From contig NC_014230.1 in the NCBI RefSeq assembly GCF_000196315.1, positions 1,942,001-2,006,000 of the forward strand: a stretch of DNA of 64,000 bases, in the 5' to 3' direction. Positions 1 to 64,000 of this stretch are shown here, piece by piece. The notes beneath the pieces are model-generated. The model did not search any database, was not told the origin of the DNA, and was given only the letters and a program-made list of their open reading frames with translations. Every line of letters begins with the position of its first letter. Position 1 is the first letter of the stretch. The stretch is from Croceibacter atlanticus HTCC2559. GTDB lineage: Bacteria; Bacteroidota; Bacteroidia; Flavobacteriales; Flavobacteriaceae. A program made the translations under genes and the position numbers.

Positions 1-1434
1 CCAATGTATTGGGGAGATCAAACCTTTGTTGGAGCACCAGCATATATAGGAGCTACTATTATATTTTTATTTGTGTTTGCCTTGTTTATGGTAAAAGGCA
101 GATTAAAATATTGGGTAGTAGCAGGTATTGTATTATCTCTGTTTTTAAGTTGGGGAAAAAATCTAGAGTTTCTCACACGTTTCTTTATAGATTATGTACC
201 AATGTATGATAAGTTTAGAGCTGTATCTACAACTCAGGTTATTTTAAGGTTGTGTATACCTATTTTAGCTGTGTTTGGACTAACTCAACTATTTAATAAC
301 GTAGTACGTAAAGAAGAAAAATTAAATGCTTTAAAATGGACTAGTATTATACTTGGCGGAATAACACTAATAATTTTAGCCTTTAATAACACACTTTTCA
401 ATTTCGAAAGCCCTTATGATACTATGTTTATAGAACAAATGGGTGTCGATTTTGTAAAGGCCATCCGTGAAGATCGTGCTACACTCTTATCTGAAGATAC
501 TTTAAGAACACTAATACTTATTGCGCTAGTTGCTGTTTTAATCTTTGGTTACATTAAGGAAAAAATAAATGAAAAGCTTGTAGTGGCAGGTTTGGTGATC
601 TTAGTCTTATTTGATTTAGTTGGTGTAGATAAGCGTTACGTTAATGATGATAACTTTGTGTCTAAATATTTAATAGATCAGCCATTTCAACCTAACAGTG
701 CAGACCAGGAAATTTTAAAAGATAAAGGAAACTATCGTGTTTTAGATTTAAGCGGAAGCCCATTAAATTCAGCTAGAGCATCATTCTTTCATAACTCAAT
801 TGGTGGATATCACGGTGCAAAGCCAAAACGTATGCAAGACTTGTTTGAGTTTCATGTGTATGAAGGCAATCAAGCGGTTTTAAATATGCTTAATGTTAAG
901 TATAATATTATTAAAAATGAAGGAAACCTATTTGCACAACGAAATCCTTATGCTAACGGAAACGCTTGGTTTGTAGATAGTATTCAAGAAACAAGAACTG
1001 ATAATGAAGTAATTCTTTATTTAAGTTTCCTAAACACAAAAGAGAAAGCGTTAATTACTCCAGAATTTACTTCAAACCTAAAGCAGCACACATTTAAAAA
1101 AGATTCTACGGCTACTATAAACTTAAAGAGTTATCAACCTAACGAATTAATTTATGAGAGTAAGTCTTCTCAAGATGCATTTGCTGTCTTTTCAGAGATC
1201 TACTATGAAAACGGTTGGAAAGCTTTTATAGATGAAAAAGAAGTCGATATTTTAAGAGTCAATTATACGTTAAGAGGTCTTGAAATACCTTCTGGAACTC
1301 ATGAAATTGTATTTAGGTTTGAACCTAAAGTTATTAAAACTGGTAGTACTATAGTTTTAGCAAGCTCTATTCTTTTAATGTTATTAATCTTAGGCGGTAT
1401 TTTTTACGAGTTTAAGGAAAAAAATAAAACGTAA
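1..1434 (+). CDS. YfhO-like membrane protein, C-terminal part (5' end outside window)
   Basis: The reading frame is open at base 1, so the gene begins before the window; 477 codons and the stop are visible. The product has hydrophobic segments in its first 200 visible residues, a long soluble domain after about residue 210, and a last membrane segment just before a short charged tail. This fits the C-terminal half of YfhO-type proteins, large membrane proteins linked to sugar decoration of cell-surface polymers. The downstream glycosyltransferase starts directly after its stop and a flippase follows, which supports a surface-glycan operon. The family call is by resemblance; substrate and partners are unknown. 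Confidence 0.7.
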   Translation, partial: PMYWGDQTFVGAPAYIGATIIFLFVFALFMVKGRLKYWVVAGIVLSLFLSWGKNLEFLTRFFIDYVPMYDKFRAVSTTQVILRLCIPILAVFGLTQLFNNVVRKEEKLNALKWTSIILGGITLIILAFNNTLFNFESPYDTMFIEQMGVDFVKAIREDRATLLSEDTLRTLILIALVAVLIFGYIKEKINEKLVVAGLVILVLFDLVGVDKRYVNDDNFVSKYLIDQPFQPNSADQEILKDKGNYRVLDLSGSPLNSARASFFHNSIGGYHGAKPKRMQDLFEFHVYEGNQAVLNMLNVKYNIIKNEGNLFAQRNPYANGNAWFVDSIQETRTDNEVILYLSFLNTKEKALITPEFTSNLKQHTFKKDSTATINLKSYQPNELIYESKSSQDAFAVFSEIYYENGWKAFIDEKEVDILRVNYTLRGLEIPSGTHEIVFRFEPKVIKTGSTIVLASSILLMLLILGGIFYEFKEKNKT

Positions 1435-2730
1435 TTGAAGCGAGTTCTCATCATAGCTTATTATTGGCCGCCAGCTGGTGGTCCTGGCGTACAACGTTGG
1501 TTACAATTTGTAAATTACTTACCAAATTTTAATATACAACCAATAGTATATGTTCCAGACAACCCTAGTTATCCAATACTAGATGAAACATTACAATCTA
1601 AAATAACAGATGTTGAGGTTTTAAAACAACCCATTTCAGAACCTTATAGATTTGCTAATTTTTTTTCTAAAAAAGATACAGCTTCAATAAGCTCTGGCTT
1701 AATTCCTAAGGAGAAAAAACAATCTTTAGTACAAAAGTTTTTGTTGTTTGTTCGAGGAAATTTCTTCATTCCAGATGCCCGAAAGTCATGGGTTAAGCCT
1801 TCGGTATGTTATTTAAAAGAATACTTAAATAACAATCCTGTAAATGCTATTATAACAACAGGACCTCCACACAGTCTCCATCTTATAGGAAAGCAACTTA
1901 AAGAACATATGGATGTTACTTGGCTTGCAGATTTTCGAGATCCTTGGACAACAATTGGTTATCATAAAAAGCTAAAGCTAATGCCTTGGGCAAAACGTAA
2001 ACATCTGGTATTAGAAGCCTCAGTCCTAAACACTGCAGATCATATTATAACTACTAGCTTTACAACAAAAAAAGAATTTGAAGCGCTAACTGAAAAACCA
2101 ATTTCAGTTATTACAAATGGTTACAATGCTTCAGATTTTAAGTTAATTACAAAAGTAGCTTTGGATGCTAAATTTACTTTAGCGCACATAGGTTCTTTAC
2201 TTTCTGATAGAAATCCGCAGGTTTTATGGCAGACATTACAGGAATTAATTGAAGAGCATAAAGATTTTTCAGAAGCATTTCAGCTTAAATTAGCAGGCAA
2301 AGTTAGCGAGGATTTACTTTCTACCATACAAAGCTATAATTTAAAAAACCATATAAACTTACTAGGTTATATTACTCATGAAAGTGCGTTCAAAGAAATG
2401 AAGAGCGCCCAACTTTTGTTGTTAATTGAAATAGATTCTGATGAGACTAAAGGTATAATTGCAGGTAAGGTATTTGAGTACCTTTTAGCTAAACGACCAA
2501 TATTAGCTATAGGTCCAAAAAATTGGGATGTTTCTAAAATTATAAATGATACAACTTCTGGTAAGGTCTTTCATTATGAAGAAAAGGACATTCTAAAACA
2601 CTATATATTCAGTGCATTTCAGGATTACAAAAATGGGATGCTTCATATAAATTCTACCAATATCGAGCAGTTTTCTAGAAAACAATTAACGCAACAACTT
2701 TCAGAAGTTATCTTAAAAGTTACCACATAA
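1435..2730 (+). CDS. Glycosyltransferase, GT4-like (GT-B fold)
   Basis: 431 residues, of the size of a GT-B glycosyltransferase. The N-terminus carries YYWPPAGGPGVQRW, the Gly-rich nucleotide-sugar entry motif typical of Bacteroidota GT4 enzymes. The C-terminal half holds the EIDSDETKGIIAGKVFEYL stretch, matching the E-x7-E type donor-binding region. The start is TTG, placed directly after the stop of the YfhO-like gene; no upstream ATG is possible without long overlap. Its stop overlaps the ATG of the flippase by one base (TAATG), so the genes are probably translationally coupled. Likely a cytoplasmic enzyme adding a sugar to a lipid-linked glycan. Donor and acceptor cannot be read from sequence. 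Confidence 0.82.
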   Translation: MKRVLIIAYYWPPAGGPGVQRWLQFVNYLPNFNIQPIVYVPDNPSYPILDETLQSKITDVEVLKQPISEPYRFANFFSKKDTASISSGLIPKEKKQSLVQKFLLFVRGNFFIPDARKSWVKPSVCYLKEYLNNNPVNAIITTGPPHSLHLIGKQLKEHMDVTWLADFRDPWTTIGYHKKLKLMPWAKRKHLVLEASVLNTADHIITTSFTTKKEFEALTEKPISVITNGYNASDFKLITKVALDAKFTLAHIGSLLSDRNPQVLWQTLQELIEEHKDFSEAFQLKLAGKVSEDLLSTIQSYNLKNHINLLGYITHESAFKEMKSAQLLLLIEIDSDETKGIIAGKVFEYLLAKRPILAIGPKNWDVSKIINDTTSGKVFHYEEKDILKHYIFSAFQDYKNGMLHINSTNIEQFSRKQLTQQLSEVILKVTT

Positions 2731-4184
2731 TGGGTATTGTTTTAAAACAGTCTTTTAAAAATTTAGTGAGTACCTATGCAGGTTTTGGGTTGGGTGCCAT
2801 TAATGTGCTGTTTTTATATCCTAATTTCATGACGCCAGAATATTATGGCTTGGTATCTTTTATATTATCTGCGAGTATGTTGTTCTGGCCATTAATGGCT
2901 TTAGGAACTCACAATACATTGGTTAAATTTTACTCTTCGTATTCTAAACAGGAAGAAAAAGAGAAGCTATTTAGTTTTGTTTTGGTATTGCCTCTCTTAG
3001 TTGGTTTAGTCTTAGGTTTAATAGGTTATTTTGGCTATTCGTTTGTACTGTCTTATTTTAATGGAGAAAATGAATTGGTAAAACCTTATGCCTGGCTCAT
3101 TTTTGTAATAACCTTTGCTATGGCTTACTTCGAGCTCTTCTTTTCTTGGAGTAAAGTATTTTTAAAAAGCACATTTGGGAACATAATGCGAGAAGTATTT
3201 CATAGAGCCTGCATTATGATCTTATTAGGGTTACTTTATATTAATGTCATAGATATTCCGCTGTTTTTATATATAATGACGGCAGTATATGTATTAAGAA
3301 CGTTATTGATGATGGTATTTGCATTTAAGTTGCACTTGCCTAAACTTCAATTTAAATTACCGGATAATGCATCACGTGTTATAAAATATTCGGCACTAAT
3401 TTTCATAGCAGGAAGTGTTGCTATGATGTTGTTAGACTTAGATAAAGTGATGATTGAGTATTATTTGCCAATTGAAAATGTTGCTATATATGGTATCTCA
3501 ATTTATATAGCATCTGTAATAGCTGTCCCAAGTAGAGCAATGCATCAAATTACATATCCTCTTACGGCACAATTATTAAATGATAAGGATTATGCAGGGT
3601 TAAAGAATTTATACCAACGTAGCTCGAACACACTGCTAATAGTTGGAGGACTTATATTCTTACTTATAATTTGTAATGTTGGAGAGTTGTATGAGATGAT
3701 ACCACAGGATTACCATATTGGATTTTCAATTGTAATTTTAATAGGCATTGTTAAGTTGTATGAAAATCTTATTGGGAATAATAACAGTATTTTATTTAAT
3801 TCAGATTATTATAGGTTAGTCTTAGCAATAGGAGTGCTATGTGCTGTTATGGCTGTAGTACTTAATATTTTACTTATTCCAAAATTTGGTGTGTACGGTG
3901 CTAGTTATGCAACGTTTATTGCATTTTTTACCTATAATACAGTAAAGCTAATTGTGGTTTGGAAAAAATTTAAGATGCATCCATTTTCATCAAGAACATG
4001 GGTCTCATTAGGTCTCATAGCTCTATTTACACTTAGTTTTTATTTTTGGGATTTCAATTTTCAACCACTACTTAATATTGCTTTAAAATCTGTAATACTC
4101 GGATTGTTATTTGTTGGATTTTCTTGGAAGCTGAAACTCTCTAATGATGTTTCTCAAGTTATAGATACTTATTTAAAGCGATAG
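2730..4184 (+). CDS. Polysaccharide flippase, Wzx/MOP superfamily
   Basis: 484 residues with about 12-14 hydrophobic segments spread over the whole length and short charged loops. The N-terminal pattern (NLVSTYAGFGLGAINVLFLYP) is typical of Bacteroidota oligosaccharide flippases. These proteins move lipid-linked glycan units across the inner membrane. It is the last gene of the run starting before the window; its ATG overlaps the stop of the glycosyltransferase. It converges on the gene at 4265-5470. Confidence 0.85.
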   Translation: MGIVLKQSFKNLVSTYAGFGLGAINVLFLYPNFMTPEYYGLVSFILSASMLFWPLMALGTHNTLVKFYSSYSKQEEKEKLFSFVLVLPLLVGLVLGLIGYFGYSFVLSYFNGENELVKPYAWLIFVITFAMAYFELFFSWSKVFLKSTFGNIMREVFHRACIMILLGLLYINVIDIPLFLYIMTAVYVLRTLLMMVFAFKLHLPKLQFKLPDNASRVIKYSALIFIAGSVAMMLLDLDKVMIEYYLPIENVAIYGISIYIASVIAVPSRAMHQITYPLTAQLLNDKDYAGLKNLYQRSSNTLLIVGGLIFLLIICNVGELYEMIPQDYHIGFSIVILIGIVKLYENLIGNNNSILFNSDYYRLVLAIGVLCAVMAVVLNILLIPKFGVYGASYATFIAFFTYNTVKLIVVWKKFKMHPFSSRTWVSLGLIALFTLSFYFWDFNFQPLLNIALKSVILGLLFVGFSWKLKLSNDVSQVIDTYLKR

Positions 4185-4195
4185 GATAAAAAGAA

Positions 4196-4240
4196 AAGCC
4201 CCAAAGCAATTCGCTTGGGGAAGCTATTTGCTTTAGGGCT
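4196..4240 (-). terminator. Rho-independent terminator of the 4265-5470 gene
   Basis: AAGCCCCAAAGCAA (4196-4209) pairs with TTGCTTTAGGGCTT (4227-4240) with one mismatch. Read on the minus strand the stem is followed by TTCTTTTT; on the plus strand there is no T-run. It therefore serves the minus-strand gene, though it may also slow transcripts leaving the flippase. Confidence 0.75.
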
Positions 4241-4247
4241 TGTCAAA

Positions 4248-4261
4248 CTAACCAACCAAAA
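4248..4261 (-). repeat. 14-base motif beside terminator, copy 1
   Basis: CTAACCAACCAAAA on the plus strand, identical to 5673-5686. Each copy lies a few bases before a terminator hairpin when read on the minus strand (TTTTGGTTGGTTAG, then hairpin). No function is known to me. Confidence 0.5.
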
Positions 4262-4264
4262 ATT

Positions 4265-5470
4265 TTAATTTCCTCTTCGTCTAGTTGTTGTTGAAGAGGC
4301 TCTGTTGTTTGAAGATTCTCTTGAAGAACTAGCTTTAACTCGAGAGTTAGTAGAAGTTCTTGCTTTTGCTGAAGATCTAGATGTTCTATTACTCTTTACA
4401 GCTTTAGACGCTCTACTCGTATTACTTTTTACTCTAGCACTGTTATTTCTCGACCTTGTTGTATTTGTACGAGTAGCTCTAGGTGTTGTAGTTCTAGTAG
4501 TAGCTTTTACTCTAGAGTTTGTTCTCGTACTTGGTGCTACAGCTCTTGAGCTTGTATTGCTTCGAGTTCTTGTTGCATTAGAGTTTCCTCTAGTGTTCGT
4601 TGTAGCACGTCCAGCATTATTACTTCTCGTATTTCCTGTTCTAGAAATTATAGTTCTATCGGTTCTGCTTCTAGAGTTTTGGTTAGATAAACCTTCACGG
4701 TTAGATCTGCTTACTCTAGTATTAGTTCTTGCATAAGATTGATTGCTTCTGTTTCTTACTTGTGCAAGATCACGTTGTCTTGATAAACGCTGTCCTCTAT
4801 TATAAGAACGCACTTTCTGTCCTGGTCTGTAATAATTAGACTTGTAATGCTTCTTATACCATCCTGTTCTATAATAGTTATAATGAACAGCATAACTATA
4901 TCTTACAGGATTGTAATATGCTCTGTAAGGTCTTGTAAACACAATACAGTTAGAAAATACAGGTCTTACATAATACTGGTGCCAAGGTCTATAAACATAA
5001 TGTCTGTTATATACATTAATAAAACCTCTTGTGCCTACATAACGGCCGTAATTGTTATAATTAATATATAAGTTACCAACCTGTGCAAGTCCAAATCTGT
5101 TATAATCTAATACAATATTTCCTGCTCTAATAATCCTACCATAGTAATCATAATACACTGGCACATCTTCAATCTGTATTACAGCACCATAATCGTCACG
5201 TTGTATATATGGAGCATAATCGTAACCAGCGTTAAAACTAATATTTACGTTTGGGCCACCAATTGAAACATGTGTACCTTGTTGTGGGCCTATATATCTA
5301 AAGTCGAATTGTCCATCTGGAAAAACAGAAAACTCTACATTACCTTCTGTGAAAATAAAGCTCTCACCATTATAATAGTTAAATGTTGTGGTACTCCTAT
5401 CTTTCCCTGTGTCTGCACTTGCTGTATATCCTATAAAGAATACCGCAAGTAATGTCATTAAGTTTTTCAT
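4265..5470 (-). CDS. Exported protein with Tyr-rich repeats and an Arg/Ser/Thr/Asn-rich tail
   Basis: 401 residues. Residues 1-19 form a signal peptide (MKNLMTLLAVFFIGYTASA). Residues about 25-215 are Tyr-rich with degenerate 14-15 residue repeats of the type YYDYYGRIIRAGN / DYNRFGLAQVGN / NYNNYGRYVGT. Residues about 216-401 are almost only Arg, Ser, Thr, Asn, Ala and Lys, giving a protamine-like, strongly basic and probably disordered tail. The N-terminal part resembles a family often left as hypothetical in flavobacteria. An exported polycation could bind anionic matter such as surface glycan, extracellular DNA or teichoic-like polymers; this is inference. It is a single-gene unit ending at the hairpin at 4196-4240. 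Confidence 0.75.
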   Translation of the reverse strand: MKNLMTLLAVFFIGYTASADTGKDRSTTTFNYYNGESFIFTEGNVEFSVFPDGQFDFRYIGPQQGTHVSIGGPNVNISFNAGYDYAPYIQRDDYGAVIQIEDVPVYYDYYGRIIRAGNIVLDYNRFGLAQVGNLYINYNNYGRYVGTRGFINVYNRHYVYRPWHQYYVRPVFSNCIVFTRPYRAYYNPVRYSYAVHYNYYRTGWYKKHYKSNYYRPGQKVRSYNRGQRLSRQRDLAQVRNRSNQSYARTNTRVSRSNREGLSNQNSRSRTDRTIISRTGNTRSNNAGRATTNTRGNSNATRTRSNTSSRAVAPSTRTNSRVKATTRTTTPRATRTNTTRSRNNSARVKSNTSRASKAVKSNRTSRSSAKARTSTNSRVKASSSRESSNNRASSTTTRRRGN

Positions 5471-5631
5471 AGCTTAGGGTTTTAATGTTACATCTCAATT
5501 AAATTGTTTAACTGAGTTGTTAATCTATAAACAATCAGCGTGCCAAAAATGTAAAAACCTAATTACCAGTTGTATATGTGATATTGTGTTAGAGTAGAAG
5601 TGTTTAAAGGGCAAAAAAACTATTAAAAACG

Positions 5632-5668
5632 AAAAACCCCGAATGCTATAAAGCGATTCGAGGTTTTT
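5632..5668 (-). terminator. Rho-independent terminator of the 7502-5905 operon
   Basis: AAAAACCCCGAAT (5632-5644) pairs with ATTCGAGGTTTTT (5656-5668) with one mismatch. Both sides carry T-runs, so it could stop transcription in either direction. The nearest genes reading into it are on the minus strand (7502 to 5905). Confidence 0.7.
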
Positions 5669-5904
5669 CTAACTAACCAACCAAAATTATTAATTCAATT
5701 ATGATGCCAAAATATTAACACCAACTAATTTTCTTTTTCAAAGCTTCTAAATATTCTTTAGAGTAATTTTTTTAATTGAACTGGTTGATTAACAATACTT
5801 ACGTAAAATATAATTTATTGGTTCTCTACATAATTAGACGAAAAAGAGTCCGAAAAATTACAGAAAATCATACATTTATTTAAACTTTAACTTTTGTTGA
5901 AAAA
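5669..5904 (-). other. Long AT-rich 3' region without a supported gene
   Basis: The stretch from the histidine-phosphatase stop to the terminator holds only short broken reading frames on the minus strand, one ending KEYLEALKKKISWC. They are split by stops and a frame change and I do not recognise them. It also holds copy 2 of the 14-base motif (5673-5686). It may be a long 3' untranslated region with the remains of a small gene. Confidence 0.3.
5673..5686 (-). repeat. 14-base motif beside terminator, copy 2
   Basis: CTAACCAACCAAAA, identical to 4248-4261, again directly before a hairpin when read on the minus strand. Confidence 0.5.
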
Positions 5905-6408
5905 TTAAAATCCGTCTTCAAATTGTTGTAGGCTTACTTGTGGTTTTCCATCAATAAATGTGACCTTAAATAAGGCGCCATTATTAGAGTCATTTAACTC
6001 TTTATAAGTAGTATCGTTTAAAATTGAATTTACAAATGCTGGCGTTGTATTACTATGACCAACTATTAAAACTGTTTGTCCTTTAGTTTCAGCTTTAAAA
6101 CTTTTAGAATATAAATCTGTTGCACTATAAATTTTCGGTTCTAAATTTAAATAAGTGGCCAAAGGTGCTGCAGTTTCCCTAGTTCTATTAAAATCTGTAA
6201 TATATATGGCATTAATGCCTTTGTCTCCTAATCTAGTTTTCCATTCTTGTGCACGCTCTTTACCCATTGCATTTAAATGTGGATTACTATTATTACTGTT
6301 GCTTCTGTCTTTTTCTGCGTGTCTTATAAAGTAGTACACCGTATCATCAGATTGATGGGATTGTCCCTTGCAAGCAACTGCTAATAAAAGTATAAGTAAA
6401 TATTTCAT
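5905..6408 (-). CDS. Histidine phosphatase family lipoprotein
   Basis: 167 residues. The lipobox LAVAC ends at Cys13, so the mature protein should be a lipoprotein facing the periplasm or surface. The phosphohistidine motif is FIRHAEK (Arg29, His30), the second Arg lies in FNRTRETA (Arg75/Arg77), and the second catalytic His is His118 in VGHSN. It is short like SixA-type members of the phosphoglycerate-mutase-like superfamily. The start lies two bases after the stop of the upstream phytase-like gene, so they form one operon. The phosphorylated substrate is unknown; the export signal argues against a role in cytoplasmic phosphorelay. Confidence 0.85.
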   Translation of the reverse strand: MKYLLILLLAVACKGQSHQSDDTVYYFIRHAEKDRSNSNNSNPHLNAMGKERAQEWKTRLGDKGINAIYITDFNRTRETAAPLATYLNLEPKIYSATDLYSKSFKAETKGQTVLIVGHSNTTPAFVNSILNDTTYKELNDSNNGALFKVTFIDGKPQVSLQQFEDGF

Positions 6409-6410
6409 AA

Positions 6411-7502
6411 TTATTGGGGTATAAGCTCTAGTAAGATAAATTGATTAAGTTGCTCTCCTAAGCTATTAAAATTATTGTCTGACACTAAAATTAACGATAA
6501 ATTTCCGTTCGGCAATTTAGGACCAAACGTAATACCTTCAATATTATCTATACTTTTCTTAGTCAGTTGTTTTTTTACAGATTTAAAATTGAAGAGAAAT
6601 TCTTTTTCAAGATAAGTAAGTTCATTCTTTTCTAAGATAGTATCGCTTAATGTATTAGTCGCATTATTATTAGTAGCTAATATTAATTGTACCACATTAC
6701 CGTTTGTGCCATAGCCAGCAGAGTAGCTTCGTTCCAATACCAAAAATTGGTTTTCAGATATTTGTAGCATATCTGTTAATCCATTTACTCCAAATGGTAA
6801 TAAAGGTAATTTCTGAAGGCGTTCTAATTTATATGGCAATTGTTTAATGGCAATACCATTATCATTAAATAAAGTAAACCTTATTAAAGAGGTTGTATTA
6901 AAAACTTTAGGTTCTGGGCCATCCAATTCTAAAGGAAGCTCTGTGGCTACCCAAAATCCTTTACCGAGATGTGCTTTAGTTAACCCTTCAAATACTCCAT
7001 TGTTTCTAGGTTTTTGAGGACCTTTAGAAGTAAAGTATTCTGGTATTGAAGCAGATTTTATAAACGCACCAGTACTATCTGTGTAAAAGACCATTGGCGT
7101 TTTATTATTTGTAATGCTGCCTTCACTGGAAATTATAAATCCATTATCAACTTTTCTTATAGATTCTAAATCCATTAAAGTTTGAGAGTTAATAGCTTTT
7201 GGTGCTTTAATAAAATGTTGTTTAGAAAAAACAACAGTATCTATTGTAGTGCCCTTTAATATAATATCTGCTTCATAAAACCTTGGCTTGCTTGGTTGGT
7301 CACAAATTAAATAATACGCATTACCATCATAATCTATTCCAGACAGGCCACCTATCTCATTACCATCAATAAACACCTGTTTAGGATAAATATAATCATC
7401 TAAATAATTAACCTTATAGGTAGGTGTCTTGCTTACTTTTAAGCTACTGCAAGAATAACTTGTTGATATTAAAAGTATTAAAGCTATTTGTTTAAATTTC
7501 AT
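6411..7502 (-). CDS. Phytase-like esterase domain lipoprotein
   Basis: 363 residues. The signal peptide ends in a lipobox (STSYSC, Cys18). The rest matches the pattern of the esterase-like domain of phytase (Pfam Phytase-like): a single beta-rich domain with GLSGIDYDG near residue 53, LESIRK near 120, FEGLTK near 170 and GITFG near 323. Members are predicted exported hydrolases acting on phosphoesters or related substrates; most are uncharacterised. It is the first gene of the pair with the histidine-phosphatase lipoprotein, and the shared operon and export suggest joint phosphoester processing. A -7 box sits only four bases before its ATG. Confidence 0.75.
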   Translation of the reverse strand: MKFKQIALILLISTSYSCSSLKVSKTPTYKVNYLDDYIYPKQVFIDGNEIGGLSGIDYDGNAYYLICDQPSKPRFYEADIILKGTTIDTVVFSKQHFIKAPKAINSQTLMDLESIRKVDNGFIISSEGSITNNKTPMVFYTDSTGAFIKSASIPEYFTSKGPQKPRNNGVFEGLTKAHLGKGFWVATELPLELDGPEPKVFNTTSLIRFTLFNDNGIAIKQLPYKLERLQKLPLLPFGVNGLTDMLQISENQFLVLERSYSAGYGTNGNVVQLILATNNNATNTLSDTILEKNELTYLEKEFLFNFKSVKKQLTKKSIDNIEGITFGPKLPNGNLSLILVSDNNFNSLGEQLNQFILLELIPQ

Positions 7503-7506
7503 TTGG

Positions 7507-7514
7507 CAAAAATA
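7507..7514 (-). promoter_or_regulatory. -7 box four bases before an ATG
   Basis: TATTTTTG on the minus strand (TAnnTTTG) ends four bases before the ATG at 7502. No TTG lies at the usual -33 distance. If used, the transcript would begin at or next to the start codon. Confidence 0.4.
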
Positions 7515-7571
7515 ACATATTGTTAAGGAAATAATAGGAATTCATTGTGATGAAAAGGTCAATTTCATCGT

Positions 7572-7579
7572 TAAATTTG
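7572..7579 (+). promoter_or_regulatory. -7 promoter box of the CsbD gene
   Basis: TAAATTTG matches TAnnTTTG. A TTG at 7545-7547 is 24 bases upstream, slightly longer than the usual 17-23. The ATG follows 28 bases later. Confidence 0.45.
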
Positions 7580-7607
7580 AAGTATTACGAACCACAAAAA
7601 TTGAATT

Positions 7608-7793
7608 ATGAATCAGACTGAATTAGAAGGTAAGTGGAATCAAGTAAAAGGTGATTTTAAACAAAAATATGGTAAAGTAACCGATGACGATACCACTTTT
7701 GCCGACGGAAAATTCGACGAGATGCTAGGACGTCTTCAAGAGAAGACAGGTAAAGCAAAAGAAGAATTAAAGAAGGAAATTGCAGAATGGTAA
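7608..7793 (+). CDS. CsbD family stress protein
   Basis: 61 residues, full family length. It begins with the family signature LEGKWNQVKGDFKQKYGKVT and continues DDDTTFADGKFDEMLGRLQEKTGK, followed by a Lys/Glu-rich helix ending KKEIAEW. CsbD-like proteins are small, hydrophilic and usually induced by general stress; their biochemical role is unknown. It is a single-gene unit with its own -7 box upstream and a strong terminator at 7829. Confidence 0.92.
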   Translation: MNQTELEGKWNQVKGDFKQKYGKVTDDDTTFADGKFDEMLGRLQEKTGKAKEELKKEIAEW

Positions 7794-7828
7794 TTTAAGA
7801 TATTAAATTGCTATGAAAAGGAGAAAAG

Positions 7829-7859
7829 CGCTTCAATTAAGTTTGAAGCGTTTTTTTTT
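7829..7859 (+). terminator. Terminator of the CsbD gene
   Basis: CGCTTCAA (7829-7836) and TTGAAGCG (7843-7850) form an 8-bp perfect stem, followed by eight T. Confidence 0.9.
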
Positions 7860-7963
7860 GTTAATACCTTAATCGGTAAACCCCAATATAATTAAGTTGT
7901 AATTCAGGTTATAATTGAAGATTATGCTACAATAACATTTCATTAACTAATGTTTGGCATTTA

Positions 7964-7998
7964 TTTGAGATCCTCCTGTGTAATGTGTTCTAATTTCG
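7964..7998 (+). promoter_or_regulatory. Probable promoter of the 8027 gene
   Basis: TTTG (7964-7967), 23 bases, then TAATTTCG (7991-7998), one base from TAnnTTTG. A 7-bp hairpin (GGTAGTT 8001-8007 / AACTACC 8013-8019) lies in the short leader, directly before the ATG at 8027, and could affect ribosome access. Confidence 0.4.
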
Positions 7999-8026
7999 TT
8001 GGTAGTTTAACCAACTACCTCTTACT

Positions 8027-8212
8027 ATGAATTACCAACAACCTAATGAAAGGCTTCAAATTATTAATGGCATGTACAAATTAGTTTCAGAAGACTACGT
8101 ACATGAATTACAACCTGAACCTAAAACTAAAATTAGACAAGCTTTAAGAAAATCTTCCACAAGAATTAAAAACTCCTTAAGACGACAGCTGGATAAGTGG
8201 ATGGAATCTTAA
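8027..8212 (+). CDS. Small basic hypothetical protein
   Basis: 61 residues, hydrophilic, with a Lys/Arg-rich C-terminal half (RQALRKSSTRIKNSLRRQLDKW) likely to be helical. I do not recognise a family. There is no signal peptide or membrane segment, so it should be cytoplasmic. Support for a real gene comes from a plausible promoter and a compact leader, and from its place between two well-supported units. A nucleic-acid-binding role would fit the charge but is a guess. Confidence 0.6.
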   Translation: MNYQQPNERLQIINGMYKLVSEDYVHELQPEPKTKIRQALRKSSTRIKNSLRRQLDKWMES

Positions 8213-8243
8213 AAACTACTTTAATATGTTAACGTTTCATTAA

Positions 8244-8274
8244 TTGTTTAGGGTAATGCTAATTTCTATCTTTA
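8244..8274 (+). promoter_or_regulatory. Promoter of the CocE-like hydrolase operon
   Basis: TTG (8244-8246), 20 bases, TATCTTTA (8267-8274), one base from TAnnTTTG; the ATG at 8293 follows after a short leader. Confidence 0.55.
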
Positions 8275-8292
8275 GCAGATAAAATTATCCAA

Positions 8293-10149
8293 ATGAAAAT
8301 TCAAAATTACGTTACCCTTATTTTAGTATGCTTTGCGTGCTTTCAAATTAGCTGCGCACAAGATAGCGCAGAACCAGTTTATGATGTTTCTGCACATTAC
8401 AACAAGCAAGAGGTAGATATACCTATGCGCGATGGTGTGACACTGCATACCACAATTTATTCTCCAAAGGATACCTCTAAAAAGTATCCAATGATTATGC
8501 AACGTACTCCATACAGTTCAAGACCTTATGGTGAAGGCCAATTTAAATCTAAAATTGGACCAAACGAATATATGATGAAAGATGGTTACATAGTTGTATA
8601 CCAAGATGTGCGTGGTCGTTGGATGAGTGAAGGAGATTATGATAATATGCGTGCTTATATACCTAATAAGAAAAAAGGTCAAGTAGACGAAGCAAGTGAT
8701 ACCTATGATACGATTGATTGGTTAGTTAAAAATGTAGACAATAATAACGGTAATGTAGGAACTTGGGGAATTTCTTATCCAGGCTTTTATGCTACATATT
8801 CATTGTTAGACTCGCATCCAGCTTTAAAAGCGGTTTCTCCTCAAGCCTGTATAGGTGATTTCTTTTTTGATGATTTTCATCATAACGGTGCTTATTTATT
8901 AAGTTATTGGAGAGCAACAGCTGTATTCGGATACCAGACAGAACCTACTACAGAGTCTTGGTATGATTTCCCACAATTAGATACCCAAGATCAATATCAG
9001 TTCTTTTTAGATAACGGTCCATTAAGTAATTTAGATGAGTACTATAAAGAAGATAATGAGTTTTGGACACAGTTAAAAGAACATCCTAATTATGATGAGT
9101 TCTGGAAATCTCGTGGTATCATACAGCACTTAAAAGATATTAAGCCAGCTGTAATGACAGTAGGTGGTTTGTTTGATGCAGAAGATCTTTATGGTCCTTA
9201 TGAAACCTATAAAAATATTGAAGCTAAGAGTGATAACTTCAACATAATGGTTTTCGGACCTTGGAGTCATGGTGATTGGGCGCGTAACAAAGAACGCCAA
9301 GCAATAGGTAATGTATATTTTGGAGATAATATTTCAGACTACTACCAAAAGGATTTAGAAACACCATTCTTTGAGCACTTCCTTAAGAATGATGGTAAAG
9401 GCGACGTAAATTTAAGTGAAGCGAGAATATATGATTCTGGAACTAAAGAATGGAAATCTTATGATTCTTGGCCTCCAGAAAATGCTACTAAAAAAACAAT
9501 GTATTTAGGCAGCTCACAAAAGTTGAACAGCCTGCCAGAAGCAACTCAGGAAACTAAGTTTATTAGTGATGTAAATAAGCCAGTACCATATTCTGAAGAT
9601 ATTAAAATGGTATTTACACCTAGAAAATATATGACAGATGATCAGCGCTTTGCAGCGCGAAGACCAGATGTCTTGGTGTTTGAAACACCAGTAATGACAG
9701 AAGATATGACACTTGCAGGAGATATTTTAGCTAAGCTACAAGTGGCAACAACAGGTACTGCTGCAGATTGGGTTGTAAAAGTTATAGATGTTTATCCTGC
9801 AGATGCTAAGGATACAGAAGAAACACAAGACCACCTTAAAATGAGTAATTACCATATGATGGTTAGAAGTGAAGTGTTAAGAGGTAGGTTTAGAAACAGT
9901 TTTGAGCAACCGGAACCGTTTGTGCCAAACCAAAAAACTCCAGTTACTATAAAGCTACAAGATGTACACCATACCATAAAGAAAGGTCATAAACTACAAA
10001 TACAGGTACAGAGCACGTGGTTCCCTTATATTGATTTAAATCCGCAGACTTACGTAGACAATATTTTTGAGGCAAAAGCTTCAGACTTTAAGACACAAAC
10101 ACATTCTGTTTTTGGAGATAGTGCAATTGAGTTTTCAATATTAAATTAA
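8293..10149 (+). CDS. CocE/NonD family alpha/beta hydrolase lipoprotein
   Basis: 618 residues. The signal peptide ends at a lipobox (FQISC, Cys21). The N-terminal alpha/beta hydrolase domain has IPMRDGVTLHTTIYSP, the oxyanion region QRTPYS, and the nucleophile elbow GTWGISYPG with Ser161. The C-terminal part (from about residue 430) is the beta jelly-roll of the X-Pro dipeptidyl-peptidase/CocE type. Relatives cleave acyl or peptide bonds (cocaine esterase, glutaryl-7-ACA acylase, Xaa-Pro peptidases). It is the first gene of a two-gene unit: the DUF885 gene starts three bases after its stop, suggesting joint use in peptide or amide breakdown outside the cytoplasm. Confidence 0.87.
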   Translation: MKIQNYVTLILVCFACFQISCAQDSAEPVYDVSAHYNKQEVDIPMRDGVTLHTTIYSPKDTSKKYPMIMQRTPYSSRPYGEGQFKSKIGPNEYMMKDGYIVVYQDVRGRWMSEGDYDNMRAYIPNKKKGQVDEASDTYDTIDWLVKNVDNNNGNVGTWGISYPGFYATYSLLDSHPALKAVSPQACIGDFFFDDFHHNGAYLLSYWRATAVFGYQTEPTTESWYDFPQLDTQDQYQFFLDNGPLSNLDEYYKEDNEFWTQLKEHPNYDEFWKSRGIIQHLKDIKPAVMTVGGLFDAEDLYGPYETYKNIEAKSDNFNIMVFGPWSHGDWARNKERQAIGNVYFGDNISDYYQKDLETPFFEHFLKNDGKGDVNLSEARIYDSGTKEWKSYDSWPPENATKKTMYLGSSQKLNSLPEATQETKFISDVNKPVPYSEDIKMVFTPRKYMTDDQRFAARRPDVLVFETPVMTEDMTLAGDILAKLQVATTGTAADWVVKVIDVYPADAKDTEETQDHLKMSNYHMMVRSEVLRGRFRNSFEQPEPFVPNQKTPVTIKLQDVHHTIKKGHKLQIQVQSTWFPYIDLNPQTYVDNIFEAKASDFKTQTHSVFGDSAIEFSILN

Positions 10150-10152
10150 TTT

Positions 10153-11961
10153 ATGAATAAATATATAATAGGCGCAACGCTAGTCGTTGCGCTTTTCTCT
10201 TGCAAACAAAATTCAGAACCTATTTCTGAAGAAACAATAGCAACAGAAAGTAAAAAGGCAAATGATTTTTTTGAAGCCTCATTTAAAGAAGATGTTTCAA
10301 TTAGCCCTATGCTTCAAACACAATTAGGAGTAAAAACTAATTATGGAGAATGGGATGATTTTTCTAACCAAGCAGAAGCAAAAGAACTTGAGAGAGCAAA
10401 AAACAGGTTGGCTTATTTAAATGACAGCCTAAATGTAAACGCTTTAAATAAGGAAACTGCACTTAGCTACACATTATACAAACAAGATTTAGAGCATACT
10501 ATTGAAGATTATGCGTTTAGATTATACAATTATCCTGTTAATCAAATGCACGGTATGCATGCCGAAATTCCTGCATTCCTTATCAATATGCATAGTATAA
10601 ACTCTGTTGAAGATGCAGAGGCTTATATTTCTAGGTTAAAAGGTTTAGAAAAAGTATATGCAGACGTTTCTGAAAATTTGAGCATTCGTGAAACTAATGG
10701 AATAATGCCTCCAAAGTTTGTTTTTGAGAAAGTTATAGGAGATAGTAAGAATCTAATTAAAGGAAGACCTTTTGAAAAGAGTAACGAAGTAAGTGCGTTA
10801 ATGGAAGATTTTACGACCAAAGTAAATACACTTTCAATACCTAAGGATGAAAAAGAGGACTTATTAAATAAAGCAGAAAAAGCACTTACAGAACAAGTAA
10901 GACCAGCTTTTGAGGGTTTAATTTCTACAATGCAGGACCAACAACAAAGAGCTACAGTTGAAAATGGTGTATGGAAATTCCCTAAAGGAGATCAATTTTA
11001 TAATTTAGCACTTAAAAGAACTACCACTACTAGTCTCACAGCAAATGAAATACATGAGATTGGATTAAATGAAGTTGCTCGTATACACAAGGAAATGGAG
11101 CAAATTATGCAAGATGTAGGTTTTAACGGTACATTGCAGGACTTCTTTAAATTTATGCGTGAAGATGAAAAGTTTTACTATAAAAATACGGTAGAAGATA
11201 AGCAAGCTTATAAAGATAAGGCTACAGCAATCATCAATACCATGAAAGGTACCTTAGATAAATTGTTTAATACAAAGCCAAAAGCAGAACTCGTAGTAAA
11301 GGCAGTGGAGCCATTTAGAGAAAAAAGTGCAGGTAAAGCCTTTTACCAACAGCCAGCAATAGATGGATCTAGACCTGGCACTTATTATGTTAACCTTTAT
11401 GATATGAGTGCTATGCCTACCTACCAAATGGAAGCTTTAGCATACCACGAAGGCATACCTGGTCACCACATGCAAATTGCAATATCTCAAGAACTAGAAA
11501 ACATACCAGCTTTTAGAAAGCATAGTTTTTACACAGCTTATGTAGAAGGTTGGGCATTATATTCAGAATATATACCCAAAGAAGTAGGGTATTATAAAGA
11601 TCCTTATTCAGATTTTGGTCGTTTAGCCATGGAATTGTGGCGCTCTTGCCGTTTAGTTGTAGATACGGGTATACACGCTAAGAAATGGACACGTGAAGAA
11701 GGTATTGAGTATTATAAAAAGAATACACCAAATGCAGAAAGCGACTGTATAAAAATGGTTGAACGTCATATAGTAATGCCTGGCCAAGCAACCGCTTACA
11801 AAGTTGGAATGAATAAAATATTAGAATTAAGGAACTTATCTGAGGAAAAGCTAGGAAGCAATTTTGATATTAAAGAGTTTCATGATATTATACTTAAAGA
11901 CGGTGCATTACCGTTAGATATTCTAACTCAAAAAGTAGAAGCTTGGATAGCCAGCAAATAA
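10153..11961 (+). CDS. DUF885 family lipoprotein, predicted zinc peptidase
   Basis: 602 residues. The lipobox is ALFSC (Cys17). The DUF885 signature HEGIPGHH lies at residues 432-439, an inverted-zincin-like metal motif, followed by YVEGWALYSEY, which provides a further Glu. The length is typical for the family. Exported Bacteroidota members are thought to be metallopeptidases; the exact substrate is unknown. Three bases separate it from the CocE-like gene, so the two are cotranscribed. Confidence 0.85.
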   Translation: MNKYIIGATLVVALFSCKQNSEPISEETIATESKKANDFFEASFKEDVSISPMLQTQLGVKTNYGEWDDFSNQAEAKELERAKNRLAYLNDSLNVNALNKETALSYTLYKQDLEHTIEDYAFRLYNYPVNQMHGMHAEIPAFLINMHSINSVEDAEAYISRLKGLEKVYADVSENLSIRETNGIMPPKFVFEKVIGDSKNLIKGRPFEKSNEVSALMEDFTTKVNTLSIPKDEKEDLLNKAEKALTEQVRPAFEGLISTMQDQQQRATVENGVWKFPKGDQFYNLALKRTTTTSLTANEIHEIGLNEVARIHKEMEQIMQDVGFNGTLQDFFKFMREDEKFYYKNTVEDKQAYKDKATAIINTMKGTLDKLFNTKPKAELVVKAVEPFREKSAGKAFYQQPAIDGSRPGTYYVNLYDMSAMPTYQMEALAYHEGIPGHHMQIAISQELENIPAFRKHSFYTAYVEGWALYSEYIPKEVGYYKDPYSDFGRLAMELWRSCRLVVDTGIHAKKWTREEGIEYYKKNTPNAESDCIKMVERHIVMPGQATAYKVGMNKILELRNLSEEKLGSNFDIKEFHDIILKDGALPLDILTQKVEAWIASK

Positions 11962-11974
11962 ATAGCCATACCAA

Positions 11975-11998
11975 TTGTATGGTTCAACCATACATATG
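11975..11998. promoter_or_regulatory. Dyad operator-like site, copy 1
   Basis: The core is TGTATGG (11976-11982), TTCAA, CCATACA (11988-11994), a perfect 7-bp dyad. The 24-base block matches 15078-15101 at 20 positions. It ends 38 bases before the -7 box of the lipoprotein gene, the same distance as copy 2. A LuxR-type regulator is encoded between the two copies. Confidence 0.55.
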
Positions 11999-12013
11999 AT
12001 AGGGTTTAAAATG

Positions 12014-12043
12014 TTGGTATGTAACAGTTTGTATATATTTTTG
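12014..12043 (+). promoter_or_regulatory. Promoter of the 48-residue lipoprotein gene
   Basis: TTG (12014-12016), 19 bases, TATTTTTG (12036-12043), a full match to the Bacteroidota consensus. The leader of about 78 bases can form TAAGATT/AATCTTA. Confidence 0.75.
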
Positions 12044-12126
12044 TAGTGTAAGATTTAAAATAAGAATCTTATTTAGTTAATTTGATTACAATTTAATACA
12101 ATATAACTCTAACAAATATCATTATT

Positions 12127-12273
12127 ATGAAAAAATTAATTTACACTTTCGCTCTTACAGTATTCGCATTCTCATTCGCAGCTTGTGAAGCAGATGAATT
12201 ACCACAAGACGTTGACAACGGTGTAGGAGATCAGGTACAAGTACCTGCAGACAGAGAAGATGAAGGACTATAA
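12127..12273 (+). CDS. 48-residue lipoprotein next to a two-component system
   Basis: The ATG at 12127 opens a 48-codon frame ending in TAA at 12271. The product starts with a Lys-Lys signal peptide and hydrophobic core and a lipobox (FAAC, near residue 20). The mature part is about 29 residues, strongly acidic (CEADELPQDVDN and PADREDEGL). It is shorter than many gene callers accept. Support: a full-consensus promoter, a strong terminator directly after it, and position between an operator-like dyad and the sensor kinase. It may be an output or an input of the neighbouring kinase; this is inference. Confidence 0.78.
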   Translation: MKKLIYTFALTVFAFSFAACEADELPQDVDNGVGDQVQVPADREDEGL

Positions 12274-12295
12274 TAGTTTTTACATTTAAAAAAAT

Positions 12296-12330
12296 AAAAA
12301 AGCCTTTGAATAATTTTCAAAGGCTTTTTT
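12296..12330 (+). terminator. Terminator of the small lipoprotein gene
   Basis: AGCCTTTGAA (12301-12310) pairs perfectly with TTCAAAGGCT (12316-12325), with an A-run before and a T-run after the stem. A TTG just behind it (12332) could extend the next frame but lies in this terminator region, so it is not the kinase start. Confidence 0.9.
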
Positions 12331-12342
12331 ATTGGTTTTAGA

Positions 12343-12350
12343 TATATTTG
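12343..12350 (+). promoter_or_regulatory. -7 box eight bases before the kinase ATG
   Basis: TATATTTG matches TAnnTTTG and is followed by eight bases, then the ATG at 12359. No -33 TTG at normal spacing. If used, the leader would be only a few bases long. Confidence 0.4.
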
Positions 12351-12358
12351 AACTCTGT

Positions 12359-14401
12359 ATGAAATATAAATATTACATATATCTAATTTTATTCTTTTTA
12401 CTCTCTTGTTCTGAGGGATTTGATTTTCATGAAAAGAATTTAGCAGTAAATGATAGCCTTAAATTTTATATTGATGAATACAAAAGACAAGATTTAACTG
12501 ACCAACAGAAAAACAATATACTGTTAAAAGCTTTTAAATTTGCTGAACAAATAAATTCAGATTCATTAAAAAATAATTACTACAAAAGAATTTCATATCA
12601 GTTTTATAAATTAGGTGATACTTCCAACTTTTTAAATGTAAACAATAAAGGGGTTGAGCTTTCTGAAAAAATAAATGATTCCACAACGCTAGCAATTTTA
12701 TTATGGGATGCTGCAACTTATTATAGAGATAAACAACTCAAAAACAAAGAAGCTTACGAACGTTATTTTAAAGCCAAATCTATATTCGAAGATTTAGGGA
12801 ATGATTATAATGCTGCTAAAATGTTACTTAACATGGCAATCATTCAAACTAATGTAAGGGATTACATAGGTAGTGAGAATACAACGATTACAGCCATAAA
12901 TAAATTTGAACCTTTAGGAAAGCAACAGTATTTATATAGCTGTTATAACAATATTGGTATCATTAATAATGAGTTGGAAGAATATCAAGATGCCTTATAC
13001 TATCACCGCAAAGCTTTAAAAACATTAGATAGGTTTGAAAGTGATCCTACTTTAAAGGCTGTGTCTCTTAATAATATTGGTGTTGTTTATAAAAATAAGG
13101 GTAGTTATGATGATGCAATTACATCATTTAATCAAGCCTTAACAGTTGATAGCTTATTCTATAAAAATACGATTCTTTACTCTGCGCTATTAGATAATAT
13201 TGCCTTCTCTAACTTTAAGAGCGGTAATAATGCAGAGATCCCATACCTTTTTTACAAAGCAAAACAAATAAGAGATAGTATAAAGTTTGATCCTGGTATG
13301 ATAGAAAGCAGGTTAAATTTATCTGATTACTTTTTGGGAGAAGGAAATTATGATAAGGCGTTAAGTTATGCCAAGGAAGCAAAAAAACTTTCAGAAGAAT
13401 CAAACTATACAGATGATATACTAGCATCCTTACTCAAGTTGTCTAAATTAGATACGCTTAATGCTAGAGCTTATGCAAATAGGTACATAGTTTTATCAGA
13501 CAGTTTGCAAGCTCAAGAACGTTTAATGCAAAATAAATTTGCTAGAATTAGATATGAGACAGATGAGTATATAGATAAGAACAATGCGTTAAGCGAGCGA
13601 GTTAGAAATATTACTATAAGCTTATTAATTGCATTAGTGGTTTTTGGGTTACTATTCGTTATAAAGAGTCAATTATCTAAAAACAATCAACTTAAGTTAG
13701 AACGTGAACAACAGTTAGCAAATGAGCAGATTTATAATTTAATGATAGATCAGCAAAATAAAATTTCTGAAGGAAGAAAACGTGAAAAACAGAGAATTTC
13801 TAAAGAACTCCATGATGGTGTTTTAGGAAGTTTATTTGGTACTCGTTTAAGCTTAGGGAGTTTAAATACAAAGCATGATGAAAGTGCAATTAATAACAGG
13901 CAAAACTATATAGATAGGTTAAAGGAAATAGAAGAGGAGATACGAAGTATTTCTCATAACCTACAAAGTAAGGTGTTAAAAGAGGAACAGGTTTTTACTT
14001 CTTTAATTGAAGAGCTTTTGGAAATACAATCAAAAGCCGGAAACTTTAATTATGCTATACAAACTCAAACCGATTTGGATTGGGATATGATAGATGGTAA
14101 GGTTAAAATTAACATTTACAGAATACTACAGGAAGCCATACAGAACATAAATAAATATGCAGATGCTACCGAAGTTTTGCTTACCTTTAATGCCAATCAA
14201 AATCACATTAAAGTTACTATTGAGGATGATGGTGTAGGTTTTAATGTTCAGAAAAAATCACAAGGAATTGGTTTGTCAAATATGACATCAAGAGTTAAGG
14301 ATTTGCAGGGAACAATAAAAATCACTTCAGAACTTTCTAAAGGAACTTTAATAGAGGTTACAGTCCCTAAAACCAATTATTTTGACAAAAAAACGGCTTA
14401 A
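12359..14401 (+). CDS. TPR-containing sensor histidine kinase (HisKA_3 type)
   Basis: 680 residues from the ATG at 12359. This start gives a signal sequence (MKYKYYIYLILFFLLSC) ending in a lipobox-like LLSC. Residues about 60-390 hold tetratricopeptide repeats, for example SYDDAITSFNQAL. One membrane helix lies at 418-436 (ITISLLIALVVFGLLFVI). The dimerisation domain has REKQRISKELHDG with phosphoacceptor His485, and the ATPase domain shows the N-box EAIQNINKYADA near 590 and DDGVGF near 622. It should sense through its extracytoplasmic TPR domain and phosphorylate the regulator whose gene overlaps its end by 20 bases. A lipobox on a membrane-spanning kinase is unusual; it may be an uncleaved anchor. 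Confidence 0.88.
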   Translation: MKYKYYIYLILFFLLSCSEGFDFHEKNLAVNDSLKFYIDEYKRQDLTDQQKNNILLKAFKFAEQINSDSLKNNYYKRISYQFYKLGDTSNFLNVNNKGVELSEKINDSTTLAILLWDAATYYRDKQLKNKEAYERYFKAKSIFEDLGNDYNAAKMLLNMAIIQTNVRDYIGSENTTITAINKFEPLGKQQYLYSCYNNIGIINNELEEYQDALYYHRKALKTLDRFESDPTLKAVSLNNIGVVYKNKGSYDDAITSFNQALTVDSLFYKNTILYSALLDNIAFSNFKSGNNAEIPYLFYKAKQIRDSIKFDPGMIESRLNLSDYFLGEGNYDKALSYAKEAKKLSEESNYTDDILASLLKLSKLDTLNARAYANRYIVLSDSLQAQERLMQNKFARIRYETDEYIDKNNALSERVRNITISLLIALVVFGLLFVIKSQLSKNNQLKLEREQQLANEQIYNLMIDQQNKISEGRKREKQRISKELHDGVLGSLFGTRLSLGSLNTKHDESAINNRQNYIDRLKEIEEEIRSISHNLQSKVLKEEQVFTSLIEELLEIQSKAGNFNYAIQTQTDLDWDMIDGKVKINIYRILQEAIQNINKYADATEVLLTFNANQNHIKVTIEDDGVGFNVQKKSQGIGLSNMTSRVKDLQGTIKITSELSKGTLIEVTVPKTNYFDKKTA

Positions 14402-15056
14402 ACTCCTTATTGTAGATGATCATCCTATGATTATCGAGGGCTATAAGAATGCTCTCCAAGATATGTCATCAGATGATTATGAACTTATCATAGAATCTGC
14501 TCAAGATTGTGATGAAGGTATGGAGAAGATTCAAAACTCTACAACCGGCACACCATACGATATTATATTTTTAGATATACAGCTGCCTCCATCTAAAGAT
14601 GGCAGAATATTATCTGGCGAAGATTTAGGATTACGAGCAAACAGGTTATCACCGTCTTCTAAGCTTGTGTTCTTAACTATGTTTAATGATAATTACCGTA
14701 TTCATAGTATTCTTAAAAATGTGAACCCAGACGGCTTCTTAGTAAAGAGTGATGTAAACTCATCTGAGTTGGTAAAGGCTTTTGATACAATAAATAACGA
14801 TCCTCCATATTATAGTAAATCTGTTAAGCAGTTTATAAGAAATGACATGACAAATAGAAATGTTATAGATGAGCTGGATAGAAAAATATTATTTCATCTT
14901 TCTAAAGGTGTTCAAACAAAAGACTTACCAGAATATGTTTCACTTTCTATTAATGCAATAGAAAAGCGAAAGAAATCTTTACGAAAACTGTTTGATATTA
15001 GCACAAGAAACGATGTTTCTCTTATCCAAAAAGCTAAAGAACAGGGTTTTCTTTAA
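14382..15056 (+). CDS. NarL/LuxR-type response regulator
   Basis: 224 residues. The receiver domain has the acidic pair in LLIVDDHP and phosphoacceptor Asp65 in IIFLDIQLP. The C-terminal part (about 165-205) is a LuxR-type helix-turn-helix (LSKGVQTKDLPEYVSLSINA). The start is TTG at 14382, inside the kinase gene; it places the receiver core at the normal distance, and no better start exists. The kinase of the HisKA_3 class is the normal partner of such regulators. Two near-identical dyads at 11975 and 15078 flank the locus and are candidate binding sites (inference). Confidence 0.88.
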   Translation: MTKKRLKLLIVDDHPMIIEGYKNALQDMSSDDYELIIESAQDCDEGMEKIQNSTTGTPYDIIFLDIQLPPSKDGRILSGEDLGLRANRLSPSSKLVFLTMFNDNYRIHSILKNVNPDGFLVKSDVNSSELVKAFDTINNDPPYYSKSVKQFIRNDMTNRNVIDELDRKILFHLSKGVQTKDLPEYVSLSINAIEKRKKSLRKLFDISTRNDVSLIQKAKEQGFL

Positions 15057-15077
15057 AATTTTAATTAAAAAATTAAA

Positions 15078-15101
15078 TAGTATGGTTCAGCCATAACTAT
15101 G
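15078..15101. promoter_or_regulatory. Dyad operator-like site, copy 2
   Basis: It has core ATGG-TTCAG-CCAT and 20 of 24 positions identical to 11975-11998. The flanking AGGGT..AAAAT is also shared. It starts 21 bases after the regulator stop and ends 38 bases before TATTTTTA at 15139. Confidence 0.5.
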
Positions 15102-15138
15102 TTAAGGGTAAAATCACTCTTAACACTCAATATCCTCG

Positions 15139-15146
15139 TATTTTTA
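15139..15146 (+). promoter_or_regulatory. Candidate activator-dependent -7 box
   Basis: TATTTTTA, one base from TAnnTTTG, at exactly the distance from the dyad seen at 12036. The -33 position holds CTC, not TTG, as could be expected if an activator bound to the dyad replaces that contact. It points into the gene-free region 15147-15576. Confidence 0.4.
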
Positions 15147-15190
15147 CATCAGATTAATTGTTAGAGTCTATTTATAGATGAAGTTTAAAT

Positions 15191-15283
15191 AGAGTGGAGA
15201 ATAAATCCAACTAAGCACATTGGTTAAACAATGTTCGAAATAGGAAATTTATTTTGCCCCAAATTAGGATTTAACTCCACTCT
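15191..15283 (+). ncRNA. Foldable RNA segment A
   Basis: AGAGTGGAG (15191-15199) pairs with CTCCACTCT (15275-15283), continued inside by AAATCC (15203-15208) with GGATTT (15267-15272). The closed part holds a perfect hairpin ACATTG/CAATGT (15217-15234). No gene-sized frame is present. Family unknown to me; could be part of a longer transcript ending at 15546. Confidence 0.4.
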
Positions 15284-15404
15284 TTTGAACAAAATCCACC
15301 TCTTTGAAAACTAAAAGTATTTTAAATGAAATAACATAGCTTACTGTATTTATAGCTACTGTAAATTTCAACTAAATTTTGAAGTACCAATTTTAAGAAA
15401 AAAT

Positions 15405-15546
15405 AGAATGCTCCAAATTCTAACAGGCCTCAAGTTGTTGACCGCACTTAACCTGTAAAGATTTATATACTTTAGAGTATATAATACGTGATGTATTAAC
15501 CAACATAAACACGTTACAATAGCCACTCGGAGCATTCTTTTTTTAT
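15405..15546 (+). ncRNA. Cloverleaf-like structured RNA ending in a terminator
   Basis: The closing stem AGAATGCTCC (15405-15414) / GGAGCATTCT (15529-15538) is 10 bp and perfect and is followed by a T-run. Inside lie three hairpins in order: ACAGG/CCTGT (15423-15456), TATATACT-TTAG-AGTATATA (15464-15483), and ACGTGATGT/ACAT..CACGT (15486-15514). The plus direction is favoured by the T-run and the upstream operator/promoter unit, but an A-run on the left allows the minus direction too. It lies 30 bases before the ATG of comM, so it could be a free small RNA or a leader controlling comM. Confidence 0.45.
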
Positions 15547-15576
15547 TTTCACTACTTTTAAAGAAAACAAGCACAC

Positions 15577-17115
15577 ATGCTCATAAAAGTATTTGGTAGT
15601 GCAGTCTTTGGCGTAGAGGCTACAACTATCACTGTAGAGGTAAATGTTGACAAAGGCATTGGTTATCATTTAGTAGGTCTTCCAGATAAAGCAATTCAAG
15701 AAAGTAGTTATCGTATAGCAGCAGCATTAAAAAATGTAGGCTACAAACTTCCAGGTAAAAAGATCACCTTAAATATGGCTCCTGCAGATATGCGAAAGGA
15801 AGGATCTGCGTACGACCTAACTTTAGCATTAGGAATCTTAATCGCATCGTCTCAAATAAAAGCAGAACAAATAGCAAAGTATATTATAATGGGAGAGCTT
15901 TCGTTAGATGGCTCTTTACAACCTATAAAAGGCGCATTACCTATAGCTATTAAGGCTAGGGAAGAAGGCTTTGAAGGTTTTATATTACCTAGTCAAAACG
16001 CAAAAGAAGCTGCTATTGTAGATGGCCTAAAAGTGTATGGTGTGGATAACATATCTCAAGTAATCGACTTTTTTGATAGAGACATTAAACTTGAGCAGAC
16101 TATTATTGATACGCGAAAAGAATTTTACAAAATATTGGATCATCCAGAATTCGATTTTGCCGATGTAAAGGGACAAGAATCAATTAAACGCTGTATGGAA
16201 ATTGCAGCTGCTGGTGGTCATAATATAATTCTTATAGGTCCGCCAGGTTCTGGAAAAACCATGCTATCAAAACGTTTGCCATCTATCTTGCCGCCAATGT
16301 CTTTAAAAGAAGCTTTGGAAACAACTAAAATTCATAGTGTTTCTGGTAGAATGAGAGAGCATTCTGGTTTAATGGCAGAGCGACCATTTAGAAGTCCACA
16401 TCATACTATTAGTGATGTTGCTCTTGTAGGTGGTGGTGCGTACCCACAACCAGGAGAAATTTCTTTATCTCATAATGGTGTATTGTTTTTAGATGAGTTA
16501 CCAGAATTTAAACGAAGTGTTTTAGAAGTAATGAGGCAGCCTCTTGAAGATAGGGAGGTTACTATCTCGAGAGCTAAATTTACAGTAACCTACCCATCAA
16601 GTTTTATGTTGGTTGCCAGTATGAATCCTAGTCCTGGCGGTTATTTTAATGATCCAGATGCGCCGGTAAGTTCTTCTCCAGCAGAAATGCAGCGTTACTT
16701 AAGTAAAATTTCCGGACCACTATTAGATAGAATAGACATTCATATTGAAGTTACACCTGTGCCTTTTGAAAAACTAACAGATGCCAGAAAAGCAGAAAGT
16801 AGTGTTGAAATAAGAAAACGTGTAACCAAAGCTAGAGAAGTGCAAACTGAGCGTTTTAAAGACCTAGATACTATACATTATAATGCGCAAATGGGAGTAC
16901 GTCAAATTAGAGAGTATTGCAAACTAGATGAAGCCTCGATGCAGTTATTAAAATCTGCAATGGAGCGTTTAAACCTATCTGCAAGGGCGTACGATCGTAT
17001 TCTTAAAGTTGCAAGAACTATTGCAGACCTAGAAGCTTCAGACGAGGTTACAGGTACACATATTTCAGAAGCCATACAATACAGAAGTCTTGATCGTGAA
17101 GGTTGGTTAGGCTAG
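15577..17115 (+). CDS. comM: YifB/ComM family AAA+ ATPase (Mg chelatase-like)
   Basis: 512 residues, full length. The N-terminal ChlI-like domain (1-170) is of the Lon-protease-related fold. The AAA+ core has Walker A GPPGSGKT (221-228), followed by [18 protein letters not shown] and [11 protein letters not shown] with Walker B. The C-terminal domain includes [20 protein letters not shown]. ComM is a hexameric helicase that helps branch migration during natural transformation. The gene stands alone between the structured RNA region and the DUF2891 gene. Confidence 0.93.
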
Positions 17116-17155
17116 CTATTATTTCTTATTTTTAGAACGTAATTTATACACAACT

Positions 17156-18304
17156 ATGAAGCATCTTTGTTCACTAGCATTATTACTTGTAATTTTTAGC
17201 TGTAAGAAGTCTACTACAGATTTAAATAATTCAACTTCCGAAACAGATACAACCTCTATTATAGATGATGTTGCTGGTACTCTAGAGGATGAGCCTGTAG
17301 TGCTAACGTTGGAGCAAGCTAACAATCTTGCTAACTTACCATTGTCTTGTGTTAATACAGAATATCCAAATAAATTAGGGCAAACCTTGGCAAGTAAAGC
17401 AGATATAGCGCAACCTAATGAGCTTCACCCAGCATTTTATGGTTGTTTTGATTGGCATTCATCTGTACATGCGCATTGGTCTATGGTATCTTTGTTAAAA
17501 CAATTCCCAGACTTAAAAAAAGCGGAAGCTATAAAAGAGACGCTTCAGAGTAACTTATCTAAGGAGAATATTATAGCTGAGGTAGAGTATTTTAAAAAAG
17601 AACACAATAAATCTTATGAGCGTACATATGGTTGGGCTTGGGTTTTAAAGCTCTCTGAAGAATTACACACTTGGGAATCTCCTATGGCAAAGGAGTTAGA
17701 AGAAAATCTAAAACCGCTTACTAATTTAATTATTGAGCGCTATAAGGAGTTTTTGCCAAAGTTAAATTACCCTATTAGAGTTGGTGAGCATACAAACTCG
17801 GCTTTTGGTATTTCATTTGCATTGGATTATGCTAAAGCAACCGAAAATGAAGAGTTTGCAAAGCTCCTGAAAGTAAGGTCTAAAGATTTTTATTTAAATG
17901 ATAACTCTTGTCCTATAACTTGGGAGCCTAGCGGCTATGATTTTTTATCGCCTTGTCTTGAGGAAATAGATGTTATGAGGCGAGTACTGCCAAAAGAAGC
18001 TTTTTTGCTTTGGATGCAAGACTTTATGCCGCAATTATTAAATAAGGATTTTACTTTGGCTGTTGGCGAGGTTTCAGACCGTAAGGATGGTAAACTTGTG
18101 CATTTAGACGGTTTAAACTTTAGTAGAGCTTGGGTTTTGTATGGTTTAGCAAAGCAATACCCACAAAAATTTGGGCATTTAAGAGCTTTAGCTAATCAAC
18201 ATGTAAATCATTCGTACCCTAACTTAGTGGGAGATTCTTACGAAGGTGGTCATTGGTTAGGAAGCTTTGCTATATATGCTTTGAATACTTCGAAAATGGA
18301 ATGA
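17156..18304 (+). CDS. DUF2891 family lipoprotein
   Basis: 382 residues. The lipobox is VIFSC (Cys16), then an acidic/Thr linker to about residue 45. The DUF2891 domain follows with HPAFYGCFDWHSSVHAHW, TYGWAWVLKL, RVGEHTNSAFG, WEPSGYDFLSPC and the C-terminal SYEGGHWLGSFAIYAL. The conserved His, Trp and Asp residues and the all-helical pattern resemble alpha/alpha-barrel enzymes; no activity is established to my knowledge. Its TGA overlaps the ATG of the NRAMP-like gene (ATGA). It is the first gene of the 5-oxoprolinase operon and may release or bind its substrate outside the cytoplasm (inference). Confidence 0.82.
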   Translation: MKHLCSLALLLVIFSCKKSTTDLNNSTSETDTTSIIDDVAGTLEDEPVVLTLEQANNLANLPLSCVNTEYPNKLGQTLASKADIAQPNELHPAFYGCFDWHSSVHAHWSMVSLLKQFPDLKKAEAIKETLQSNLSKENIIAEVEYFKKEHNKSYERTYGWAWVLKLSEELHTWESPMAKELEENLKPLTNLIIERYKEFLPKLNYPIRVGEHTNSAFGISFALDYAKATENEEFAKLLKVRSKDFYLNDNSCPITWEPSGYDFLSPCLEEIDVMRRVLPKEAFLLWMQDFMPQLLNKDFTLAVGEVSDRKDGKLVHLDGLNFSRAWVLYGLAKQYPQKFGHLRALANQHVNHSYPNLVGDSYEGGHWLGSFAIYALNTSKME

Positions 18305-19512
18305 AAAAATTCCTAGATAACATAGGTCCTTCAGTTGTATTAACCGCTGCATTTATTGGTCCTGGCACAATTACAGTATGTACATTGGCTGGTGTTAATT
18401 TTGGATTTTCATTATTATGGGCTTTATTAATAGCAATTTTCACGTGTATTATATTACAAGGTATGACTACACGGTTAGGGATAGTTACGCAACGTGGTTT
18501 ATCTGATGTAATAAAAGATCAACTCAAGTCTCCTTATGTAAAATGGCCTGTTATAGTCCTCATTTTTTCTGCAATAGTAATAGGAAATGCAGCTTATGAG
18601 GCTGGTAATATTAGTGGTGCTTCACTAGGGTTACAAGGTATTTTTCCTTCCTTAGTTTCAGATAGCTTTAATAAAGGAGCTTTACTTATAGGTATCATAG
18701 CTTTTGTATTGCTTTATTTCGGAAACAATAAGCTGTTGGAGCGCACCTTAATTGCGTTGGTGGTAATTATGAGTATTTCATTTATTATCGCTATGGTAAT
18801 TACAGGACCTAATCTTATTGATGTTTTAAAAGGGCTTTTAGTGCCAAATTTAACTTCAGACAATATTTTAACTGTTGTCGCTTTGTTGGGCACCACTGTA
18901 GTACCTTATAATATCTTTTTACACACTTCTTTAGTTTCAGAAAAATGGAAAGACACAACATCGCTTTCTTGGGCTAGAAAAGAATTAATTGTAGCCGTCT
19001 TGGTTGGTGGCGTGGTTTCTATGTCTATATTAATTTGCGCAGCATCTTCAGGGCTTACAAAGGTAAATGCAGTGACAGATTTAGCAGAAGGCCTAGCGCC
19101 TTTATTTTCAAGCTTTGCATCATTAGTTGTAAATATTGGTTTAATTGCTGCAGGTATAACATCTGCAATTACTGCACCGCTTGCGGCAGCCTACGTAGCA
19201 AAAGGTTGTTTTGGTTGGGAAAAAGCACAAACATCCTATAAGTTTAGATTGGTCTGGATGTTTATTTTGCTTACAGGTATATTTTGTTCGTCATTAAAGA
19301 TAAATCCTATCGAAATTATAAAGTTTGCACAAATAACCAATGGTATAGTGCTTCCGTTGGTAGCCATTCTCTTATTATGGTTGGTAAATAATAAATCTTT
19401 ATTGGGATCTTATAGAAATAATGCTTTACAGAATATTTTAGGGGTATTAATAGTAGGATTAACTGTTGTTTTGGGAGTTAAGTCTATACTTAAAGTTATT
19501 GAGGTGTTATGA
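18301..19512 (+). CDS. NRAMP-family carrier of the 5-oxoprolinase operon (YcsG-like), without metal motif
   Basis: 403 residues from the ATG at 18301, which overlaps the previous stop by four bases; the longer frame from 18253 would run into the DUF2891 gene. About 11 membrane segments. The fold is SLC11/NRAMP, but the helix-1 motif, normally DPGN, reads GPGT (20-23), and the helix-6 motif, normally MPH, reads VPYN (201-204). The metal-binding Asp, Asn, Met and His are thus all replaced. Bacillus subtilis has the NRAMP relative ycsG in the ycsF-kipI-kipA operon. Context and lost motifs suggest uptake of 5-oxoproline rather than a metal ion (inference). The stop overlaps the pxpA ATG. Confidence 0.85.
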   Translation: MKKFLDNIGPSVVLTAAFIGPGTITVCTLAGVNFGFSLLWALLIAIFTCIILQGMTTRLGIVTQRGLSDVIKDQLKSPYVKWPVIVLIFSAIVIGNAAYEAGNISGASLGLQGIFPSLVSDSFNKGALLIGIIAFVLLYFGNNKLLERTLIALVVIMSISFIIAMVITGPNLIDVLKGLLVPNLTSDNILTVVALLGTTVVPYNIFLHTSLVSEKWKDTTSLSWARKELIVAVLVGGVVSMSILICAASSGLTKVNAVTDLAEGLAPLFSSFASLVVNIGLIAAGITSAITAPLAAAYVAKGCFGWEKAQTSYKFRLVWMFILLTGIFCSSLKINPIEIIKFAQITNGIVLPLVAILLLWLVNNKSLLGSYRNNALQNILGVLIVGLTVVLGVKSILKVIEVL

Positions 19513-20255
19513 AAACAATAGATATTAATTGTGACTTGGGAGAAGGTGGTTTGTATGATCATAAACTTATGCCATTAATTACGTCTTGCAGTATTGCATG
19601 TGGAGGTCATTTTGGTAATATAGATACTATGAACTCTGCTGTAGTTTTGGCCAAGCAACATCAGGTTAAAATTGGAGCACATCCTTCTTATCCAGATCAT
19701 CAAAATTTTGGTCGGGTATCACTTAAAGACATGCCAAAGCAAGACCTTAAAGACTCTCTCCTAAATCAGCTCCATACATTAAATGATATTGCTAGTTTTC
19801 ACAACTATCCATTAACTCATATAAAACCTCACGGAGCACTTTACAATGATGCTAATGTGGATGAGCCAATAGCAAAGTTAATTATTGAAACAGTCCAAGA
19901 GTTTAACTCTGAAATTCCAATTTTTGTTGCACCAGAATCTATTATATCAAAAATAGTTAAGGGAAAAATTGATATGATTACAGAAGGTTTCGCAGATAGA
20001 TCTTATAATACAGATTATACTTTAAAATCAAGAAAATTAGATGGTGCAGTTTTAAAATTGAAAGAAGAGGTGTTGCGTCATGTATTGCAAATTTTAAAAT
20101 ACAATAGAGTAGAAGTGTCAAAAGATTCATTTATTCCAATTACAATTGAAACGCTTTGTATGCATAGTGATACTGAAAACTCAGTTAAGTTACTTGATGA
20201 TTTGCATAAATTTCTAATAGAAAATTCAATTAAAATTGAACCTTATGGGCATTGA
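19509..20255 (+). CDS. pxpA: 5-oxoprolinase subunit PxpA (LamB/YcsF family)
   Basis: 248 residues, full length. Family signatures: DINCDLGEGG at the N-terminus, SCSIACGGHFGN near 28, KIGAHPSYPDHQNFGR near 56, HIKPHGALYND near 103 and GFADRSYN near 160. PxpA works with PxpB and PxpC to hydrolyse 5-oxoproline (pyroglutamate) to glutamate with ATP. The ATG overlaps the TGA of the NRAMP-like gene and the end overlaps pxpB, so the operon is tightly coupled. Confidence 0.95.
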   Translation: MKTIDINCDLGEGGLYDHKLMPLITSCSIACGGHFGNIDTMNSAVVLAKQHQVKIGAHPSYPDHQNFGRVSLKDMPKQDLKDSLLNQLHTLNDIASFHNYPLTHIKPHGALYNDANVDEPIAKLIIETVQEFNSEIPIFVAPESIISKIVKGKIDMITEGFADRSYNTDYTLKSRKLDGAVLKLKEEVLRHVLQILKYNRVEVSKDSFIPITIETLCMHSDTENSVKLLDDLHKFLIENSIKIEPYGH

Positions 20256-20976
20256 AAATATTCTTATAAAACAGTATTCTCAACGTTCAATATTACTTAC
20301 TTTTGAACAACCTGCAGATGAAAACCTGCTTAAAAAGCTTGTTAGATGTAGGCAAATTATCAATGAAAAATATTTTAAATCTATACTTTATATAAATTTA
20401 GGATATAACTCATTATTAATAAATTATGTATCGACTATAGATAAGTTCTATAGTCTTAAAAATACGCTTTTAGAGCTAATAAGTGAAGCTAAGCTTAGTG
20501 GTGCCTCACAACAACATAAGATTTTGTTGCCAGTATGTTATGATGAGAGTTTTGGACTAGATTTAGAAGAGCTTTCAGAACACACAAATTTGTCTATTAA
20601 GGAAATTATTAAGCGACATTCTTCTACTGAGTATTTGATTTGCTTTTTAGGTTTTTTACCAGGCTTTCCTTACTTACTAAATTTAGACAGCTCTTTATAT
20701 TGCCCTAGAAAATCTTCTCCTAGGCAAAACGTGTTAAAAGGTTCAGTAGGTATTGCAGGACAACAAACCGGAATTTATCCACAAGAATCTCCTGGCGGTT
20801 GGCAAATTATAGGGAACTGCCCAATAAGTATATTTGGGAATTATTGGCAAAATTACTCTCCATTTTCTATCGGTGATAAATTACAGTTTTACAGTGTAAG
20901 TTTAGATGAATATCATCAAATAAAACACGATTTTGAGACGCATAATTTTAATCTTAAAAAAGAAAAAGTTGGCTAA
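20245..20976 (+). CDS. pxpB: 5-oxoprolinase subunit PxpB (KipI family)
   Basis: 243 residues from the ATG at 20245; a TTG nine bases earlier is possible but less likely. The carboxyltransferase-domain-1 signature is present: CFLGFLPGFPYL near 133, PRKSSPRQNVLKGSVGIAGQQTG split across 150-175, and SPGGWQIIGNCP near 180. KipI relatives were first described as kinase inhibitors in Bacillus; together with PxpC they form the carboxyltransferase-like part of 5-oxoprolinase. It overlaps pxpA by 11 bases and pxpC by eight. Confidence 0.94.
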   Translation: MGIENILIKQYSQRSILLTFEQPADENLLKKLVRCRQIINEKYFKSILYINLGYNSLLINYVSTIDKFYSLKNTLLELISEAKLSGASQQHKILLPVCYDESFGLDLEELSEHTNLSIKEIIKRHSSTEYLICFLGFLPGFPYLLNLDSSLYCPRKSSPRQNVLKGSVGIAGQQTGIYPQESPGGWQIIGNCPISIFGNYWQNYSPFSIGDKLQFYSVSLDEYHQIKHDFETHNFNLKKEKVG

Positions 20977-21823
20977 ACTAAGTGTTATTTCATCTGGTAT
21001 TTATAGTTCTATTCAGGATTTAGGACGTTATAATTTTACACATTTAGGCGTCCCAATAAGTGGTGTTTTAGATACATATTCTGCTCAATTTGCAAACTTA
21101 CTTTTAGGTAATACAGCAACAGATGCTGTAATCGAAATAACCTTTTCTGGTGCTACTTTTTTATTTAACGCACCAACTCAAATTGTAATTTCAGGAGCAA
21201 GAACAACCGTTAAAGTAAATGATAAGAGTTTTAATCAAGATCAAGTAATTTCAGTAAAAAAGAATGATGTCTTAAAAATTGGCAAATGTACATTGGGGTT
21301 TAGAACTTACTTAGCTATTAAAGATGGTTTCAAAACCAAGGAGTTTTTAGGTAGTCGTAGTTTTTATAAACCTGTTAGTGAATTGTCAACGTTAAGTGAC
21401 AATGATGAGTTAGAATATAACGATTATACAACTCAAGAGACTGTACAACAATCTTCTGTTAAGTTTCAAGAATCTTATTTGTCTAAAACAACTATAAAAG
21501 TTTATAAAGGTGTAGAGTTTGATTTGCTTACAGATAGCGTTAAAGCGAAGTTAGTTAATCAATTAACTATAAGTGCTGCAAGTAACAGAATGGCATATCA
21601 ATTTGATGAAACAATACAATGTTCTGTTTCAGATATTTTAACGGGACCTGTTTTACCCGGAACAGTGCAGCTTACACCAAGTGGAAAATTAATTGTGCTA
21701 ATGAGAGATTGTCAAACTACTGGTGGTTATGCTAGAGTATTGCAAGTATCTGAAAATGGATTAAATTGCTTAGCTCAAAAGCCCTTAGGTAGTAAGATAA
21801 AGTTTCAGATTGTAGACTTTTAA
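20969..21823 (+). CDS. pxpC: 5-oxoprolinase subunit PxpC (KipA family)
   Basis: 284 residues from TTG at 20969 (MAKLSVISSGIYSSIQDLGR), which puts the family start motif S-x-QDLGR at the usual place; the frame can be extended to TTG 20933 but that adds only a Lys-rich piece inside pxpB. Further signatures: GVPISGVLD, EITFSGATF, FLGSRS, SAASNRMAYQF and GPVLPGTVQLTPSG, typical of carboxyltransferase domain 2. It is the last gene of the operon. Its stop lies five bases from the stop of the convergent aldehyde dehydrogenase gene, with no hairpin between. Confidence 0.94.
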   Translation: MAKLSVISSGIYSSIQDLGRYNFTHLGVPISGVLDTYSAQFANLLLGNTATDAVIEITFSGATFLFNAPTQIVISGARTTVKVNDKSFNQDQVISVKKNDVLKIGKCTLGFRTYLAIKDGFKTKEFLGSRSFYKPVSELSTLSDNDELEYNDYTTQETVQQSSVKFQESYLSKTTIKVYKGVEFDLLTDSVKAKLVNQLTISAASNRMAYQFDETIQCSVSDILTGPVLPGTVQLTPSGKLIVLMRDCQTTGGYARVLQVSENGLNCLAQKPLGSKIKFQIVDF

Positions 21824-21828
21824 CTTAC

Positions 21829-23202
21829 TTATGTCCATTTTAATACACTTTTAATCCATTTTAATTTATTCTTGTAAGGTGCGTATTTTAAAGGGATGTC
21901 TATCCAAGTTCCTCTTTTAACTACAGATTTTTTGTGAGAAAATGTTTCAAAAGAACGCTTGCCGTGATAAGCTCCCATACCACTTTGACCAACGCCTCCA
22001 AAGGGTAAATTTTTATTTACAAAGTGAACAATGCTGTCATTTTTAACACCACCACCAAAACTATATTTTTTTAATAATTTATCAGCAAAAGCTTTTTGTT
22101 CTGCAAAGACATAAAACGATAAGGGTTTGTGGTAATGAGATACATACTTGTGTATATCTTCTTCTGTAGTATAAGATATAATAGGAAGTATAGGACCAAA
22201 AATTTCAGTCTCCATAGCATTACTGTTCAATGCTGGTTCATCTAAAAGTGTAGGACTAATGTATAAATCTTCTTCATTGGTTGTGCCACCACAAATTAGT
22301 TTTGAGTCTTTAAGCATCTTGCTAAGACGCTCAAAGTTTCCTTTGTGGCTAATTCTAGCAAAATCTGGAGATTGCTCTGGATCACTGCCATAAAACGCTT
22401 CAATTTCTTTTTTAAGTGCCGTAACTAATACTTTTTTAATACTTGTATGTACTAAAATATAGTCTGGAGCAATACAGGTTTGGCCTGCGTTAATAAATTT
22501 ACCCCAAACCAATCGCCTTGCTGTCGTTGCTATCTTAGCACTTTCATGAACTATGCAGGGATTTTTACCACCTAACTCTAAAGTGACAGGTGTTAAATGC
22601 TCTGCACAAGCTTTAGCAACAATAGTTCCTACTCTAACACTACCAGTAAAAAATACATAATCCCAAACTTTAGAAAGTAATTCTTGTGATACATCTTTAT
22701 CGCCTTGTACAACAGTTACGTGCCCTTTATCAAACACTTTAGCTATAATACTAGAAAGAATATTAGCAGTATGTAGTGTAAGTTCGCTAGGCTTTAAGAT
22801 AACGGTGTTTCCTGCAGCAACAGCACCAATTAATGGCGCAATGGCTAGTTGAAAAGGATAATTCCAAGGTGAGATAACTAATGTGTTGCCATATGGCTCT
22901 TTATAAATATAAGCTGAAGACGGAAAGTTAAGTAGGGAAGATGTTACCTTTTCTGTTTTACTCCAAGATTTTAAATTACTTATAAATTCATCTAGCTCTT
23001 TTAGTATGATAGAGGTTTCAGTAATTACTGCTTCAAAATATGGCTTTTTAAAATCTAAGTGTAACGCTTCACAGATGGCGTTTTCTTGAGCAGTTATTTC
23101 TTTGCGCAACTTCTTTAATGCAGCTAACCTGAAGGAAATAGGAAGTGTTGCTCCAGTTTTAAAATACTGTTTTTGTGCGTCTACAACGTTGGTAATATTC
23201 AT
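21829..23202 (-). CDS. Aldehyde dehydrogenase, class 3-like
   Basis: 457 residues, the short form without an N-terminal extension, as in class 3 fatty or aromatic aldehyde dehydrogenases. Cofactor region ISPWNYPFQLAIAPL (from 110) and FFTGSVRVG; catalytic Glu209 in LELGGKNP and Cys243 in NAGQTCIAPDY; C-terminal PFGGVGQSGMGAYHGKRSFE. It oxidises an aldehyde to the acid with NAD(P)+. The tail is basic with some hydrophobic residues and could touch membranes. The upstream gene (24201-23212) ends 10 bases before its ATG, so both may share a transcript; a link with 5-oxoproline use is not evident. Confidence 0.9.
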   Translation of the reverse strand: MNITNVVDAQKQYFKTGATLPISFRLAALKKLRKEITAQENAICEALHLDFKKPYFEAVITETSIILKELDEFISNLKSWSKTEKVTSSLLNFPSSAYIYKEPYGNTLVISPWNYPFQLAIAPLIGAVAAGNTVILKPSELTLHTANILSSIIAKVFDKGHVTVVQGDKDVSQELLSKVWDYVFFTGSVRVGTIVAKACAEHLTPVTLELGGKNPCIVHESAKIATTARRLVWGKFINAGQTCIAPDYILVHTSIKKVLVTALKKEIEAFYGSDPEQSPDFARISHKGNFERLSKMLKDSKLICGGTTNEEDLYISPTLLDEPALNSNAMETEIFGPILPIISYTTEEDIHKYVSHYHKPLSFYVFAEQKAFADKLLKKYSFGGGVKNDSIVHFVNKNLPFGGVGQSGMGAYHGKRSFETFSHKKSVVKRGTWIDIPLKYAPYKNKLKWIKSVLKWT

Positions 23203-23211
23203 ATATTAAAT

Positions 23212-24201
23212 TTAGTAAAGAGAATCTCTCATCTTAAACCTTAAGATTTCATTATATGTGAATTGCTCTACATTATCATTAGTTTGCATTAACAGCATAA
23301 TATTTTCTGCAAATCGATTAATATCGTTCTCAGAAAGTACAGGTCTTATAAAGTTAATATCAGCTTCAAATTTATTCTTAGAATAATGTCTTTGTAATGC
23401 ATCTTTTCGCATTTGTTTTGTAATTATAATATCTTTAATCTGCGTATTAAGTTTGAGATCACTAGTAATAGTCTCCACCAATTCATCTTCAGGATTACTA
23501 TAAATTTTTATAGCACTAAGAGGTAATTCTAATCCTAATATTTCACGATTAGAAGCTATTTTAGCACCGCTATTTGTGGTTCTCCAATTATTCCAATTTG
23601 CCTCTAAGCCACCAATTGGTATAATGCTTACCCACATTTTAAATGAAGATGGTATGTAGTTATTATCTAAAATCCAAAGATAGCTGTCACCAGGTGTTGT
23701 ACCTCCAGAAGTGTAAGTAACTAAAAGTGCTTTGTTGCCGTTATCTAATGTAATAACCTGTCTGCTTGTTCCTTCATCAAATATTTTAAAAGGTGCCAAC
23801 ACCCAAAACGAATCGTTATTAAAGTGCTTTAGTGCTCTTTTTATAACACTCTCCCGCTCTTCACCTTGAATGGTGAGGCCATTTTTAAAAACATTACTTT
23901 GTGAAGTGTCTATTAAATTGAGATTTACTTTATAATCTTCCCAAGTGCATATTGCTAACTGTGCTCTTTTGTCAAGTTTATAGGATGTTTTTCTAAAACT
24001 CCACTCTACGTATCTAGCTTCCAGGTAGTCTGGTTCATTTACAGCATTTAAAACCTTACACGCTAATGCATCTGCCTCTTTTCCACTTTTACCCTTAGGA
24101 AGTGGCTCATTGTATAATGCATAAATTATAGCAAAGCCAATAATTAGCAAGACTATTATTATACCTATAAACTTGAGTAAGACACTGAAGAATTTTCGCA
24201 T
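23212..24201 (-). CDS. Membrane-anchored hypothetical protein
   Basis: 329 residues. One N-terminal membrane helix (about 9-29, FIGIIIVLLIIGFAIIYALY) follows a short basic start, so the rest should lie outside the inner membrane. The soluble part is mixed alpha/beta, with WSFRKTSYKLDKRAQLAICTW and KMWVSIIPIGGLEANWNNWR. I do not recognise a named domain; similar unnamed proteins occur in flavobacteria. It lies directly upstream of the aldehyde dehydrogenase and is divergent from the gene at 24247. Confidence 0.7.
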   Translation of the reverse strand: MRKFFSVLLKFIGIIIVLLIIGFAIIYALYNEPLPKGKSGKEADALACKVLNAVNEPDYLEARYVEWSFRKTSYKLDKRAQLAICTWEDYKVNLNLIDTSQSNVFKNGLTIQGEERESVIKRALKHFNNDSFWVLAPFKIFDEGTSRQVITLDNGNKALLVTYTSGGTTPGDSYLWILDNNYIPSSFKMWVSIIPIGGLEANWNNWRTTNSGAKIASNREILGLELPLSAIKIYSNPEDELVETITSDLKLNTQIKDIIITKQMRKDALQRHYSKNKFEADINFIRPVLSENDINRFAENIMLLMQTNDNVEQFTYNEILRFKMRDSLY

Positions 24202-24246
24202 GACTTATAGAATTTCTGTATTTTAGAAGCTTAAAGATAATGACAA

Positions 24247-24780
24247 ATGAGTAAACAAATTTTAGGAATAGGTAGTAGAATTAATCACGAAGAATTAGGC
24301 TTTGGTGTTGTTACCAATGTAGATGCATCTCAATATTGGGTTACTTTTCAAAACGATGGTGTTGAGACCATTCCGTTAGATGATAACTTTGAGGTAATTG
24401 AAGCTATAGAAGACGAGTTAGATACTGTAAGTTTTTACGAGGTAGAACGAAGCTTAAGGTCTATTTTAAAACAGTACAGTGATGTTTCTGAAATAGTGCC
24501 TATTGCAGATAAGTATAAAAAAGGTACAATGACCTTATATCCTGAAGACCGTACAATGTCCTCAAAAGACATTCCTATTAGTACATTCTTTCATAAAATA
24601 GTCTTGTTAAGAGATAGGCTGAGAGTTATGGAACAAAAGATTAACGCCCATAAAGGTTTAGATGACCAAGATAAGGTAGACTTGCAACAATATATTACAA
24701 GAATTTACGGAAGCCTTACCACGTTTAATGTACTGTTTAAAAATAAAAGTCAGCATTTTAAAGGAGAAGGAAAAAGCTAG
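24247..24780 (+). CDS. Conserved hypothetical protein with N-terminal SH3/Tudor-like module
   Basis: 177 residues, no signal peptide. Residues 1-50 (IGSRINHEELGFGVVTNVD and YWVTFQNDGVETIPLDD) have the G-x-V-x-H-x2-FG-x-G-V pattern of small beta-barrel modules found in UvrD-, CarD- and RapA-like proteins. The rest is helical and charged. It is probably cytoplasmic and perhaps binds nucleic acid or RNA polymerase; this rests on the N-terminal pattern only. It stands alone. Confidence 0.68.
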   Translation: MSKQILGIGSRINHEELGFGVVTNVDASQYWVTFQNDGVETIPLDDNFEVIEAIEDELDTVSFYEVERSLRSILKQYSDVSEIVPIADKYKKGTMTLYPEDRTMSSKDIPISTFFHKIVLLRDRLRVMEQKINAHKGLDDQDKVDLQQYITRIYGSLTTFNVLFKNKSQHFKGEGKS

Positions 24781-24887
24781 AAACCAGCATAGTGTCACTA
24801 AGATTAAAACTTTGAGACTAAATATTTTGTAACATTTTATTTAAGCTACGTACTTATAAATGTAATCAATCAAAAAACAATCATTTT

Positions 24888-25691
24888 ATGAATGCACATG
24901 AAATAGACTACCATATTTACGGTGAAGAAATGCAATATGTCGAAATAGAGTTAGACCCTCAAGAAGGTGTAATTGCAGAAGCCGGTAGTTTTATGATGAT
25001 GGATAGCGGTATTAAAATGGATACCATTTTCGGTGATGGCTCTGAACAAAACAAAGGATTTTTAAAAAGTATTTTGGGAGCAGGAAAGCGCCTACTTACT
25101 GGAGAAAGTCTTTTTATGACTGCTTTTTATCATGCAGAAACTGCTGGAAAAAAACGCTTAAGTTTTGCATCTCCTTATCCCGGAAAAATATTACCTATAG
25201 ACCTTAGCCGTTTTGGCAATAAATTTATTTGCCAGAAAGATGCATTCTTATGTGCGGCTAAAGGTGTTAGTGTAGGAGTGGAGTTTAGTAAAAAACTAGG
25301 AAGAGGATTTTTTGGTGGCGAAGGTTTTATTATGCAAAAATTAGAAGGTGTTGGTATGGCCTTTGTCCACGCAGGAGGAACTACTGCTCAAAAAGAACTA
25401 GCGCCAGGAGAAACTCTTAAGGTAGATACAGGTTGTATTATTGGCTTTACTAAAGATGTAAATTACGATGTCGAGTTTGTAGGCGGAATAAAAAACTCAT
25501 TATTTGGTGGCGAAGGTTTATTTTTTGCAACACTTACAGGTCCTGGAACTGTGTATGTACAATCTTTACCATTTAGTAGGCTTGCAAGTAGAGTATGGGC
25601 TGCAGCACCACAAGGTGGCGGTAAAGATAAAGGAGAAGGAAGTATACTTGGTGGTTTAGGTAACTTGATAGATGGTGACAACAGATTTTAA
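24888..25691 (+). CDS. AIM24/TIGR00266 family protein
   Basis: 267 residues, family length. Signatures include EIELDPQEGVIAEAGSFMMMD (positions about 23-45), the Gly-rich GRGFFGGEGFIMQKLEGVG near 144 and GGEGLFFATLTGPG near 207, and a Gly-rich end. The fold is a doubled beta-helix like that of the tryptophan RNA-binding attenuator protein, but cellular function is unknown. No signal peptide. It is a single gene with an AT-rich leader of about 100 bases. Confidence 0.88.
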   Translation: MNAHEIDYHIYGEEMQYVEIELDPQEGVIAEAGSFMMMDSGIKMDTIFGDGSEQNKGFLKSILGAGKRLLTGESLFMTAFYHAETAGKKRLSFASPYPGKILPIDLSRFGNKFICQKDAFLCAAKGVSVGVEFSKKLGRGFFGGEGFIMQKLEGVGMAFVHAGGTTAQKELAPGETLKVDTGCIIGFTKDVNYDVEFVGGIKNSLFGGEGLFFATLTGPGTVYVQSLPFSRLASRVWAAAPQGGGKDKGEGSILGGLGNLIDGDNRF

Positions 25692-25805
25692 GTATTCAAT
25701 TTATTAACAATCGTTTACAATGTAATTTTTTTGTACTATATTTAAGTAATCTAAATAAGACGCCTATAAAAAACCACTACCTACCTAACTAAAAACTAAT
25801 GTATT

Positions 25806-26003
25806 ATGGCGAGAGCTATGTTTGAATACACTAAAACAATCCTTAATAAGGTTAGTTTTGATGTACAGTTGTTCTGCAAGGAAGTTCAGAAGGCAATTAA
25901 AAGGCTGTTACCTCATGAGATTGAGGAATTAAAATTATTTATAGAAGGACTTACCAAGGACAATCCAAATTTAAATCAGTGTTTGATTTATCTTACACCA
26001 TAA
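25806..26003 (+). CDS. Small conserved flavobacterial protein
   Basis: 65 residues. The N-terminus (MARAMFEYTKTILNKVSFD) is of a type I have seen in many flavobacterial genomes as a hypothetical protein. The remainder is an amphipathic helix pair with LFCKEVQKAIKRLLPHEIEELKL split over 20-42. A second ATG at 25818 could also start it. Upstream lies an A/C-rich leader, and a very strong terminator begins at its stop codon, both supporting a highly expressed single gene. No known function. Confidence 0.78.
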   Translation: MARAMFEYTKTILNKVSFDVQLFCKEVQKAIKRLLPHEIEELKLFIEGLTKDNPNLNQCLIYLTP

Positions 26004-26032
26004 AAAAATCCCGCATAATGCGGGATTTTTTT
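26003..26032 (+). terminator. Terminator after the 65-residue protein
   Basis: AAAAAATCCCGCAT pairs perfectly with ATGCGGGATTTTTT; A-run and T-run on both sides make it usable in both directions, including for the convergent oxyR. Confidence 0.93.
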
Positions 26033-26055
26033 ATGGTGTATAAAAGAGCAAAATC

Positions 26056-26994
26056 TTATTTAGATATAGGACTTATTATCTGAACATTTTGAAATGTAAT
26101 TGCACCTTTTACAACACCTGCAATTACAGATTGTAATGCTTCAATTATTTGCATTTTAAGTTCACTCTTATGATATATAATACTTACCTCTCTAGCCGGA
26201 ATAGGATCTGTGAACATTCTTAAATGAGACTTGTCTTGGTCCCTTAAATCTAAAGTATGTAGGTAAGGCAATAACGTCATACCCAAACCTTCATTAGAAA
26301 GTTTTATTAACGTTTCAAAACTACCGCTTTGTAAGCTAAAACGGTCTTCCTCATACCTATCTGCCATCTTACACAGGTTTAAAATACCATCCTTAAAACA
26401 ATGACCATCTTGTAATAATAAGATATCTTCAACATCTAAATCTGTAGGATCAATTTTAGTTTTTCCCTGTAATCTATGGTTGTTAGGAACATAACCTACA
26501 AATGGTTCAAAGTATAAAACTCGTTCCTTAATTTCTTCATCTTCTAATGGTGTTGCAGCTATTGCAGCATCTATATGTCCTTCTTTTAATTGCTCAATTA
26601 TAGCTTCTGTATGCAACTCTTCAATAGAGAGTTTTACTTTAGGATATTTCTTAGTAAAATTGCTAAGGAACATAGGTAATAGTGTAGGCATAATTGTAGG
26701 AATTACCCCAATTTTAAATTCGCCGCCAATGTAACCTTTTTGTTGGTCTACAATATCTTTAATACGATCACTCTCATTAACTATATTTCTAGCTTGAGCT
26801 ACGATCTTTCTTCCCACATCGGTTAATTCGATTGGTTTTTTACCTCTGTCAAAAATTTGAATATCCAGTTCATCTTCAAGCTTTTGTATTTGCATACTCA
26901 ACGTTGGTTGTGTTACAAATACTTTTTGTGCAGCTTTTGTGAAGTTTTGATGTTCTGCAACAGCAAGCACATAATTAAGTTGGGTAATTGTCAT
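26056..26994 (-). CDS. oxyR: OxyR-type LysR regulator of peroxide response
   Basis: 312 residues from the ATG at 26994; the longer frame from 27033 adds 13 residues that do not fit LysR starts and would include the promoter. The N-terminal winged helix-turn-helix has TITQLNYVLAVAEHQNFTKA. The redox loop QDGHCFKDGILNLC places Cys199 and Cys208, the same numbers as the peroxide-sensing pair of E. coli OxyR. It should activate catalase and peroxidase genes on oxidation. A TATTTTTG box lies 18 bases before the start. Ohr, another peroxide-defence gene, is at 62253. Confidence 0.92.
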   Translation of the reverse strand: MTITQLNYVLAVAEHQNFTKAAQKVFVTQPTLSMQIQKLEDELDIQIFDRGKKPIELTDVGRKIVAQARNIVNESDRIKDIVDQQKGYIGGEFKIGVIPTIMPTLLPMFLSNFTKKYPKVKLSIEELHTEAIIEQLKEGHIDAAIAATPLEDEEIKERVLYFEPFVGYVPNNHRLQGKTKIDPTDLDVEDILLLQDGHCFKDGILNLCKMADRYEEDRFSLQSGSFETLIKLSNEGLGMTLLPYLHTLDLRDQDKSHLRMFTDPIPAREVSIIYHKSELKMQIIEALQSVIAGVVKGAITFQNVQIISPISK

Positions 26995-27012
26995 AATGAT
27001 TGTTATAGACTT

Positions 27013-27020
27013 CAAAAATA
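27013..27020 (-). promoter_or_regulatory. -7 box of oxyR
   Basis: TATTTTTG on the minus strand, 18 bases before the oxyR ATG. It lies inside the longer alternative frame and supports the shorter start. Confidence 0.45.
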
Positions 27021-27102
27021 AGAAAGCTATCAATAATACTTATGAAAAGCTATGTTAAGATTGGTGTTTTTCTATAGAAATAAATCAATTATAACAACAA
27101 AT

Positions 27103-27519
27103 TTAAAATCGAATTGCAATTGATTGATTCTCTTCTCCAACAATAAACTTAGAATCTGACCAAACTGGAGGACCAAAAGACATGTCGTTGTTAGATGCGC
27201 CATAACTTTCTTTAGGCATTCCGTTTGTATTAAAATCCATAGTCCCATTTTCATTTTCATCATGAATAGCTAAAACAGCATATTCACCTTTAGCAATACC
27301 AGTAAACGTAGCTTTAATGTGACCATCTACAATCTTAGCTTGAAGCGATTTTACAGGCTTTAATTTCATAAAAGTGTCTTCACTATGAAGCGCAACTAAA
27401 ACCACACCATTGTCATTTTTAACGTTGTTAATAGTAACTTCTAAATTGGTAGTTTCGTTTTGAGCAGAACAAATATTTCCGAATACTAGTAATACAATAG
27501 CAAATGCAAGAGTTTTCAT
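27103..27519 (-). CDS. DUF2141 family exported protein
   Basis: 138 residues. The signal peptide is MKTLAFAIVLLVFGNICSAQ. The DUF2141 pattern follows: VTINNVKNDNGVVLVALH, YAVLAIHDENENGTMDFN, GMPKESYGASN and a beta-strand end (QSIAIRF). The domain looks like an immunoglobulin-like beta-sandwich; DENENGTMD resembles a calcium loop. Its function is unknown; it should be periplasmic or secreted. A single gene upstream of oxyR in the same direction, separated by about 110 bases. Confidence 0.87.
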   Translation of the reverse strand: MKTLAFAIVLLVFGNICSAQNETTNLEVTINNVKNDNGVVLVALHSEDTFMKLKPVKSLQAKIVDGHIKATFTGIAKGEYAVLAIHDENENGTMDFNTNGMPKESYGASNNDMSFGPPVWSDSKFIVGEENQSIAIRF

Positions 27520-27777
27520 GAGTTGTTTTTTTAAATTATACCTGTAAATTTATAGTTTGCATTTTCATTGTTACATTTAAAATAACTCAGTTGTAAAATT
27601 TAAGGACTCAACTGTATATTTGGTTAGACAAGTATTAAATTAAGCAATAGGACTATCCATTAATTTAAGATAGTTTTTTGTATTTGAGTTAAATGCGTTA
27701 AATGTTTTCTAAAGCCATTAAATATTATGGTTTGTATTATAATCTAAGTTAATTTTATAGCAAACTTATTACCCCAA

Positions 27778-28686
27778 ATGAAATTATTAATTACAGGCGC
27801 TACAGGATTAATCGGAACACATGTTACAGCCGTTTGTCATGAGCGTGGTTATACTGTAAATTATCTTACAACAGATAAGGACAAAATTGAAAATAAGCCT
27901 AACTATAAGGGATTTTACTGGAATCCTAGGGAAGGTGAAATAGATGTTTCTTGTTTTGAAGGTGTAGACGCTATAATTAACTTAGTTGGGGCCAATATTG
28001 CAAAGCGTTGGACAGAGTCTTACAAAAAAGTGATTATAAAAAGTAGAACTGAAACTGCAGAACTTCTTTTAAAATCTTTATCTCAGCGTGAGCATAACGT
28101 TAAGCATATTGTGTCGGCTAGTGGTATAAGTATTTATCCAAGTTCTCTCACCAAATTTTATACAGAAGAGCATAAAGAAGTTGATGATACTTTTATTGCA
28201 GATGTTGTTGTTAAATGGGAAGCTGCTATTGATGCTTTTGAAACCATAGGTATAGATGTAGCAAAACTGAGAATAGGGTTAGTATTAGCCGAAGAAGATG
28301 GTGCATTGCCTAAATTAGCACAGCCTGTTAAACTTGGTGTTGGTGCTCCTCTTGGTAGTGGGAAACAGTGGCAATCTTGGATTCATATAGACGATTTAGC
28401 GAGAATGTTTGTACACGTTGTAGACCAACATTTAGATGGTGTTTATAATGCAGCTACATCTAAACCACAGACAAATAAGGAGATTACACAGTATATTGCA
28501 GAAACCCTTAACAAACCACTTTGGCTACCAAATATTCCAAAACCTGTTATAAAATTAATGTTGGGTGAAATGGCTACCGTAGTTTTAGGCAGCCAAATGG
28601 CTAGCAATCACAAAATAGCTTCAACTGGTTTTGTTTATGAATACCATCACATTAAATTAGCTCTGGAAGACTTACTTAAAAATTAG
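27778..28686 (+). CDS. TIGR01777 family NAD(P)-binding epimerase-like protein
   Basis: 302 residues, full length. The N-terminal Rossmann motif is ITGATGLIGTHV. Family signatures are INLVGANIAKRWTESYKKVI near 72, SASGISIYP near 117, KLRIGLVLAEEDGALPK near 167 and GSGKQWQSWIHIDDLARM near 197. It belongs to the extended short-chain dehydrogenase/reductase superfamily (YfcH-like). Some relatives are linked to cell division or chloroplast pathways; the substrate is unknown. Its stop TAG overlaps the stop of hisIE on the other strand. Confidence 0.9.
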   Translation: MKLLITGATGLIGTHVTAVCHERGYTVNYLTTDKDKIENKPNYKGFYWNPREGEIDVSCFEGVDAIINLVGANIAKRWTESYKKVIIKSRTETAELLLKSLSQREHNVKHIVSASGISIYPSSLTKFYTEEHKEVDDTFIADVVVKWEAAIDAFETIGIDVAKLRIGLVLAEEDGALPKLAQPVKLGVGAPLGSGKQWQSWIHIDDLARMFVHVVDQHLDGVYNAATSKPQTNKEITQYIAETLNKPLWLPNIPKPVIKLMLGEMATVVLGSQMASNHKIASTGFVYEYHHIKLALEDLLKN

Positions 28687-29303
28687 TGTCTGCCTTTTAG
28701 TACAGCCTCGATATCCTTTAAGCTAAATCCTTTAGCTTTTAAGAGAATTAAATAGTGGAATAATAAATCTGCGCTTTCATTTAGAAATAAGTCGTCGTTA
28801 TCATCTTTGGCTTCAATTACCGTTTCAACAGCTTCTTCGCCTACTTTTTGAGCTATCTTATTTATACCTTCATCAAATAATGAAACCACATAACTCTTAG
28901 CATCTTTACCACGTTGTTCTGGAGCAACTTCTGAAATTTCTTTACGTTCACTTATTATAGTTTCTAATTCTGAAAGAAATCCAAAATTCTGAACATTCTT
29001 CTCATTCCAGCAAGTATCATTTCCTTTATGGCACGTTGGCCCTTTAGGTTTTGCCTGAATTAACAATGCATCTTGATCACAATCTACTTTAATAGAAACC
29101 AATTCTAAAACATTACCACTTTCTTCGCCTTTTGTCCAAAGACGTTGTTTGCTTCGGCTAAAAAAAGTAACCTGCTTTAGTTCTTGTGTCTTTAATACTG
29201 CTTCATCATTCATATAACCAAGCATTAACACATTCTTAGTTTCAGAATCTTGTATAATTGCTGGAACCAAACCGTTTGTATATTTATCAAAATTAATTGT
29301 CAT
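28683..29303 (-). CDS. hisIE: Bifunctional PRA-CH / PRA-PH, HisIE
   Basis: 206 residues. The N-terminal half (to about 115) is phosphoribosyl-AMP cyclohydrolase, with VKVDCDQDALLIQ and CHKGNDTCW providing metal-binding Asp and Cys residues. The C-terminal half is phosphoribosyl-ATP pyrophosphatase with GEEAVETVIEAKDDN and ESADLLFHYLILL. They catalyse steps 2 and 3 of histidine synthesis. Last gene of the his operon. The two convergent genes share the bases TTAG at their ends. Confidence 0.95.
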   Translation of the reverse strand: MTINFDKYTNGLVPAIIQDSETKNVLMLGYMNDEAVLKTQELKQVTFFSRSKQRLWTKGEESGNVLELVSIKVDCDQDALLIQAKPKGPTCHKGNDTCWNEKNVQNFGFLSELETIISERKEISEVAPEQRGKDAKSYVVSLFDEGINKIAQKVGEEAVETVIEAKDDNDDLFLNESADLLFHYLILLKAKGFSLKDIEAVLKGRH

Positions 29304-29347
29304 AGTTTCTTCTATCTTTAGTCGTCTTACTTACTTTATTTTAAAAT

Positions 29348-30103
29348 TTAGAGTCTTACAGCAATATTATCGGCCTGTAAGGCTTTCTTTAAATCAACAA
29401 TTTCAATCTCTTTAAAGTGAAATACGCTTGCTGCTAATGCTGCATCACTTTTCCCTAAGTGAAAGGTGTCTTTAAAATGCTGAATACTTCCTGCACCACC
29501 AGATGCAATAATAGGTATAGTTAATTCTTCTGAAAGCTTACGTAACGCTTCATTAGCAAAACCATCTTTTGTACCATCGTTATTCATTGAGGTAAATAAA
29601 ATCTCACCAGCACCGCGCTGTTCTACCTCTTTAGCCCAAGTAAATAAATTGAGTTCTGTAGGTACTTTACCACCAACTAGGTGCACCATCCATTCGCCAT
29701 TAACTTGTTTAGCATCAATAGCTACTGTTACACATTGACTCCCAAATTTAGCCGATAAGTCATTTATTAACTGCGGATTTTTAACTGCCGATGAATTAAT
29801 TGAAACTTTATCTGCGCCATTTTGAAGCAGGATATCTACATCTTCAACACTTGAGATGCCACCACCAACAGTAAAAGGTATATTTACTTGTTCTGCAACT
29901 TGAAGGACAAGCTTAGCCAATGTTTTTCGTTTTTCTTCTGTAGCAGAAATATCTAGAAATACCAATTCATCTGCACCTTCAATAGCATAGCGTTTCGCGA
30001 GCTCAACAGGATCTCCGGCATCTCGTAGCCCAACAAAATTAACACCTTTTACAGTGCGGCCATCTTTTATATCTAAGCAAGGAATTATTCGTTTTGTTAA
30101 CAA
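29348..30103 (-). CDS. hisF: Imidazole glycerol phosphate synthase cyclase subunit HisF
   Basis: 251 residues, (beta/alpha)8 barrel. Start [20 protein letters not shown] with catalytic Asp11; [10 protein letters not shown] and NSSAVKNP phosphate loops; IASGGAGS near 220. With HisH it forms imidazole glycerol phosphate and AICAR. It lies between hisA and hisIE with gaps of about 43 bases. Confidence 0.96.
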
Positions 30104-30146
30104 GGGATTAGGTTTTAAAGATTAGGAATTTGCCTCTTCTAATTTC

Positions 30147-30878
30147 TTAATTTGAATTTAAAATGAAGGATTCAAGTTGCTTTAAAGAGATTCTATTCTC
30201 ATAAATTGCTTTACCAATTATAGTGCCCTCACAACCAATTTCGGCTAATTTTGGAAGTTCATCAAATGTTGAGATTCCTCCTGACGCTATGAGTTTAAGA
30301 TCATTTTCGGTTTCATTTAAAATACGCTTATATAAATTAAATGCTGGTCCTTCAAGCATACCATCTTTAGAAATATCTGTACAAATTACATAGGCTATGC
30401 CTTTATTTTGATACTCATTTATAAAAGGAATTAAAGCTTTGTCACTTTCTTCTAACCAGCCAGAAACTGCAATCTTTTCATCCATGGCATCTGCACCTAA
30501 AATAATTTTATCTGCACCGTAGGTATTTATCCAAGACGAAAATGTTTCAGGGTTTTTAACGGCAATACTACCTCCAGTAATTTGTTTTGCACCACTTTCA
30601 AAAGCAATTCTCAAATCGTCATCGGTTTTTAGACCACCACCAAAATCAATCTGTAAAGAGGTGTTTGTGGCAATATTTTCTAAAACTTTGTGATTAACAA
30701 TATGCTTAGATTTTGCACCATCTAAATCTACCAAATGCAAATATTTAATGCCGTGATCCTCAAATCGTTTTGCCATGTCTAAAGGATCTTCACTGTAAAT
30801 TTTTTTAGTAGAGTAGTCGCCTTTACTCAATCTTACGCATTTACCTTCTATAATATCTATTGCTGGAATAATTCGCAT
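30147..30878 (-). CDS. hisA: ProFAR isomerase HisA
   Basis: 243 residues, the sister barrel of HisF. Start [17 protein letters not shown] with catalytic Asp8; [12 protein letters not shown] near 78; [13 protein letters not shown] with the second catalytic Asp; ASGGIST near 195. It isomerises ProFAR to PRFAR, the substrate of HisHF. The hisH stop lies only three bases before its ATG. Confidence 0.95.
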
Positions 30879-30881
30879 ATG

Positions 30882-31466
30882 CTATAGGTTTAAGAAATTT
30901 TTTAAAAGTTGTTCTCCGTCATTACTACTTTTTTCAGGGTGAAATTGCACACCATAAAAATTGTCTTTTTGTAAAGCAGAACTATATTGTATTTGATATT
31001 CGCTTGTTGAAATAGTTTCAGTAGAAATAGGAGCGTAGTAGCTATGTACTAAATACATAAAACTATGCTCTGAAACTTGTTGAAATAACTCAGATTTTAA
31101 ATTGGTAATTGTATTCCACCCAATTTGGGGCACTTTTACTAAGGTTGAATCGAATTTTAAAACATCAACATCAAAAATACCAAGACCTTCTGTTTGTCCT
31201 TCTTCAGTATAATTACACATTAACTGCATACCTAGACAGATTCCCAAGACAGGTTGTTTTAATGTAGGTATTAGTTTGTGCAAACCAGTTTCTTTCAGCT
31301 TCTTCATTGCAGAACTTGCTTCACCAACACCAGGAAATATAACCTTGTCGGCTTTTTTAATCGTTTCGGTATCATTAGACAAAATCGCCTCAACACCTAG
31401 ACGTTTAAATGCAAACTGAAGGCTTTTTATATTGCCTGCACCATAATTAATTATTACTAGTTTCAT
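30882..31466 (-). CDS. hisH: Imidazole glycerol phosphate synthase amidotransferase HisH
   Basis: 194 residues, class I glutamine amidotransferase. Nucleophile Cys77 in LGICLGMQLM; His176 and Glu178 in FHPEKS complete the triad; the start IINYGAGNIKSL is typical. It feeds ammonia to HisF. Three bases separate it from hisA; a 141-base gap with no gene lies between hisB and hisH and holds an imperfect stem (AAAGCAGTAAG / CTTACAGCTTT). Confidence 0.95.
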   Translation of the reverse strand: MKLVIINYGAGNIKSLQFAFKRLGVEAILSNDTETIKKADKVIFPGVGEASSAMKKLKETGLHKLIPTLKQPVLGICLGMQLMCNYTEEGQTEGLGIFDVDVLKFDSTLVKVPQIGWNTITNLKSELFQQVSEHSFMYLVHSYYAPISTETISTSEYQIQYSSALQKDNFYGVQFHPEKSSNDGEQLLKNFLNL

Positions 31467-31607
31467 AATAAGTAAGAAGTATGAAGTGAAAGGTTTGAGG
31501 TTATTATTTTTGAATACATAGTATATCTATATTGTTTGTGCAGTTTTCATTGAATTAGCTATTAAAGCAGTAAGCTCGATAGATCTTTTTACTTACAGCT
31601 TTTAACT

Positions 31608-32741
31608 TTAAAGAACACCTTTAGTACTAGGCAACACCATCTTTTCTACATCACGTTTTACTGCCATTTTAATACTTTTTGCAAATGCCTTAAAAATAGC
31701 TTCAATTTTATGATGTTCATTCTGGCCTTCTGCCTTTATGTTAAGGTTAGCTTTTGCACCATCACTAAAGCTTTTAAAGAAATGTATAAACATTTCGGTT
31801 GGCATATCACCAACGTGCTCTCTGTTGAACTCTGCGTCCCAAACAAGCCAGTTTCTACCTCCAAAATCTATGGCAACTTGTGCTAAACAATCATCCATAG
31901 GTAAACAGAATCCATAACGCTCAATACCCATTTTGTTACCTAATGCATTGGCAAATACTTCGCCTAAAGCAATGGCTGTATCTTCAATTGTATGGTGTTC
32001 ATCTACTTCTAAATCGCCATCTACTTTTATATCTAAATCCATAGCACCGTGTCGAGCTAATTGATCTAACATATGATCGAAAAACTTTAGACCTGTATCT
32101 ATATTACTATTTCCTTTTCCATCAAGATTAAGTGTTATGTTAATCTTAGTTTCGTTGGTGTTTCTAGTAATTTCATAGGTTCTGTTTTTTAATTTTAAAA
32201 ACTCGTATATACGTTCCCAATCATTAGTTTCAATAGCAATATGTTGCTCCAATTCTTTTTCTGAAGTTGATATTTCGCCTGTTCCTAAATTGGTGTCGTC
32301 GTTTATAAAAATGCCTTTAGAACCTAAGTTTTTAGCAAGCTCCATATCTGTAAGCCTATCACCTATGACAAAGGAGTTTTCTAAATCATAGTCTTCAGAA
32401 AAATACTCAGTAAGTAATCCTGTTCCTGGTTTTCTGGTATCTTTATTTTCGTGCGGAAACGTACGGTCTAAAAAGACTTTATTAAAGGTGACGCCTTCAT
32501 TTTCAAAAGATGTCATAATAAAATTATGGACAGGCCAGAAGGTGTCTTCCGGAAACACATCTGTTCCTAAACCATCTTGATTAGTGATCATAACCAATTC
32601 GTAATCTAGTTCCTTAGCTATTTTTCCTAAAAATGTAAATGCTTTAGGGTAAAATATCATTTTCTCAAACGCGTCAATTTGCTCATCTACAGTTTCTTTA
32701 ATGATTGTGCCGTCTCTGTCTATGAATAGTACTTTTTTCAT
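31608..32741 (-). CDS. hisB: Bifunctional histidinol-phosphatase / IGP dehydratase HisB
   Basis: 377 residues. The N-terminal HAD phosphatase (1-165) starts [16 protein letters not shown], with nucleophile in DRDGT and the zinc-loop region near 100. The C-terminal imidazoleglycerol-phosphate dehydratase (about 190-377) has [10 protein letters not shown] and the second motif [12 protein letters not shown]. It catalyses steps 6 and 8 of the pathway. Directly upstream lies a perfect palindrome (32756-32776) that marks the left edge of the inserted GIY-YIG cassette; without the cassette hisC would probably lie close to hisB. Confidence 0.96.
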
Positions 32742-32755
32742 ATTCTGAAATTTTC

Positions 32756-32776
32756 ACCCTGAACTTGATTCAGGGT
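32756..32776. repeat. CCTGAA palindrome, left of the GIY-YIG gene
   Basis: ACCCTGAA (32756-32763) and TTCAGGGT (32769-32776) form a perfect 8-bp stem with loop CTTGA, 15 bases before the hisB ATG. It is related to the palindrome at 33155-33173 in opposite orientation. Such TTCAGG palindromes are, as I recall, frequent intergenic repeats in Bacteroidota genomes. Confidence 0.7.
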
Positions 32777-32882
32777 CTTTTTAAACTTAACTGAGTGGTT
32801 TTTGAATACTTGTTTCAGTTAATATTATTAATTTTTAAATATCAATTGTTTTTAATTCTGGATTTACTGATTTTACTAAATT

Positions 32883-33125
32883 TCATTTCCAGTCTTTATG
32901 CCAATTTTTTAATTGCTTCTCTCTTTGTTTTGCTTGTTTTTTAATGTCAAACTTTTCATAATAAACTAAGTCGTGAACATTATACATTTTTGTAAAAACT
33001 GCACCTGTCCCTTTTTTATGCTTTTCTAACCTTACTTTTAAATTTTCAGTGTAACCAATATACAATACACCTCTGTTTTTGTTTGAAAGTATATAGCAGT
33101 AATAGATTTTCACTTCATCATTCAT
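32883..33125 (-). CDS. GIY-YIG nuclease, interrupted by an in-frame TGA
   Basis: 80 residues to the first stop. The GIY-YIG core is intact: YYCYIL and LYIGYT strands, the conserved Arg in VRLEKHKKG, the Tyr/Phe region LVYYEKF, and the catalytic Glu in QREKQLKNWHKDWK. Small GIY-YIG proteins of this type normally continue for about 15 residues with L-I-x-N-P-x-W/L. After the TGA at 32883-32885 the same frame reads NLVKSVNPELKTIDI and then TAA (32835-32837), exactly this missing tail. The gene therefore carries a nonsense codon in a 96-codon frame. It is out of place among his genes and is framed by palindromes. Confidence 0.85.
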   Translation of the reverse strand: MNDEVKIYYCYILSNKNRGVLYIGYTENLKVRLEKHKKGTGAVFTKMYNVHDLVYYEKFDIKKQAKQREKQLKNWHKDWK

Positions 33126-33154
33126 AACTAATTTAGTAGGTTGTATTCAAAAGT

Positions 33155-33173
33155 TCCTGAAACCAGTTCAGGA
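33155..33173. repeat. CCTGAA palindrome, right of the GIY-YIG gene, overlapping the hisC end
   Basis: TCCTGAA (33155-33161) and TTCAGGA (33167-33173), perfect 7-bp stem, loop ACCAG. The hisC stop codon TGA (33168-33170 on the minus strand) lies inside it. Confidence 0.7.
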
Positions 33174-34223
33174 TTTCGAAATTGATTTCAAAGTTGTAAT
33201 CAATTTCTCATTTTCAGAAGCTGTACCAACCGTAAATCGTAATGTGTTTTCACAAAGTGGTTGGGTACTTCTATTACGTATTACAATTCCGTTTTCAATA
33301 AGTTGCTTGTAGCGTTTATTAGCATCATCAACCTTCACCAGAATAAAATTTGCATCTGTTTTATAACTATGATTTATAAAGTTAATTGTGTTCAATTGGT
33401 TCATAAGCTTTTCTCTTTCAGAGATTAGTTTTGTTATTTCTAGTTGAACATTTTCTTCTTCTAAAATTCGTTTTAAAGCCACTTGCTGCGTTAATACGTT
33501 AACATTATATGGTGGTTTTATTTTGTTTAGAATAGAAATGATTTCTTTAGAAGCAAAGCACATACCCAACCTAATTCCTGCCATACCATAAGCTTTAGAT
33601 AAAGTTTGAGTCACAATTAAATTTTGAAATTCTTGTAATCGCGTCGTCCAACTTTCAGCTTCAGCAAAATCTATATAAGCTTCGTCTATTACTATAATAC
33701 CATTAAAGCTACTTAAGATTGTTTCAATAGCTTTTGAAGCGATTAAGTTTCCAGTCGGATTATTAGGAGAGCAGATGAAGATAAGTTTTGTATTTGCATC
33801 TACTTCAGCCAAAATAGCATTAACATCTAACTGAAAATCATCTACAAGTAACACCTCTTTATTTTCTATTGCATTGGTATTTGCCAACACCTTATACATA
33901 CCGTAAGTAGGTGGCAATGTGATGATGTTATCCCGATTTGGTTCACAAAATGCTCTAAAGATTAAATCTAAAACTTCATCGCTACCATTACCTAATAGAA
34001 TCTGATTTATAGGAACACGTTTTACAGAAGATAGCTGAGTCTTCAAATTTAATTGTTGTGGGTCTGGATACCTATTTACTTTGGTCTCAAAGGGATTCTC
34101 ATTGGCATCTAAAAATACCATATCATCTTCAAAATCTGTAAACTCATCTCGAGCAGAAGAGTAGGCACTCATCGCTTTTATATTCTCTCGAACTAAGGTA
34201 TCTAAGTTAAAATCTTTATTCAT
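33168..34223 (-). CDS. hisC: Histidinol-phosphate aminotransferase HisC
   Basis: 351 residues, aspartate-aminotransferase fold. Signatures: FLDANENPFET near 33, LLGNGSDEVLDL near 96, CSPNNPTGN near 150, VIDEAYIDFAE near 177 and the PLP lysine in TLSKAYGMAGIRLG. It transfers an amino group to imidazole acetol phosphate. The start overlaps the end of hisD by eight bases. Its last codon and stop (TCC TGA) are supplied by the palindrome at 33155-33173, so the C-terminus was probably rewritten when that repeat arrived. Confidence 0.95.
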   Translation of the reverse strand: MNKDFNLDTLVRENIKAMSAYSSARDEFTDFEDDMVFLDANENPFETKVNRYPDPQQLNLKTQLSSVKRVPINQILLGNGSDEVLDLIFRAFCEPNRDNIITLPPTYGMYKVLANTNAIENKEVLLVDDFQLDVNAILAEVDANTKLIFICSPNNPTGNLIASKAIETILSSFNGIIVIDEAYIDFAEAESWTTRLQEFQNLIVTQTLSKAYGMAGIRLGMCFASKEIISILNKIKPPYNVNVLTQQVALKRILEEENVQLEITKLISEREKLMNQLNTINFINHSYKTDANFILVKVDDANKRYKQLIENGIVIRNRSTQPLCENTLRFTVGTASENEKLITTLKSISKS

Positions 34224-35505
34224 TGTCTAGAGATTTTAAACGTAATGTTACCGCATTTTTGTGTGCCTGTAAGCCTTCTGCTTCTGCCATAAGCTCAATA
34301 GCATTACCAATGTTTTGGATACCGGTTTTAGAAATTTCCTGAAACGTCATACTCTTCATAAAACTGTCTAGGTTTACACCACTATATTGTTTGGCGTAAC
34401 CATTTGTAGGTAACGTATGATTGGTGCCACTTGCGTAATCTCCTGCACTTTCTGGTGTGTAATTTCCAATAAATACTGAGCCTGCATTTTGAATACCATT
34501 TACAAAAAAGTCATTGTCTTTTGTACATACTATAAAGTGCTCTGGACCATAAGTGTTAATGAGATCTAATGCTTCTACATTATCTTTAACTAAGATAGAT
34601 TTTGAATGTTTTATAGCAACTTCTGCAATATCTTTTCTTGGGAGTTCTTTAAGTTGATTTGATATTTCTGCCTCGACATCTTTTATAAGATCCATAGAGG
34701 TACTCACCAAAATAACCTGGCTGTCTTTGCCGTGCTCTGCTTGGCTTAATAAGTCTGAAGCTACAAAAGCAGCATTTGCAGTATCATCTGCAACAACTAA
34801 CAATTCACTTGGGCCTGCAGGCATATCTATAGCTACATTAAATTTGGTAGCCAATTGTTTAGCGACTGTTACAAATTGATTTCCTGGACCAAATATTTTA
34901 TAAACTTTTGAGATAGACTCTGTACCGAATGTCATACCTGCAATAGCTTGAATGCCACCAACTTTATAAATTTTAGAAATGCCACAAAGATTTGCGGTGT
35001 ATAAAATAGCGGGATTAATCTTTCCTTTTTTATCTGGTGGCGTGCACAGCACAATCTCCTCACAACCTGCAATTAAGGCAGGAACAGCCAACATTAAAAT
35101 GGTTGAAAAGAGTGGTGCTGTACCACCAGGAATATATAAGCCTACTTTTTGAATAGGTCTTTTTTCTTGCCAACAACGTACACCTTGCGTGGTTTCAACT
35201 TCTATTTTTTGGGTACGCTGTGCTTTGTGAAATAACTCTATGTTAGACTTTGCCAATGTAATGGCTTGTTTTAACTCTTCTGAAACAAGAGATTCTGATT
35301 CCTTAATTTCTAAGTTTGAAACTTCTAATTGATTTAGTTTAATGCCGTCAAAAAGTTCGGTATACTTTTTAATGGCTTCATCACCTTTAGAGTCAACCTC
35401 AGAAAAGATTTGTTTTACGGTGTCTTCAATATCTTCAACCGTTTGAGTAGGGCGTTTTAACAGGTCTTGCCAATCTTCTATTTTAGGATAGGATACAAAC
35501 TTCAT
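34216..35505 (-). CDS. hisD: Histidinol dehydrogenase HisD
   Basis: 429 residues, full length. Signatures: VGLYIPGGTAPLFSTILM near 117, GPGNQFVTVAKQL near 206, DMPAGPSELLVVAD near 228, LLSQAEHGKDSQ with zinc-site residues near 255, and TYGPEHFIVC with the catalytic Glu-His pair. It oxidises histidinol to histidine in two NAD-dependent steps. It lies two bases from hisG and overlaps hisC. Confidence 0.96.
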   Translation of the reverse strand: MKFVSYPKIEDWQDLLKRPTQTVEDIEDTVKQIFSEVDSKGDEAIKKYTELFDGIKLNQLEVSNLEIKESESLVSEELKQAITLAKSNIELFHKAQRTQKIEVETTQGVRCWQEKRPIQKVGLYIPGGTAPLFSTILMLAVPALIAGCEEIVLCTPPDKKGKINPAILYTANLCGISKIYKVGGIQAIAGMTFGTESISKVYKIFGPGNQFVTVAKQLATKFNVAIDMPAGPSELLVVADDTANAAFVASDLLSQAEHGKDSQVILVSTSMDLIKDVEAEISNQLKELPRKDIAEVAIKHSKSILVKDNVEALDLINTYGPEHFIVCTKDNDFFVNGIQNAGSVFIGNYTPESAGDYASGTNHTLPTNGYAKQYSGVNLDSFMKSMTFQEISKTGIQNIGNAIELMAEAEGLQAHKNAVTLRLKSLDNE

Positions 35506-35507
35506 AA

Positions 35508-36365
35508 TTACAAAACCATTTTTTCAATTGGTGCAACTAAAATGCTCTCTGCTCCAGCTTCCTTAAGATCATCAATTACTTGCCAAAATTCGTTATCCTT
35601 AACAACAGAGTGTAAAGAACTCCAACCTTCTTTTGCAAGTGGCAAAACAGTAGGACTGTTCATACCTGGCAGGATACCTATAATAGCTTCAATCTTATCA
35701 TTTGGAGCATTTAGCAATACATATTTAGAGTTTTTGCCGTTTAAAACCGCACGCATTCTAAACTGTAACTTTTCTAACGTCTCTTTAGCTTCATTTGTTA
35801 TTTTAGGTGAGACAGCTAACACAGCTTCACTTTTTAACATGACTTCAACTTCTTTCAAGTTATTTTTAAACAAGGTACTTCCACTAGAAACGATATCACA
35901 AATAGCATCTGCGAGACCTATATTTGGAGCAATTTCAACAGACCCGTTAATTATGTGCAAATCTGCTTCTATATTATGTTTGTTTAAATACTGTTGAACG
36001 GTATTTGGATAAGAAGTAGCAATGCGTTTGCCTTGAAAATCTGAAATACCATTGTAATCTTTTTCCTTAGGAATTGCCAGAGATACTTTACATTTAGAAA
36101 AGCCTAACTTTTCTGCAATTGCAATGTCTTCACCTTTTTCTATTAATACATTCTCTCCGATGATAGCTATATCTACAACGCCATCTCTTAGATATTGTGG
36201 TATATCACCATTGCGTAAATAAAAAACTTCTAAGGGAAAATTACGGGCGCTAGCTTTAAGTTGGTCTTTACCATTATCTATAGATATGCCACAATCTTTA
36301 AGAATTTGAAGAGAATCTTCATTTAATCTGCCACTTTTCTGAATGGCAATTTTAATAGTACTCAT
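35508..36365 (-). CDS. hisG: ATP phosphoribosyltransferase HisG (long form)
   Basis: 285 residues, the long form with a C-terminal regulatory domain. N-terminal KIAIQKSGRLNEDSLQILKDCG; phosphate-binding DIVSSGSTLFKNNL near 160; C-terminal ACT-like domain from about 205 with LPGMNSPTVLPLA. It catalyses the first, feedback-inhibited step of histidine synthesis and needs no HisZ. It is the first structural gene, about 50 bases behind the attenuator terminator. Confidence 0.96.
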   Translation of the reverse strand: MSTIKIAIQKSGRLNEDSLQILKDCGISIDNGKDQLKASARNFPLEVFYLRNGDIPQYLRDGVVDIAIIGENVLIEKGEDIAIAEKLGFSKCKVSLAIPKEKDYNGISDFQGKRIATSYPNTVQQYLNKHNIEADLHIINGSVEIAPNIGLADAICDIVSSGSTLFKNNLKEVEVMLKSEAVLAVSPKITNEAKETLEKLQFRMRAVLNGKNSKYVLLNAPNDKIEAIIGILPGMNSPTVLPLAKEGWSSLHSVVKDNEFWQVIDDLKEAGAESILVAPIEKMVL

Positions 36366-36412
36366 TGGTTACAGTTTATGTTTGAGAACAGTTTTGGCAA
36401 ACGGATAAAATC

Positions 36413-36445
36413 AAAAAACCCGTTTGAATGTCTCAAACGGGTTTT
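36413..36445 (-). terminator. Attenuator terminator of the his operon
   Basis: On the plus strand AAAACCCGTTTGA (36415-36427) pairs perfectly with TCAAACGGGTTTT (36433-36445). Read on the minus strand the stem ends in a T-run (GGGTTTTTTGA), between the leader peptide and hisG. The 5' arm can instead pair with 36479-36486 in the leader. Confidence 0.9.
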
Positions 36446-36472
36446 AGATTTATAGTTTTTCACATACCAAAT

Positions 36473-36526
36473 CTACATCGCTTGAGCGTTGCTAGAAAAA
36501 TGGTGATGTGTATGTGTGTTTCTCAT
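36473..36526 (-). CDS. hisL: His operon leader peptide
   Basis: An 18-codon frame, MRNTHTHHHFSSNAQAM then TAG, with four His in five positions (5, 7, 8, 9). It is followed by a terminator and then hisG, the classic layout of ribosome-mediated attenuation. Codons 14-16 contain CTCAAGCG (36486-36479), which can pair with CGTTTGAG in the 5' arm of the terminator (36439-36432): seven Watson-Crick pairs and one G-U. A ribosome held at the His codons leaves this segment free, so the antiterminator forms; a ribosome at the stop codon covers it and the terminator forms. Confidence 0.9.
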   Translation of the reverse strand: MRNTHTHHHFSSNAQAM

Positions 36527-36534
36527 TATGGCAA

Positions 36535-36542
36535 CAAAAGTA
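36535..36542 (-). promoter_or_regulatory. -7 box of the his operon
   Basis: TACTTTTG on the minus strand matches TAnnTTTG, eight bases before the leader-peptide ATG. No TTG at -33. The leader peptide would be read from an almost leaderless transcript. Confidence 0.5.
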
Positions 36543-36688
36543 ATATATATTACTGATTAATTATAGCTTATAACATAATTTTCACATTCGTTTATCAGAA
36601 TAATCTGTCTTTTATCACATTTATCCAAATGTTAATATACAATTTGAAGACTTTTTATAAATTTATAAGCAGAACATAGGCATACTAC

Positions 36689-37687
36689 ATGAAAAACTTT
36701 TTTACGGCATTCTTATTCTTTTGTATTTGGGCAATTTTTGGAATGTGGTATTACAGCTGTGTTATAAAAGGATTGTGTAACGATATTAGTTTCTTTAATG
36801 AAACTAAAGCTACAGAACAGACAGCTGAAGAATTAAAATCCCAAGAACAAGCTAAGCTTAAACATTATAATGATAGTTTAGAAAGGGTTAGGCAAGACTC
36901 ATTAAAGCAACTCGCAATTGAAACTGATAGGATAAAAAATAAGTTCACAAATGCTAATTTTCTTGGAACACTACAGCCAAGTGGTGATACTATATTTTAT
37001 TATCCTAACCCATTAACGGCTTATAAAAATAAAGCCAACATTTACGTTCCACAACCAAATTTAGGGTTTATAACTAAAGCTGTAAATTACATGAACACCA
37101 ATCCTAATACAGAGATGGTTGTTTATGGCGCATACAGTCCTACAACAGAGCAAACAACCGATTCTTTAGGAATAGCAAGAGCCAATTTCTTAAAAAATAG
37201 AATTTTAAGGTATGGTTTAAATGAGCATAGAATATCTACCAAAGCTATTGAACGCCCATTAGAGTTTGATACTCGTGGCAGAAATTATGAAGCCATTGTT
37301 GTGGAGTTTAAACAACTTTCTTCAGCCAAGGTTGAAGCTATAGAGGAAAGTGTGACCAATAAAACGCTATATTCCTCATTTGCACAACAGAATTTTAAAC
37401 CAGATGCAACACTAAAAAGTTATGCGCTTGAATTAAAGTCTTACTTACAGAAACACCCAAATAAGCGAGTAAGCATTGTAGGGCATACAGATTTTGTTGG
37501 AGAAGAGGAAGATAATTTATGGATTGGAGAACAACGAGCTAAATTAGTAATGAAATATCTAATATCAATAGGTATAGATGCTAATAAAATGACAGCAAGC
37601 TCCAAAGGAGAATCTGATCCTAAGTTTCCAAATACAACAGATGCTAATAGAGCAAAGAACAGACGTATAGAAATAAAAGTGAATTAA
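36689..37687 (+). CDS. OmpA-family protein with N-terminal membrane anchor
   Basis: 332 residues. An N-terminal hydrophobic helix (3-27) is followed by a helical Gln/Lys-rich linker (45-75). Residues about 105-210 resemble a degenerate OmpA-like module (MNTNPNTEMVVYGAYSPT). Residues about 235-332 form a canonical OmpA C-terminal domain with SIVGHTDFVGEEEDN, GEQRAKLVMKYL and NRAKNRRIEIKVN, which binds peptidoglycan. It should tie the membrane to the cell wall. The next gene starts 12 bases later and is also membrane-anchored, so both may act together. Confidence 0.85.
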   Translation: MKNFFTAFLFFCIWAIFGMWYYSCVIKGLCNDISFFNETKATEQTAEELKSQEQAKLKHYNDSLERVRQDSLKQLAIETDRIKNKFTNANFLGTLQPSGDTIFYYPNPLTAYKNKANIYVPQPNLGFITKAVNYMNTNPNTEMVVYGAYSPTTEQTTDSLGIARANFLKNRILRYGLNEHRISTKAIERPLEFDTRGRNYEAIVVEFKQLSSAKVEAIEESVTNKTLYSSFAQQNFKPDATLKSYALELKSYLQKHPNKRVSIVGHTDFVGEEEDNLWIGEQRAKLVMKYLISIGIDANKMTASSKGESDPKFPNTTDANRAKNRRIEIKVN

Positions 37688-37699
37688 TTAAATAAGCCC

Positions 37700-38248
37700 A
37701 TGTTTGAACAGTTAAACCCTTTAGCAAGATCTACTGCTTGGTTAGAGATATTTATACTAATGTTTGTTGCCTTTCTTATTGGGTATCTTTTTGCGCGTTG
37801 GTATTACAAGAAAAAGCTTGAAGAAGCCTCGCAATATTCTTATAATGCTACAGCAGACAGGCAAATAAACACTGCTAATACTGCAAATAAGGTTGAAAAC
37901 TACGATACAGATATAATTACACCAGGAAATATAAAAGCAATAAAAACTAGAGAGCGCTCTGGAGCAGCAGTAGTTAATAGAGCTGCACCTCTGGAAAAAC
38001 CAGAATTAGATTTTTCTGTAATTGGTCAAGCAGATATCGCTGACAAAGATGATCTTAAAAAAATAAGTGGTGTAGGACCATTTATTGAAGAAAAGCTTAA
38101 TAGTATAGGTATATATACGTATGAACAGATAAGTAAATTTAGAAAGGAAGATATAGAAAATGTAACCGCATTAATTGAGTTTTTTCCAGGTCGTATAGAA
38201 CGTGATAATTGGAAAGGACAAGCAGAGGCATTACATAAAAATGCCTAG
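37700..38248 (+). CDS. Membrane-anchored helix-hairpin-helix protein
   Basis: 182 residues. One membrane helix near the N-terminus (IFILMFVAFLIGYLFARWYY), a low-complexity Ala/Asn/Thr linker, then a C-terminal domain from about 117 with DDLKKISGVGPFIEEKLNSIG, the helix-hairpin-helix motif, and IEFFPGRIERDNW. Such domains resemble those of ribosomal protein L21-like and DNA-binding proteins and often receive the name flap-endonuclease-like. No nuclease catalytic residues are visible. The C-terminal domain should lie in the cytoplasm. It overlaps the stop of the GNAT gene on the other strand at CTAG. Confidence 0.75.
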   Translation: MFEQLNPLARSTAWLEIFILMFVAFLIGYLFARWYYKKKLEEASQYSYNATADRQINTANTANKVENYDTDIITPGNIKAIKTRERSGAAVVNRAAPLEKPELDFSVIGQADIADKDDLKKISGVGPFIEEKLNSIGIYTYEQISKFRKEDIENVTALIEFFPGRIERDNWKGQAEALHKNA

Positions 38249-38700
38249 TTAATTATATATTCCATTTTAATATTTGCTCTTTCATAAGCAACACCTTCTT
38301 CTAAGGGCACTTCTTTAAAGCCAAATTTTCTATAAATATAAATGGCATTTTCTAGTTTAGTGTTGGAGTATAGGATTACTTTCTCTAAGCCCATTACTTT
38401 TGCCTCGTTTAAGCAGTGTGTCATTAATTTCTGCCCAATTTTAAGACCTCTTAAATTAGTGTTTACAGCCATTTTAGTAAGTTCAAAAACAGTATCTGTA
38501 ACTTTCATAAGAGCTACAGTTCCTGCAACTTTATTATTGTGTAAGCTAAAGAAAATCTTTCCGCCTTTATCTAAAATATATTTATCTGGATTAGAGAGCA
38601 CTTCATTGTCATAATCTTCAACATAAAAAAATGTCTCTAGCCACTCAATATTTAGCGCTTTAAAATCTTGAGCGTATTTAGGGTTGTAATCTATAATCAT
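38245..38700 (-). CDS. GNAT family N-acetyltransferase
   Basis: 151 residues, a single GNAT domain. The acetyl-CoA loop reads NLRGLKIGQKLMTHCLNEAK (positions about 88-107), preceded by the beta-4 strand LTKMAV and followed by KVILYSNTKLENAIYIYRKFGF. The acceptor is unknown. Its start overlaps the stop of hutG (ATGA), so it is the last gene of the hutI-hutG operon and may act on a related small molecule (inference). Confidence 0.87.
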   Translation of the reverse strand: MIIDYNPKYAQDFKALNIEWLETFFYVEDYDNEVLSNPDKYILDKGGKIFFSLHNNKVAGTVALMKVTDTVFELTKMAVNTNLRGLKIGQKLMTHCLNEAKVMGLEKVILYSNTKLENAIYIYRKFGFKEVPLEEGVAYERANIKMEYIIN

Positions 38701-39686
38701 TGTTGTCTAATAAAATCTGAAACCATATAACTAATGGCTTTTCCAGTAGGGTAGTACTCAGATGGTTTTGCCTCGCAAATATGTAAATAGTGACACGTAT
38801 TATGTGTAATACTTTCGGCAATACATTGCCTAATAGTTTCTAAAGACATACCACTTGGAGTTTGTGCACTGCTAGGAAACCCCGAAATGGCATCACAATC
38901 TATTTCTAAACCAAAAGCTGATTTAGAAATTTGGTTTAAAGCTTCTTTATAAGATTGTATGGCAATAGTATCACTCAAAATATCATCAAATAACGTGTAG
39001 TCTATAAATTTTGAAGCATTCATAGATTTAAATATATAGTCTGGCGTATAATTTTTGTGCAATCCAAAAATGTGATAAAAATTTAAATAGCCTTGTTCTT
39101 GTGCATAACTAAATCCGTTACCACTATGTCTATAATTTGTAGTTCTTAAATCTGTGTGAGCATCTATATTAATAACATTAATAGGATTAGAAATAGCTTC
39201 TGAAGCACCTTTAATATTTCCGTAGGCATTATTATGACCGCCACCAATTATGATAGGGATTTTCCCTAAGCTTATAATTGTCTTGACCAACTGAGAAACC
39301 TCTGCATCTATCTCAATTAAAATATCATGTAATTTAGCTGAAATGTTCGGGTCATTATCTTCGATATGCGAAGCTTTTATAAGCCAGTTTTTACAATCTA
39401 TTTCGCCAAGTAACAAAACATTTTCTGGTGTGTTAAATTGGTTAACTTGTATATTTAAGAAAGCATTTAAAAATGTATTGAAAGCGTTTTTAGTACCACT
39501 TTTACCTAAATTAGCACGAACACCAATATCTTCTGGAATGCCAAAGATTACGTATTTGGCAGTGCTTTCTTTCAATGTTTCTAAAGAGTTTACTGTACCA
39601 ATACGCTCACCAAATTTAATTTCACCTTTTCGTGGAGAGGTGTACATTTTTAGATCTTCTGTGCTAAATATTTTTAAATGTTTCAC
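38697..39686 (-). CDS. hutG: Formimidoylglutamase-like ureohydrolase
   Basis: 329 residues, arginase/ureohydrolase fold. Metal-binding motifs are GGGHNNAYG near 165, NIDAHTDLR near 190 and EIDCDAISGFP near 263. The start is GTG at 39686, overlapping the stop of hutI by one base. Beside imidazolonepropionase it most likely cleaves N-formimidoylglutamate to glutamate and formamide, the last step of histidine breakdown. The gene is longer than bacterial agmatinases, as usual for this branch. Confidence 0.85.
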   Translation of the reverse strand: MKHLKIFSTEDLKMYTSPRKGEIKFGERIGTVNSLETLKESTAKYVIFGIPEDIGVRANLGKSGTKNAFNTFLNAFLNIQVNQFNTPENVLLLGEIDCKNWLIKASHIEDNDPNISAKLHDILIEIDAEVSQLVKTIISLGKIPIIIGGGHNNAYGNIKGASEAISNPINVINIDAHTDLRTTNYRHSGNGFSYAQEQGYLNFYHIFGLHKNYTPDYIFKSMNASKFIDYTLFDDILSDTIAIQSYKEALNQISKSAFGLEIDCDAISGFPSSAQTPSGMSLETIRQCIAESITHNTCHYLHICEAKPSEYYPTGKAISYMVSDFIRQQ

Positions 39687-40921
39687 TATAAAATCTTTCC
39701 GTTAACAAATACTGAAGCAATACAATTTTCACCAAAACTGTATGGTAAATACCCGTAACTTGGAATTGGGTTTGTAAGAATTATATTAGCTTTTTTTCCT
39801 TTTGTAATACTGCCTACTTCGTTACTTAATCCCATAGCATAAGCACCATTAATAGTTGCTGCATTTATAGCTTCTTCTGGTGTCATATTCATTTTAATAC
39901 TAGCAAGGCTTACCACCAAATTCATATTTCCGCTTGGTGTGCTGCCTGGATTAAAATCTGTTGCTAAAGCTAAGGGTAAGCCGGCATCAATTAATTTGCG
40001 TGCTGGAGTATAAGGGATACTTAAGAATAATGAACAAGAAGGTAAAGCTACTGGCATAGTAGTGGCGTTCTTTAATGCATCAATATCTTCTGCAGTCATA
40101 ACCTCTAAGTGATCTACACTTAACGCACCTTGATCAACAGAAGCCTTTACGCCACCTATTGAATTAAATTGGTTTACGTGTACTTTAGGAGTAAGGCCGT
40201 GAGATTTTCCTGCAGAAAGTATATAGTTGGTGTCATCTAGATCAAAATATCCTTTTTCACAAAAAATATCTATATAGTCTGCAAGCTGTAGCTCTGCTAT
40301 CTTCGGAAGCATTTCCTCGGCAATTAATTTAAGATACCCTTTCTTATTTCCTTTAAATTCTTTCGGTACTGCGTGAGCTCCTAAAAAAGTAGCTTTTATA
40401 GGAATGTTATATTTGTCTTTAAGTTGTTTAATAACCTTAAGCATTTTAAGCTCAGCTTCTGTAGTCAGGCCATATCCAGACTTAATTTCAACAGCGCCTG
40501 TGCCTAATGCCATAACTTGTTCTAAACGTTTAGCAGATTGTTGGTATAAATCTTCAATAGAGGTTTGTTGAAGCTTTTCTGCACTGTTTACAATTCCGCC
40601 ACCTTTATTGGCAATTTCTTCATAAGACAAGCCATTTATACGATCTACAAATTCTTGCTCTCTGTTCCCTGCATATACAATATGTGTATGGCTATCACAC
40701 CAGCTTGGCAAGACAAACCTACCTGTACAATCTATTTCTTCAAAATTCTTAGATTCTGGGAGTTGGGACATTGGTCCAAAATCTGAAATCACCCCATTTT
40801 CCATTAAAAGAAATGCATTGTCAATTTTAGGTAAATGCTTCATGTCTTTCCCAGAAACTTTATCAACAGTTGCCTCTCTAACTTGTAAAAGTTGCTTTAT
40901 GTTTTTAAGTAATATTGCCAT
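39686..40921 (-). CDS. hutI: Imidazolonepropionase HutI
   Basis: 411 residues, amidohydrolase superfamily. Metal ligands lie in SWCDSHTHIVYAGNRE near 73; signature INGLSYEEIANKGGGI near 96; GAVEIKSGYGLT near 145; HVNQFNS near 245; ATDFNPGSTPSGNM near 322. It hydrolyses imidazolone propionate to formimidoylglutamate. First gene of a three-gene minus-strand operon. TATCTTTA, one base from a -7 box, ends four bases before the ATG. HutH and HutU are not in the window. Confidence 0.95.
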   Translation of the reverse strand: MAILLKNIKQLLQVREATVDKVSGKDMKHLPKIDNAFLLMENGVISDFGPMSQLPESKNFEEIDCTGRFVLPSWCDSHTHIVYAGNREQEFVDRINGLSYEEIANKGGGIVNSAEKLQQTSIEDLYQQSAKRLEQVMALGTGAVEIKSGYGLTTEAELKMLKVIKQLKDKYNIPIKATFLGAHAVPKEFKGNKKGYLKLIAEEMLPKIAELQLADYIDIFCEKGYFDLDDTNYILSAGKSHGLTPKVHVNQFNSIGGVKASVDQGALSVDHLEVMTAEDIDALKNATTMPVALPSCSLFLSIPYTPARKLIDAGLPLALATDFNPGSTPSGNMNLVVSLASIKMNMTPEEAINAATINGAYAMGLSNEVGSITKGKKANIILTNPIPSYGYLPYSFGENCIASVFVNGKIL

Positions 40922-41017
40922 AGTGTAAAGATAGAAAAGCTTTAACGAAATAATAACGCGTATGTTAGCAAATGCAGGATAACTTGGTTAATTTTAGGGT
41001 CTAATTTAATTTTTATC

Positions 41018-42190
41018 ATGGAATCTAAGAGCTACGGAAAAAACACAATTTGTACACACGCAGGACAACTGGAGGATCACCAATTTGGTGGAGCAGTTTC
41101 TCCGCTATATATGTCTACATCTTACCCTTTTCAAGACGTAGAAGAAAAGCGATATCCAAGATATTTTAACACACCTAACCAACAAGGCTTATCAAAAAAA
41201 GTTGCTGCATTAGAACATGGTGAAGCAGGTCTTATTTTTGGAAGTGGTATGGCGGCTATAATGACTTCACTTTTAGCTTTCTTACAGAGTGGTGATCACG
41301 TGGTATTGCAAAATGCTATTTATGGAGGAACTCGAAACTTAATTAATGAGGAGTTTAAAAAGTTTGGTATTGAGTATTCTTATGTAGAGAGTAATGATAT
41401 TGCTAGTTACGAAAAAGTGATTGCACATAACACAAAGGTTATTTATATAGAAACTCCTAGTAACCCATTATTAGAAATAACAGATATTAAAGCTATTGCT
41501 GAGTTAGCAAAAAAACATAAGCTTATATCTATGATAGATAATACGTTTGCATCTCCTATAAATCAAACTCCAATAGTTTTTGGGATTGATGTTGTATTAC
41601 ACTCTGCTACTAAATACATGAGTGGTCATAGTGATATCTTAGCTGGTGCAGTAGTATCTAGCCACGCCAACATAGAGCGCATATTTAATGCTGGCAAAAA
41701 CTTTGGAGGCACATTGAGTGATTTTACTGTTTGGTTATTAGAGCGTAGCCTAAAAACTATGGCTTTAAGAGTTAAGCGCCAAAACAGAAATGCACGTAAG
41801 TTGGCAAAATGGTTAGAAAAAAACACTCAAGTAACCAAAGTGTATTATCCTGGATTAAAGTCGCACCCTAATTACAAATTGGCAAAAGAGCAAATGAAAG
41901 GCTTTGGAGGCATGTTGTCTTTCGAATTAAAAGATGATTTATGCTCAAAACAATTTCAAGACAGTTTAAATTTAATAAAATCTTCTATGAGTTTAGCTGG
42001 TGTAGAAAGTACAATACTAAGTCCACACCTTACATCTCACGGCCTACTTTCTGAAGAAGAAAGAGAAGAACAAGGCATAAAAAATGGATTATTAAGATTT
42101 TCTGTGGGAATAGAAGAGGTCTCAGATCTTAAAGCAGATATTGAGCAAGCACTTAAATTAGCTTCAAAATTATCTAAAGTAATTGTATAA
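41018..42190 (+). CDS. Trans-sulfuration PLP enzyme (cystathionine synthase/lyase or methionine lyase type)
   Basis: 390 residues, the Cys/Met-metabolism PLP family. Signatures: HAGQ near 14, GEAGLIFGSGMAAIMTSLLA near 70, ETPSNPLLEITDI near 147, DNTFASPINQTPI near 178 and PLP lysine in VLHSATKYMSGHSD. The family includes cystathionine gamma-synthase, beta/gamma-lyases and methionine gamma-lyase; sequence alone does not decide among them. Divergent from hutI, with about 96 bases between. Confidence 0.88.
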   Translation: MESKSYGKNTICTHAGQLEDHQFGGAVSPLYMSTSYPFQDVEEKRYPRYFNTPNQQGLSKKVAALEHGEAGLIFGSGMAAIMTSLLAFLQSGDHVVLQNAIYGGTRNLINEEFKKFGIEYSYVESNDIASYEKVIAHNTKVIYIETPSNPLLEITDIKAIAELAKKHKLISMIDNTFASPINQTPIVFGIDVVLHSATKYMSGHSDILAGAVVSSHANIERIFNAGKNFGGTLSDFTVWLLERSLKTMALRVKRQNRNARKLAKWLEKNTQVTKVYYPGLKSHPNYKLAKEQMKGFGGMLSFELKDDLCSKQFQDSLNLIKSSMSLAGVESTILSPHLTSHGLLSEEEREEQGIKNGLLRFSVGIEEVSDLKADIEQALKLASKLSKVIV

Positions 42191-42339
42191 TTTATCTTAA
42201 AAGGGTATTGTTCTTTGTCGGATAAATATGTATTTCACCTAATCACTACATATAGTGTGTTAATCAATTATAAAATGTTACACATTTAGTTTTTCTAGTT
42301 CTACTTTGCGAGAAATAACTCTTTCTTCAAAATAAAATT

Positions 42340-45294
42340 ATGAAACTAAATTACGCCTTAACTTTTGTTTTAGCCTTAGGAACTCTGGTTGCTAACGCAC
42401 AGGATAAAAACAAATTAAGGGATAATGTGGCTCATCAAACTATGATGACAGTTAGTGGCCACCAGTCCCAGCAAGAAGCCATAGCTAATTTTGCCAAATC
42501 TTATGAACTTGATGAAAACTCAACTTTTCAAGAGTACAGAACTACAACAGACAAGTTAGGAAATACTCATAGTAGATATCAGCAATATTTTAATGGTATT
42601 AAGGTACAGTTTGGTGTAATGATAGTTCACAACAAACAAGGTAGCGTCTCTTTAATAAATGGTGAATTATACAATCCAAAAACTATTAATACTGTACCGA
42701 GCCTCTCTAAAGAAGTAGGTTTACAACGTGCAATTGAGCATACTAATGCTAACGCTTACTTGTGGGAAGACGCTTCACAAGCGGCTCTTATGGGTTACTC
42801 AAAACCCGTAGGTGAGTTGGTAATATTTCCAGATGTAAACAAAGGTATTGTTCATTTAGCGTATATGTATGATGTATATTCTACTTCACCTATATCTCGT
42901 AATGAAGTTTATGTAGATGCACACTCTGGAGATATTTTATTTAAGAACCCAATTATAAAACACGCAGACCGTTTAATTTCTAATAATGAAATTTCAGCAA
43001 AGGCAAAAGAACTTGAGAATACGTTAAACTCTGCGCTTGTTGAAGGAACTGCAGATACTCGTTACAGTGGTACAAGGCCAATTGAAACAACTCCTGAAGG
43101 ATCTGAATTTATACTGTTAGATACAACAAGAGGTGACGGAATTGTTACTTACAATTGCGAAGGTTTTAATGCATATCAAGATTTACATTTTTCTGATAAT
43201 GATAACGCTTGGACAGCTGCAGAATATGATAACGATGAAAAAGATAATGGTGCATTAGATGCCCATTGGGGAGCAGAAGTAACCTATGATTTCTGGCAAG
43301 ATATATTTAACAGAAATAGTTTTGATGATGAAGGAGCTCAAATTATAAGCTACGTACATTACGATGATGCAGACGAACCTTTGTTTTTAGATACAGGTTA
43401 TGATAACGCCTTTTGGAATGGATCTGTAATGACATATGGAGACGGAAATACTTTTGATATTCTTACAGCGGCAGATGTATGCGGTCACGAAATAGGTCAT
43501 GCTGTATGTACATTTACTGCAGATCTAGCTTATCAAAATCAATCTGGAGGTATGAATGAAGGGTACTCAGACATTTGGGGTGCTTGTGTAGAGCATTTCG
43601 GAAGAACAGGTTCTATAGATGGTGCTATTGATCCTAATGTGTGGTTAATAGGTGAAGACCTTAATTCACCACCATTACGCTCTATGAGTGATCCTAATTC
43701 AAGAAATGATCCAGATACTTATTTAGGAGATAACTGGGTATCTACTGGAGATGAAGGTACTTGTGTGCCAGATGCAACAACAAATGATTATTGTGGTGTT
43801 CACACCAATAGTGGTGTTTTAAATCACTGGTTTTATATCTTGACAGAAGGTGCTGCAGATACAAATAATGCGCCAACACCAGATACTTATGATGTTGCAG
43901 GAATAGGTATGGTTAAATCTGCAGAGATTGCTTATTTGGCAGAACGTGATTATTTAACTCCAAATGCAACATATTTTGATGCTCGTAACGCAACTATTGC
44001 TGTAGCTAGCTCTATATATTGCGCAAACAGTCCAGAAGTTATTTCTGTAACTAATGCTTGGTATGCCGTAAACGTAGGCGAAGAATTTGCAGAAGCAGCA
44101 GATGATGTGTCGTTAATGTCTATTACAAACAATACAGAAGTTGGGTGTGACGCAGGTACATTTAGCCCTCAAATTGTAGTTTCTAATGGAGGTACAAATA
44201 TGTTGGGAGATGTAGACATTTCTTTTTCAGTAAATGGTGCAGCTACTACAACAGTTACTGAAACAGTTAACTTGGGAACTTGTGAGTCTACTACTCTAAC
44301 TTTAGATATTGGATCTTTAACTCGTGGCGCAAATGTTTTAAACGTAGATGTAACTACAACAAACGATGGTCGTCCAGAAAACAATACAGGAACAGTATTA
44401 GTAGTTGTAAACGATGCTGCTGAAGTAGATGTAGTAAATACTTTTGATACTGTTGAAGAGTCTTTAATCTCTTATAATGATGGTGTTATTTCAAGCTTAT
44501 GGGAAAGAGGAGTAGCTCAAGGAACGCTTTTAAGTGATGCAGTTGCTGGAGGATCTGATGTTTACGGAACTAATTTAGATGGAAACCATCCAGATGGTAC
44601 TATAGCTTATCTTGTTTCACAATGTTATGATTTATCTTCTGTAGAAAATGCTATATTAAAATTTGATATGGCTTTCGATCTTGAAGAAAATTGGGATATT
44701 ATGTATATGCAGTATACTACAGATGGTGGTTCAACTTGGCAAACTTTAGGAACAGCATCAGATGCTAATTGGTATAATAACGATAGGCTTCCAGACGGTA
44801 CAGATTGCTTTAATTGTATTGGTTCTCAGTGGACAGGTGAAGGAGAAGACGCACACTCAGGTGGAGGTTTAAACGCTACAATGCACGAATATAGTTACAG
44901 CCTTAGTGCTTTTGATAATGATGGTAGTGCCGAAACTAGTATGGTGTTTAGGTTTGTATTTCAGTCTGACGCTGCTGTAAATGAAGAAGGTGTAATAGTA
45001 GATAATTTTGTAGTTGAAGCAGACCAGATTGTACTTGCTACTACAAATAATGAGTTTAAAGGATTGTCTATATATCCTAACCCTACAAATACTATTGTAA
45101 ATATTTCTGGACAAGATCTTAAAGATGCTAAAGTTTCAGTAATCGATTTAAGCGGAAGAGTAATTTCTAACAATGCGTCTGTATTTAATGGTAATGTATT
45201 GCAAGTTAATATGGAGCAGTTAGCTTCTGGTAGTTATTTCTTAGTTATTGAAAATGAAAATTATAGATCTGTTAAGCAGGTTATTAGAAAATAA
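42340..45294 (+). CDS. Secreted M4 (thermolysin-like) metalloprotease with T9SS sorting domain
   Basis: 984 residues. Signal peptide to about residue 20. FTP/PepSY propeptide (about 40-205). M4 catalytic domain with zinc motif HEIGH (383-387), the third ligand in GMNEGYSDIWG and the active-site region GVHTNSGVLNHWFY. After about 590 follow beta-sandwich domains, first CARDB-like, then a jelly-roll-like part with WERGVAQG and YTTDGGSTWQ. The last 80 residues form a type IX sorting domain with SIYPNPTNTIVNISG and VIDLSGRVI. It should be exported by Sec, activated by removal of the propeptide, and moved to the surface by T9SS. Single gene with its own terminator. Confidence 0.94.
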   Translation: MKLNYALTFVLALGTLVANAQDKNKLRDNVAHQTMMTVSGHQSQQEAIANFAKSYELDENSTFQEYRTTTDKLGNTHSRYQQYFNGIKVQFGVMIVHNKQGSVSLINGELYNPKTINTVPSLSKEVGLQRAIEHTNANAYLWEDASQAALMGYSKPVGELVIFPDVNKGIVHLAYMYDVYSTSPISRNEVYVDAHSGDILFKNPIIKHADRLISNNEISAKAKELENTLNSALVEGTADTRYSGTRPIETTPEGSEFILLDTTRGDGIVTYNCEGFNAYQDLHFSDNDNAWTAAEYDNDEKDNGALDAHWGAEVTYDFWQDIFNRNSFDDEGAQIISYVHYDDADEPLFLDTGYDNAFWNGSVMTYGDGNTFDILTAADVCGHEIGHAVCTFTADLAYQNQSGGMNEGYSDIWGACVEHFGRTGSIDGAIDPNVWLIGEDLNSPPLRSMSDPNSRNDPDTYLGDNWVSTGDEGTCVPDATTNDYCGVHTNSGVLNHWFYILTEGAADTNNAPTPDTYDVAGIGMVKSAEIAYLAERDYLTPNATYFDARNATIAVASSIYCANSPEVISVTNAWYAVNVGEEFAEAADDVSLMSITNNTEVGCDAGTFSPQIVVSNGGTNMLGDVDISFSVNGAATTTVTETVNLGTCESTTLTLDIGSLTRGANVLNVDVTTTNDGRPENNTGTVLVVVNDAAEVDVVNTFDTVEESLISYNDGVISSLWERGVAQGTLLSDAVAGGSDVYGTNLDGNHPDGTIAYLVSQCYDLSSVENAILKFDMAFDLEENWDIMYMQYTTDGGSTWQTLGTASDANWYNNDRLPDGTDCFNCIGSQWTGEGEDAHSGGGLNATMHEYSYSLSAFDNDGSAETSMVFRFVFQSDAAVNEEGVIVDNFVVEADQIVLATTNNEFKGLSIYPNPTNTIVNISGQDLKDAKVSVIDLSGRVISNNASVFNGNVLQVNMEQLASGSYFLVIENENYRSVKQVIRK

Positions 45295-45320
45295 TTATTC
45301 AATTACAAACTAATATTTAA

Positions 45321-45346
45321 AGCGGCTTAAATAAGCCGCTTTTTTT
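45321..45346 (+). terminator. Terminator of the M4 protease gene
   Basis: AGCGGCTTA (45321-45329) / TAAGCCGCT (45332-45340), perfect, followed by a T-run. It touches the stop codon of the convergent CPBP gene. Confidence 0.92.
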
Positions 45347-45983
45347 ATGCTTCCATTCCAGGAAATGCTAACATTTGTCCCATACCAACTGTAAACAACC
45401 AGTTTCCATACAACGCGTGCTCAATGCTTACTAAGGTTGTAGATTTAGTCTTAGTATAAGTGTAAATAAATAATAAGCCACCTATAAATGTTAAGATTAG
45501 CACCAATATATTTTTTAGAAAAACGTGAGCCAAGCTAAATATTACCGCATTCAAAACCATAAACACAATTTTAGAAGAACATAAGTCCTGATAGCGTTTA
45601 TAAAAAAAGCTTCTGTAAATTATTTCCTGAGGCCAAACCGATAAAAACGTATAAACGCCTAATATTACTACAAAGAGTTTAGGGTTGTTTAATGGCACAT
45701 AAAATAATAAGCTACTATCAATATAAAGGACATAACACGTAGTAATTAGAGTAATCACAATAAATTTTATGGCCGTAACTTTAAAGAACTTAGACCAGTT
45801 TAATGAAGATTTAATTTTAAATGAAGCATCTGTAAACTTAAATAGAATTGTAAGGATATAAATAAAGCCAAGAATGACTAAACCAGCTTTAACTTTAAAA
45901 TCATAGTCTAATAAAAAACTTAAAGGTAGTAGTATAAACAATAAGACTAACTCAACTAATTTATAAGATTTTGAATATATCAT
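45345..45983 (-). CDS. CPBP family intramembrane protein, altered first motif
   Basis: 212 residues with about six membrane segments. CPBP (CAAX protease/Rce1) motifs are present: the first motif reads WPQEIIYR (Gln119-Glu120...Arg124) in place of EExxxR, the second has His153 in FSLAHVF, the third His189 and Asn193 in HALYGN. In studied Rce1 enzymes the first Glu is catalytic, so Gln here raises doubt about protease activity, although the shifted Glu may serve. Its ATG overlaps the stop of the upstream substrate-binding protein. Confidence 0.82.
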   Translation of the reverse strand: MIYSKSYKLVELVLLFILLPLSFLLDYDFKVKAGLVILGFIYILTILFKFTDASFKIKSSLNWSKFFKVTAIKFIVITLITTCYVLYIDSSLLFYVPLNNPKLFVVILGVYTFLSVWPQEIIYRSFFYKRYQDLCSSKIVFMVLNAVIFSLAHVFLKNILVLILTFIGGLLFIYTYTKTKSTTLVSIEHALYGNWLFTVGMGQMLAFPGMEA

Positions 45984-47605
45984 TTAATAGTTTTTCTTAC
46001 TGTTCTTAAATCTAAAAGGTTTAGTGCATTTATCTGCATACCAGAAATATTCTTACGGGTAAATCTTACAACTTCATCATAATATAAAGGTACAATGGGC
46101 GCTTGAGACATTACTAGGGAATCAAGTTTGCTGTACATTTTAATACGTTCTTCAGTCTTAGAGGTAATAAGGGCTTTTTCAAACAAAAGATCAAAACTTT
46201 CATTCTTATAATGCGTATAATTAGGTCCGTTAGGCGAGTGGTTTTTACTGTAAAATAAAGAAAGGTAATTTTCTGCATCGGGATAATCTGCAATCCAACT
46301 GGCTCTAAATACATCTAATTTTCCTGCACTGCGTTGTTGCCTAATAGTGCTAGGCGGCATAACATCTACATTTACTTTAAGATCTGTTTTACCTAATTCA
46401 CGCTGTATATACTCTACTAAATCTAAATAATTTGCATTTGTAGATATTGTTATTTCAGGGTTTTGGTTTCCGGTTTCTGCTTTATAAGCTTCTACAAAGG
46501 CTTTCGCCTTTTCTGGTTGGTAGGAGTAATAACGTTGTTTTGAAAAACCAGGCAATCCTTTTGGGATAAACCCTTGTTCGGCTGGCGTTCCAATTCCATT
46601 TCTTAAGTAAGTAATCATGGCGTGCCTGTCAAAGCCAAAATTAATAGCTTTCCTAAGATTTAAATTTGAAATTTCAGAGGTTTCAGAGTCTAAATAAATA
46701 CCTAGATATTCAGTATTTAAAAATGGCTCAGTAAGTATATTAACTTCGTTTTTATAAGCATTTTTAAGAGTTCCGTTACCAGAAAGTAATTCATCTTTAT
46801 AGGAAGGATCTAAAGCGTTTAATAAATCTATATTTCCTTGTGCAAACTGAAGAAACTCACTCTGTTTATCTGGTAAAAACGTTATGGCAACAGCTTCTAA
46901 ATATGGCAGTTGGTTACCTAGGCTATCTTTTTGATAAAATAAATTATTCTTTCTAAATACTAATTTTTCATTTTCTTCCCAACGCTTAAACTTAAAAGGA
47001 CCTGTGCCAATAGGATGAGATCTAAAATTGGTATCGGCTTCAACAATGTCTTTAGGCAAAACAGAACAATACTTTGTAGAAAGTAAGCCTAAAAAAGCTG
47101 GAAAAGGCTTTTGTAATCTCAGGATAACAGTTGTGTCGTTTGGAGTAGACATTTGCGCTACATTTTGCATAACAAATCGTCCTGGTGAGGCAATGCTATT
47201 ATCCAGTAAACGTTTTAAACTATAGGTAACATCTTCTGCTTTTACAGTTCTTGTGGAATCTTTGCCAAACCTTTCATCTTTATGAAAGTAAACATCATTT
47301 CTTAAAGTAAATGTATATGTTAGGGCGTCATCGCTTACCGTCCAATATTTCGCTATATCTGGTGTAACATTTAGAGAATCGTCTAAAGCAACCAAACTAT
47401 TAAATAATTGGTGGCAAGCCCAAATATTGCGCTGGTCTTTTGCAAATGCTGGGTCTAAAGATGTAATATTTGCATGTTCATTATACCTAAAGACTAAATG
47501 GTCTTTATTTTCGGAATCTTGCTCCTTACAAGCAGTAAGAAATAAGCAACTAATTGATACTGATAAAAATACTGAAACGTATTTGATGTTTTTCAATTTT
47601 TTCAA
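45980..47605 (-). CDS. ABC-type peptide substrate-binding lipoprotein (SBP_bac_5)
   Basis: 541 residues. Lipobox FLTAC (Cys26). Family-5 solute-binding signatures: ITSLDPAFAKDQRNIWACHQ near 48, LTYTFTLRNDVYFHKD near 96, VTYSLKRLLD near 126 and PIGTGPFKFKRW near 197. Relatives bind di- and oligopeptides, nickel complexes or heme for an ABC importer. No permease or ATPase gene lies nearby; instead it overlaps a CPBP membrane protein by four bases. It is therefore an orphan binding protein, perhaps using a permease encoded elsewhere. Confidence 0.88.
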   Translation of the reverse strand: MKKLKNIKYVSVFLSVSISCLFLTACKEQDSENKDHLVFRYNEHANITSLDPAFAKDQRNIWACHQLFNSLVALDDSLNVTPDIAKYWTVSDDALTYTFTLRNDVYFHKDERFGKDSTRTVKAEDVTYSLKRLLDNSIASPGRFVMQNVAQMSTPNDTTVILRLQKPFPAFLGLLSTKYCSVLPKDIVEADTNFRSHPIGTGPFKFKRWEENEKLVFRKNNLFYQKDSLGNQLPYLEAVAITFLPDKQSEFLQFAQGNIDLLNALDPSYKDELLSGNGTLKNAYKNEVNILTEPFLNTEYLGIYLDSETSEISNLNLRKAINFGFDRHAMITYLRNGIGTPAEQGFIPKGLPGFSKQRYYSYQPEKAKAFVEAYKAETGNQNPEITISTNANYLDLVEYIQRELGKTDLKVNVDVMPPSTIRQQRSAGKLDVFRASWIADYPDAENYLSLFYSKNHSPNGPNYTHYKNESFDLLFEKALITSKTEERIKMYSKLDSLVMSQAPIVPLYYDEVVRFTRKNISGMQINALNLLDLRTVRKTIK

Positions 47606-47620
47606 CTAAGTAATTTGATG

Positions 47621-47628
47621 TAATTTTG
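47621..47628 (+). promoter_or_regulatory. -7 box of mtaB
   Basis: TAATTTTG matches TAnnTTTG; no TTG at -33. A palindrome CTAGCAA-A-TTGCTAG (47644-47658) follows near the expected transcript start. Confidence 0.4.
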
Positions 47629-47704
47629 CAGTCCGAATTTCGACTAGCAAATTGCTAGCTATCACTACAAATAAAGATATTTCAGCTAAGATAAAAAACA
47701 AGTC

Positions 47705-49081
47705 TTGAACAACGCACAAACACATACCAAAAACGTTGCATTCTATACGTTAGGTTGCAAGCTCAATTTTTCTGAGACTAGCACTATTGCACGCTCTTTT
47801 GAACACGAAGGCTTTAACCGTGTAGAGTTTCATGAGCACGCAGACATATATGTTATTAATACGTGTAGTGTAACAGAAAATGCAGATAAACGCTTTAAGG
47901 ATATTGTAAAAAAGGCACAGAAGATAAATGAAGATGCCTTCGTGATTGCAATTGGTTGTTATGCGCAGTTAAAGCCTGAAGAACTAGCAGATGTTCATGG
48001 TGTAGATCTTGTACTCGGTGCCACAGAAAAGTTTAATATAACCAATTACCTAAACGATCTTACTAAAAATGATCTTGGTGAGGTACATTCTTGTGAAATA
48101 GAGGATGCCGATTTTTATGTAGGATCCTACTCAATAGGAGACAGGACCAGAGCATTCTTAAAAGTTCAAGATGGTTGTGATTATAAATGTACGTACTGTA
48201 CAATTCCTTTAGCTCGTGGTATCTCTCGAAGTGATACTATGGAAAATGTATTACAGAATGCGAAAGAAATAGCCGAACAGGATATTAAGGAAATTGTTTT
48301 AACAGGTGTTAATATAGGTGACTATGGAAAAGGTGAGTTTGGAAACAAACGTCACGAACACACATTTTTAGAATTAGTTGAAAATTTAGATAAGGTTGAA
48401 GGTATAGAGCGTTTGCGTATTTCTTCAATTGAACCTAACCTGCTTAAAAATGAAACTATAGATTTTGTTTCGAATAGTGATAAGTTTGTGCCGCATTTTC
48501 ATATTCCACTACAAAGCGGAAGCAATGCGCTTTTAAAACTTATGCGTAGGCGATATAATAGAGAGTTGTATGTAGATAGGGTAGCGCGTATTAAAAGTGT
48601 TATGCCTAATGCTTGTATAGGAGTAGATGTTATAGTTGGTTTTCCAGGAGAAACAGAAGAATTGTTTTTAGAGACTTATAATTTTTTAAATGATTTAGAC
48701 ATCTCATACCTACACGTTTTTACGTATTCTGAGCGTGATAACACACTTGCTGCAGAAATGGATGGTGTTGTACCTATAAAAGTTAGAAAGAAACGTAGCA
48801 AGATGTTAAGAGGCTTATCTGCTAAGAAAAGACGAGCATTTTATGAAACTCAAATAAACAACTCTTTAACTGTACTGTTTGAAGGAGAAAATAAAGAAGG
48901 ATATATACACGGTTTTACTGAAAACTATGTAAAGATTAAAGCACCTTGGAATCCTAATTTGGTTAATACGTTACAAGATGTAACCCTAACTGAAATAGAT
49001 GAAGATGGTTTGGTTAAAGTAGCTATTGCTGGAGAAGACTTAAGTACAACTAAAGAATCTTCAATTGCTTCTGTTTTATAG
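47705..49081 (+). CDS. mtaB: tRNA t6A37 methylthiotransferase MtaB
   Basis: 458 residues. N-terminal UPF0004 domain with Cys18 (FYTLGCKLN), Cys54 and Cys85 for one iron-sulfur cluster; radical-SAM motif GCDYKCTYC with Cys158, Cys162 and Cys165; C-terminal TRAM-like domain from about 385. The order LGCKLNFSE is typical of MtaB rather than MiaB or RimO. It adds a methylthio group to N6-threonylcarbamoyladenosine at position 37 of tRNA. The start is TTG; no in-frame ATG precedes the conserved N-terminus. Confidence 0.94.
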   Translation: MNNAQTHTKNVAFYTLGCKLNFSETSTIARSFEHEGFNRVEFHEHADIYVINTCSVTENADKRFKDIVKKAQKINEDAFVIAIGCYAQLKPEELADVHGVDLVLGATEKFNITNYLNDLTKNDLGEVHSCEIEDADFYVGSYSIGDRTRAFLKVQDGCDYKCTYCTIPLARGISRSDTMENVLQNAKEIAEQDIKEIVLTGVNIGDYGKGEFGNKRHEHTFLELVENLDKVEGIERLRISSIEPNLLKNETIDFVSNSDKFVPHFHIPLQSGSNALLKLMRRRYNRELYVDRVARIKSVMPNACIGVDVIVGFPGETEELFLETYNFLNDLDISYLHVFTYSERDNTLAAEMDGVVPIKVRKKRSKMLRGLSAKKRRAFYETQINNSLTVLFEGENKEGYIHGFTENYVKIKAPWNPNLVNTLQDVTLTEIDEDGLVKVAIAGEDLSTTKESSIASVL

Positions 49082-49103
49082 CAGTCTTGATATTTTAGAT
49101 ATA

Positions 49104-49130
49104 AAAAAAACGCCATTTAGGCGTTTTTTT
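49104..49130. terminator. Bidirectional terminator between mtaB and the 49136 gene
   Basis: AAAAAAACGCC (49104-49114), loop ATTTA, GGCGTTTTTTT (49120-49130): perfect stem with A- and T-runs, serving both convergent genes. Confidence 0.9.
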
Positions 49131-49135
49131 GTGTT

Positions 49136-49441
49136 TTAGATATTAATACCAATAGGTAATAAATCTCTATATTTTCGTTTGTGTTTCTTCATAAATTTTG
49201 CAATCTCTGGACTACTAGGTACAATACGAGTATTGCGCTCTGCAATAATATCAAAAACTGCTTTTAAAAATGGCTCTACCATTTCTTTTTCTCTAAGAGC
49301 GTCACTCATGACAAGCTTAGTTAGGAAAATTTTACGTTCCTGTTGTGCATACTCAATTTTAGCGATATCTCCTTCTATATCTAGCTCAAACTGTCTTAAA
49401 AACTCGTTGTCTTTAATCTCTAGTGATCCTTCTGTCATCAT
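49136..49441 (-). CDS. Small GCN5-related N-acetyltransferase (Acetyltransf_CG type)
   Basis: 101 residues, the size of the mini-GNAT (YjdJ-like) family. GDIAKIEYAQQERKIFLTKL covers the N-terminal strands, where typical members read G-x-x-A-x-L-x-Y; VEPFLKAVFDIIAERNTRIVP is the acetyl-CoA helix, followed by SPEIAKFMKKHKRKYRDLL. The acceptor is unknown. It follows the pirin gene by 11 bases on the same strand, so both are probably cotranscribed. Confidence 0.75.
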   Translation of the reverse strand: MMTEGSLEIKDNEFLRQFELDIEGDIAKIEYAQQERKIFLTKLVMSDALREKEMVEPFLKAVFDIIAERNTRIVPSSPEIAKFMKKHKRKYRDLLPIGINI

Positions 49442-49452
49442 AATATCAATTT

Positions 49453-50169
49453 TTAATTCATAGGAACCTCTATCACCAAAATCTTGGCTTCAGAAGTTGT
49501 TGTTATAGACACGCTTTCTGTCTCCCAGATGCCTAACGCATCCTTGGTTTTTAATGCTGTGTCATCACATATAGCACTACCTTTAATTACGAAAATATAA
49601 ACGCCGTGGTTTTTTTTATGTAGTTTGTAGTCAATGGTTTGGTTGTTGTCAAATTCGCCTAAATTAAAATAGGTTTGTTGGTTTAGCCAAAGTGCATCAG
49701 TTAAATCTGCATCTTTTGGAGATACCACAGTGACTAACTCATTCTTACGACTTTTAAAATCAAATGCTTTTTGATCGTAACGAGGCTCTACATTTTTACG
49801 TTCGGGAAATACCCAAAGTTGTAATAGGTTGGTAGCTTCTGTTTGGCTAGCATTATACTCACTATGAGTTACACCAGTACCAGCACTCATAACCTGAATT
49901 TCACCAGAATGAATTACTTCTTCATGATTCATAGAGTCTTTATGTGCTAATGAACCAGAAAGTGGTATGGTCACAATTTCCATATTGTCATGAGGATGTG
50001 TTCCAAAACCTTGTCCAGGACCTATGGTATCATCATTTAAAACTCTTAACATACCAAACTGCACACGTTCTGGATTAAAGTAACTTGCAAAGCTAAAAGA
50101 GTAATTTGCTTTAAGCCAACCAAAGTCAGCTTTTCCACGTGTTTGAGAAGGATGATGTACTTTTTTCAT
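49453..50169 (-). CDS. Pirin family protein
   Basis: 238 residues, bicupin. Metal ligands lie in GFGTHPHDNMEIVTI (His-x-His and later His and Glu near 57-63) and GTGVTHSEYNAS. Bacterial pirins include quercetin dioxygenase-like enzymes and redox-linked regulators. It starts a two-gene unit with the mini-GNAT gene and is divergent from the hydrolase at 50282. TATCTTTG (50235-50242, minus strand) is a good -7 box for it. Confidence 0.92.
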   Translation of the reverse strand: MKKVHHPSQTRGKADFGWLKANYSFSFASYFNPERVQFGMLRVLNDDTIGPGQGFGTHPHDNMEIVTIPLSGSLAHKDSMNHEEVIHSGEIQVMSAGTGVTHSEYNASQTEATNLLQLWVFPERKNVEPRYDQKAFDFKSRKNELVTVVSPKDADLTDALWLNQQTYFNLGEFDNNQTIDYKLHKKNHGVYIFVIKGSAICDDTALKTKDALGIWETESVSITTTSEAKILVIEVPMN

Positions 50170-50234
50170 TTATTTAACGTCATTAGACCCATTAATAAAA
50201 GGTCATTCCAGTACTTTTGGTCGTATGTTATCTA

Positions 50235-50242
50235 CAAAGATA
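50235..50242 (-). promoter_or_regulatory. -7 box of the pirin gene
   Basis: TATCTTTG on the minus strand matches TAnnTTTG; no clear -33 TTG. The leader would be about 60 bases. Confidence 0.4.
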
Positions 50243-50281
50243 AAAGTAAACCGTTAGAGTTATTGTTATATCACTGTTAAA

Positions 50282-50974
50282 ATGCCTAATACTTCTAAGA
50301 ATACATCTGCTTTGCAACACGTTTATTTTGTACCTGGACTAGCTGCAAATATTTCAATTTTTGAGAACATTAAACTTTCAGAAGAATTTTATAGTGTCCA
50401 TTTTTTAGAATGGATGATTCCAGATACGCAAGAAACCTTACAGGACTACGCTAAGCGGCTTTGTGAAAAAATTAAGCACGATAACATTACATTAATTGGT
50501 GTGTCTTTTGGTGGTGTAGTAGTACAAGAAATGGCCAAGCATATAGATGTTAAGAGGCTTATTATAATTTCCAGTGTAAAAAGTAAACATGAATTACCTA
50601 AGCGTATGAAAATGGCACGCAAAACAGGTATTTACAAGTTGCTACCTACAAGTTTGGTAAACTATGTTCACAAGTTAGAAGATTTGCCAGTAGGCAACAT
50701 GGTTAAAAAACGAGCAAGATTATATAGAACTTATCTATCTGTAAAGGATAAGCGCTATTTAGATTGGGCTATTAAACAAATGGTGTGTTGGGATCAAGAA
50801 GAACCCTTAACTGAGATTATACAAATTAATGGAGATCACGATATAGTATTTCCTATTGAACACATAGAAAATCCTATTGTGTTACCTGGCGGAACTCACG
50901 CTATGATTATTAATAAATATAAATGGTTAAATAAAAACTTACCTAAGCTTATAGAAAATGGCTGTTTAGATTAA
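50282..50974 (+). CDS. Alpha/beta hydrolase
   Basis: 230 residues, no signal peptide. The nucleophile elbow is LIGVSFGGVV with Ser75; the acid lies in GDHDIVFP and the catalytic His in GGTHAMI near the end. The N-terminal YFVPGLAANISIF provides the oxyanion region. It may be an esterase or lipase-like hydrolase; substrate unknown. Its stop lies one base before the end of smpB on the other strand. Confidence 0.87.
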   Translation: MPNTSKNTSALQHVYFVPGLAANISIFENIKLSEEFYSVHFLEWMIPDTQETLQDYAKRLCEKIKHDNITLIGVSFGGVVVQEMAKHIDVKRLIIISSVKSKHELPKRMKMARKTGIYKLLPTSLVNYVHKLEDLPVGNMVKKRARLYRTYLSVKDKRYLDWAIKQMVCWDQEEPLTEIIQINGDHDIVFPIEHIENPIVLPGGTHAMIINKYKWLNKNLPKLIENGCLD

Positions 50975-50975
50975 A

Positions 50976-51434
50976 TTATTTGTAAGCCTTTTGTATTCTG
51001 TCTAAACGCTTTTTATTTTCTCTATCTTTTATAGCATCACGCTTGTCATAAAGTTTTTTACCTTTTGCAAGACCTATATTCATCTTTGCAAAACCACGAT
51101 CGTTTATAAACACTTTAAGCGGAATAATAGTTAAACCCGAATTTCTAACCTCTTTGTGCAGTTTTTTAAGCTCACTTCTATTTAATAAAAGTTTACGCTC
51201 GCTTTTAGGATTGTGGTTAAAGTGAGTAGCATGAGAATATTCCTGAATGGTCATATTTATCACAAATAATTCTTCTGCGTCGTTAAATTCACAAAAGCTC
51301 TCTGCAATTGATGCTTTTCCGTCTCTAATAGCTTTAATTTCTGTACCAACCAGTTTAATTCCAGCAGTGTAGGTATCAAGAATCTCGTAGTCAAACTTTG
51401 CTTTACGGTTCTTTATGTTAATATTGTTTTTCAT
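50976..51434 (-). CDS. smpB: SsrA-binding protein SmpB
   Basis: 152 residues from the ATG at 51434 (KNRKAKFDYEILDTYTAG). A longer frame from 51467 would cover the -7 box and adds an atypical Cys-rich piece. Signatures: GIKLVGTEIKAIRDGKASI, YSHATHFNHNPKSERKLLL and the C-terminal basic tail GLAKGKKLYDKRDAIKDRENK. It brings tmRNA to stalled ribosomes. The tmRNA gene is not in the window. Confidence 0.96.
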   Translation of the reverse strand: MKNNINIKNRKAKFDYEILDTYTAGIKLVGTEIKAIRDGKASIAESFCEFNDAEELFVINMTIQEYSHATHFNHNPKSERKLLLNRSELKKLHKEVRNSGLTIIPLKVFINDRGFAKMNIGLAKGKKLYDKRDAIKDRENKKRLDRIQKAYK

Positions 51435-51442
51435 AGACACAT

Positions 51443-51450
51443 CAAAAATA
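51443..51450 (-). promoter_or_regulatory. -7 box eight bases before the smpB ATG
   Basis: TATTTTTG on the minus strand, eight bases before the ATG at 51434; no -33 TTG at normal spacing. Would give a leader of only a few bases. Confidence 0.45.
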
Positions 51451-51526
51451 CAAACTTCGCAACACATGTAAGGTGTTTGTAAGTGCTTTCACTAACTTCG
51501 TAAGATAAATAAATGAGTAAATACAA

Positions 51527-52099
51527 ATGAAAATTTACACAAAAACAGGAGATAAAGGAACTACAGCTTTATTTGGCGGTACTCGTGTACCAAAACATCA
51601 TATCCGTATAGACTCTTATGGAACTGTAGATGAGTTAAACTCTCACATAGGTTTAGTACGAGATCAAGAAATAGATACGCACAGTAAAGATATTTTAGTA
51701 ATTATACAAAATAAACTTTTTACAGTTGGTGCAATATTAGCAACAGACCCTGAAAAAGCAATGCTAAAAAGTGGCAAGGAGCGATTAAATATTCCTAAAA
51801 TTACTGAAGAAGACATAAAGCAGTTGGAAGAAGAGATGGATAAAATGAATGAAAATCTTCCTGAAATGACGCATTTTGTACTTCCTGGCGGTCACACTAC
51901 GGTGTCATATTGTCACATAGCAAGATGCGTATGTCGCCGTGCAGAACGTTTAGCAACAGCACTTTATGAAATAGAGCCTTTTCAAGAAGCAACGCTTAAG
52001 TATTTAAACCGTCTTTCTGACTACCTTTTTGTGCTGGCACGAAAGTTGTCCTATGATTTACAAGCAGATGAGGTAAAGTGGATACCCGAGAAGATGTAG
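51527..52099 (+). CDS. Cob(I)alamin adenosyltransferase, PduO type
   Basis: 190 residues. KIYTKTGDKGTTALFGGTRV at the N-terminus is the ATP-binding signature; SYGTVDELNSHIGLVRD and ARCVCRRAERLATAL carry the conserved Arg, Asp and Glu. It makes adenosylcobalamin from cob(I)alamin and ATP. The cofactor is used by methylmalonyl-CoA mutase, whose chaperone MeaB is encoded at 62772. Divergent from smpB. Confidence 0.93.
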   Translation: MKIYTKTGDKGTTALFGGTRVPKHHIRIDSYGTVDELNSHIGLVRDQEIDTHSKDILVIIQNKLFTVGAILATDPEKAMLKSGKERLNIPKITEEDIKQLEEEMDKMNENLPEMTHFVLPGGHTTVSYCHIARCVCRRAERLATALYEIEPFQEATLKYLNRLSDYLFVLARKLSYDLQADEVKWIPEKM

Positions 52100-52235
52100 T
52101 AAGATTGCATTCCTTTACCATAAGAGCTGTATATTAACCGTTCATTTAGTTATTTAAATTTCAGTAATTAATGCTATGAAAATTAGTAAGTTGAAAATAA
52201 ATAACACACGTTCTTTAAAATAATTACGATTTTAC

Positions 52236-52265
52236 TTGACTTTTTGAACTAAAAATTTATTTTTG
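52236..52265 (+). promoter_or_regulatory. Promoter of the DUF2795 gene
   Basis: TTG (52236-52238), 19 bases, TATTTTTG (52258-52265): full consensus. The ATG lies 17 bases downstream. The rest of 52100-52235 shows no gene. Confidence 0.75.
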
Positions 52266-52282
52266 CAGAAAATTAGTATCAC

Positions 52283-52504
52283 ATGTATTGGACTTTAGAA
52301 TTAGCATCGTATTTAAGTGATGCACCTTGGCCAGCAACAAAGGATGAATTAATAGATTACGCTATTAGAACTGGCGCACCTTTAGAAGTTGTTGAAAACT
52401 TACAATCTATTGAAGATGAAGGAGATTCTTATGACTCTATCGAAGAGATTTGGCCAGATTATCCAACAGACGACGATTACCTCTGGAATGAGGATGAATA
52501 TTAA
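52283..52504 (+). CDS. DUF2795 family small acidic protein
   Basis: 73 residues. The N-terminal helical part MYWTLELASYLSDAPWPATK and the following ELIDYAIRTGAPLEVVENL match DUF2795, a small winged-helix-like family. The C-terminus is highly acidic (YPTDDDYLWNEDEY). Strong promoter and terminator indicate a separate, well-expressed unit. Function unknown; secA follows after the terminator. Confidence 0.85.
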   Translation: MYWTLELASYLSDAPWPATKDELIDYAIRTGAPLEVVENLQSIEDEGDSYDSIEEIWPDYPTDDDYLWNEDEY

Positions 52505-52526
52505 TAACATATAACGCTCAAAAAAA

Positions 52527-52551
52527 GTCTCTACCAAGAGACTTTTTTTTT
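52527..52551 (+). terminator. Terminator of the DUF2795 gene
   Basis: GTCTCT (52527-52532), loop ACCA, AGAGAC (52537-52542), nine T. A TTG at 52550 inside it would lengthen the secA frame but cannot be the true start. Confidence 0.9.
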
Positions 52552-52582
52552 GCACTTAACAACATTTTATAAACCGACTATT

Positions 52583-55500
52583 ATGGGTTTTTTAGATTCC
52601 GTATTAAAAGTATTTGTGGGCGATAAAGCCAAACAAGACGTAAAGGCTATAATGCCAATTGTAGAACAAGTAAAGTCTCATGAAAAAGCTATGGAAGCTC
52701 TTTCTATAGATGAACTTAGGAACAAGACTGTAGCGTTTAAAGCTAAAATAGAAGACGCACTTAAAGACATAAATGCAGAAAAAGAATCTTTAAAGAGTGA
52801 AGCAGATGCCTCAACAGATATAGATAGAAATGAAGATATCTATGCTCAGATTGATGCATTAGATGAGAAAGCTTACCAAATAACTGAAGGTATATTAAAT
52901 GATATCTTACCAGAAGCTTTTGCAGTAGTTAAAGAAACAGCAAAACGCTTTTGCCATAATGAAGAAATTGAAGTTACAGCAACTCCTTTTGACAGAGAAC
53001 TTTCTGCAGAGAAAGATTACGTAACACTTAGTGGAGAAGAAAAAGCTATTTGGAAAAACTCTTGGGATGCAGCTGGAAAGCAGGTAACTTGGGATATGAT
53101 TCACTATGATGTACAACTTATTGGTGGTGTGGCTATGCACCAAGGTAAAATTGCAGAAATGCAAACTGGTGAAGGAAAAACATTAGTAGCAACACTTCCT
53201 GTATACCTTAATGCCTTAAGTGGTAAAGGTGTACACCTTGTAACAGTTAACGATTACCTGGCAAAACGAGATAGCGCTTGGATGGCGCCTATTTTTCAGT
53301 TTCATGGGATGAGTGTAGACTGTATAGATTACCACAGACCAAATTCTGCAGCAAGACGCAAAGCTTATAATGCAGATATTACTTACGGAACAAATAATGA
53401 GTTTGGTTTTGACTACCTGCGTGACAATATGAGTCATTCACCAAATGATTTAGTACAACGTAAACACAATTATGCGATTGTAGATGAGGTAGATTCTGTT
53501 TTGGTCGATGATGCCCGTACACCATTAATTATTTCTGGACCAATTCCTAAAGGAGATATTCACGAGTTTGAAGAGTTAAAACCTCAAATTTCTAGTGTTG
53601 TAGAAGTACAACGCAAGTATTTAGTAGGCGTATTAGCAGAAGCTAAGAAACTAATTGCAGAAGGCGATTTAAAAGAAGGTGGTTTTAAATTACTACGTGT
53701 TTACAGAGGTCTTCCTAAAAACAAAGCTCTAATCAAGTATTTGAGTGAAGAAGGAATTAAACAACTTCTACAGAAAACAGAAAACCAATACATGCAAGAT
53801 AACAACCGCGAGATGCCTAAGGTAGACGCAGAGTTGTATTTTGTAATTGAAGAAAAAAACAACCAGATAGAGCTTACAGATAAAGGTGTAGACTTTTTAA
53901 GTGGTAAAGAAAATCCAGACTTCTTTGTAATGCCAGAAATGGGAATGGAGATTTCTAAAATCGAAGCATTAGGATTATCTAAAGAAGAAGAGGCAGAGAA
54001 GAAAGAAGAATTATTCAGAGAATTTTCAGTAAAATCTGAACGTATTCACACTATGCGCCAGTTATTAAAGGCGTATACATTGTTTGAAAAAGATACGGAG
54101 TATGTAGTGATGGACAATAAAGTAAAAATTGTCGATGAACAAACAGGTCGTATTATGGATGGGCGTCGTTATAGCGATGGGCTTCACCAAGCAATTGAAG
54201 CTAAGGAAAGTGTAAAAATTGAAGATGCCACGCAAACCTTTGCTACTATTACATTACAAAACTTCTTTAGAATGTATAGCAAGCTTTCTGGTATGACAGG
54301 TACTGCTGTTACAGAAGCTGGTGAATTCTGGGAAATTTATGAATTAGATGTTGTAGAGATTCCTACAAACAGACCAATTGCACGCCATGACCAAGAAGAT
54401 ATGGTTTATAAAACGAAGCGTGAAAAATATAATGCTGTAATAGATCATGTTACAGACCTTTCTCGAGCAGGAAGACCAGTGTTAATTGGTACTACTTCTG
54501 TTGAGATTTCAGAATTATTAAGTAGAATGCTTAAAATTCGTCAAGTACCTCACAACGTTCTTAACGCAAAGTTACACAAGAAAGAGGCAGATGTTGTAGA
54601 AGAAGCAGGTAAGGCAGGACAAGTAACCATTGCTACAAACATGGCAGGTCGTGGTACAGATATTAAGTTAAGTAAAGAAGTTAAAGATGCAGGTGGTTTA
54701 GCCATTATTGGTACAGAACGTCATGATTCAAGACGTGTAGATAGACAATTACGTGGTCGTTCTGGTCGTCAAGGAGATCCAGGAAGCTCTCAATTCTATG
54801 TATCTCTAGAAGATAACCTAATGCGTTTATTTGGTTCTGAGCGTATTGCTAAACTAATGGACAGAATGGGTCTGGAAGAAGGTGAAGTAATTCAGCATTC
54901 TATGATTTCTAAATCTATTGAGCGCGCGCAGAAAAAAGTAGAAGAAAACAACTTTGGTACACGTAAGCGTTTATTAGAGTATGATGATATAATGAATGCA
55001 CAACGTGAGGTGGTTTACAAGCGTCGTTACCACGCACTTTATGGAGAGCGTTTAAAGGTAGATATTGCAAACATGATCTTTGATACTTCTGAAAGTATTA
55101 CAGAAAGTAACAAAATGGCAAACGACTTTAAGAATTTTGAGTTTGAGCTTATTCGTTACTTCTCTATGAGTTCTCCAGTAACACAAGCAGAATTTGAGAA
55201 AAAAGATTCAAAAAAGATTGCACAGCAAGTTTACGAAGCTGCATATAAGCATTATCAGCAAAAAATGGAGATTGCAGCAGAGCAGGCATTCCCTGTAATA
55301 AAGCAAGTTTACGAACGTCCAGATAATAAGTTTGAGCGTATTGCAGTACCATTTACAGATGGAACCAAAACATTGCAAGTTGCTACAGATTTAGAGAAAG
55401 CATATGAAACTGAAGGAAAGCAACTTATAAATGATTTCGAGAAAAATATTTCTCTTGCAATTATAGATGATGCTTGGAAAACTCACCTTCGTAAAATGGA

Positions 55501-55936
55501 TGAATTAAAGCAAAGTGTGCAATTAGCTGTTCACGAGCAAAAAGATCCATTACTTATCTATAAGTTTGAAGCATTTGAGCTATTCAAGGTTATGATTGAT
55601 CAAGTAAATAGAGATGTAATCTCATTTTTATTTAAAGGTGAAATACCACAGCAAAATGCACAGATTAGTGAGGCTAAGCAACAAAAAAGAGAAAAAGTAG
55701 AGACGCAAAAAGAAGAAATCCAAAATATGGATGAGCGTGCTGCAGAAGCTCGTAAAGCTGGTCAAACACAATCTAAGCAAGACGTTATAGAAACTATAAT
55801 AAGAGAGCGTCCTAAAATTGGCCGTAATGATAAAGTGACTATAAAGAATGTGATGAGTGGAGAAAACAAATCAATGAAATATAAACAAGCTATTCCTTTA
55901 TTAGATAAAGGCGATTGGGTATTAGTTGAAGACTAA
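52583..55936 (+). CDS. secA: Preprotein translocase ATPase SecA
   Basis: 1117 residues from the ATG at 52583 (GFLDSVLKVFVGDKAKQDVK), the usual Bacteroidota start. Walker A is MQTGEGKT (ending at residue 200), the DEAD-type box VDEVDSVLVD near 317, then the cross-linking and scaffold domains and GTERHDSRRVDRQLRGRSGRQGDPG in the second nucleotide-binding domain (near 710-735). The C-terminus ends in VTIKNVMSGENKSMKYKQ without the zinc-binding CxC tail, as is usual in this phylum. It drives secretion through SecYEG. The window has many exported clients. Confidence 0.97.
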   Translation: MGFLDSVLKVFVGDKAKQDVKAIMPIVEQVKSHEKAMEALSIDELRNKTVAFKAKIEDALKDINAEKESLKSEADASTDIDRNEDIYAQIDALDEKAYQITEGILNDILPEAFAVVKETAKRFCHNEEIEVTATPFDRELSAEKDYVTLSGEEKAIWKNSWDAAGKQVTWDMIHYDVQLIGGVAMHQGKIAEMQTGEGKTLVATLPVYLNALSGKGVHLVTVNDYLAKRDSAWMAPIFQFHGMSVDCIDYHRPNSAARRKAYNADITYGTNNEFGFDYLRDNMSHSPNDLVQRKHNYAIVDEVDSVLVDDARTPLIISGPIPKGDIHEFEELKPQISSVVEVQRKYLVGVLAEAKKLIAEGDLKEGGFKLLRVYRGLPKNKALIKYLSEEGIKQLLQKTENQYMQDNNREMPKVDAELYFVIEEKNNQIELTDKGVDFLSGKENPDFFVMPEMGMEISKIEALGLSKEEEAEKKEELFREFSVKSERIHTMRQLLKAYTLFEKDTEYVVMDNKVKIVDEQTGRIMDGRRYSDGLHQAIEAKESVKIEDATQTFATITLQNFFRMYSKLSGMTGTAVTEAGEFWEIYELDVVEIPTNRPIARHDQEDMVYKTKREKYNAVIDHVTDLSRAGRPVLIGTTSVEISELLSRMLKIRQVPHNVLNAKLHKKEADVVEEAGKAGQVTIATNMAGRGTDIKLSKEVKDAGGLAIIGTERHDSRRVDRQLRGRSGRQGDPGSSQFYVSLEDNLMRLFGSERIAKLMDRMGLEEGEVIQHSMISKSIERAQKKVEENNFGTRKRLLEYDDIMNAQREVVYKRRYHALYGERLKVDIANMIFDTSESITESNKMANDFKNFEFELIRYFSMSSPVTQAEFEKKDSKKIAQQVYEAAYKHYQQKMEIAAEQAFPVIKQVYERPDNKFERIAVPFTDGTKTLQVATDLEKAYETEGKQLINDFEKNISLAIIDDAWKTHLRKMDELKQSVQLAVHEQKDPLLIYKFEAFELFKVMIDQVNRDVISFLFKGEIPQQNAQISEAKQQKREKVETQKEEIQNMDERAAEARKAGQTQSKQDVIETIIRERPKIGRNDKVTIKNVMSGENKSMKYKQAIPLLDKGDWVLVED

Positions 55937-55958
55937 GTCATCTTACTCAGTTATTATA

Positions 55959-55993
55959 AAAAACTCCCAAGTATGTATGCTTGGGAGTTTTTC
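55959..55993 (+). terminator. Terminator of secA
   Basis: AAAAACTCCCAAG (55959-55971) pairs perfectly with CTTGGGAGTTTTT (55980-55992); loop TATGTATG. Confidence 0.93.
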
Positions 55994-56045
55994 TTTTAAA
56001 CAATTCTTTAAGTTTGTTCTAACTTTAGTTAACAAAGATTGCTTG

Positions 56046-56918
56046 ATGAAAAAAGTAGATACCGCAATAAAAACCACATACTTTAGTATTCTTGGGAATA
56101 CACTACTAGCTTTAATAAAAGGCTTAGCTGGTTTTTTCGGTAATTCTTATGCATTAATAGCAGATGCTATCGAGTCTACAACAGATATTTGCTCTTCGTT
56201 ATTAGTATTGCTAGGACTTAAATATGCAAAACGGCCTGCAGATGAAAACCATCCTTATGGTCACGGTAGGATAGAGCCACTTATTACATTTTTGGTAGTA
56301 GCTTTTTTAGTGACATCTGCAACTATCATTGCTTATGAGAGCATACAAAACATACAAACACCTCATGAAACTCCAAAAGCTTGGACACTTTGGGTATTAG
56401 GTGCTATTATTTTATGGAAAGAGATATCTTTTAGATGGGTTTTAAAGCGTAGTAAGCAAACAAATAGCAGTTCTCTTAAAGCAGATGCTTGGCACCATAG
56501 AAGCGATGCAATAACCTCTATAATGGCATTTATAGGTATAACTATTGCACTTTACTTTGGTGAAGGATATGAAACTGCAGACGATTGGGCAGCGCTTTTA
56601 GCATCATTCATAATTTTGTATAATAGTTACCTCATTTTTAGACCTGCTTTAGCAGAAATAATGGATGAGCATATATATGATGATGTCATTGAAAAAGTAA
56701 GAGAAACATCTTTAAAAGTAGAAGGCATTACAGGAACAGAAAAATGCATGATTAGAAAATCTGGTATGACCTACCATGTAGATTTGCATGCCATGGTAAA
56801 TGCTCACATTACAGTAAAAGAAGGACATAGGCTCTCTCATGAACTTAAAGATAGATTACTACAGGATATACCAGATTTAGGCCAAGTACTTATTCATATA
56901 GAACCTGACGATTTGTAG
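56046..56918 (+). CDS. Cation diffusion facilitator (CDF) transporter
   Basis: 290 residues from the ATG at 56046; the longer frame from 55926 would cross the secA terminator. Six membrane segments. Metal site residues: ALIADAIESTTD in helix 2 (Asp and a second acidic residue), the HPYGHGR loop, and KADAWHHRSDAITS in helix 5. C-terminal cytoplasmic domain with HVDLHAMVNAHITVKEGHRLSHE. CDF proteins export Zn2+, Fe2+, Mn2+ or similar ions in exchange for protons. TAAGTTTG (56009-56016) may be its -7 box. Confidence 0.92.
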   Translation: MKKVDTAIKTTYFSILGNTLLALIKGLAGFFGNSYALIADAIESTTDICSSLLVLLGLKYAKRPADENHPYGHGRIEPLITFLVVAFLVTSATIIAYESIQNIQTPHETPKAWTLWVLGAIILWKEISFRWVLKRSKQTNSSSLKADAWHHRSDAITSIMAFIGITIALYFGEGYETADDWAALLASFIILYNSYLIFRPALAEIMDEHIYDDVIEKVRETSLKVEGITGTEKCMIRKSGMTYHVDLHAMVNAHITVKEGHRLSHELKDRLLQDIPDLGQVLIHIEPDDL

Positions 56919-56940
56919 TATAATACAACCTCAATTTACC

Positions 56941-56971
56941 TTGGTGATTACCAACACAACAAATATATTTG
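56941..56971 (+). promoter_or_regulatory. Promoter of the DUF2490 gene
   Basis: TTG (56941-56943), 20 bases, TATATTTG (56964-56971): full consensus. It covers the TTG at 56969 and therefore rules that codon out as translation start. Confidence 0.7.
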
Positions 56972-56986
56972 CCAAAAATTAGAATT

Positions 56987-57670
56987 TTGAAAAATTTAAG
57001 TACACTAACTACCATCGTTTTATTATTTATAGTAACAATAGCTTCAGCTCAAAATACTGCAGAAGATGAATTTGGGACTTGGTATATCCTATCTACAAAT
57101 AATAAAATGACAGATAATCTTACTTTTAATTTACAATCTCAAGTAAGAACATACGAACTAGCCAGTGAGATTGAGCAGTTTAAAATTCGTACAAGCTTAA
57201 ACTATCAGTTTACAGATAAAGTTTCTGGTGCTTTAGGATATGCTTATTTTAGAACAGACCCTAGCTATTTAGCAGAAACACCTCAAAAGTTCACAGAACA
57301 TAGATTAGTGTTAGATGTATTTTATAAAGATGCTTTAAAATCCTTGAATATAACGCACAGATATAGAGCAGAACAACGTCTTTTTAATGATGAGACCACA
57401 AATGATGACAATTTATGGTTACGCTATATGCTAAAGTTAAGTCACCCTATTACAGAAAAGCTAAGCGTAGATGTTTATGATGAAATATTCTTAAATACTA
57501 CCTCACCAGTATTTGCTCAAAACTGGTTAGGTGCTGGACTAACTTATGCCATCAATAAAGATTTAAGGTTTAGAGCAGGATATCAAAAAATTAGCTTAGA
57601 GAACCAATCGTTTGATAGGTTAGTACTATCTCTTAATCTTAAAACAGACTTTAGAACATCTAAAAATTAA
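56987..57670 (+). CDS. DUF2490 family outer-membrane beta-barrel-like protein
   Basis: 227 residues from TTG 56987. This start gives a clean signal peptide (KNLSTLTTIVLLFIVTIASAQ) and lies after the promoter. The rest is alternating beta-strand with DEFGTWYILSTNNKM, LTFNLQSQVRTYEL, YRAEQRLFND and LRYMLKLSHPI, matching DUF2490, a family predicted to form small outer-membrane barrels. Function unknown. The next gene follows after 34 bases. Confidence 0.85.
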   Translation: MKNLSTLTTIVLLFIVTIASAQNTAEDEFGTWYILSTNNKMTDNLTFNLQSQVRTYELASEIEQFKIRTSLNYQFTDKVSGALGYAYFRTDPSYLAETPQKFTEHRLVLDVFYKDALKSLNITHRYRAEQRLFNDETTNDDNLWLRYMLKLSHPITEKLSVDVYDEIFLNTTSPVFAQNWLGAGLTYAINKDLRFRAGYQKISLENQSFDRLVLSLNLKTDFRTSKN

Positions 57671-57704
57671 CTAATTTTAGTGCGCTAACCAATTACATAC
57701 AACA

Positions 57705-58190
57705 ATGAATAAATTTAAGATTGAATTAAAATGGGGTGTTTACTTTACAATAGCAGCCCTAGCATGGATGTATGTAGAAAAAGCACTTGGATGGCATGAT
57801 GAGTTAATTTCTAAACATGCCATTTATACAAATATTTTCGCCATAGTTGCCATTGCTGTCTATGTCTTGTTTATGAAAGACAAAAAGCAAAACTTTTATA
57901 ATGGTAATATGACTTGGACACAAGGCTTTATATCTGGAACTATATTAAGTGTAGTTGTAGCAATCTTATCTCCATTAGCCCAATACCTTACACACGAGTT
58001 TATCACTCCTAATTATTTTGAGAATGTAATTGCTTACACTGTAGAAAAAGGAGTTATGAAACAAGAGGCTGCAGAAGCATACTTTAGCTTATACTCTTAT
58101 ATGGCTCAAGCTGCATTTGGAGCTTTGGCTATGGGTGTTGTAACCTCTGCAATTGTTGCATTATTCTTCAGGTCTAAGAAGGTAGATTAA
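57705..58190 (+). CDS. DUF4199 family membrane protein
   Basis: 161 residues with four membrane segments (about 10-25, 36-53, 70-92, 132-154). The charged loop YVEKALGWHDELISKHAIYT and the end YMAQAAFGALAMGVVTSAIVALFFRSKK are typical of DUF4199, a family common in Bacteroidota with no known role. Its 3' end overlaps the end of the convergent M23 gene by 17 bases, and there is no terminator hairpin. Confidence 0.87.
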   Translation: MNKFKIELKWGVYFTIAALAWMYVEKALGWHDELISKHAIYTNIFAIVAIAVYVLFMKDKKQNFYNGNMTWTQGFISGTILSVVVAILSPLAQYLTHEFITPNYFENVIAYTVEKGVMKQEAAEAYFSLYSYMAQAAFGALAMGVVTSAIVALFFRSKKVD

Positions 58191-58872
58191 GTAATAGTTT
58201 TGGATCTTCTCCATTAGCCATTAACTCTTTAAGTTTAAGCTTAGAAGTAACGCCAGGATAATCTCCAGAATAACGCCCCATATCTTTTATAATTTGAAAG
58301 TGAAGGTGTGGTGCATAATCACCATTTATTTCTGCTACTCCTAACTGTGCAATGCAATCACCTTTTTCAACTACTTGTCCTATGTCTATATTTTTCAATG
58401 AATTAGTGCTTAGGTGTCCATATAACGTATAAAATACAATAGATTCTAGATGGTGTTCTAGGATAATGGTTGGTCCATAATCACCAAAATTTGTATTGTT
58501 TTTAAAGCTGTGTACAGTTCCTTTTAAAGGTGCTAAAACGTTAGTGTTTGCAGGTACCCAAACATCTAATCCTAAGTGTATATTCCGTTCTGTATTAGGG
58601 TCTTGTTGGTTAAAGTGAGAGCTTCTGTTATAAATACCTCTTGTTTCAATATAGCCACCATATGCTACCTTTTTATCGTGCTTTTTAAGATAGTCTTTTA
58701 TATAAATTTCAAATTGTGAAGAAGAAGAAACGTCAATAGATTTTAAGTCTTCATTAGTTGTTGAAAGATCTATGTGTATATAGTCGTCCTTAGTGTATTT
58801 AGAATCTATAATCGGTATAAATTCAGAAGATATAGAGTTAAGAAACTCTTTGAATTGTGATGTGTTCATCAC
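58174..58872 (-). CDS. M23 family peptidase domain protein without signal peptide
   Basis: 232 residues. The LytM-type zinc site is complete: HLGLDVWVPANTNVLAPLKG supplies the first His and Asp (about 98-102), and APHLHFQII the His-x-His pair near 190; YTLYGHLS is also present. M23 enzymes cut peptidoglycan cross-bridges, but the N-terminus (NTSQFKEFLNSISSEF) is hydrophilic, with no signal or membrane helix. The protein should thus be cytoplasmic, or exported by an unknown route. Confidence 0.82.
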   Translation of the reverse strand: MMNTSQFKEFLNSISSEFIPIIDSKYTKDDYIHIDLSTTNEDLKSIDVSSSSQFEIYIKDYLKKHDKKVAYGGYIETRGIYNRSSHFNQQDPNTERNIHLGLDVWVPANTNVLAPLKGTVHSFKNNTNFGDYGPTIILEHHLESIVFYTLYGHLSTNSLKNIDIGQVVEKGDCIAQLGVAEINGDYAPHLHFQIIKDMGRYSGDYPGVTSKLKLKELMANGEDPKLLLNLPS

Positions 58873-58921
58873 ACAAAAATAGGAAGGAAATTAAAATGAT
58901 TTTATAAAATTTATAAATTAA

Positions 58922-60364
58922 TTATTTTAAAATAACATTACTGAAACGAGCAGAGATAGCAAGATTTGCACTAGTATTTCTTGATCTGTGAAATCCTGTA
59001 ACGCGGTCGTTATTTGCATTCTTTACAGTTTGTACTTGCAAGCTTGGAGGATATTTTAAACCACTCCTGTTACCATTAAATGTAAAGTTGAATGCACTAC
59101 TAGGCAATGAGACAATAAAGTCACTATTTTCAAGCACAACGTCTAAGTTTGTAATACTTTGATTAATCTCTGGGATGGCAATTCTGCTAAATGTACCAGA
59201 TATTACACCAATCTCCTCTAGATTTTTTATTACAACATCACTAGACTTAGATACCAATTTAATATTCTTGGCATTATCTATAACACATTCCTTTACATAG
59301 TTTGTATTAAGTTCACCATAGTTCCATTGCTTTACTAACACAGGTGAATAAGCTGCAGAGATGGAGGTTTGCCCTCCATCTATAATATTTGCAGCTAATC
59401 TTGTATGAGACAATTTGGCCTGTATGTTTTTAATACGTTCTGCAAGCTTAATTTCTCCGTGGCGCACATCTAATCTTAACCTAGATTCCTTTGGCATTTT
59501 AATGATAATTGTACGTTTAACATTATCATTGGTAAAGTTGCCTGGTTTAACTGTGTTATACTTTACAATTGTGGTTGTAGAGCTACCATTTGGGTTGGTA
59601 GATTTTGTTGTGGCATATTCACCACCATACTGTTCTGCCATTTGTTGAGCCCAAGCTTGTAACTTAGGACCATATTCTTTTTCAAAATTTTCTCCCCATT
59701 TTTCCATATCATCACCTAGGTTTTCCTCAAACTGTTTTCCCCAAGCTTCCATCTTTTTCCCAAAATCTTCACCCCAAGCTTCTAGATCACCTTCATAATC
59801 ATCTCCAAAATGCTCTTTCATCTGCTTTTCATAAGATTTCATATACGCGTCTGGATTTTCCTTATAGGCTTTGTAATCAAAGTCTATGTCGCGCATATTC
59901 TTATAAAAGTCTTTTGGCATTTCTGTTGCAATACTTTCGGTCATTGGGACTATAATACCTTCAACCATAGGTCCTATAAAATCTAGAGGTAAATTTTGCA
60001 AGCTTTGTAGAGCTGCCAAATCTAAATTCATATCACCATTCCAATTAAGGTTTCCAGCAGAAGTAATAGTTATTTCACCACTATTGCCATTTGCATTAAT
60101 CTTCCAATTATCTGCAATTTTTTTAATTTCATCTTTGGTAACATCATCTGTGGTTTCAACAAATGCTTCTACAGAAACTTCGTTCTTGTCCCAAGTTTCA
60201 AATACTACATTAGTATAGCGTGTATCCACTTTAATGGTTACATCATCTTTAACGTTAAAACGTTCCTTAAGTACTGGTTCTTTTTTCTGCGCATAACTTA
60301 GCCCTATGCAACCTAACAACAGTACAACTAATAATTTATGCTCTCGCACCTTGAATAGTTTCAT
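58922..60364 (-). CDS. Exported protein with Trp-rich tandem helix repeats, linked to an ECF sigma operon
   Basis: 480 residues. Signal peptide ending LGCIGLSYAQ (about 25). N-terminal beta-rich part (VDTRYTNVVFETWDKNEVSV) and C-terminal part (from about 285, RLDVRHGEIKLAERI) resemble DUF4097-type adhesin-like beta-helical domains. Residues 194-249 form four tandem repeats of 11-15 residues with the core LEAWG, MEAWG, MEKWG, LQAWA. It is the third gene after the sigma factor and the anti-sigma-like protein and overlaps the latter by 29 bases, so it is probably an output or sensor of that system. Confidence 0.75.
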   Translation of the reverse strand: MKLFKVREHKLLVVLLLGCIGLSYAQKKEPVLKERFNVKDDVTIKVDTRYTNVVFETWDKNEVSVEAFVETTDDVTKDEIKKIADNWKINANGNSGEITITSAGNLNWNGDMNLDLAALQSLQNLPLDFIGPMVEGIIVPMTESIATEMPKDFYKNMRDIDFDYKAYKENPDAYMKSYEKQMKEHFGDDYEGDLEAWGEDFGKKMEAWGKQFEENLGDDMEKWGENFEKEYGPKLQAWAQQMAEQYGGEYATTKSTNPNGSSTTTIVKYNTVKPGNFTNDNVKRTIIIKMPKESRLRLDVRHGEIKLAERIKNIQAKLSHTRLAANIIDGGQTSISAAYSPVLVKQWNYGELNTNYVKECVIDNAKNIKLVSKSSDVVIKNLEEIGVISGTFSRIAIPEINQSITNLDVVLENSDFIVSLPSSAFNFTFNGNRSGLKYPPSLQVQTVKNANNDRVTGFHRSRNTSANLAISARFSNVILK

Positions 60365-60971
60365 TTTGATTGTTCTTTAATTGATTTAACTTACTCTTTA
60401 GTTTGAACAGCAACTCCAAACGTAATTGTAAATTAGCGATAAGTGTATTTACAGTTTGCTCGTTAACGCCAGCTTCTTTAAGCTCACGGTTTAACTGTGC
60501 ATACTCCTCATCAAGTTCTGCCAATTGGGTCATAAATGCATCGATAAGCTCTTTGTTCTCATCGTTAACTTGAAGTTTGGCAATCTCCAAATTAATGCTT
60601 GCTAAGTAATAATCTTCAACCTCCTTAAACTGTGGAGATACTTCACTTAAATACACCGGAACAACATCGGTAGGTGTATTATTTGTATCTACCTTATTTA
60701 AATTAACAACAGTAGTGGCTTCATTTGTTGGCGCACTAAGTTGATTATATCCTAGTATACCAATGCTTAATGCTACAATAAAAATAGCTGCAATTTTCAT
60801 CCAAGGAAATTTAGACTTAGGGGTGTTCATTGTAACCACAGACTTGTCTTCTAGGTCTTGATGAAGTGCATTAAGACGTGCAGCAAAGCGGTCTTGATGT
60901 CCTTGTGACAACTTTCCTTTAGGAATACTGTTGTCGTTTTTAAATAATTCTCTAATATCCTGTGCCATCAT
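60336..60971 (-). CDS. Putative anti-sigma factor, single-pass membrane protein
   Basis: 211 residues. N-terminal cytoplasmic part of about 55 residues, one membrane helix (about 56-76, WMKIAAIFIVALSIGILGY), and a periplasmic helical, Leu/Glu/Lys-rich coiled-coil domain (about 115-200, LELLFKLKSKLNQLKNNQN). The layout and the position right after the ECF sigma gene (overlap of 20 bases) suggest an anti-sigma factor. The classic zinc-binding HxxxCxxC motif is absent, so the binding mode would differ. Confidence 0.7.
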   Translation of the reverse strand: MMAQDIRELFKNDNSIPKGKLSQGHQDRFAARLNALHQDLEDKSVVTMNTPKSKFPWMKIAAIFIVALSIGILGYNQLSAPTNEATTVVNLNKVDTNNTPTDVVPVYLSEVSPQFKEVEDYYLASINLEIAKLQVNDENKELIDAFMTQLAELDEEYAQLNRELKEAGVNEQTVNTLIANLQLRLELLFKLKSKLNQLKNNQNETIQGARA

Positions 60972-61500
60972 AGATGTCTTTTAATAAATCTTGAAGCTTC
61001 TTTTTACCTCTATGTACTAGGGTTCTAGATGCTACTGGTGTAATATTTAATATTTCTGAAACCTCTTCGTGATCATATCCTTCTACCAAAAATAATTGCA
61101 CAGCGTATTTATAACGCTCTGGCAGCTCATCTATAGCAGCTTTAACATGATCTAAGGTTACGTGATCTGCAACATGCCAACCCGAATCATCATCTTCTAC
61201 AACAGATAAGATTTGCTCGTTAATAGCGACAGTTTCAAGTTTTCGTGCCTTAATCATATCAAGGCACTTATTAATTACAATACGTTTAAGCCAAGCGCCA
61301 AATGTTACTTCTCCTGTAAATTGATGCAGTTTTGTGAATGCATTAATGAAACCTTCTTGCATAGCTTCTTCGGCATCATGAGAATTCTTCATATACCTTA
61401 GTGCCACGTAGAACATCCCATCGCAGTACTTATTATATAAAGTCATCTGCGCTTTACGGTCGTTATTCCTGACTTTTTCTATGAGTTCAGTTTGTAACAA
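60952..61500 (-). CDS. ECF-type RNA polymerase sigma factor
   Basis: 182 residues. Sigma region 2 has YVALRYMKNSHDAEEAMQEG and FGAWLKRIVINKCLD; region 4 has LPERYKYAVQLFLVEGYDHE and VASRTLVHRGKKKL with the helix-turn-helix. The start is TTG at 61500; the nearby ATG is in another frame. First gene of a three-gene operon with a membrane anti-sigma-like protein and an exported Trp-repeat protein, divergent from DUF2911. Confidence 0.92.
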   Translation of the reverse strand: MLQTELIEKVRNNDRKAQMTLYNKYCDGMFYVALRYMKNSHDAEEAMQEGFINAFTKLHQFTGEVTFGAWLKRIVINKCLDMIKARKLETVAINEQILSVVEDDDSGWHVADHVTLDHVKAAIDELPERYKYAVQLFLVEGYDHEEVSEILNITPVASRTLVHRGKKKLQDLLKDIYDGTGY

Positions 61501-61567
61501 TATGCCATTAACTTTGGTTAGTGTGGTGTTGCTGTTCTTTTATAATTACGAACTAGAGTTTGTAATG

Positions 61568-61600
61568 TTGCAAATATTTTTTAAATATTGAATATCTTTA
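61568..61600 (+). promoter_or_regulatory. Promoter of the DUF2911 gene
   Basis: TTG (61568-61570), 22 bases, TATCTTTA (61593-61600), one base from consensus; ATG at 61619. Confidence 0.5.
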
Positions 61601-61618
61601 TAAAAAAAAATAATTGCG

Positions 61619-62182
61619 ATGAACAAATCTTTAAAGTGGATTATAATTGGTGTAGCTACTGTATTGGTATTGGGATATATAGGTCTTCAGGTTATGCAAT
61701 ACCAAACTAAGAAGCTTAGTCCCGAAGATACCGTAGTTTATGACAACGGCCATTTAAATTTAGAGATATTTTATAACAGACCATATAAAAAGGGTAGAAC
61801 GATATTTGGAGATCTTGTTCCTTATAACGAAACTTGGCGAACTGGAGCTAATGAACAAACTACATTTACTACAAATAAAAATATTTTGGTAGATGGTTCT
61901 TTGCTTGAAGCTGGTGAATATTCATTATTCACCGTACCAAAAGAAGAATCGTGGGAAATAGTATTTAATAACAGGGCATATTCTTGGGGAGCAGACTGGC
62001 AAACAGGTAAGGCTCCAAGAATAGAAAAGTTTGATGAATTAGTTGTTGAAGTGCCAGTTAATAAGAATTTTAAAGTTACAGAGCAGTTTACAATAGATTT
62101 TAAAGAATCTGAAAACTTAATACTTGTTCTGTTTTCTTGGGACGATGTTGTGGTGTCTTTACCAATAACTTCTGCTAAATAA
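61619..62182 (+). CDS. DUF2911 family membrane-anchored protein
   Basis: 187 residues. One N-terminal membrane helix (6-26). The DUF2911 core follows: YDNGHLNLEIFYNRPYKKGR, FGDLVPYNETWRTGANEQT, LEAGEYSLFTVPKEESWEIV and a C-terminal beta-strand set. Typical secreted DUF2911 proteins are longer with a lipobox; this one is the short anchored form. Function unknown. Divergent from the sigma operon and ended by a very strong hairpin. Confidence 0.88.
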   Translation: MNKSLKWIIIGVATVLVLGYIGLQVMQYQTKKLSPEDTVVYDNGHLNLEIFYNRPYKKGRTIFGDLVPYNETWRTGANEQTTFTTNKNILVDGSLLEAGEYSLFTVPKEESWEIVFNNRAYSWGADWQTGKAPRIEKFDELVVEVPVNKNFKVTEQFTIDFKESENLILVLFSWDDVVVSLPITSAK

Positions 62183-62195
62183 AAATGTATAATTT

Positions 62196-62237
62196 AATAA
62201 GAAAGCCCTATCAAATATTTGATAGGGCTTTCTTATT
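62196..62237. terminator. 42-base perfect palindrome, convergent terminator
   Basis: 62196-62216 pairs with 62217-62237 without a mismatch; the core is AAAGCCCTATCAAAT. It lies between the convergent DUF2911 and ohr genes and can stop transcription from both sides. Confidence 0.88.
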
Positions 62238-62252
62238 ATAGATAGTATAAGG

Positions 62253-62678
62253 TTACTCGTCCATTAACAAGTTAAGCTCTACATCTATATTATCTCTAGT
62301 TGCTTTTGAGAATGGGCAAATTTCGTGAGCGCTATTTATAAGATCTTCACCTGTTTCTTGATCTACACCAGGTAAATAAGCATCTAAAACGGCACTTAAT
62401 AAAAAGCCACCATCATCGTCTTTATTAAAAGAGATGTGTGCGGTTACACTAATCTCATCAAGCTCAATTTTTTTCTTATCTGCAATCGCTTGTATAGCAC
62501 CGCCAAAACAAGCTGCATAAGCAGAACCAAATAATTGTTCTGGGTTGGTGCCATCTCCACCATCGCCACCCATAGATTTTGGTACGCTAAGATCTAAATC
62601 TATAGGACCATCATCTACACTTACATGACCTGAACGACCACCTTCTGCTATTGCTGTTGCTGTATATAATGTTTTCAT
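62253..62678 (-). CDS. ohr: Organic hydroperoxide reductase Ohr (OsmC family)
   Basis: 141 residues. Catalytic Cys57 in SAYAACFGGA and Cys121 in EICPFSKATR; N-terminal TATAIAEGGRSGHVSVDDG and NPEQLFG are typical of the Ohr branch of OsmC proteins. It reduces organic peroxides using lipoyl or thiol donors. No OhrR gene is adjacent; oxyR at 26056 is a possible regulator in trans (inference). Confidence 0.93.
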   Translation of the reverse strand: MKTLYTATAIAEGGRSGHVSVDDGPIDLDLSVPKSMGGDGGDGTNPEQLFGSAYAACFGGAIQAIADKKKIELDEISVTAHISFNKDDDGGFLLSAVLDAYLPGVDQETGEDLINSAHEICPFSKATRDNIDVELNLLMDE

Positions 62679-62744
62679 TGTTCTGTTTTTATGTTATTCA
62701 ACTAATATAAGAACTAACAGTTACTACAACAAAAAGGGAATTCC

Positions 62745-62752
62745 TAAATTTG
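62745..62752 (+). promoter_or_regulatory. -7 box of the meaB gene
   Basis: TAAATTTG matches TAnnTTTG, 19 bases before the GTG start; no TTG at -33. Confidence 0.4.
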
Positions 62753-62771
62753 TGCTAAATCTTATATAAAC

Positions 62772-63851
62772 GTGGCTAACACAAATCAACATAAATCTGC
62801 ATTATCAGAGCAAGATGGCATACAACAACCAGATTACTTAAGTAAATCTGCTGCAGAACGTATAAGAAAGCATCGTAAAAAGCAAAAATCAGTTAGTGAG
62901 TTAGCAGCAGCAATATTAAAAGGCGATAAAGTTGCTTTAAGCCAAGGCATAACTTTAATTGAAAGTCAACAAAGCACCCATCAAGAAAAAGCGAAACAAT
63001 TAATTGAAGCCTGCTTATCTCATGTAAAACCTTCTATACGAATAGGGATTACAGGAGTGCCTGGAGTAGGGAAGAGTACTTTTATTGAAGCCTTTGGAAC
63101 ATCATTAATATCAAAAGGATATAAAGTTGCAGTTTTAGCAGTTGATCCTTCAAGCGGTGTTACCCATGGTAGTATTTTGGGAGATAAAACCAGAATGGAA
63201 GATTTGGTAAAAGAAGACAATGCATTTATAAGACCATCACCAAGTGGCGATTCTCTTGGCGGTGTAGCTCGAAAAACACGAGAGTCTATAATTTTATGTG
63301 AAGCTGCTGGTTTTGATGTTATTTTAATAGAAACTGTTGGTGTAGGGCAAAGTGAAACAACAGTACATAGTATGACAGATTTCTTTTTGTTACTAAAACT
63401 AGCCGGTGCTGGAGATGAGTTGCAAGGCATAAAACGTGGTATTATTGAAATGGCAGATGCTATTGTTATAAACAAGGCAGATGGAGAGAATATAAAAGCA
63501 GCTAAGCAAGCTAAGTCTGAATTTAGAAAAGCACTACATCTATACCCAGAAAAAGAAAGCCAATGGCAACCAAAGGTATTATTGGCAAGTGCTTTAAAAC
63601 AAGAAGGTATTTCTGAAGTTTGGGAGATGATTGAGGATTACAAAACTTCAACTAAAGCATCTAGTTATTTTGAATTTAGACGCCAAGAACAAAATAAATT
63701 TTGGTTGTTGCAAACCATACAAGATCGCTTAAAAGCAGATTTTTTTTCTAAGCCTAATATTAAAACTGCATTACAGGAACAGCTAAAAGCTATTGAGGAT
63801 CATAAAACCACAGCTTTTGAAGCTGCTTCCTACTTACTCAACTTAAAGTAA
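62772..63851 (+). CDS. meaB: Methylmalonyl-CoA mutase-associated GTPase MeaB
   Basis: 359 residues, start GTG. Walker A is GVPGVGKS (95-102); AVDPSSGVTHGSILGDKTRM and RPSPSGDSLGGVARKT are the family signatures; guanine specificity lies in INKADGEN near 237. MeaB (the bacterial MMAA) guards and reloads adenosylcobalamin in methylmalonyl-CoA mutase. The mutase genes are not in the window; the adenosyltransferase at 51527 belongs to the same cofactor path. Its stop lies one base before the end of the convergent PAP2 gene. Confidence 0.95.
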   Translation: MANTNQHKSALSEQDGIQQPDYLSKSAAERIRKHRKKQKSVSELAAAILKGDKVALSQGITLIESQQSTHQEKAKQLIEACLSHVKPSIRIGITGVPGVGKSTFIEAFGTSLISKGYKVAVLAVDPSSGVTHGSILGDKTRMEDLVKEDNAFIRPSPSGDSLGGVARKTRESIILCEAAGFDVILIETVGVGQSETTVHSMTDFFLLLKLAGAGDELQGIKRGIIEMADAIVINKADGENIKAAKQAKSEFRKALHLYPEKESQWQPKVLLASALKQEGISEVWEMIEDYKTSTKASSYFEFRRQEQNKFWLLQTIQDRLKADFFSKPNIKTALQEQLKAIEDHKTTAFEAASYLLNLK

Positions 63852-63852
63852 T

Positions 63853-64000
63853 TTATTTTATATAGGTTTTGTGTAAGAATACATGAAGTTTGTAAAATCC
63901 AAACCCTATTAAACCTCCTATACTAAATCCTACAAGTACATCTAAAGGATAGTGTACACCTACGTATATACGGCTATAACCAACTAATAAAGCCCAAAAT
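63853..64000 (-). CDS. PAP2 family phosphatase, C-terminal part (5' end outside window)
   Basis: The minus-strand frame enters at the right edge and ends at the TAA at 63853-63855; 48 residues are visible. They contain [16 protein letters not shown], which is the third conserved PAP2 motif (SRxxxGxHxxxD), followed by a last membrane segment ([14 protein letters not shown]) and a basic tail. PAP2 phosphatases remove phosphate from lipid pyrophosphates or phosphatidic acid at the membrane. Confidence 0.88.

Follow-up and report, generated by a model that had tools for sequence, protein, structure and literature searches.

A candidate ribosome-mediated His attenuator ahead of hisG in Croceibacter atlanticus and its occurrence in the Flavobacteriaceae

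Introduction

Leader-peptide attenuation of his operons is a classic mechanism in the Enterobacteria, and the his leader of E. coli contains seven His codons in a row. In the enterobacterial hisL element (RF00514, His_leader), a short leader peptide is encoded with His codons in tandem, and mutually exclusive antiterminator and terminator structures lie before hisG. These features are all shared by the element described here. In the Firmicutes, His leader-peptide attenuators are known from the B. cereus group, the Peptostreptococcaceae and the Erysipelotrichales (PMC9413887). By their description they are also alike, with 3–5 His codons in a row and a terminator plus an antiterminator upstream of the his operons. 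However, they belong to another phylum and are sparse there, while the element of the Flavobacteriaceae is nearly universal.

For the Bacteroidota, a first-pass annotation of the present locus remarked that this logic is less described. The remark was a fair one: a search of the open literature for a dedicated or detailed account of his attenuation in this phylum found none, and one paper, a 2021 transcriptome study of F. psychrophilum, reports strong indications in its main text that leader-peptide attenuation operates ahead of amino-acid operons (PMC9723704). The same text describes a structured 5′ element at hisG, conserved in other genera of the Flavobacteriaceae and without an Rfam match (PMC9723704). 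That element occupies the same position as ours, and on the description given there the two are very probably the same; that description comes without a leader sequence, a scheme of the pairings or a distribution. The present analysis contributes the sequence of the leader, its pairings, the one-to-one occurrence of element and hisG, a test based on stem turnover, and a predicted near-leaderless promoter.

Structure of the leader region

The window, that is, the whole stretch of 64,000 nucleotides analysed (C. atlanticus HTCC2559, NC_014230.1, positions 1,942,001 to 2,006,000), carries a complete his operon on its minus strand. The operon and its surroundings are composed as follows.

28683..36365, minus strand: his operon, putatively regulated by the element (hisG, hisD, hisC, a GIY-YIG ORF, hisB, hisH, hisA, hisF, hisIE)
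35508-36365, minus strand: hisG, identified by Pfam
28683-29303, minus strand: hisIE, identified from its own sequence (the other operon genes by Pfam)
36689-37687, plus strand: divergent OmpA-like gene, the upstream neighbour of the leader
36473..36526, minus strand: candidate hisL, the gene for a His leader peptide of 17 aa (MRNTHTHHHFSSNAQAM), with its stop
36500..36514, minus strand: control codons CAT ACA CAT CAC CAT, 4 His within 5 codons
36479..36486, minus strand: segment 2, 5′ strand of the antiterminator (CUCAAGCG, leader codons 14–16), pairing with 36439-36432
36468..36475, minus strand: inner antiterminator stem, 5′ side (UAGAUUUG), pairing with 36452-36445
36461..36467, minus strand: GUAUGUG directly after the leader stop
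36445..36452, minus strand: inner antiterminator stem, 3′ side (UAAAUCUA)
36432..36439, minus strand: segment 3, 3′ strand of the antiterminator (CGUUUGAG), overlapping the 5′ terminator arm
36413..36445, minus strand: intrinsic terminator, 12-bp stem (AAACCCGTTTGA / TCAAACGGGTTT) and T-run

As had been claimed, a His-rich frame of 17 residues lies ahead of hisG. With its stop it comprises 18 codons (ATG AGA AAC ACA CAT ACA CAT CAC CAT TTT TCT AGC AAC GCT CAA GCG ATG TAG, 36526 to 36473 on the minus strand), and its run of His residues lines up across the alignment of the relatives (A1). Thus, tandem cognate codons are present in a short leader ORF. Between the last His codon (36502-36500) and the start of segment 2 (36486), we count 13 nt, the same value as in the first-pass annotation, all of whose coordinates proved correct when the sequence was read again.

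Between the leader ORF and the first structural gene, an intrinsic terminator is found (36445-36413). Its arms, AAACCCGTTTGA (36444-36433) and TCAAACGGGTTT (36427-36416), form a stem of 12 bp around a loop at 36432-36428, and the T-run ends at 36413, 47 bases before the start of hisG. Since the upstream gene is divergent, this terminator cannot be that gene's own. The 156-nt leader RNA folds at −39.5 kcal/mol (z = −5.4), and none of 200 shuffled sequences folded as well; the perfect terminator with its T-run had been recognized correctly.

The alternative pairing between 36479-36486 and 36432-36439 is formed exactly as proposed, with 8 bp including one G-U between CUCAAGCG and CGUUUGAG. We also found an 8-bp inner stem (UAGAUUUG/UAAAUCUA), absent from the first-pass annotation, which lies within the RNA that a stalled ribosome would leave free. 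The antiterminator including this stem amounts to −16.3 kcal/mol, as compared with −15.8 kcal/mol for the terminator.

A further pairing is open to GUAUGUG, directly after the leader stop, whose complement CACAUAC (36516-36510) belongs to the His codons. Motifs of the GTATG/GTATTG class were found in 125 of 168 leaders, against 19.6 expected, mostly at a fixed distance past the stop. The sequence of the window allows this pairing, but the commonest form of the motif does not, and the pairing was therefore rejected as a general role; the conserved motif is perhaps a pause site of RNA polymerase. A hairpin between segments 1 and 2 would keep untranslated RNA terminated. Such a hairpin (CACAUAC/GUAUGUG) exists in the window but is not evidently conserved, and a conserved one, sought across the relatives, was not found; in the folding without a ribosome, segment 2 pairs with the leader at a mean probability of 0.22.

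Compared with the enterobacterial hisL, the element of the window has fewer control codons (four), no Shine-Dalgarno sequence, a predicted 5′ UTR of almost no length, and no conserved 1:2 hairpin. The RF00514 model gave no match at E ≤ 1 in positions 30000-42000 of the window. Its gathering score of 49 bits was not reached among the relatives either, the best of which (L118) stayed below the threshold at 33.4 bits.

Conservation and distribution

The relatives of hisG were taken from named genomes and from samples of the family, the class and the phylum. In 132 of the 134 loci from the Flavobacteriaceae and close families, hisG is preceded by a short frame that starts with ATG and contains a cluster of His codons, while the chance level for a His-rich ATG frame was 1.05 per 134 dinucleotide-shuffled upstream regions, and the reverse strand gave 3. 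One of the two exceptions is a truncated contig (L052), and the other (L025) carries a leader with two His codons, MQNIKLHTHQFSIAQVR, and the same pairing. In other families of the class, the frame was found before hisG in 23 of 25 loci, the two remaining ones having His-rich frames without an ATG; in the wider sample of the phylum, it was found in 14 of 38. In nine loci of other families (L149-L153, L170, L171, L174 and L177), a short His-rich frame is present ahead of hisG, but no GC-rich terminator is clearly recognizable. The output mechanism may differ there, being an AT-rich terminator or translational control.

A covariance model was built from 84 sequences and run on 119 genomes of the family, about one per genus. 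Strong matches (E ≤ 1.3e-6) were obtained in 107 genomes. A separate search found hisG in 106 of the 119, and all of these 106 carry the element. None of the 12 genomes without a strong match has hisG; in other words, 12 of the 13 genomes lacking hisG are also free of the element. The 107th genome (G027) has no hisG gene, yet its element is followed by a short remnant of hisG (MKKLKIAVQKSGRFLDESLALLKGF...).

L198, about 3850-4040, minus strand: intact-looking His attenuator of G027, before the hisG remnant

This copy is apparently a regulatory relic of a deleted his operon. One genome (G330) has two copies of the element, one of them at a contig end. In a dozen genomes whose element and hisG matches were compared by eye, the element was seen in each case just upstream of hisG and on the same strand. 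Matches on the opposite strand arise from the palindromic nature of the terminator. Among the secondary matches, that in L199 is an ordinary terminator, and that in L202 adjoins a CoA-transferase-like operon, with nothing His-like apparent. The comparison thus shows the putative His attenuator to be nearly universal in the Flavobacteriaceae.

Covariation and turnover of the stems

In the terminator helix, 97.5% of the cells are paired and 5 pairs are changed on both sides; none of 500 shuffles reached as high a value. In the antiterminator, 87.2% of the cells are still paired, and for the segment 2:3 helix the value is 95.2% (84 sequences). The shuffle control for the antiterminator was mixed: doubly changed cells were more numerous than in any shuffle, which was not true of the count of pairs with such a change. 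In the relatives, the inner stem differs in sequence, and some of the changes are double (columns 54:77, 57:66 and 58:65).

A clearer view is given by loci whose terminator stems are unrelated. In a swap test, the upstream segments were matched in silico against all of the terminator arms, the terminators having been chosen by their own hairpins alone. The first version, using arms without the loop, was weak (11 groups; 616 of 100,000 permutations as good). The second included the loop, because segment 3 reaches into it, and this addition was made after the weak result was known. For 14 loci whose arms and loops had no more than one 6-mer in common, the segments bound their own partners at a mean of −14.5 kcal/mol, against −9.0 kcal/mol for swapped partners (z = −6.5), and none of 200,000 permutations was as good. 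The segment 2/3 pairs are wholly different between the groups, for example UCAAGCG/CGUUUGA, UAAGACGG/CCGUCUGA, GUGGCAGGUU/GGCUUGCCGC, AGAGCCGGG/CCCGGCUU and CCACCACGGC/GGCUGUGGUG.

In five relatives (L018, L023, L037, L039 and L046), a C-to-T change within segment 2 has made a stop codon out of CAA or CAG, and the base pair survives as a G-U. Segment 2 is therefore conserved as RNA and not as the end of a peptide. By the swap test and the pair counts, the antiterminator, which is exclusive with the terminator, is evolutionarily maintained. The first-pass annotation had named the loss of the His-rich frame or a lack of compensatory changes in relatives as what would refute it; instead, the frame is kept, and the complementarity of segments 2 and 3 outlives the turnover of the stems.

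Promoter and 5′ UTR

A promoter box, absent from the first-pass annotation, was found ahead of the leader.

36535..36542, minus strand: −7 promoter box TACTTTTG of the Bacteroidota sigma-A type (TAHHTTTG)

The box ends 8 nt ahead of the leader ATG. Among 168 relatives, 87 have TAnnTTT[G/C] no more than 50 nt from the leader ATG, against 14 expected, and when the last base is relaxed, the boxes cluster at −15/−16. In many relatives, TTTTA replaces TTTTG, which is a weaker match. The end of the box lies 7–8 nt before the ATG in the lineage of the window, and 25–35 nt away in Flavobacterium-like loci. In F. johnsoniae, transcription starts 4–5 nt downstream of the box (PMC6847099), and this spacing, together with the position of the box, predicts a 5′ UTR of about 3–4 nt here. 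Shine-Dalgarno-like motifs are rare before the leader ATG (3 of 132 relatives), and A is common at −3 and −6, both in line with PMC6847099. Leaderless mRNAs make up about 5.5% in F. psychrophilum, according to the main text of PMC9723704.

The chances are about even that, in the lineage of the window, translation of the leader peptide begins on a transcript with almost no 5′ UTR and no Shine-Dalgarno sequence, and that polymerase and ribosome are synchronized through such (near-)leaderless initiation. In related genera, the promoter lies further back, with a predicted 5′ UTR of roughly 15–30 nt, and the other parts of the switch are retained.

Proposed mechanism and alternative explanations

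The geometry is constant among the relatives: the median distance from the His run to the start of segment 2 is 12 nt, and that from this start to the end of the stop codon is 14 nt. A ribosome stalled on the His codons would thus free segment 2, and one at the stop codon would cover it. When a ribosome was masked at the stop codon in the folding, the probability of the antiterminator was 0.00 and that of the terminator 0.95. When it was masked on the His codons, the antiterminator reached 0.75 (0.84 in the window), with the RNA ending before the 3′ arm; without a ribosome, the antiterminator was only partly formed (0.39). For the full-length RNA at equilibrium, the terminator prevails in all states (average 0.91–0.95). 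For this reason, the switch would have to depend on kinetics, which is the general view of attenuators of this kind.

We consider it highly probable, from the sequence comparisons, that the element is a ribosome-mediated transcription attenuator by which the his operon is controlled through charged tRNA-His. Transcription would begin a few bases ahead of the leader ATG, and a ribosome would translate the His-rich leader behind the polymerase. With ample charged tRNA-His, it would reach the stop codon and cover segment 2 (36486-36479), leaving segment 3 (36439-36432) free for the terminator, and transcription would end before hisG. When charged tRNA-His is scarce, the ribosome would stall at the His codons with segment 2 still 13 nt ahead. 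The antiterminator, made up of segments 2 and 3 and the inner stem, would then be in place before synthesis of the 3′ terminator arm, and the polymerase would continue into hisGDCBHAFIE, which is the readthrough predicted on histidine starvation. The first-pass annotation had proposed this reading, and it gains support here: every prediction made at the sequence level was borne out, and the element is linked one-to-one with hisG.

Two other explanations have to be weighed. The strong structure of the 5′ element would also suit a riboswitch or a protein-controlled attenuator, such as a T-box or a target of a His-binding regulator, in which the His-rich frame is incidental. However, none of the Rfam cis-elements, the T-box included, scored as high as its gathering threshold, the window giving one chance match at E ≤ 1, and the T-box covariance model had no match in positions 30000-42000 of the window or in the leaders of the relatives. 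Moreover, no other part is as widely conserved as the His frame, which occurs even where the stems differ wholly, and the antiterminator lies at a fixed distance past the His codons and overlaps the stop codon. This explanation is thus very improbable.

It is just as improbable that the hairpin is an ordinary terminator lowering the basal expression of his, with the leader ORF encoding a small protein or serving as a uORF for reinitiation. Leader ORFs can boost downstream translation by reinitiation (PMC4833913), but the leader stop is located about 107 nt upstream of the hisG start, which is too far for simple coupling. Also against this explanation are the complementarity between the leader end and the terminator arm, which survives complete sequence turnover, and the relatives whose last codons were lost to early stops with the pairing unharmed. 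The ribosome-mediated attenuator accordingly remains the preferred explanation.

The elements constitute a well-supported family of predicted His attenuators in the Bacteroidota that is missing from Rfam, being family-wide in the Flavobacteriaceae and having rewritten stems in other families of the class. The alignment and the covariance model can be used to annotate the leader gene in further genomes. Because the proposed switch needs a ribosome close behind the polymerase, in a phylum without Shine-Dalgarno initiation, it makes transcription–translation coupling in the Bacteroidota directly testable.

Other leaders in the genome and neighbouring genes

A Thr leader was looked for before thrA in the C. 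atlanticus genome, and nothing obvious was seen. Before pheA (L204, ahead of the plus-strand ORF at about 1485), an aromatic-rich leader, MSNKTLHTAFYFWYFFFLK, and a terminator were found. The terminator arm pairs with the leader end at −14.3 kcal/mol, against −4.4 kcal/mol for shuffles, and this leader is a probable Phe/Tyr attenuator. Before trpE (L206, reverse strand), there is a Trp leader, MKANNTSWWWNNSRQ, with a terminator; the arm pairing test was not significant there (fraction 0.42), and GTCGTGA past the leader stop can pair with the loop and 3′ arm (TCACGAC).

Within the his operon, an ORF of 80 aa with a GIY-YIG nuclease domain is located between hisC and hisB (32883-33125, minus strand). 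The hisB gene (31608-32741, minus strand) looks bifunctional, with a HAD-like phosphatase part and an IGP dehydratase. Close to this biosynthesis operon, probable histidine-degradation genes are found at 38697-40921 on the minus strand: an amidohydrolase resembling imidazolonepropionase and an arginase-family protein resembling formimidoylglutamase.
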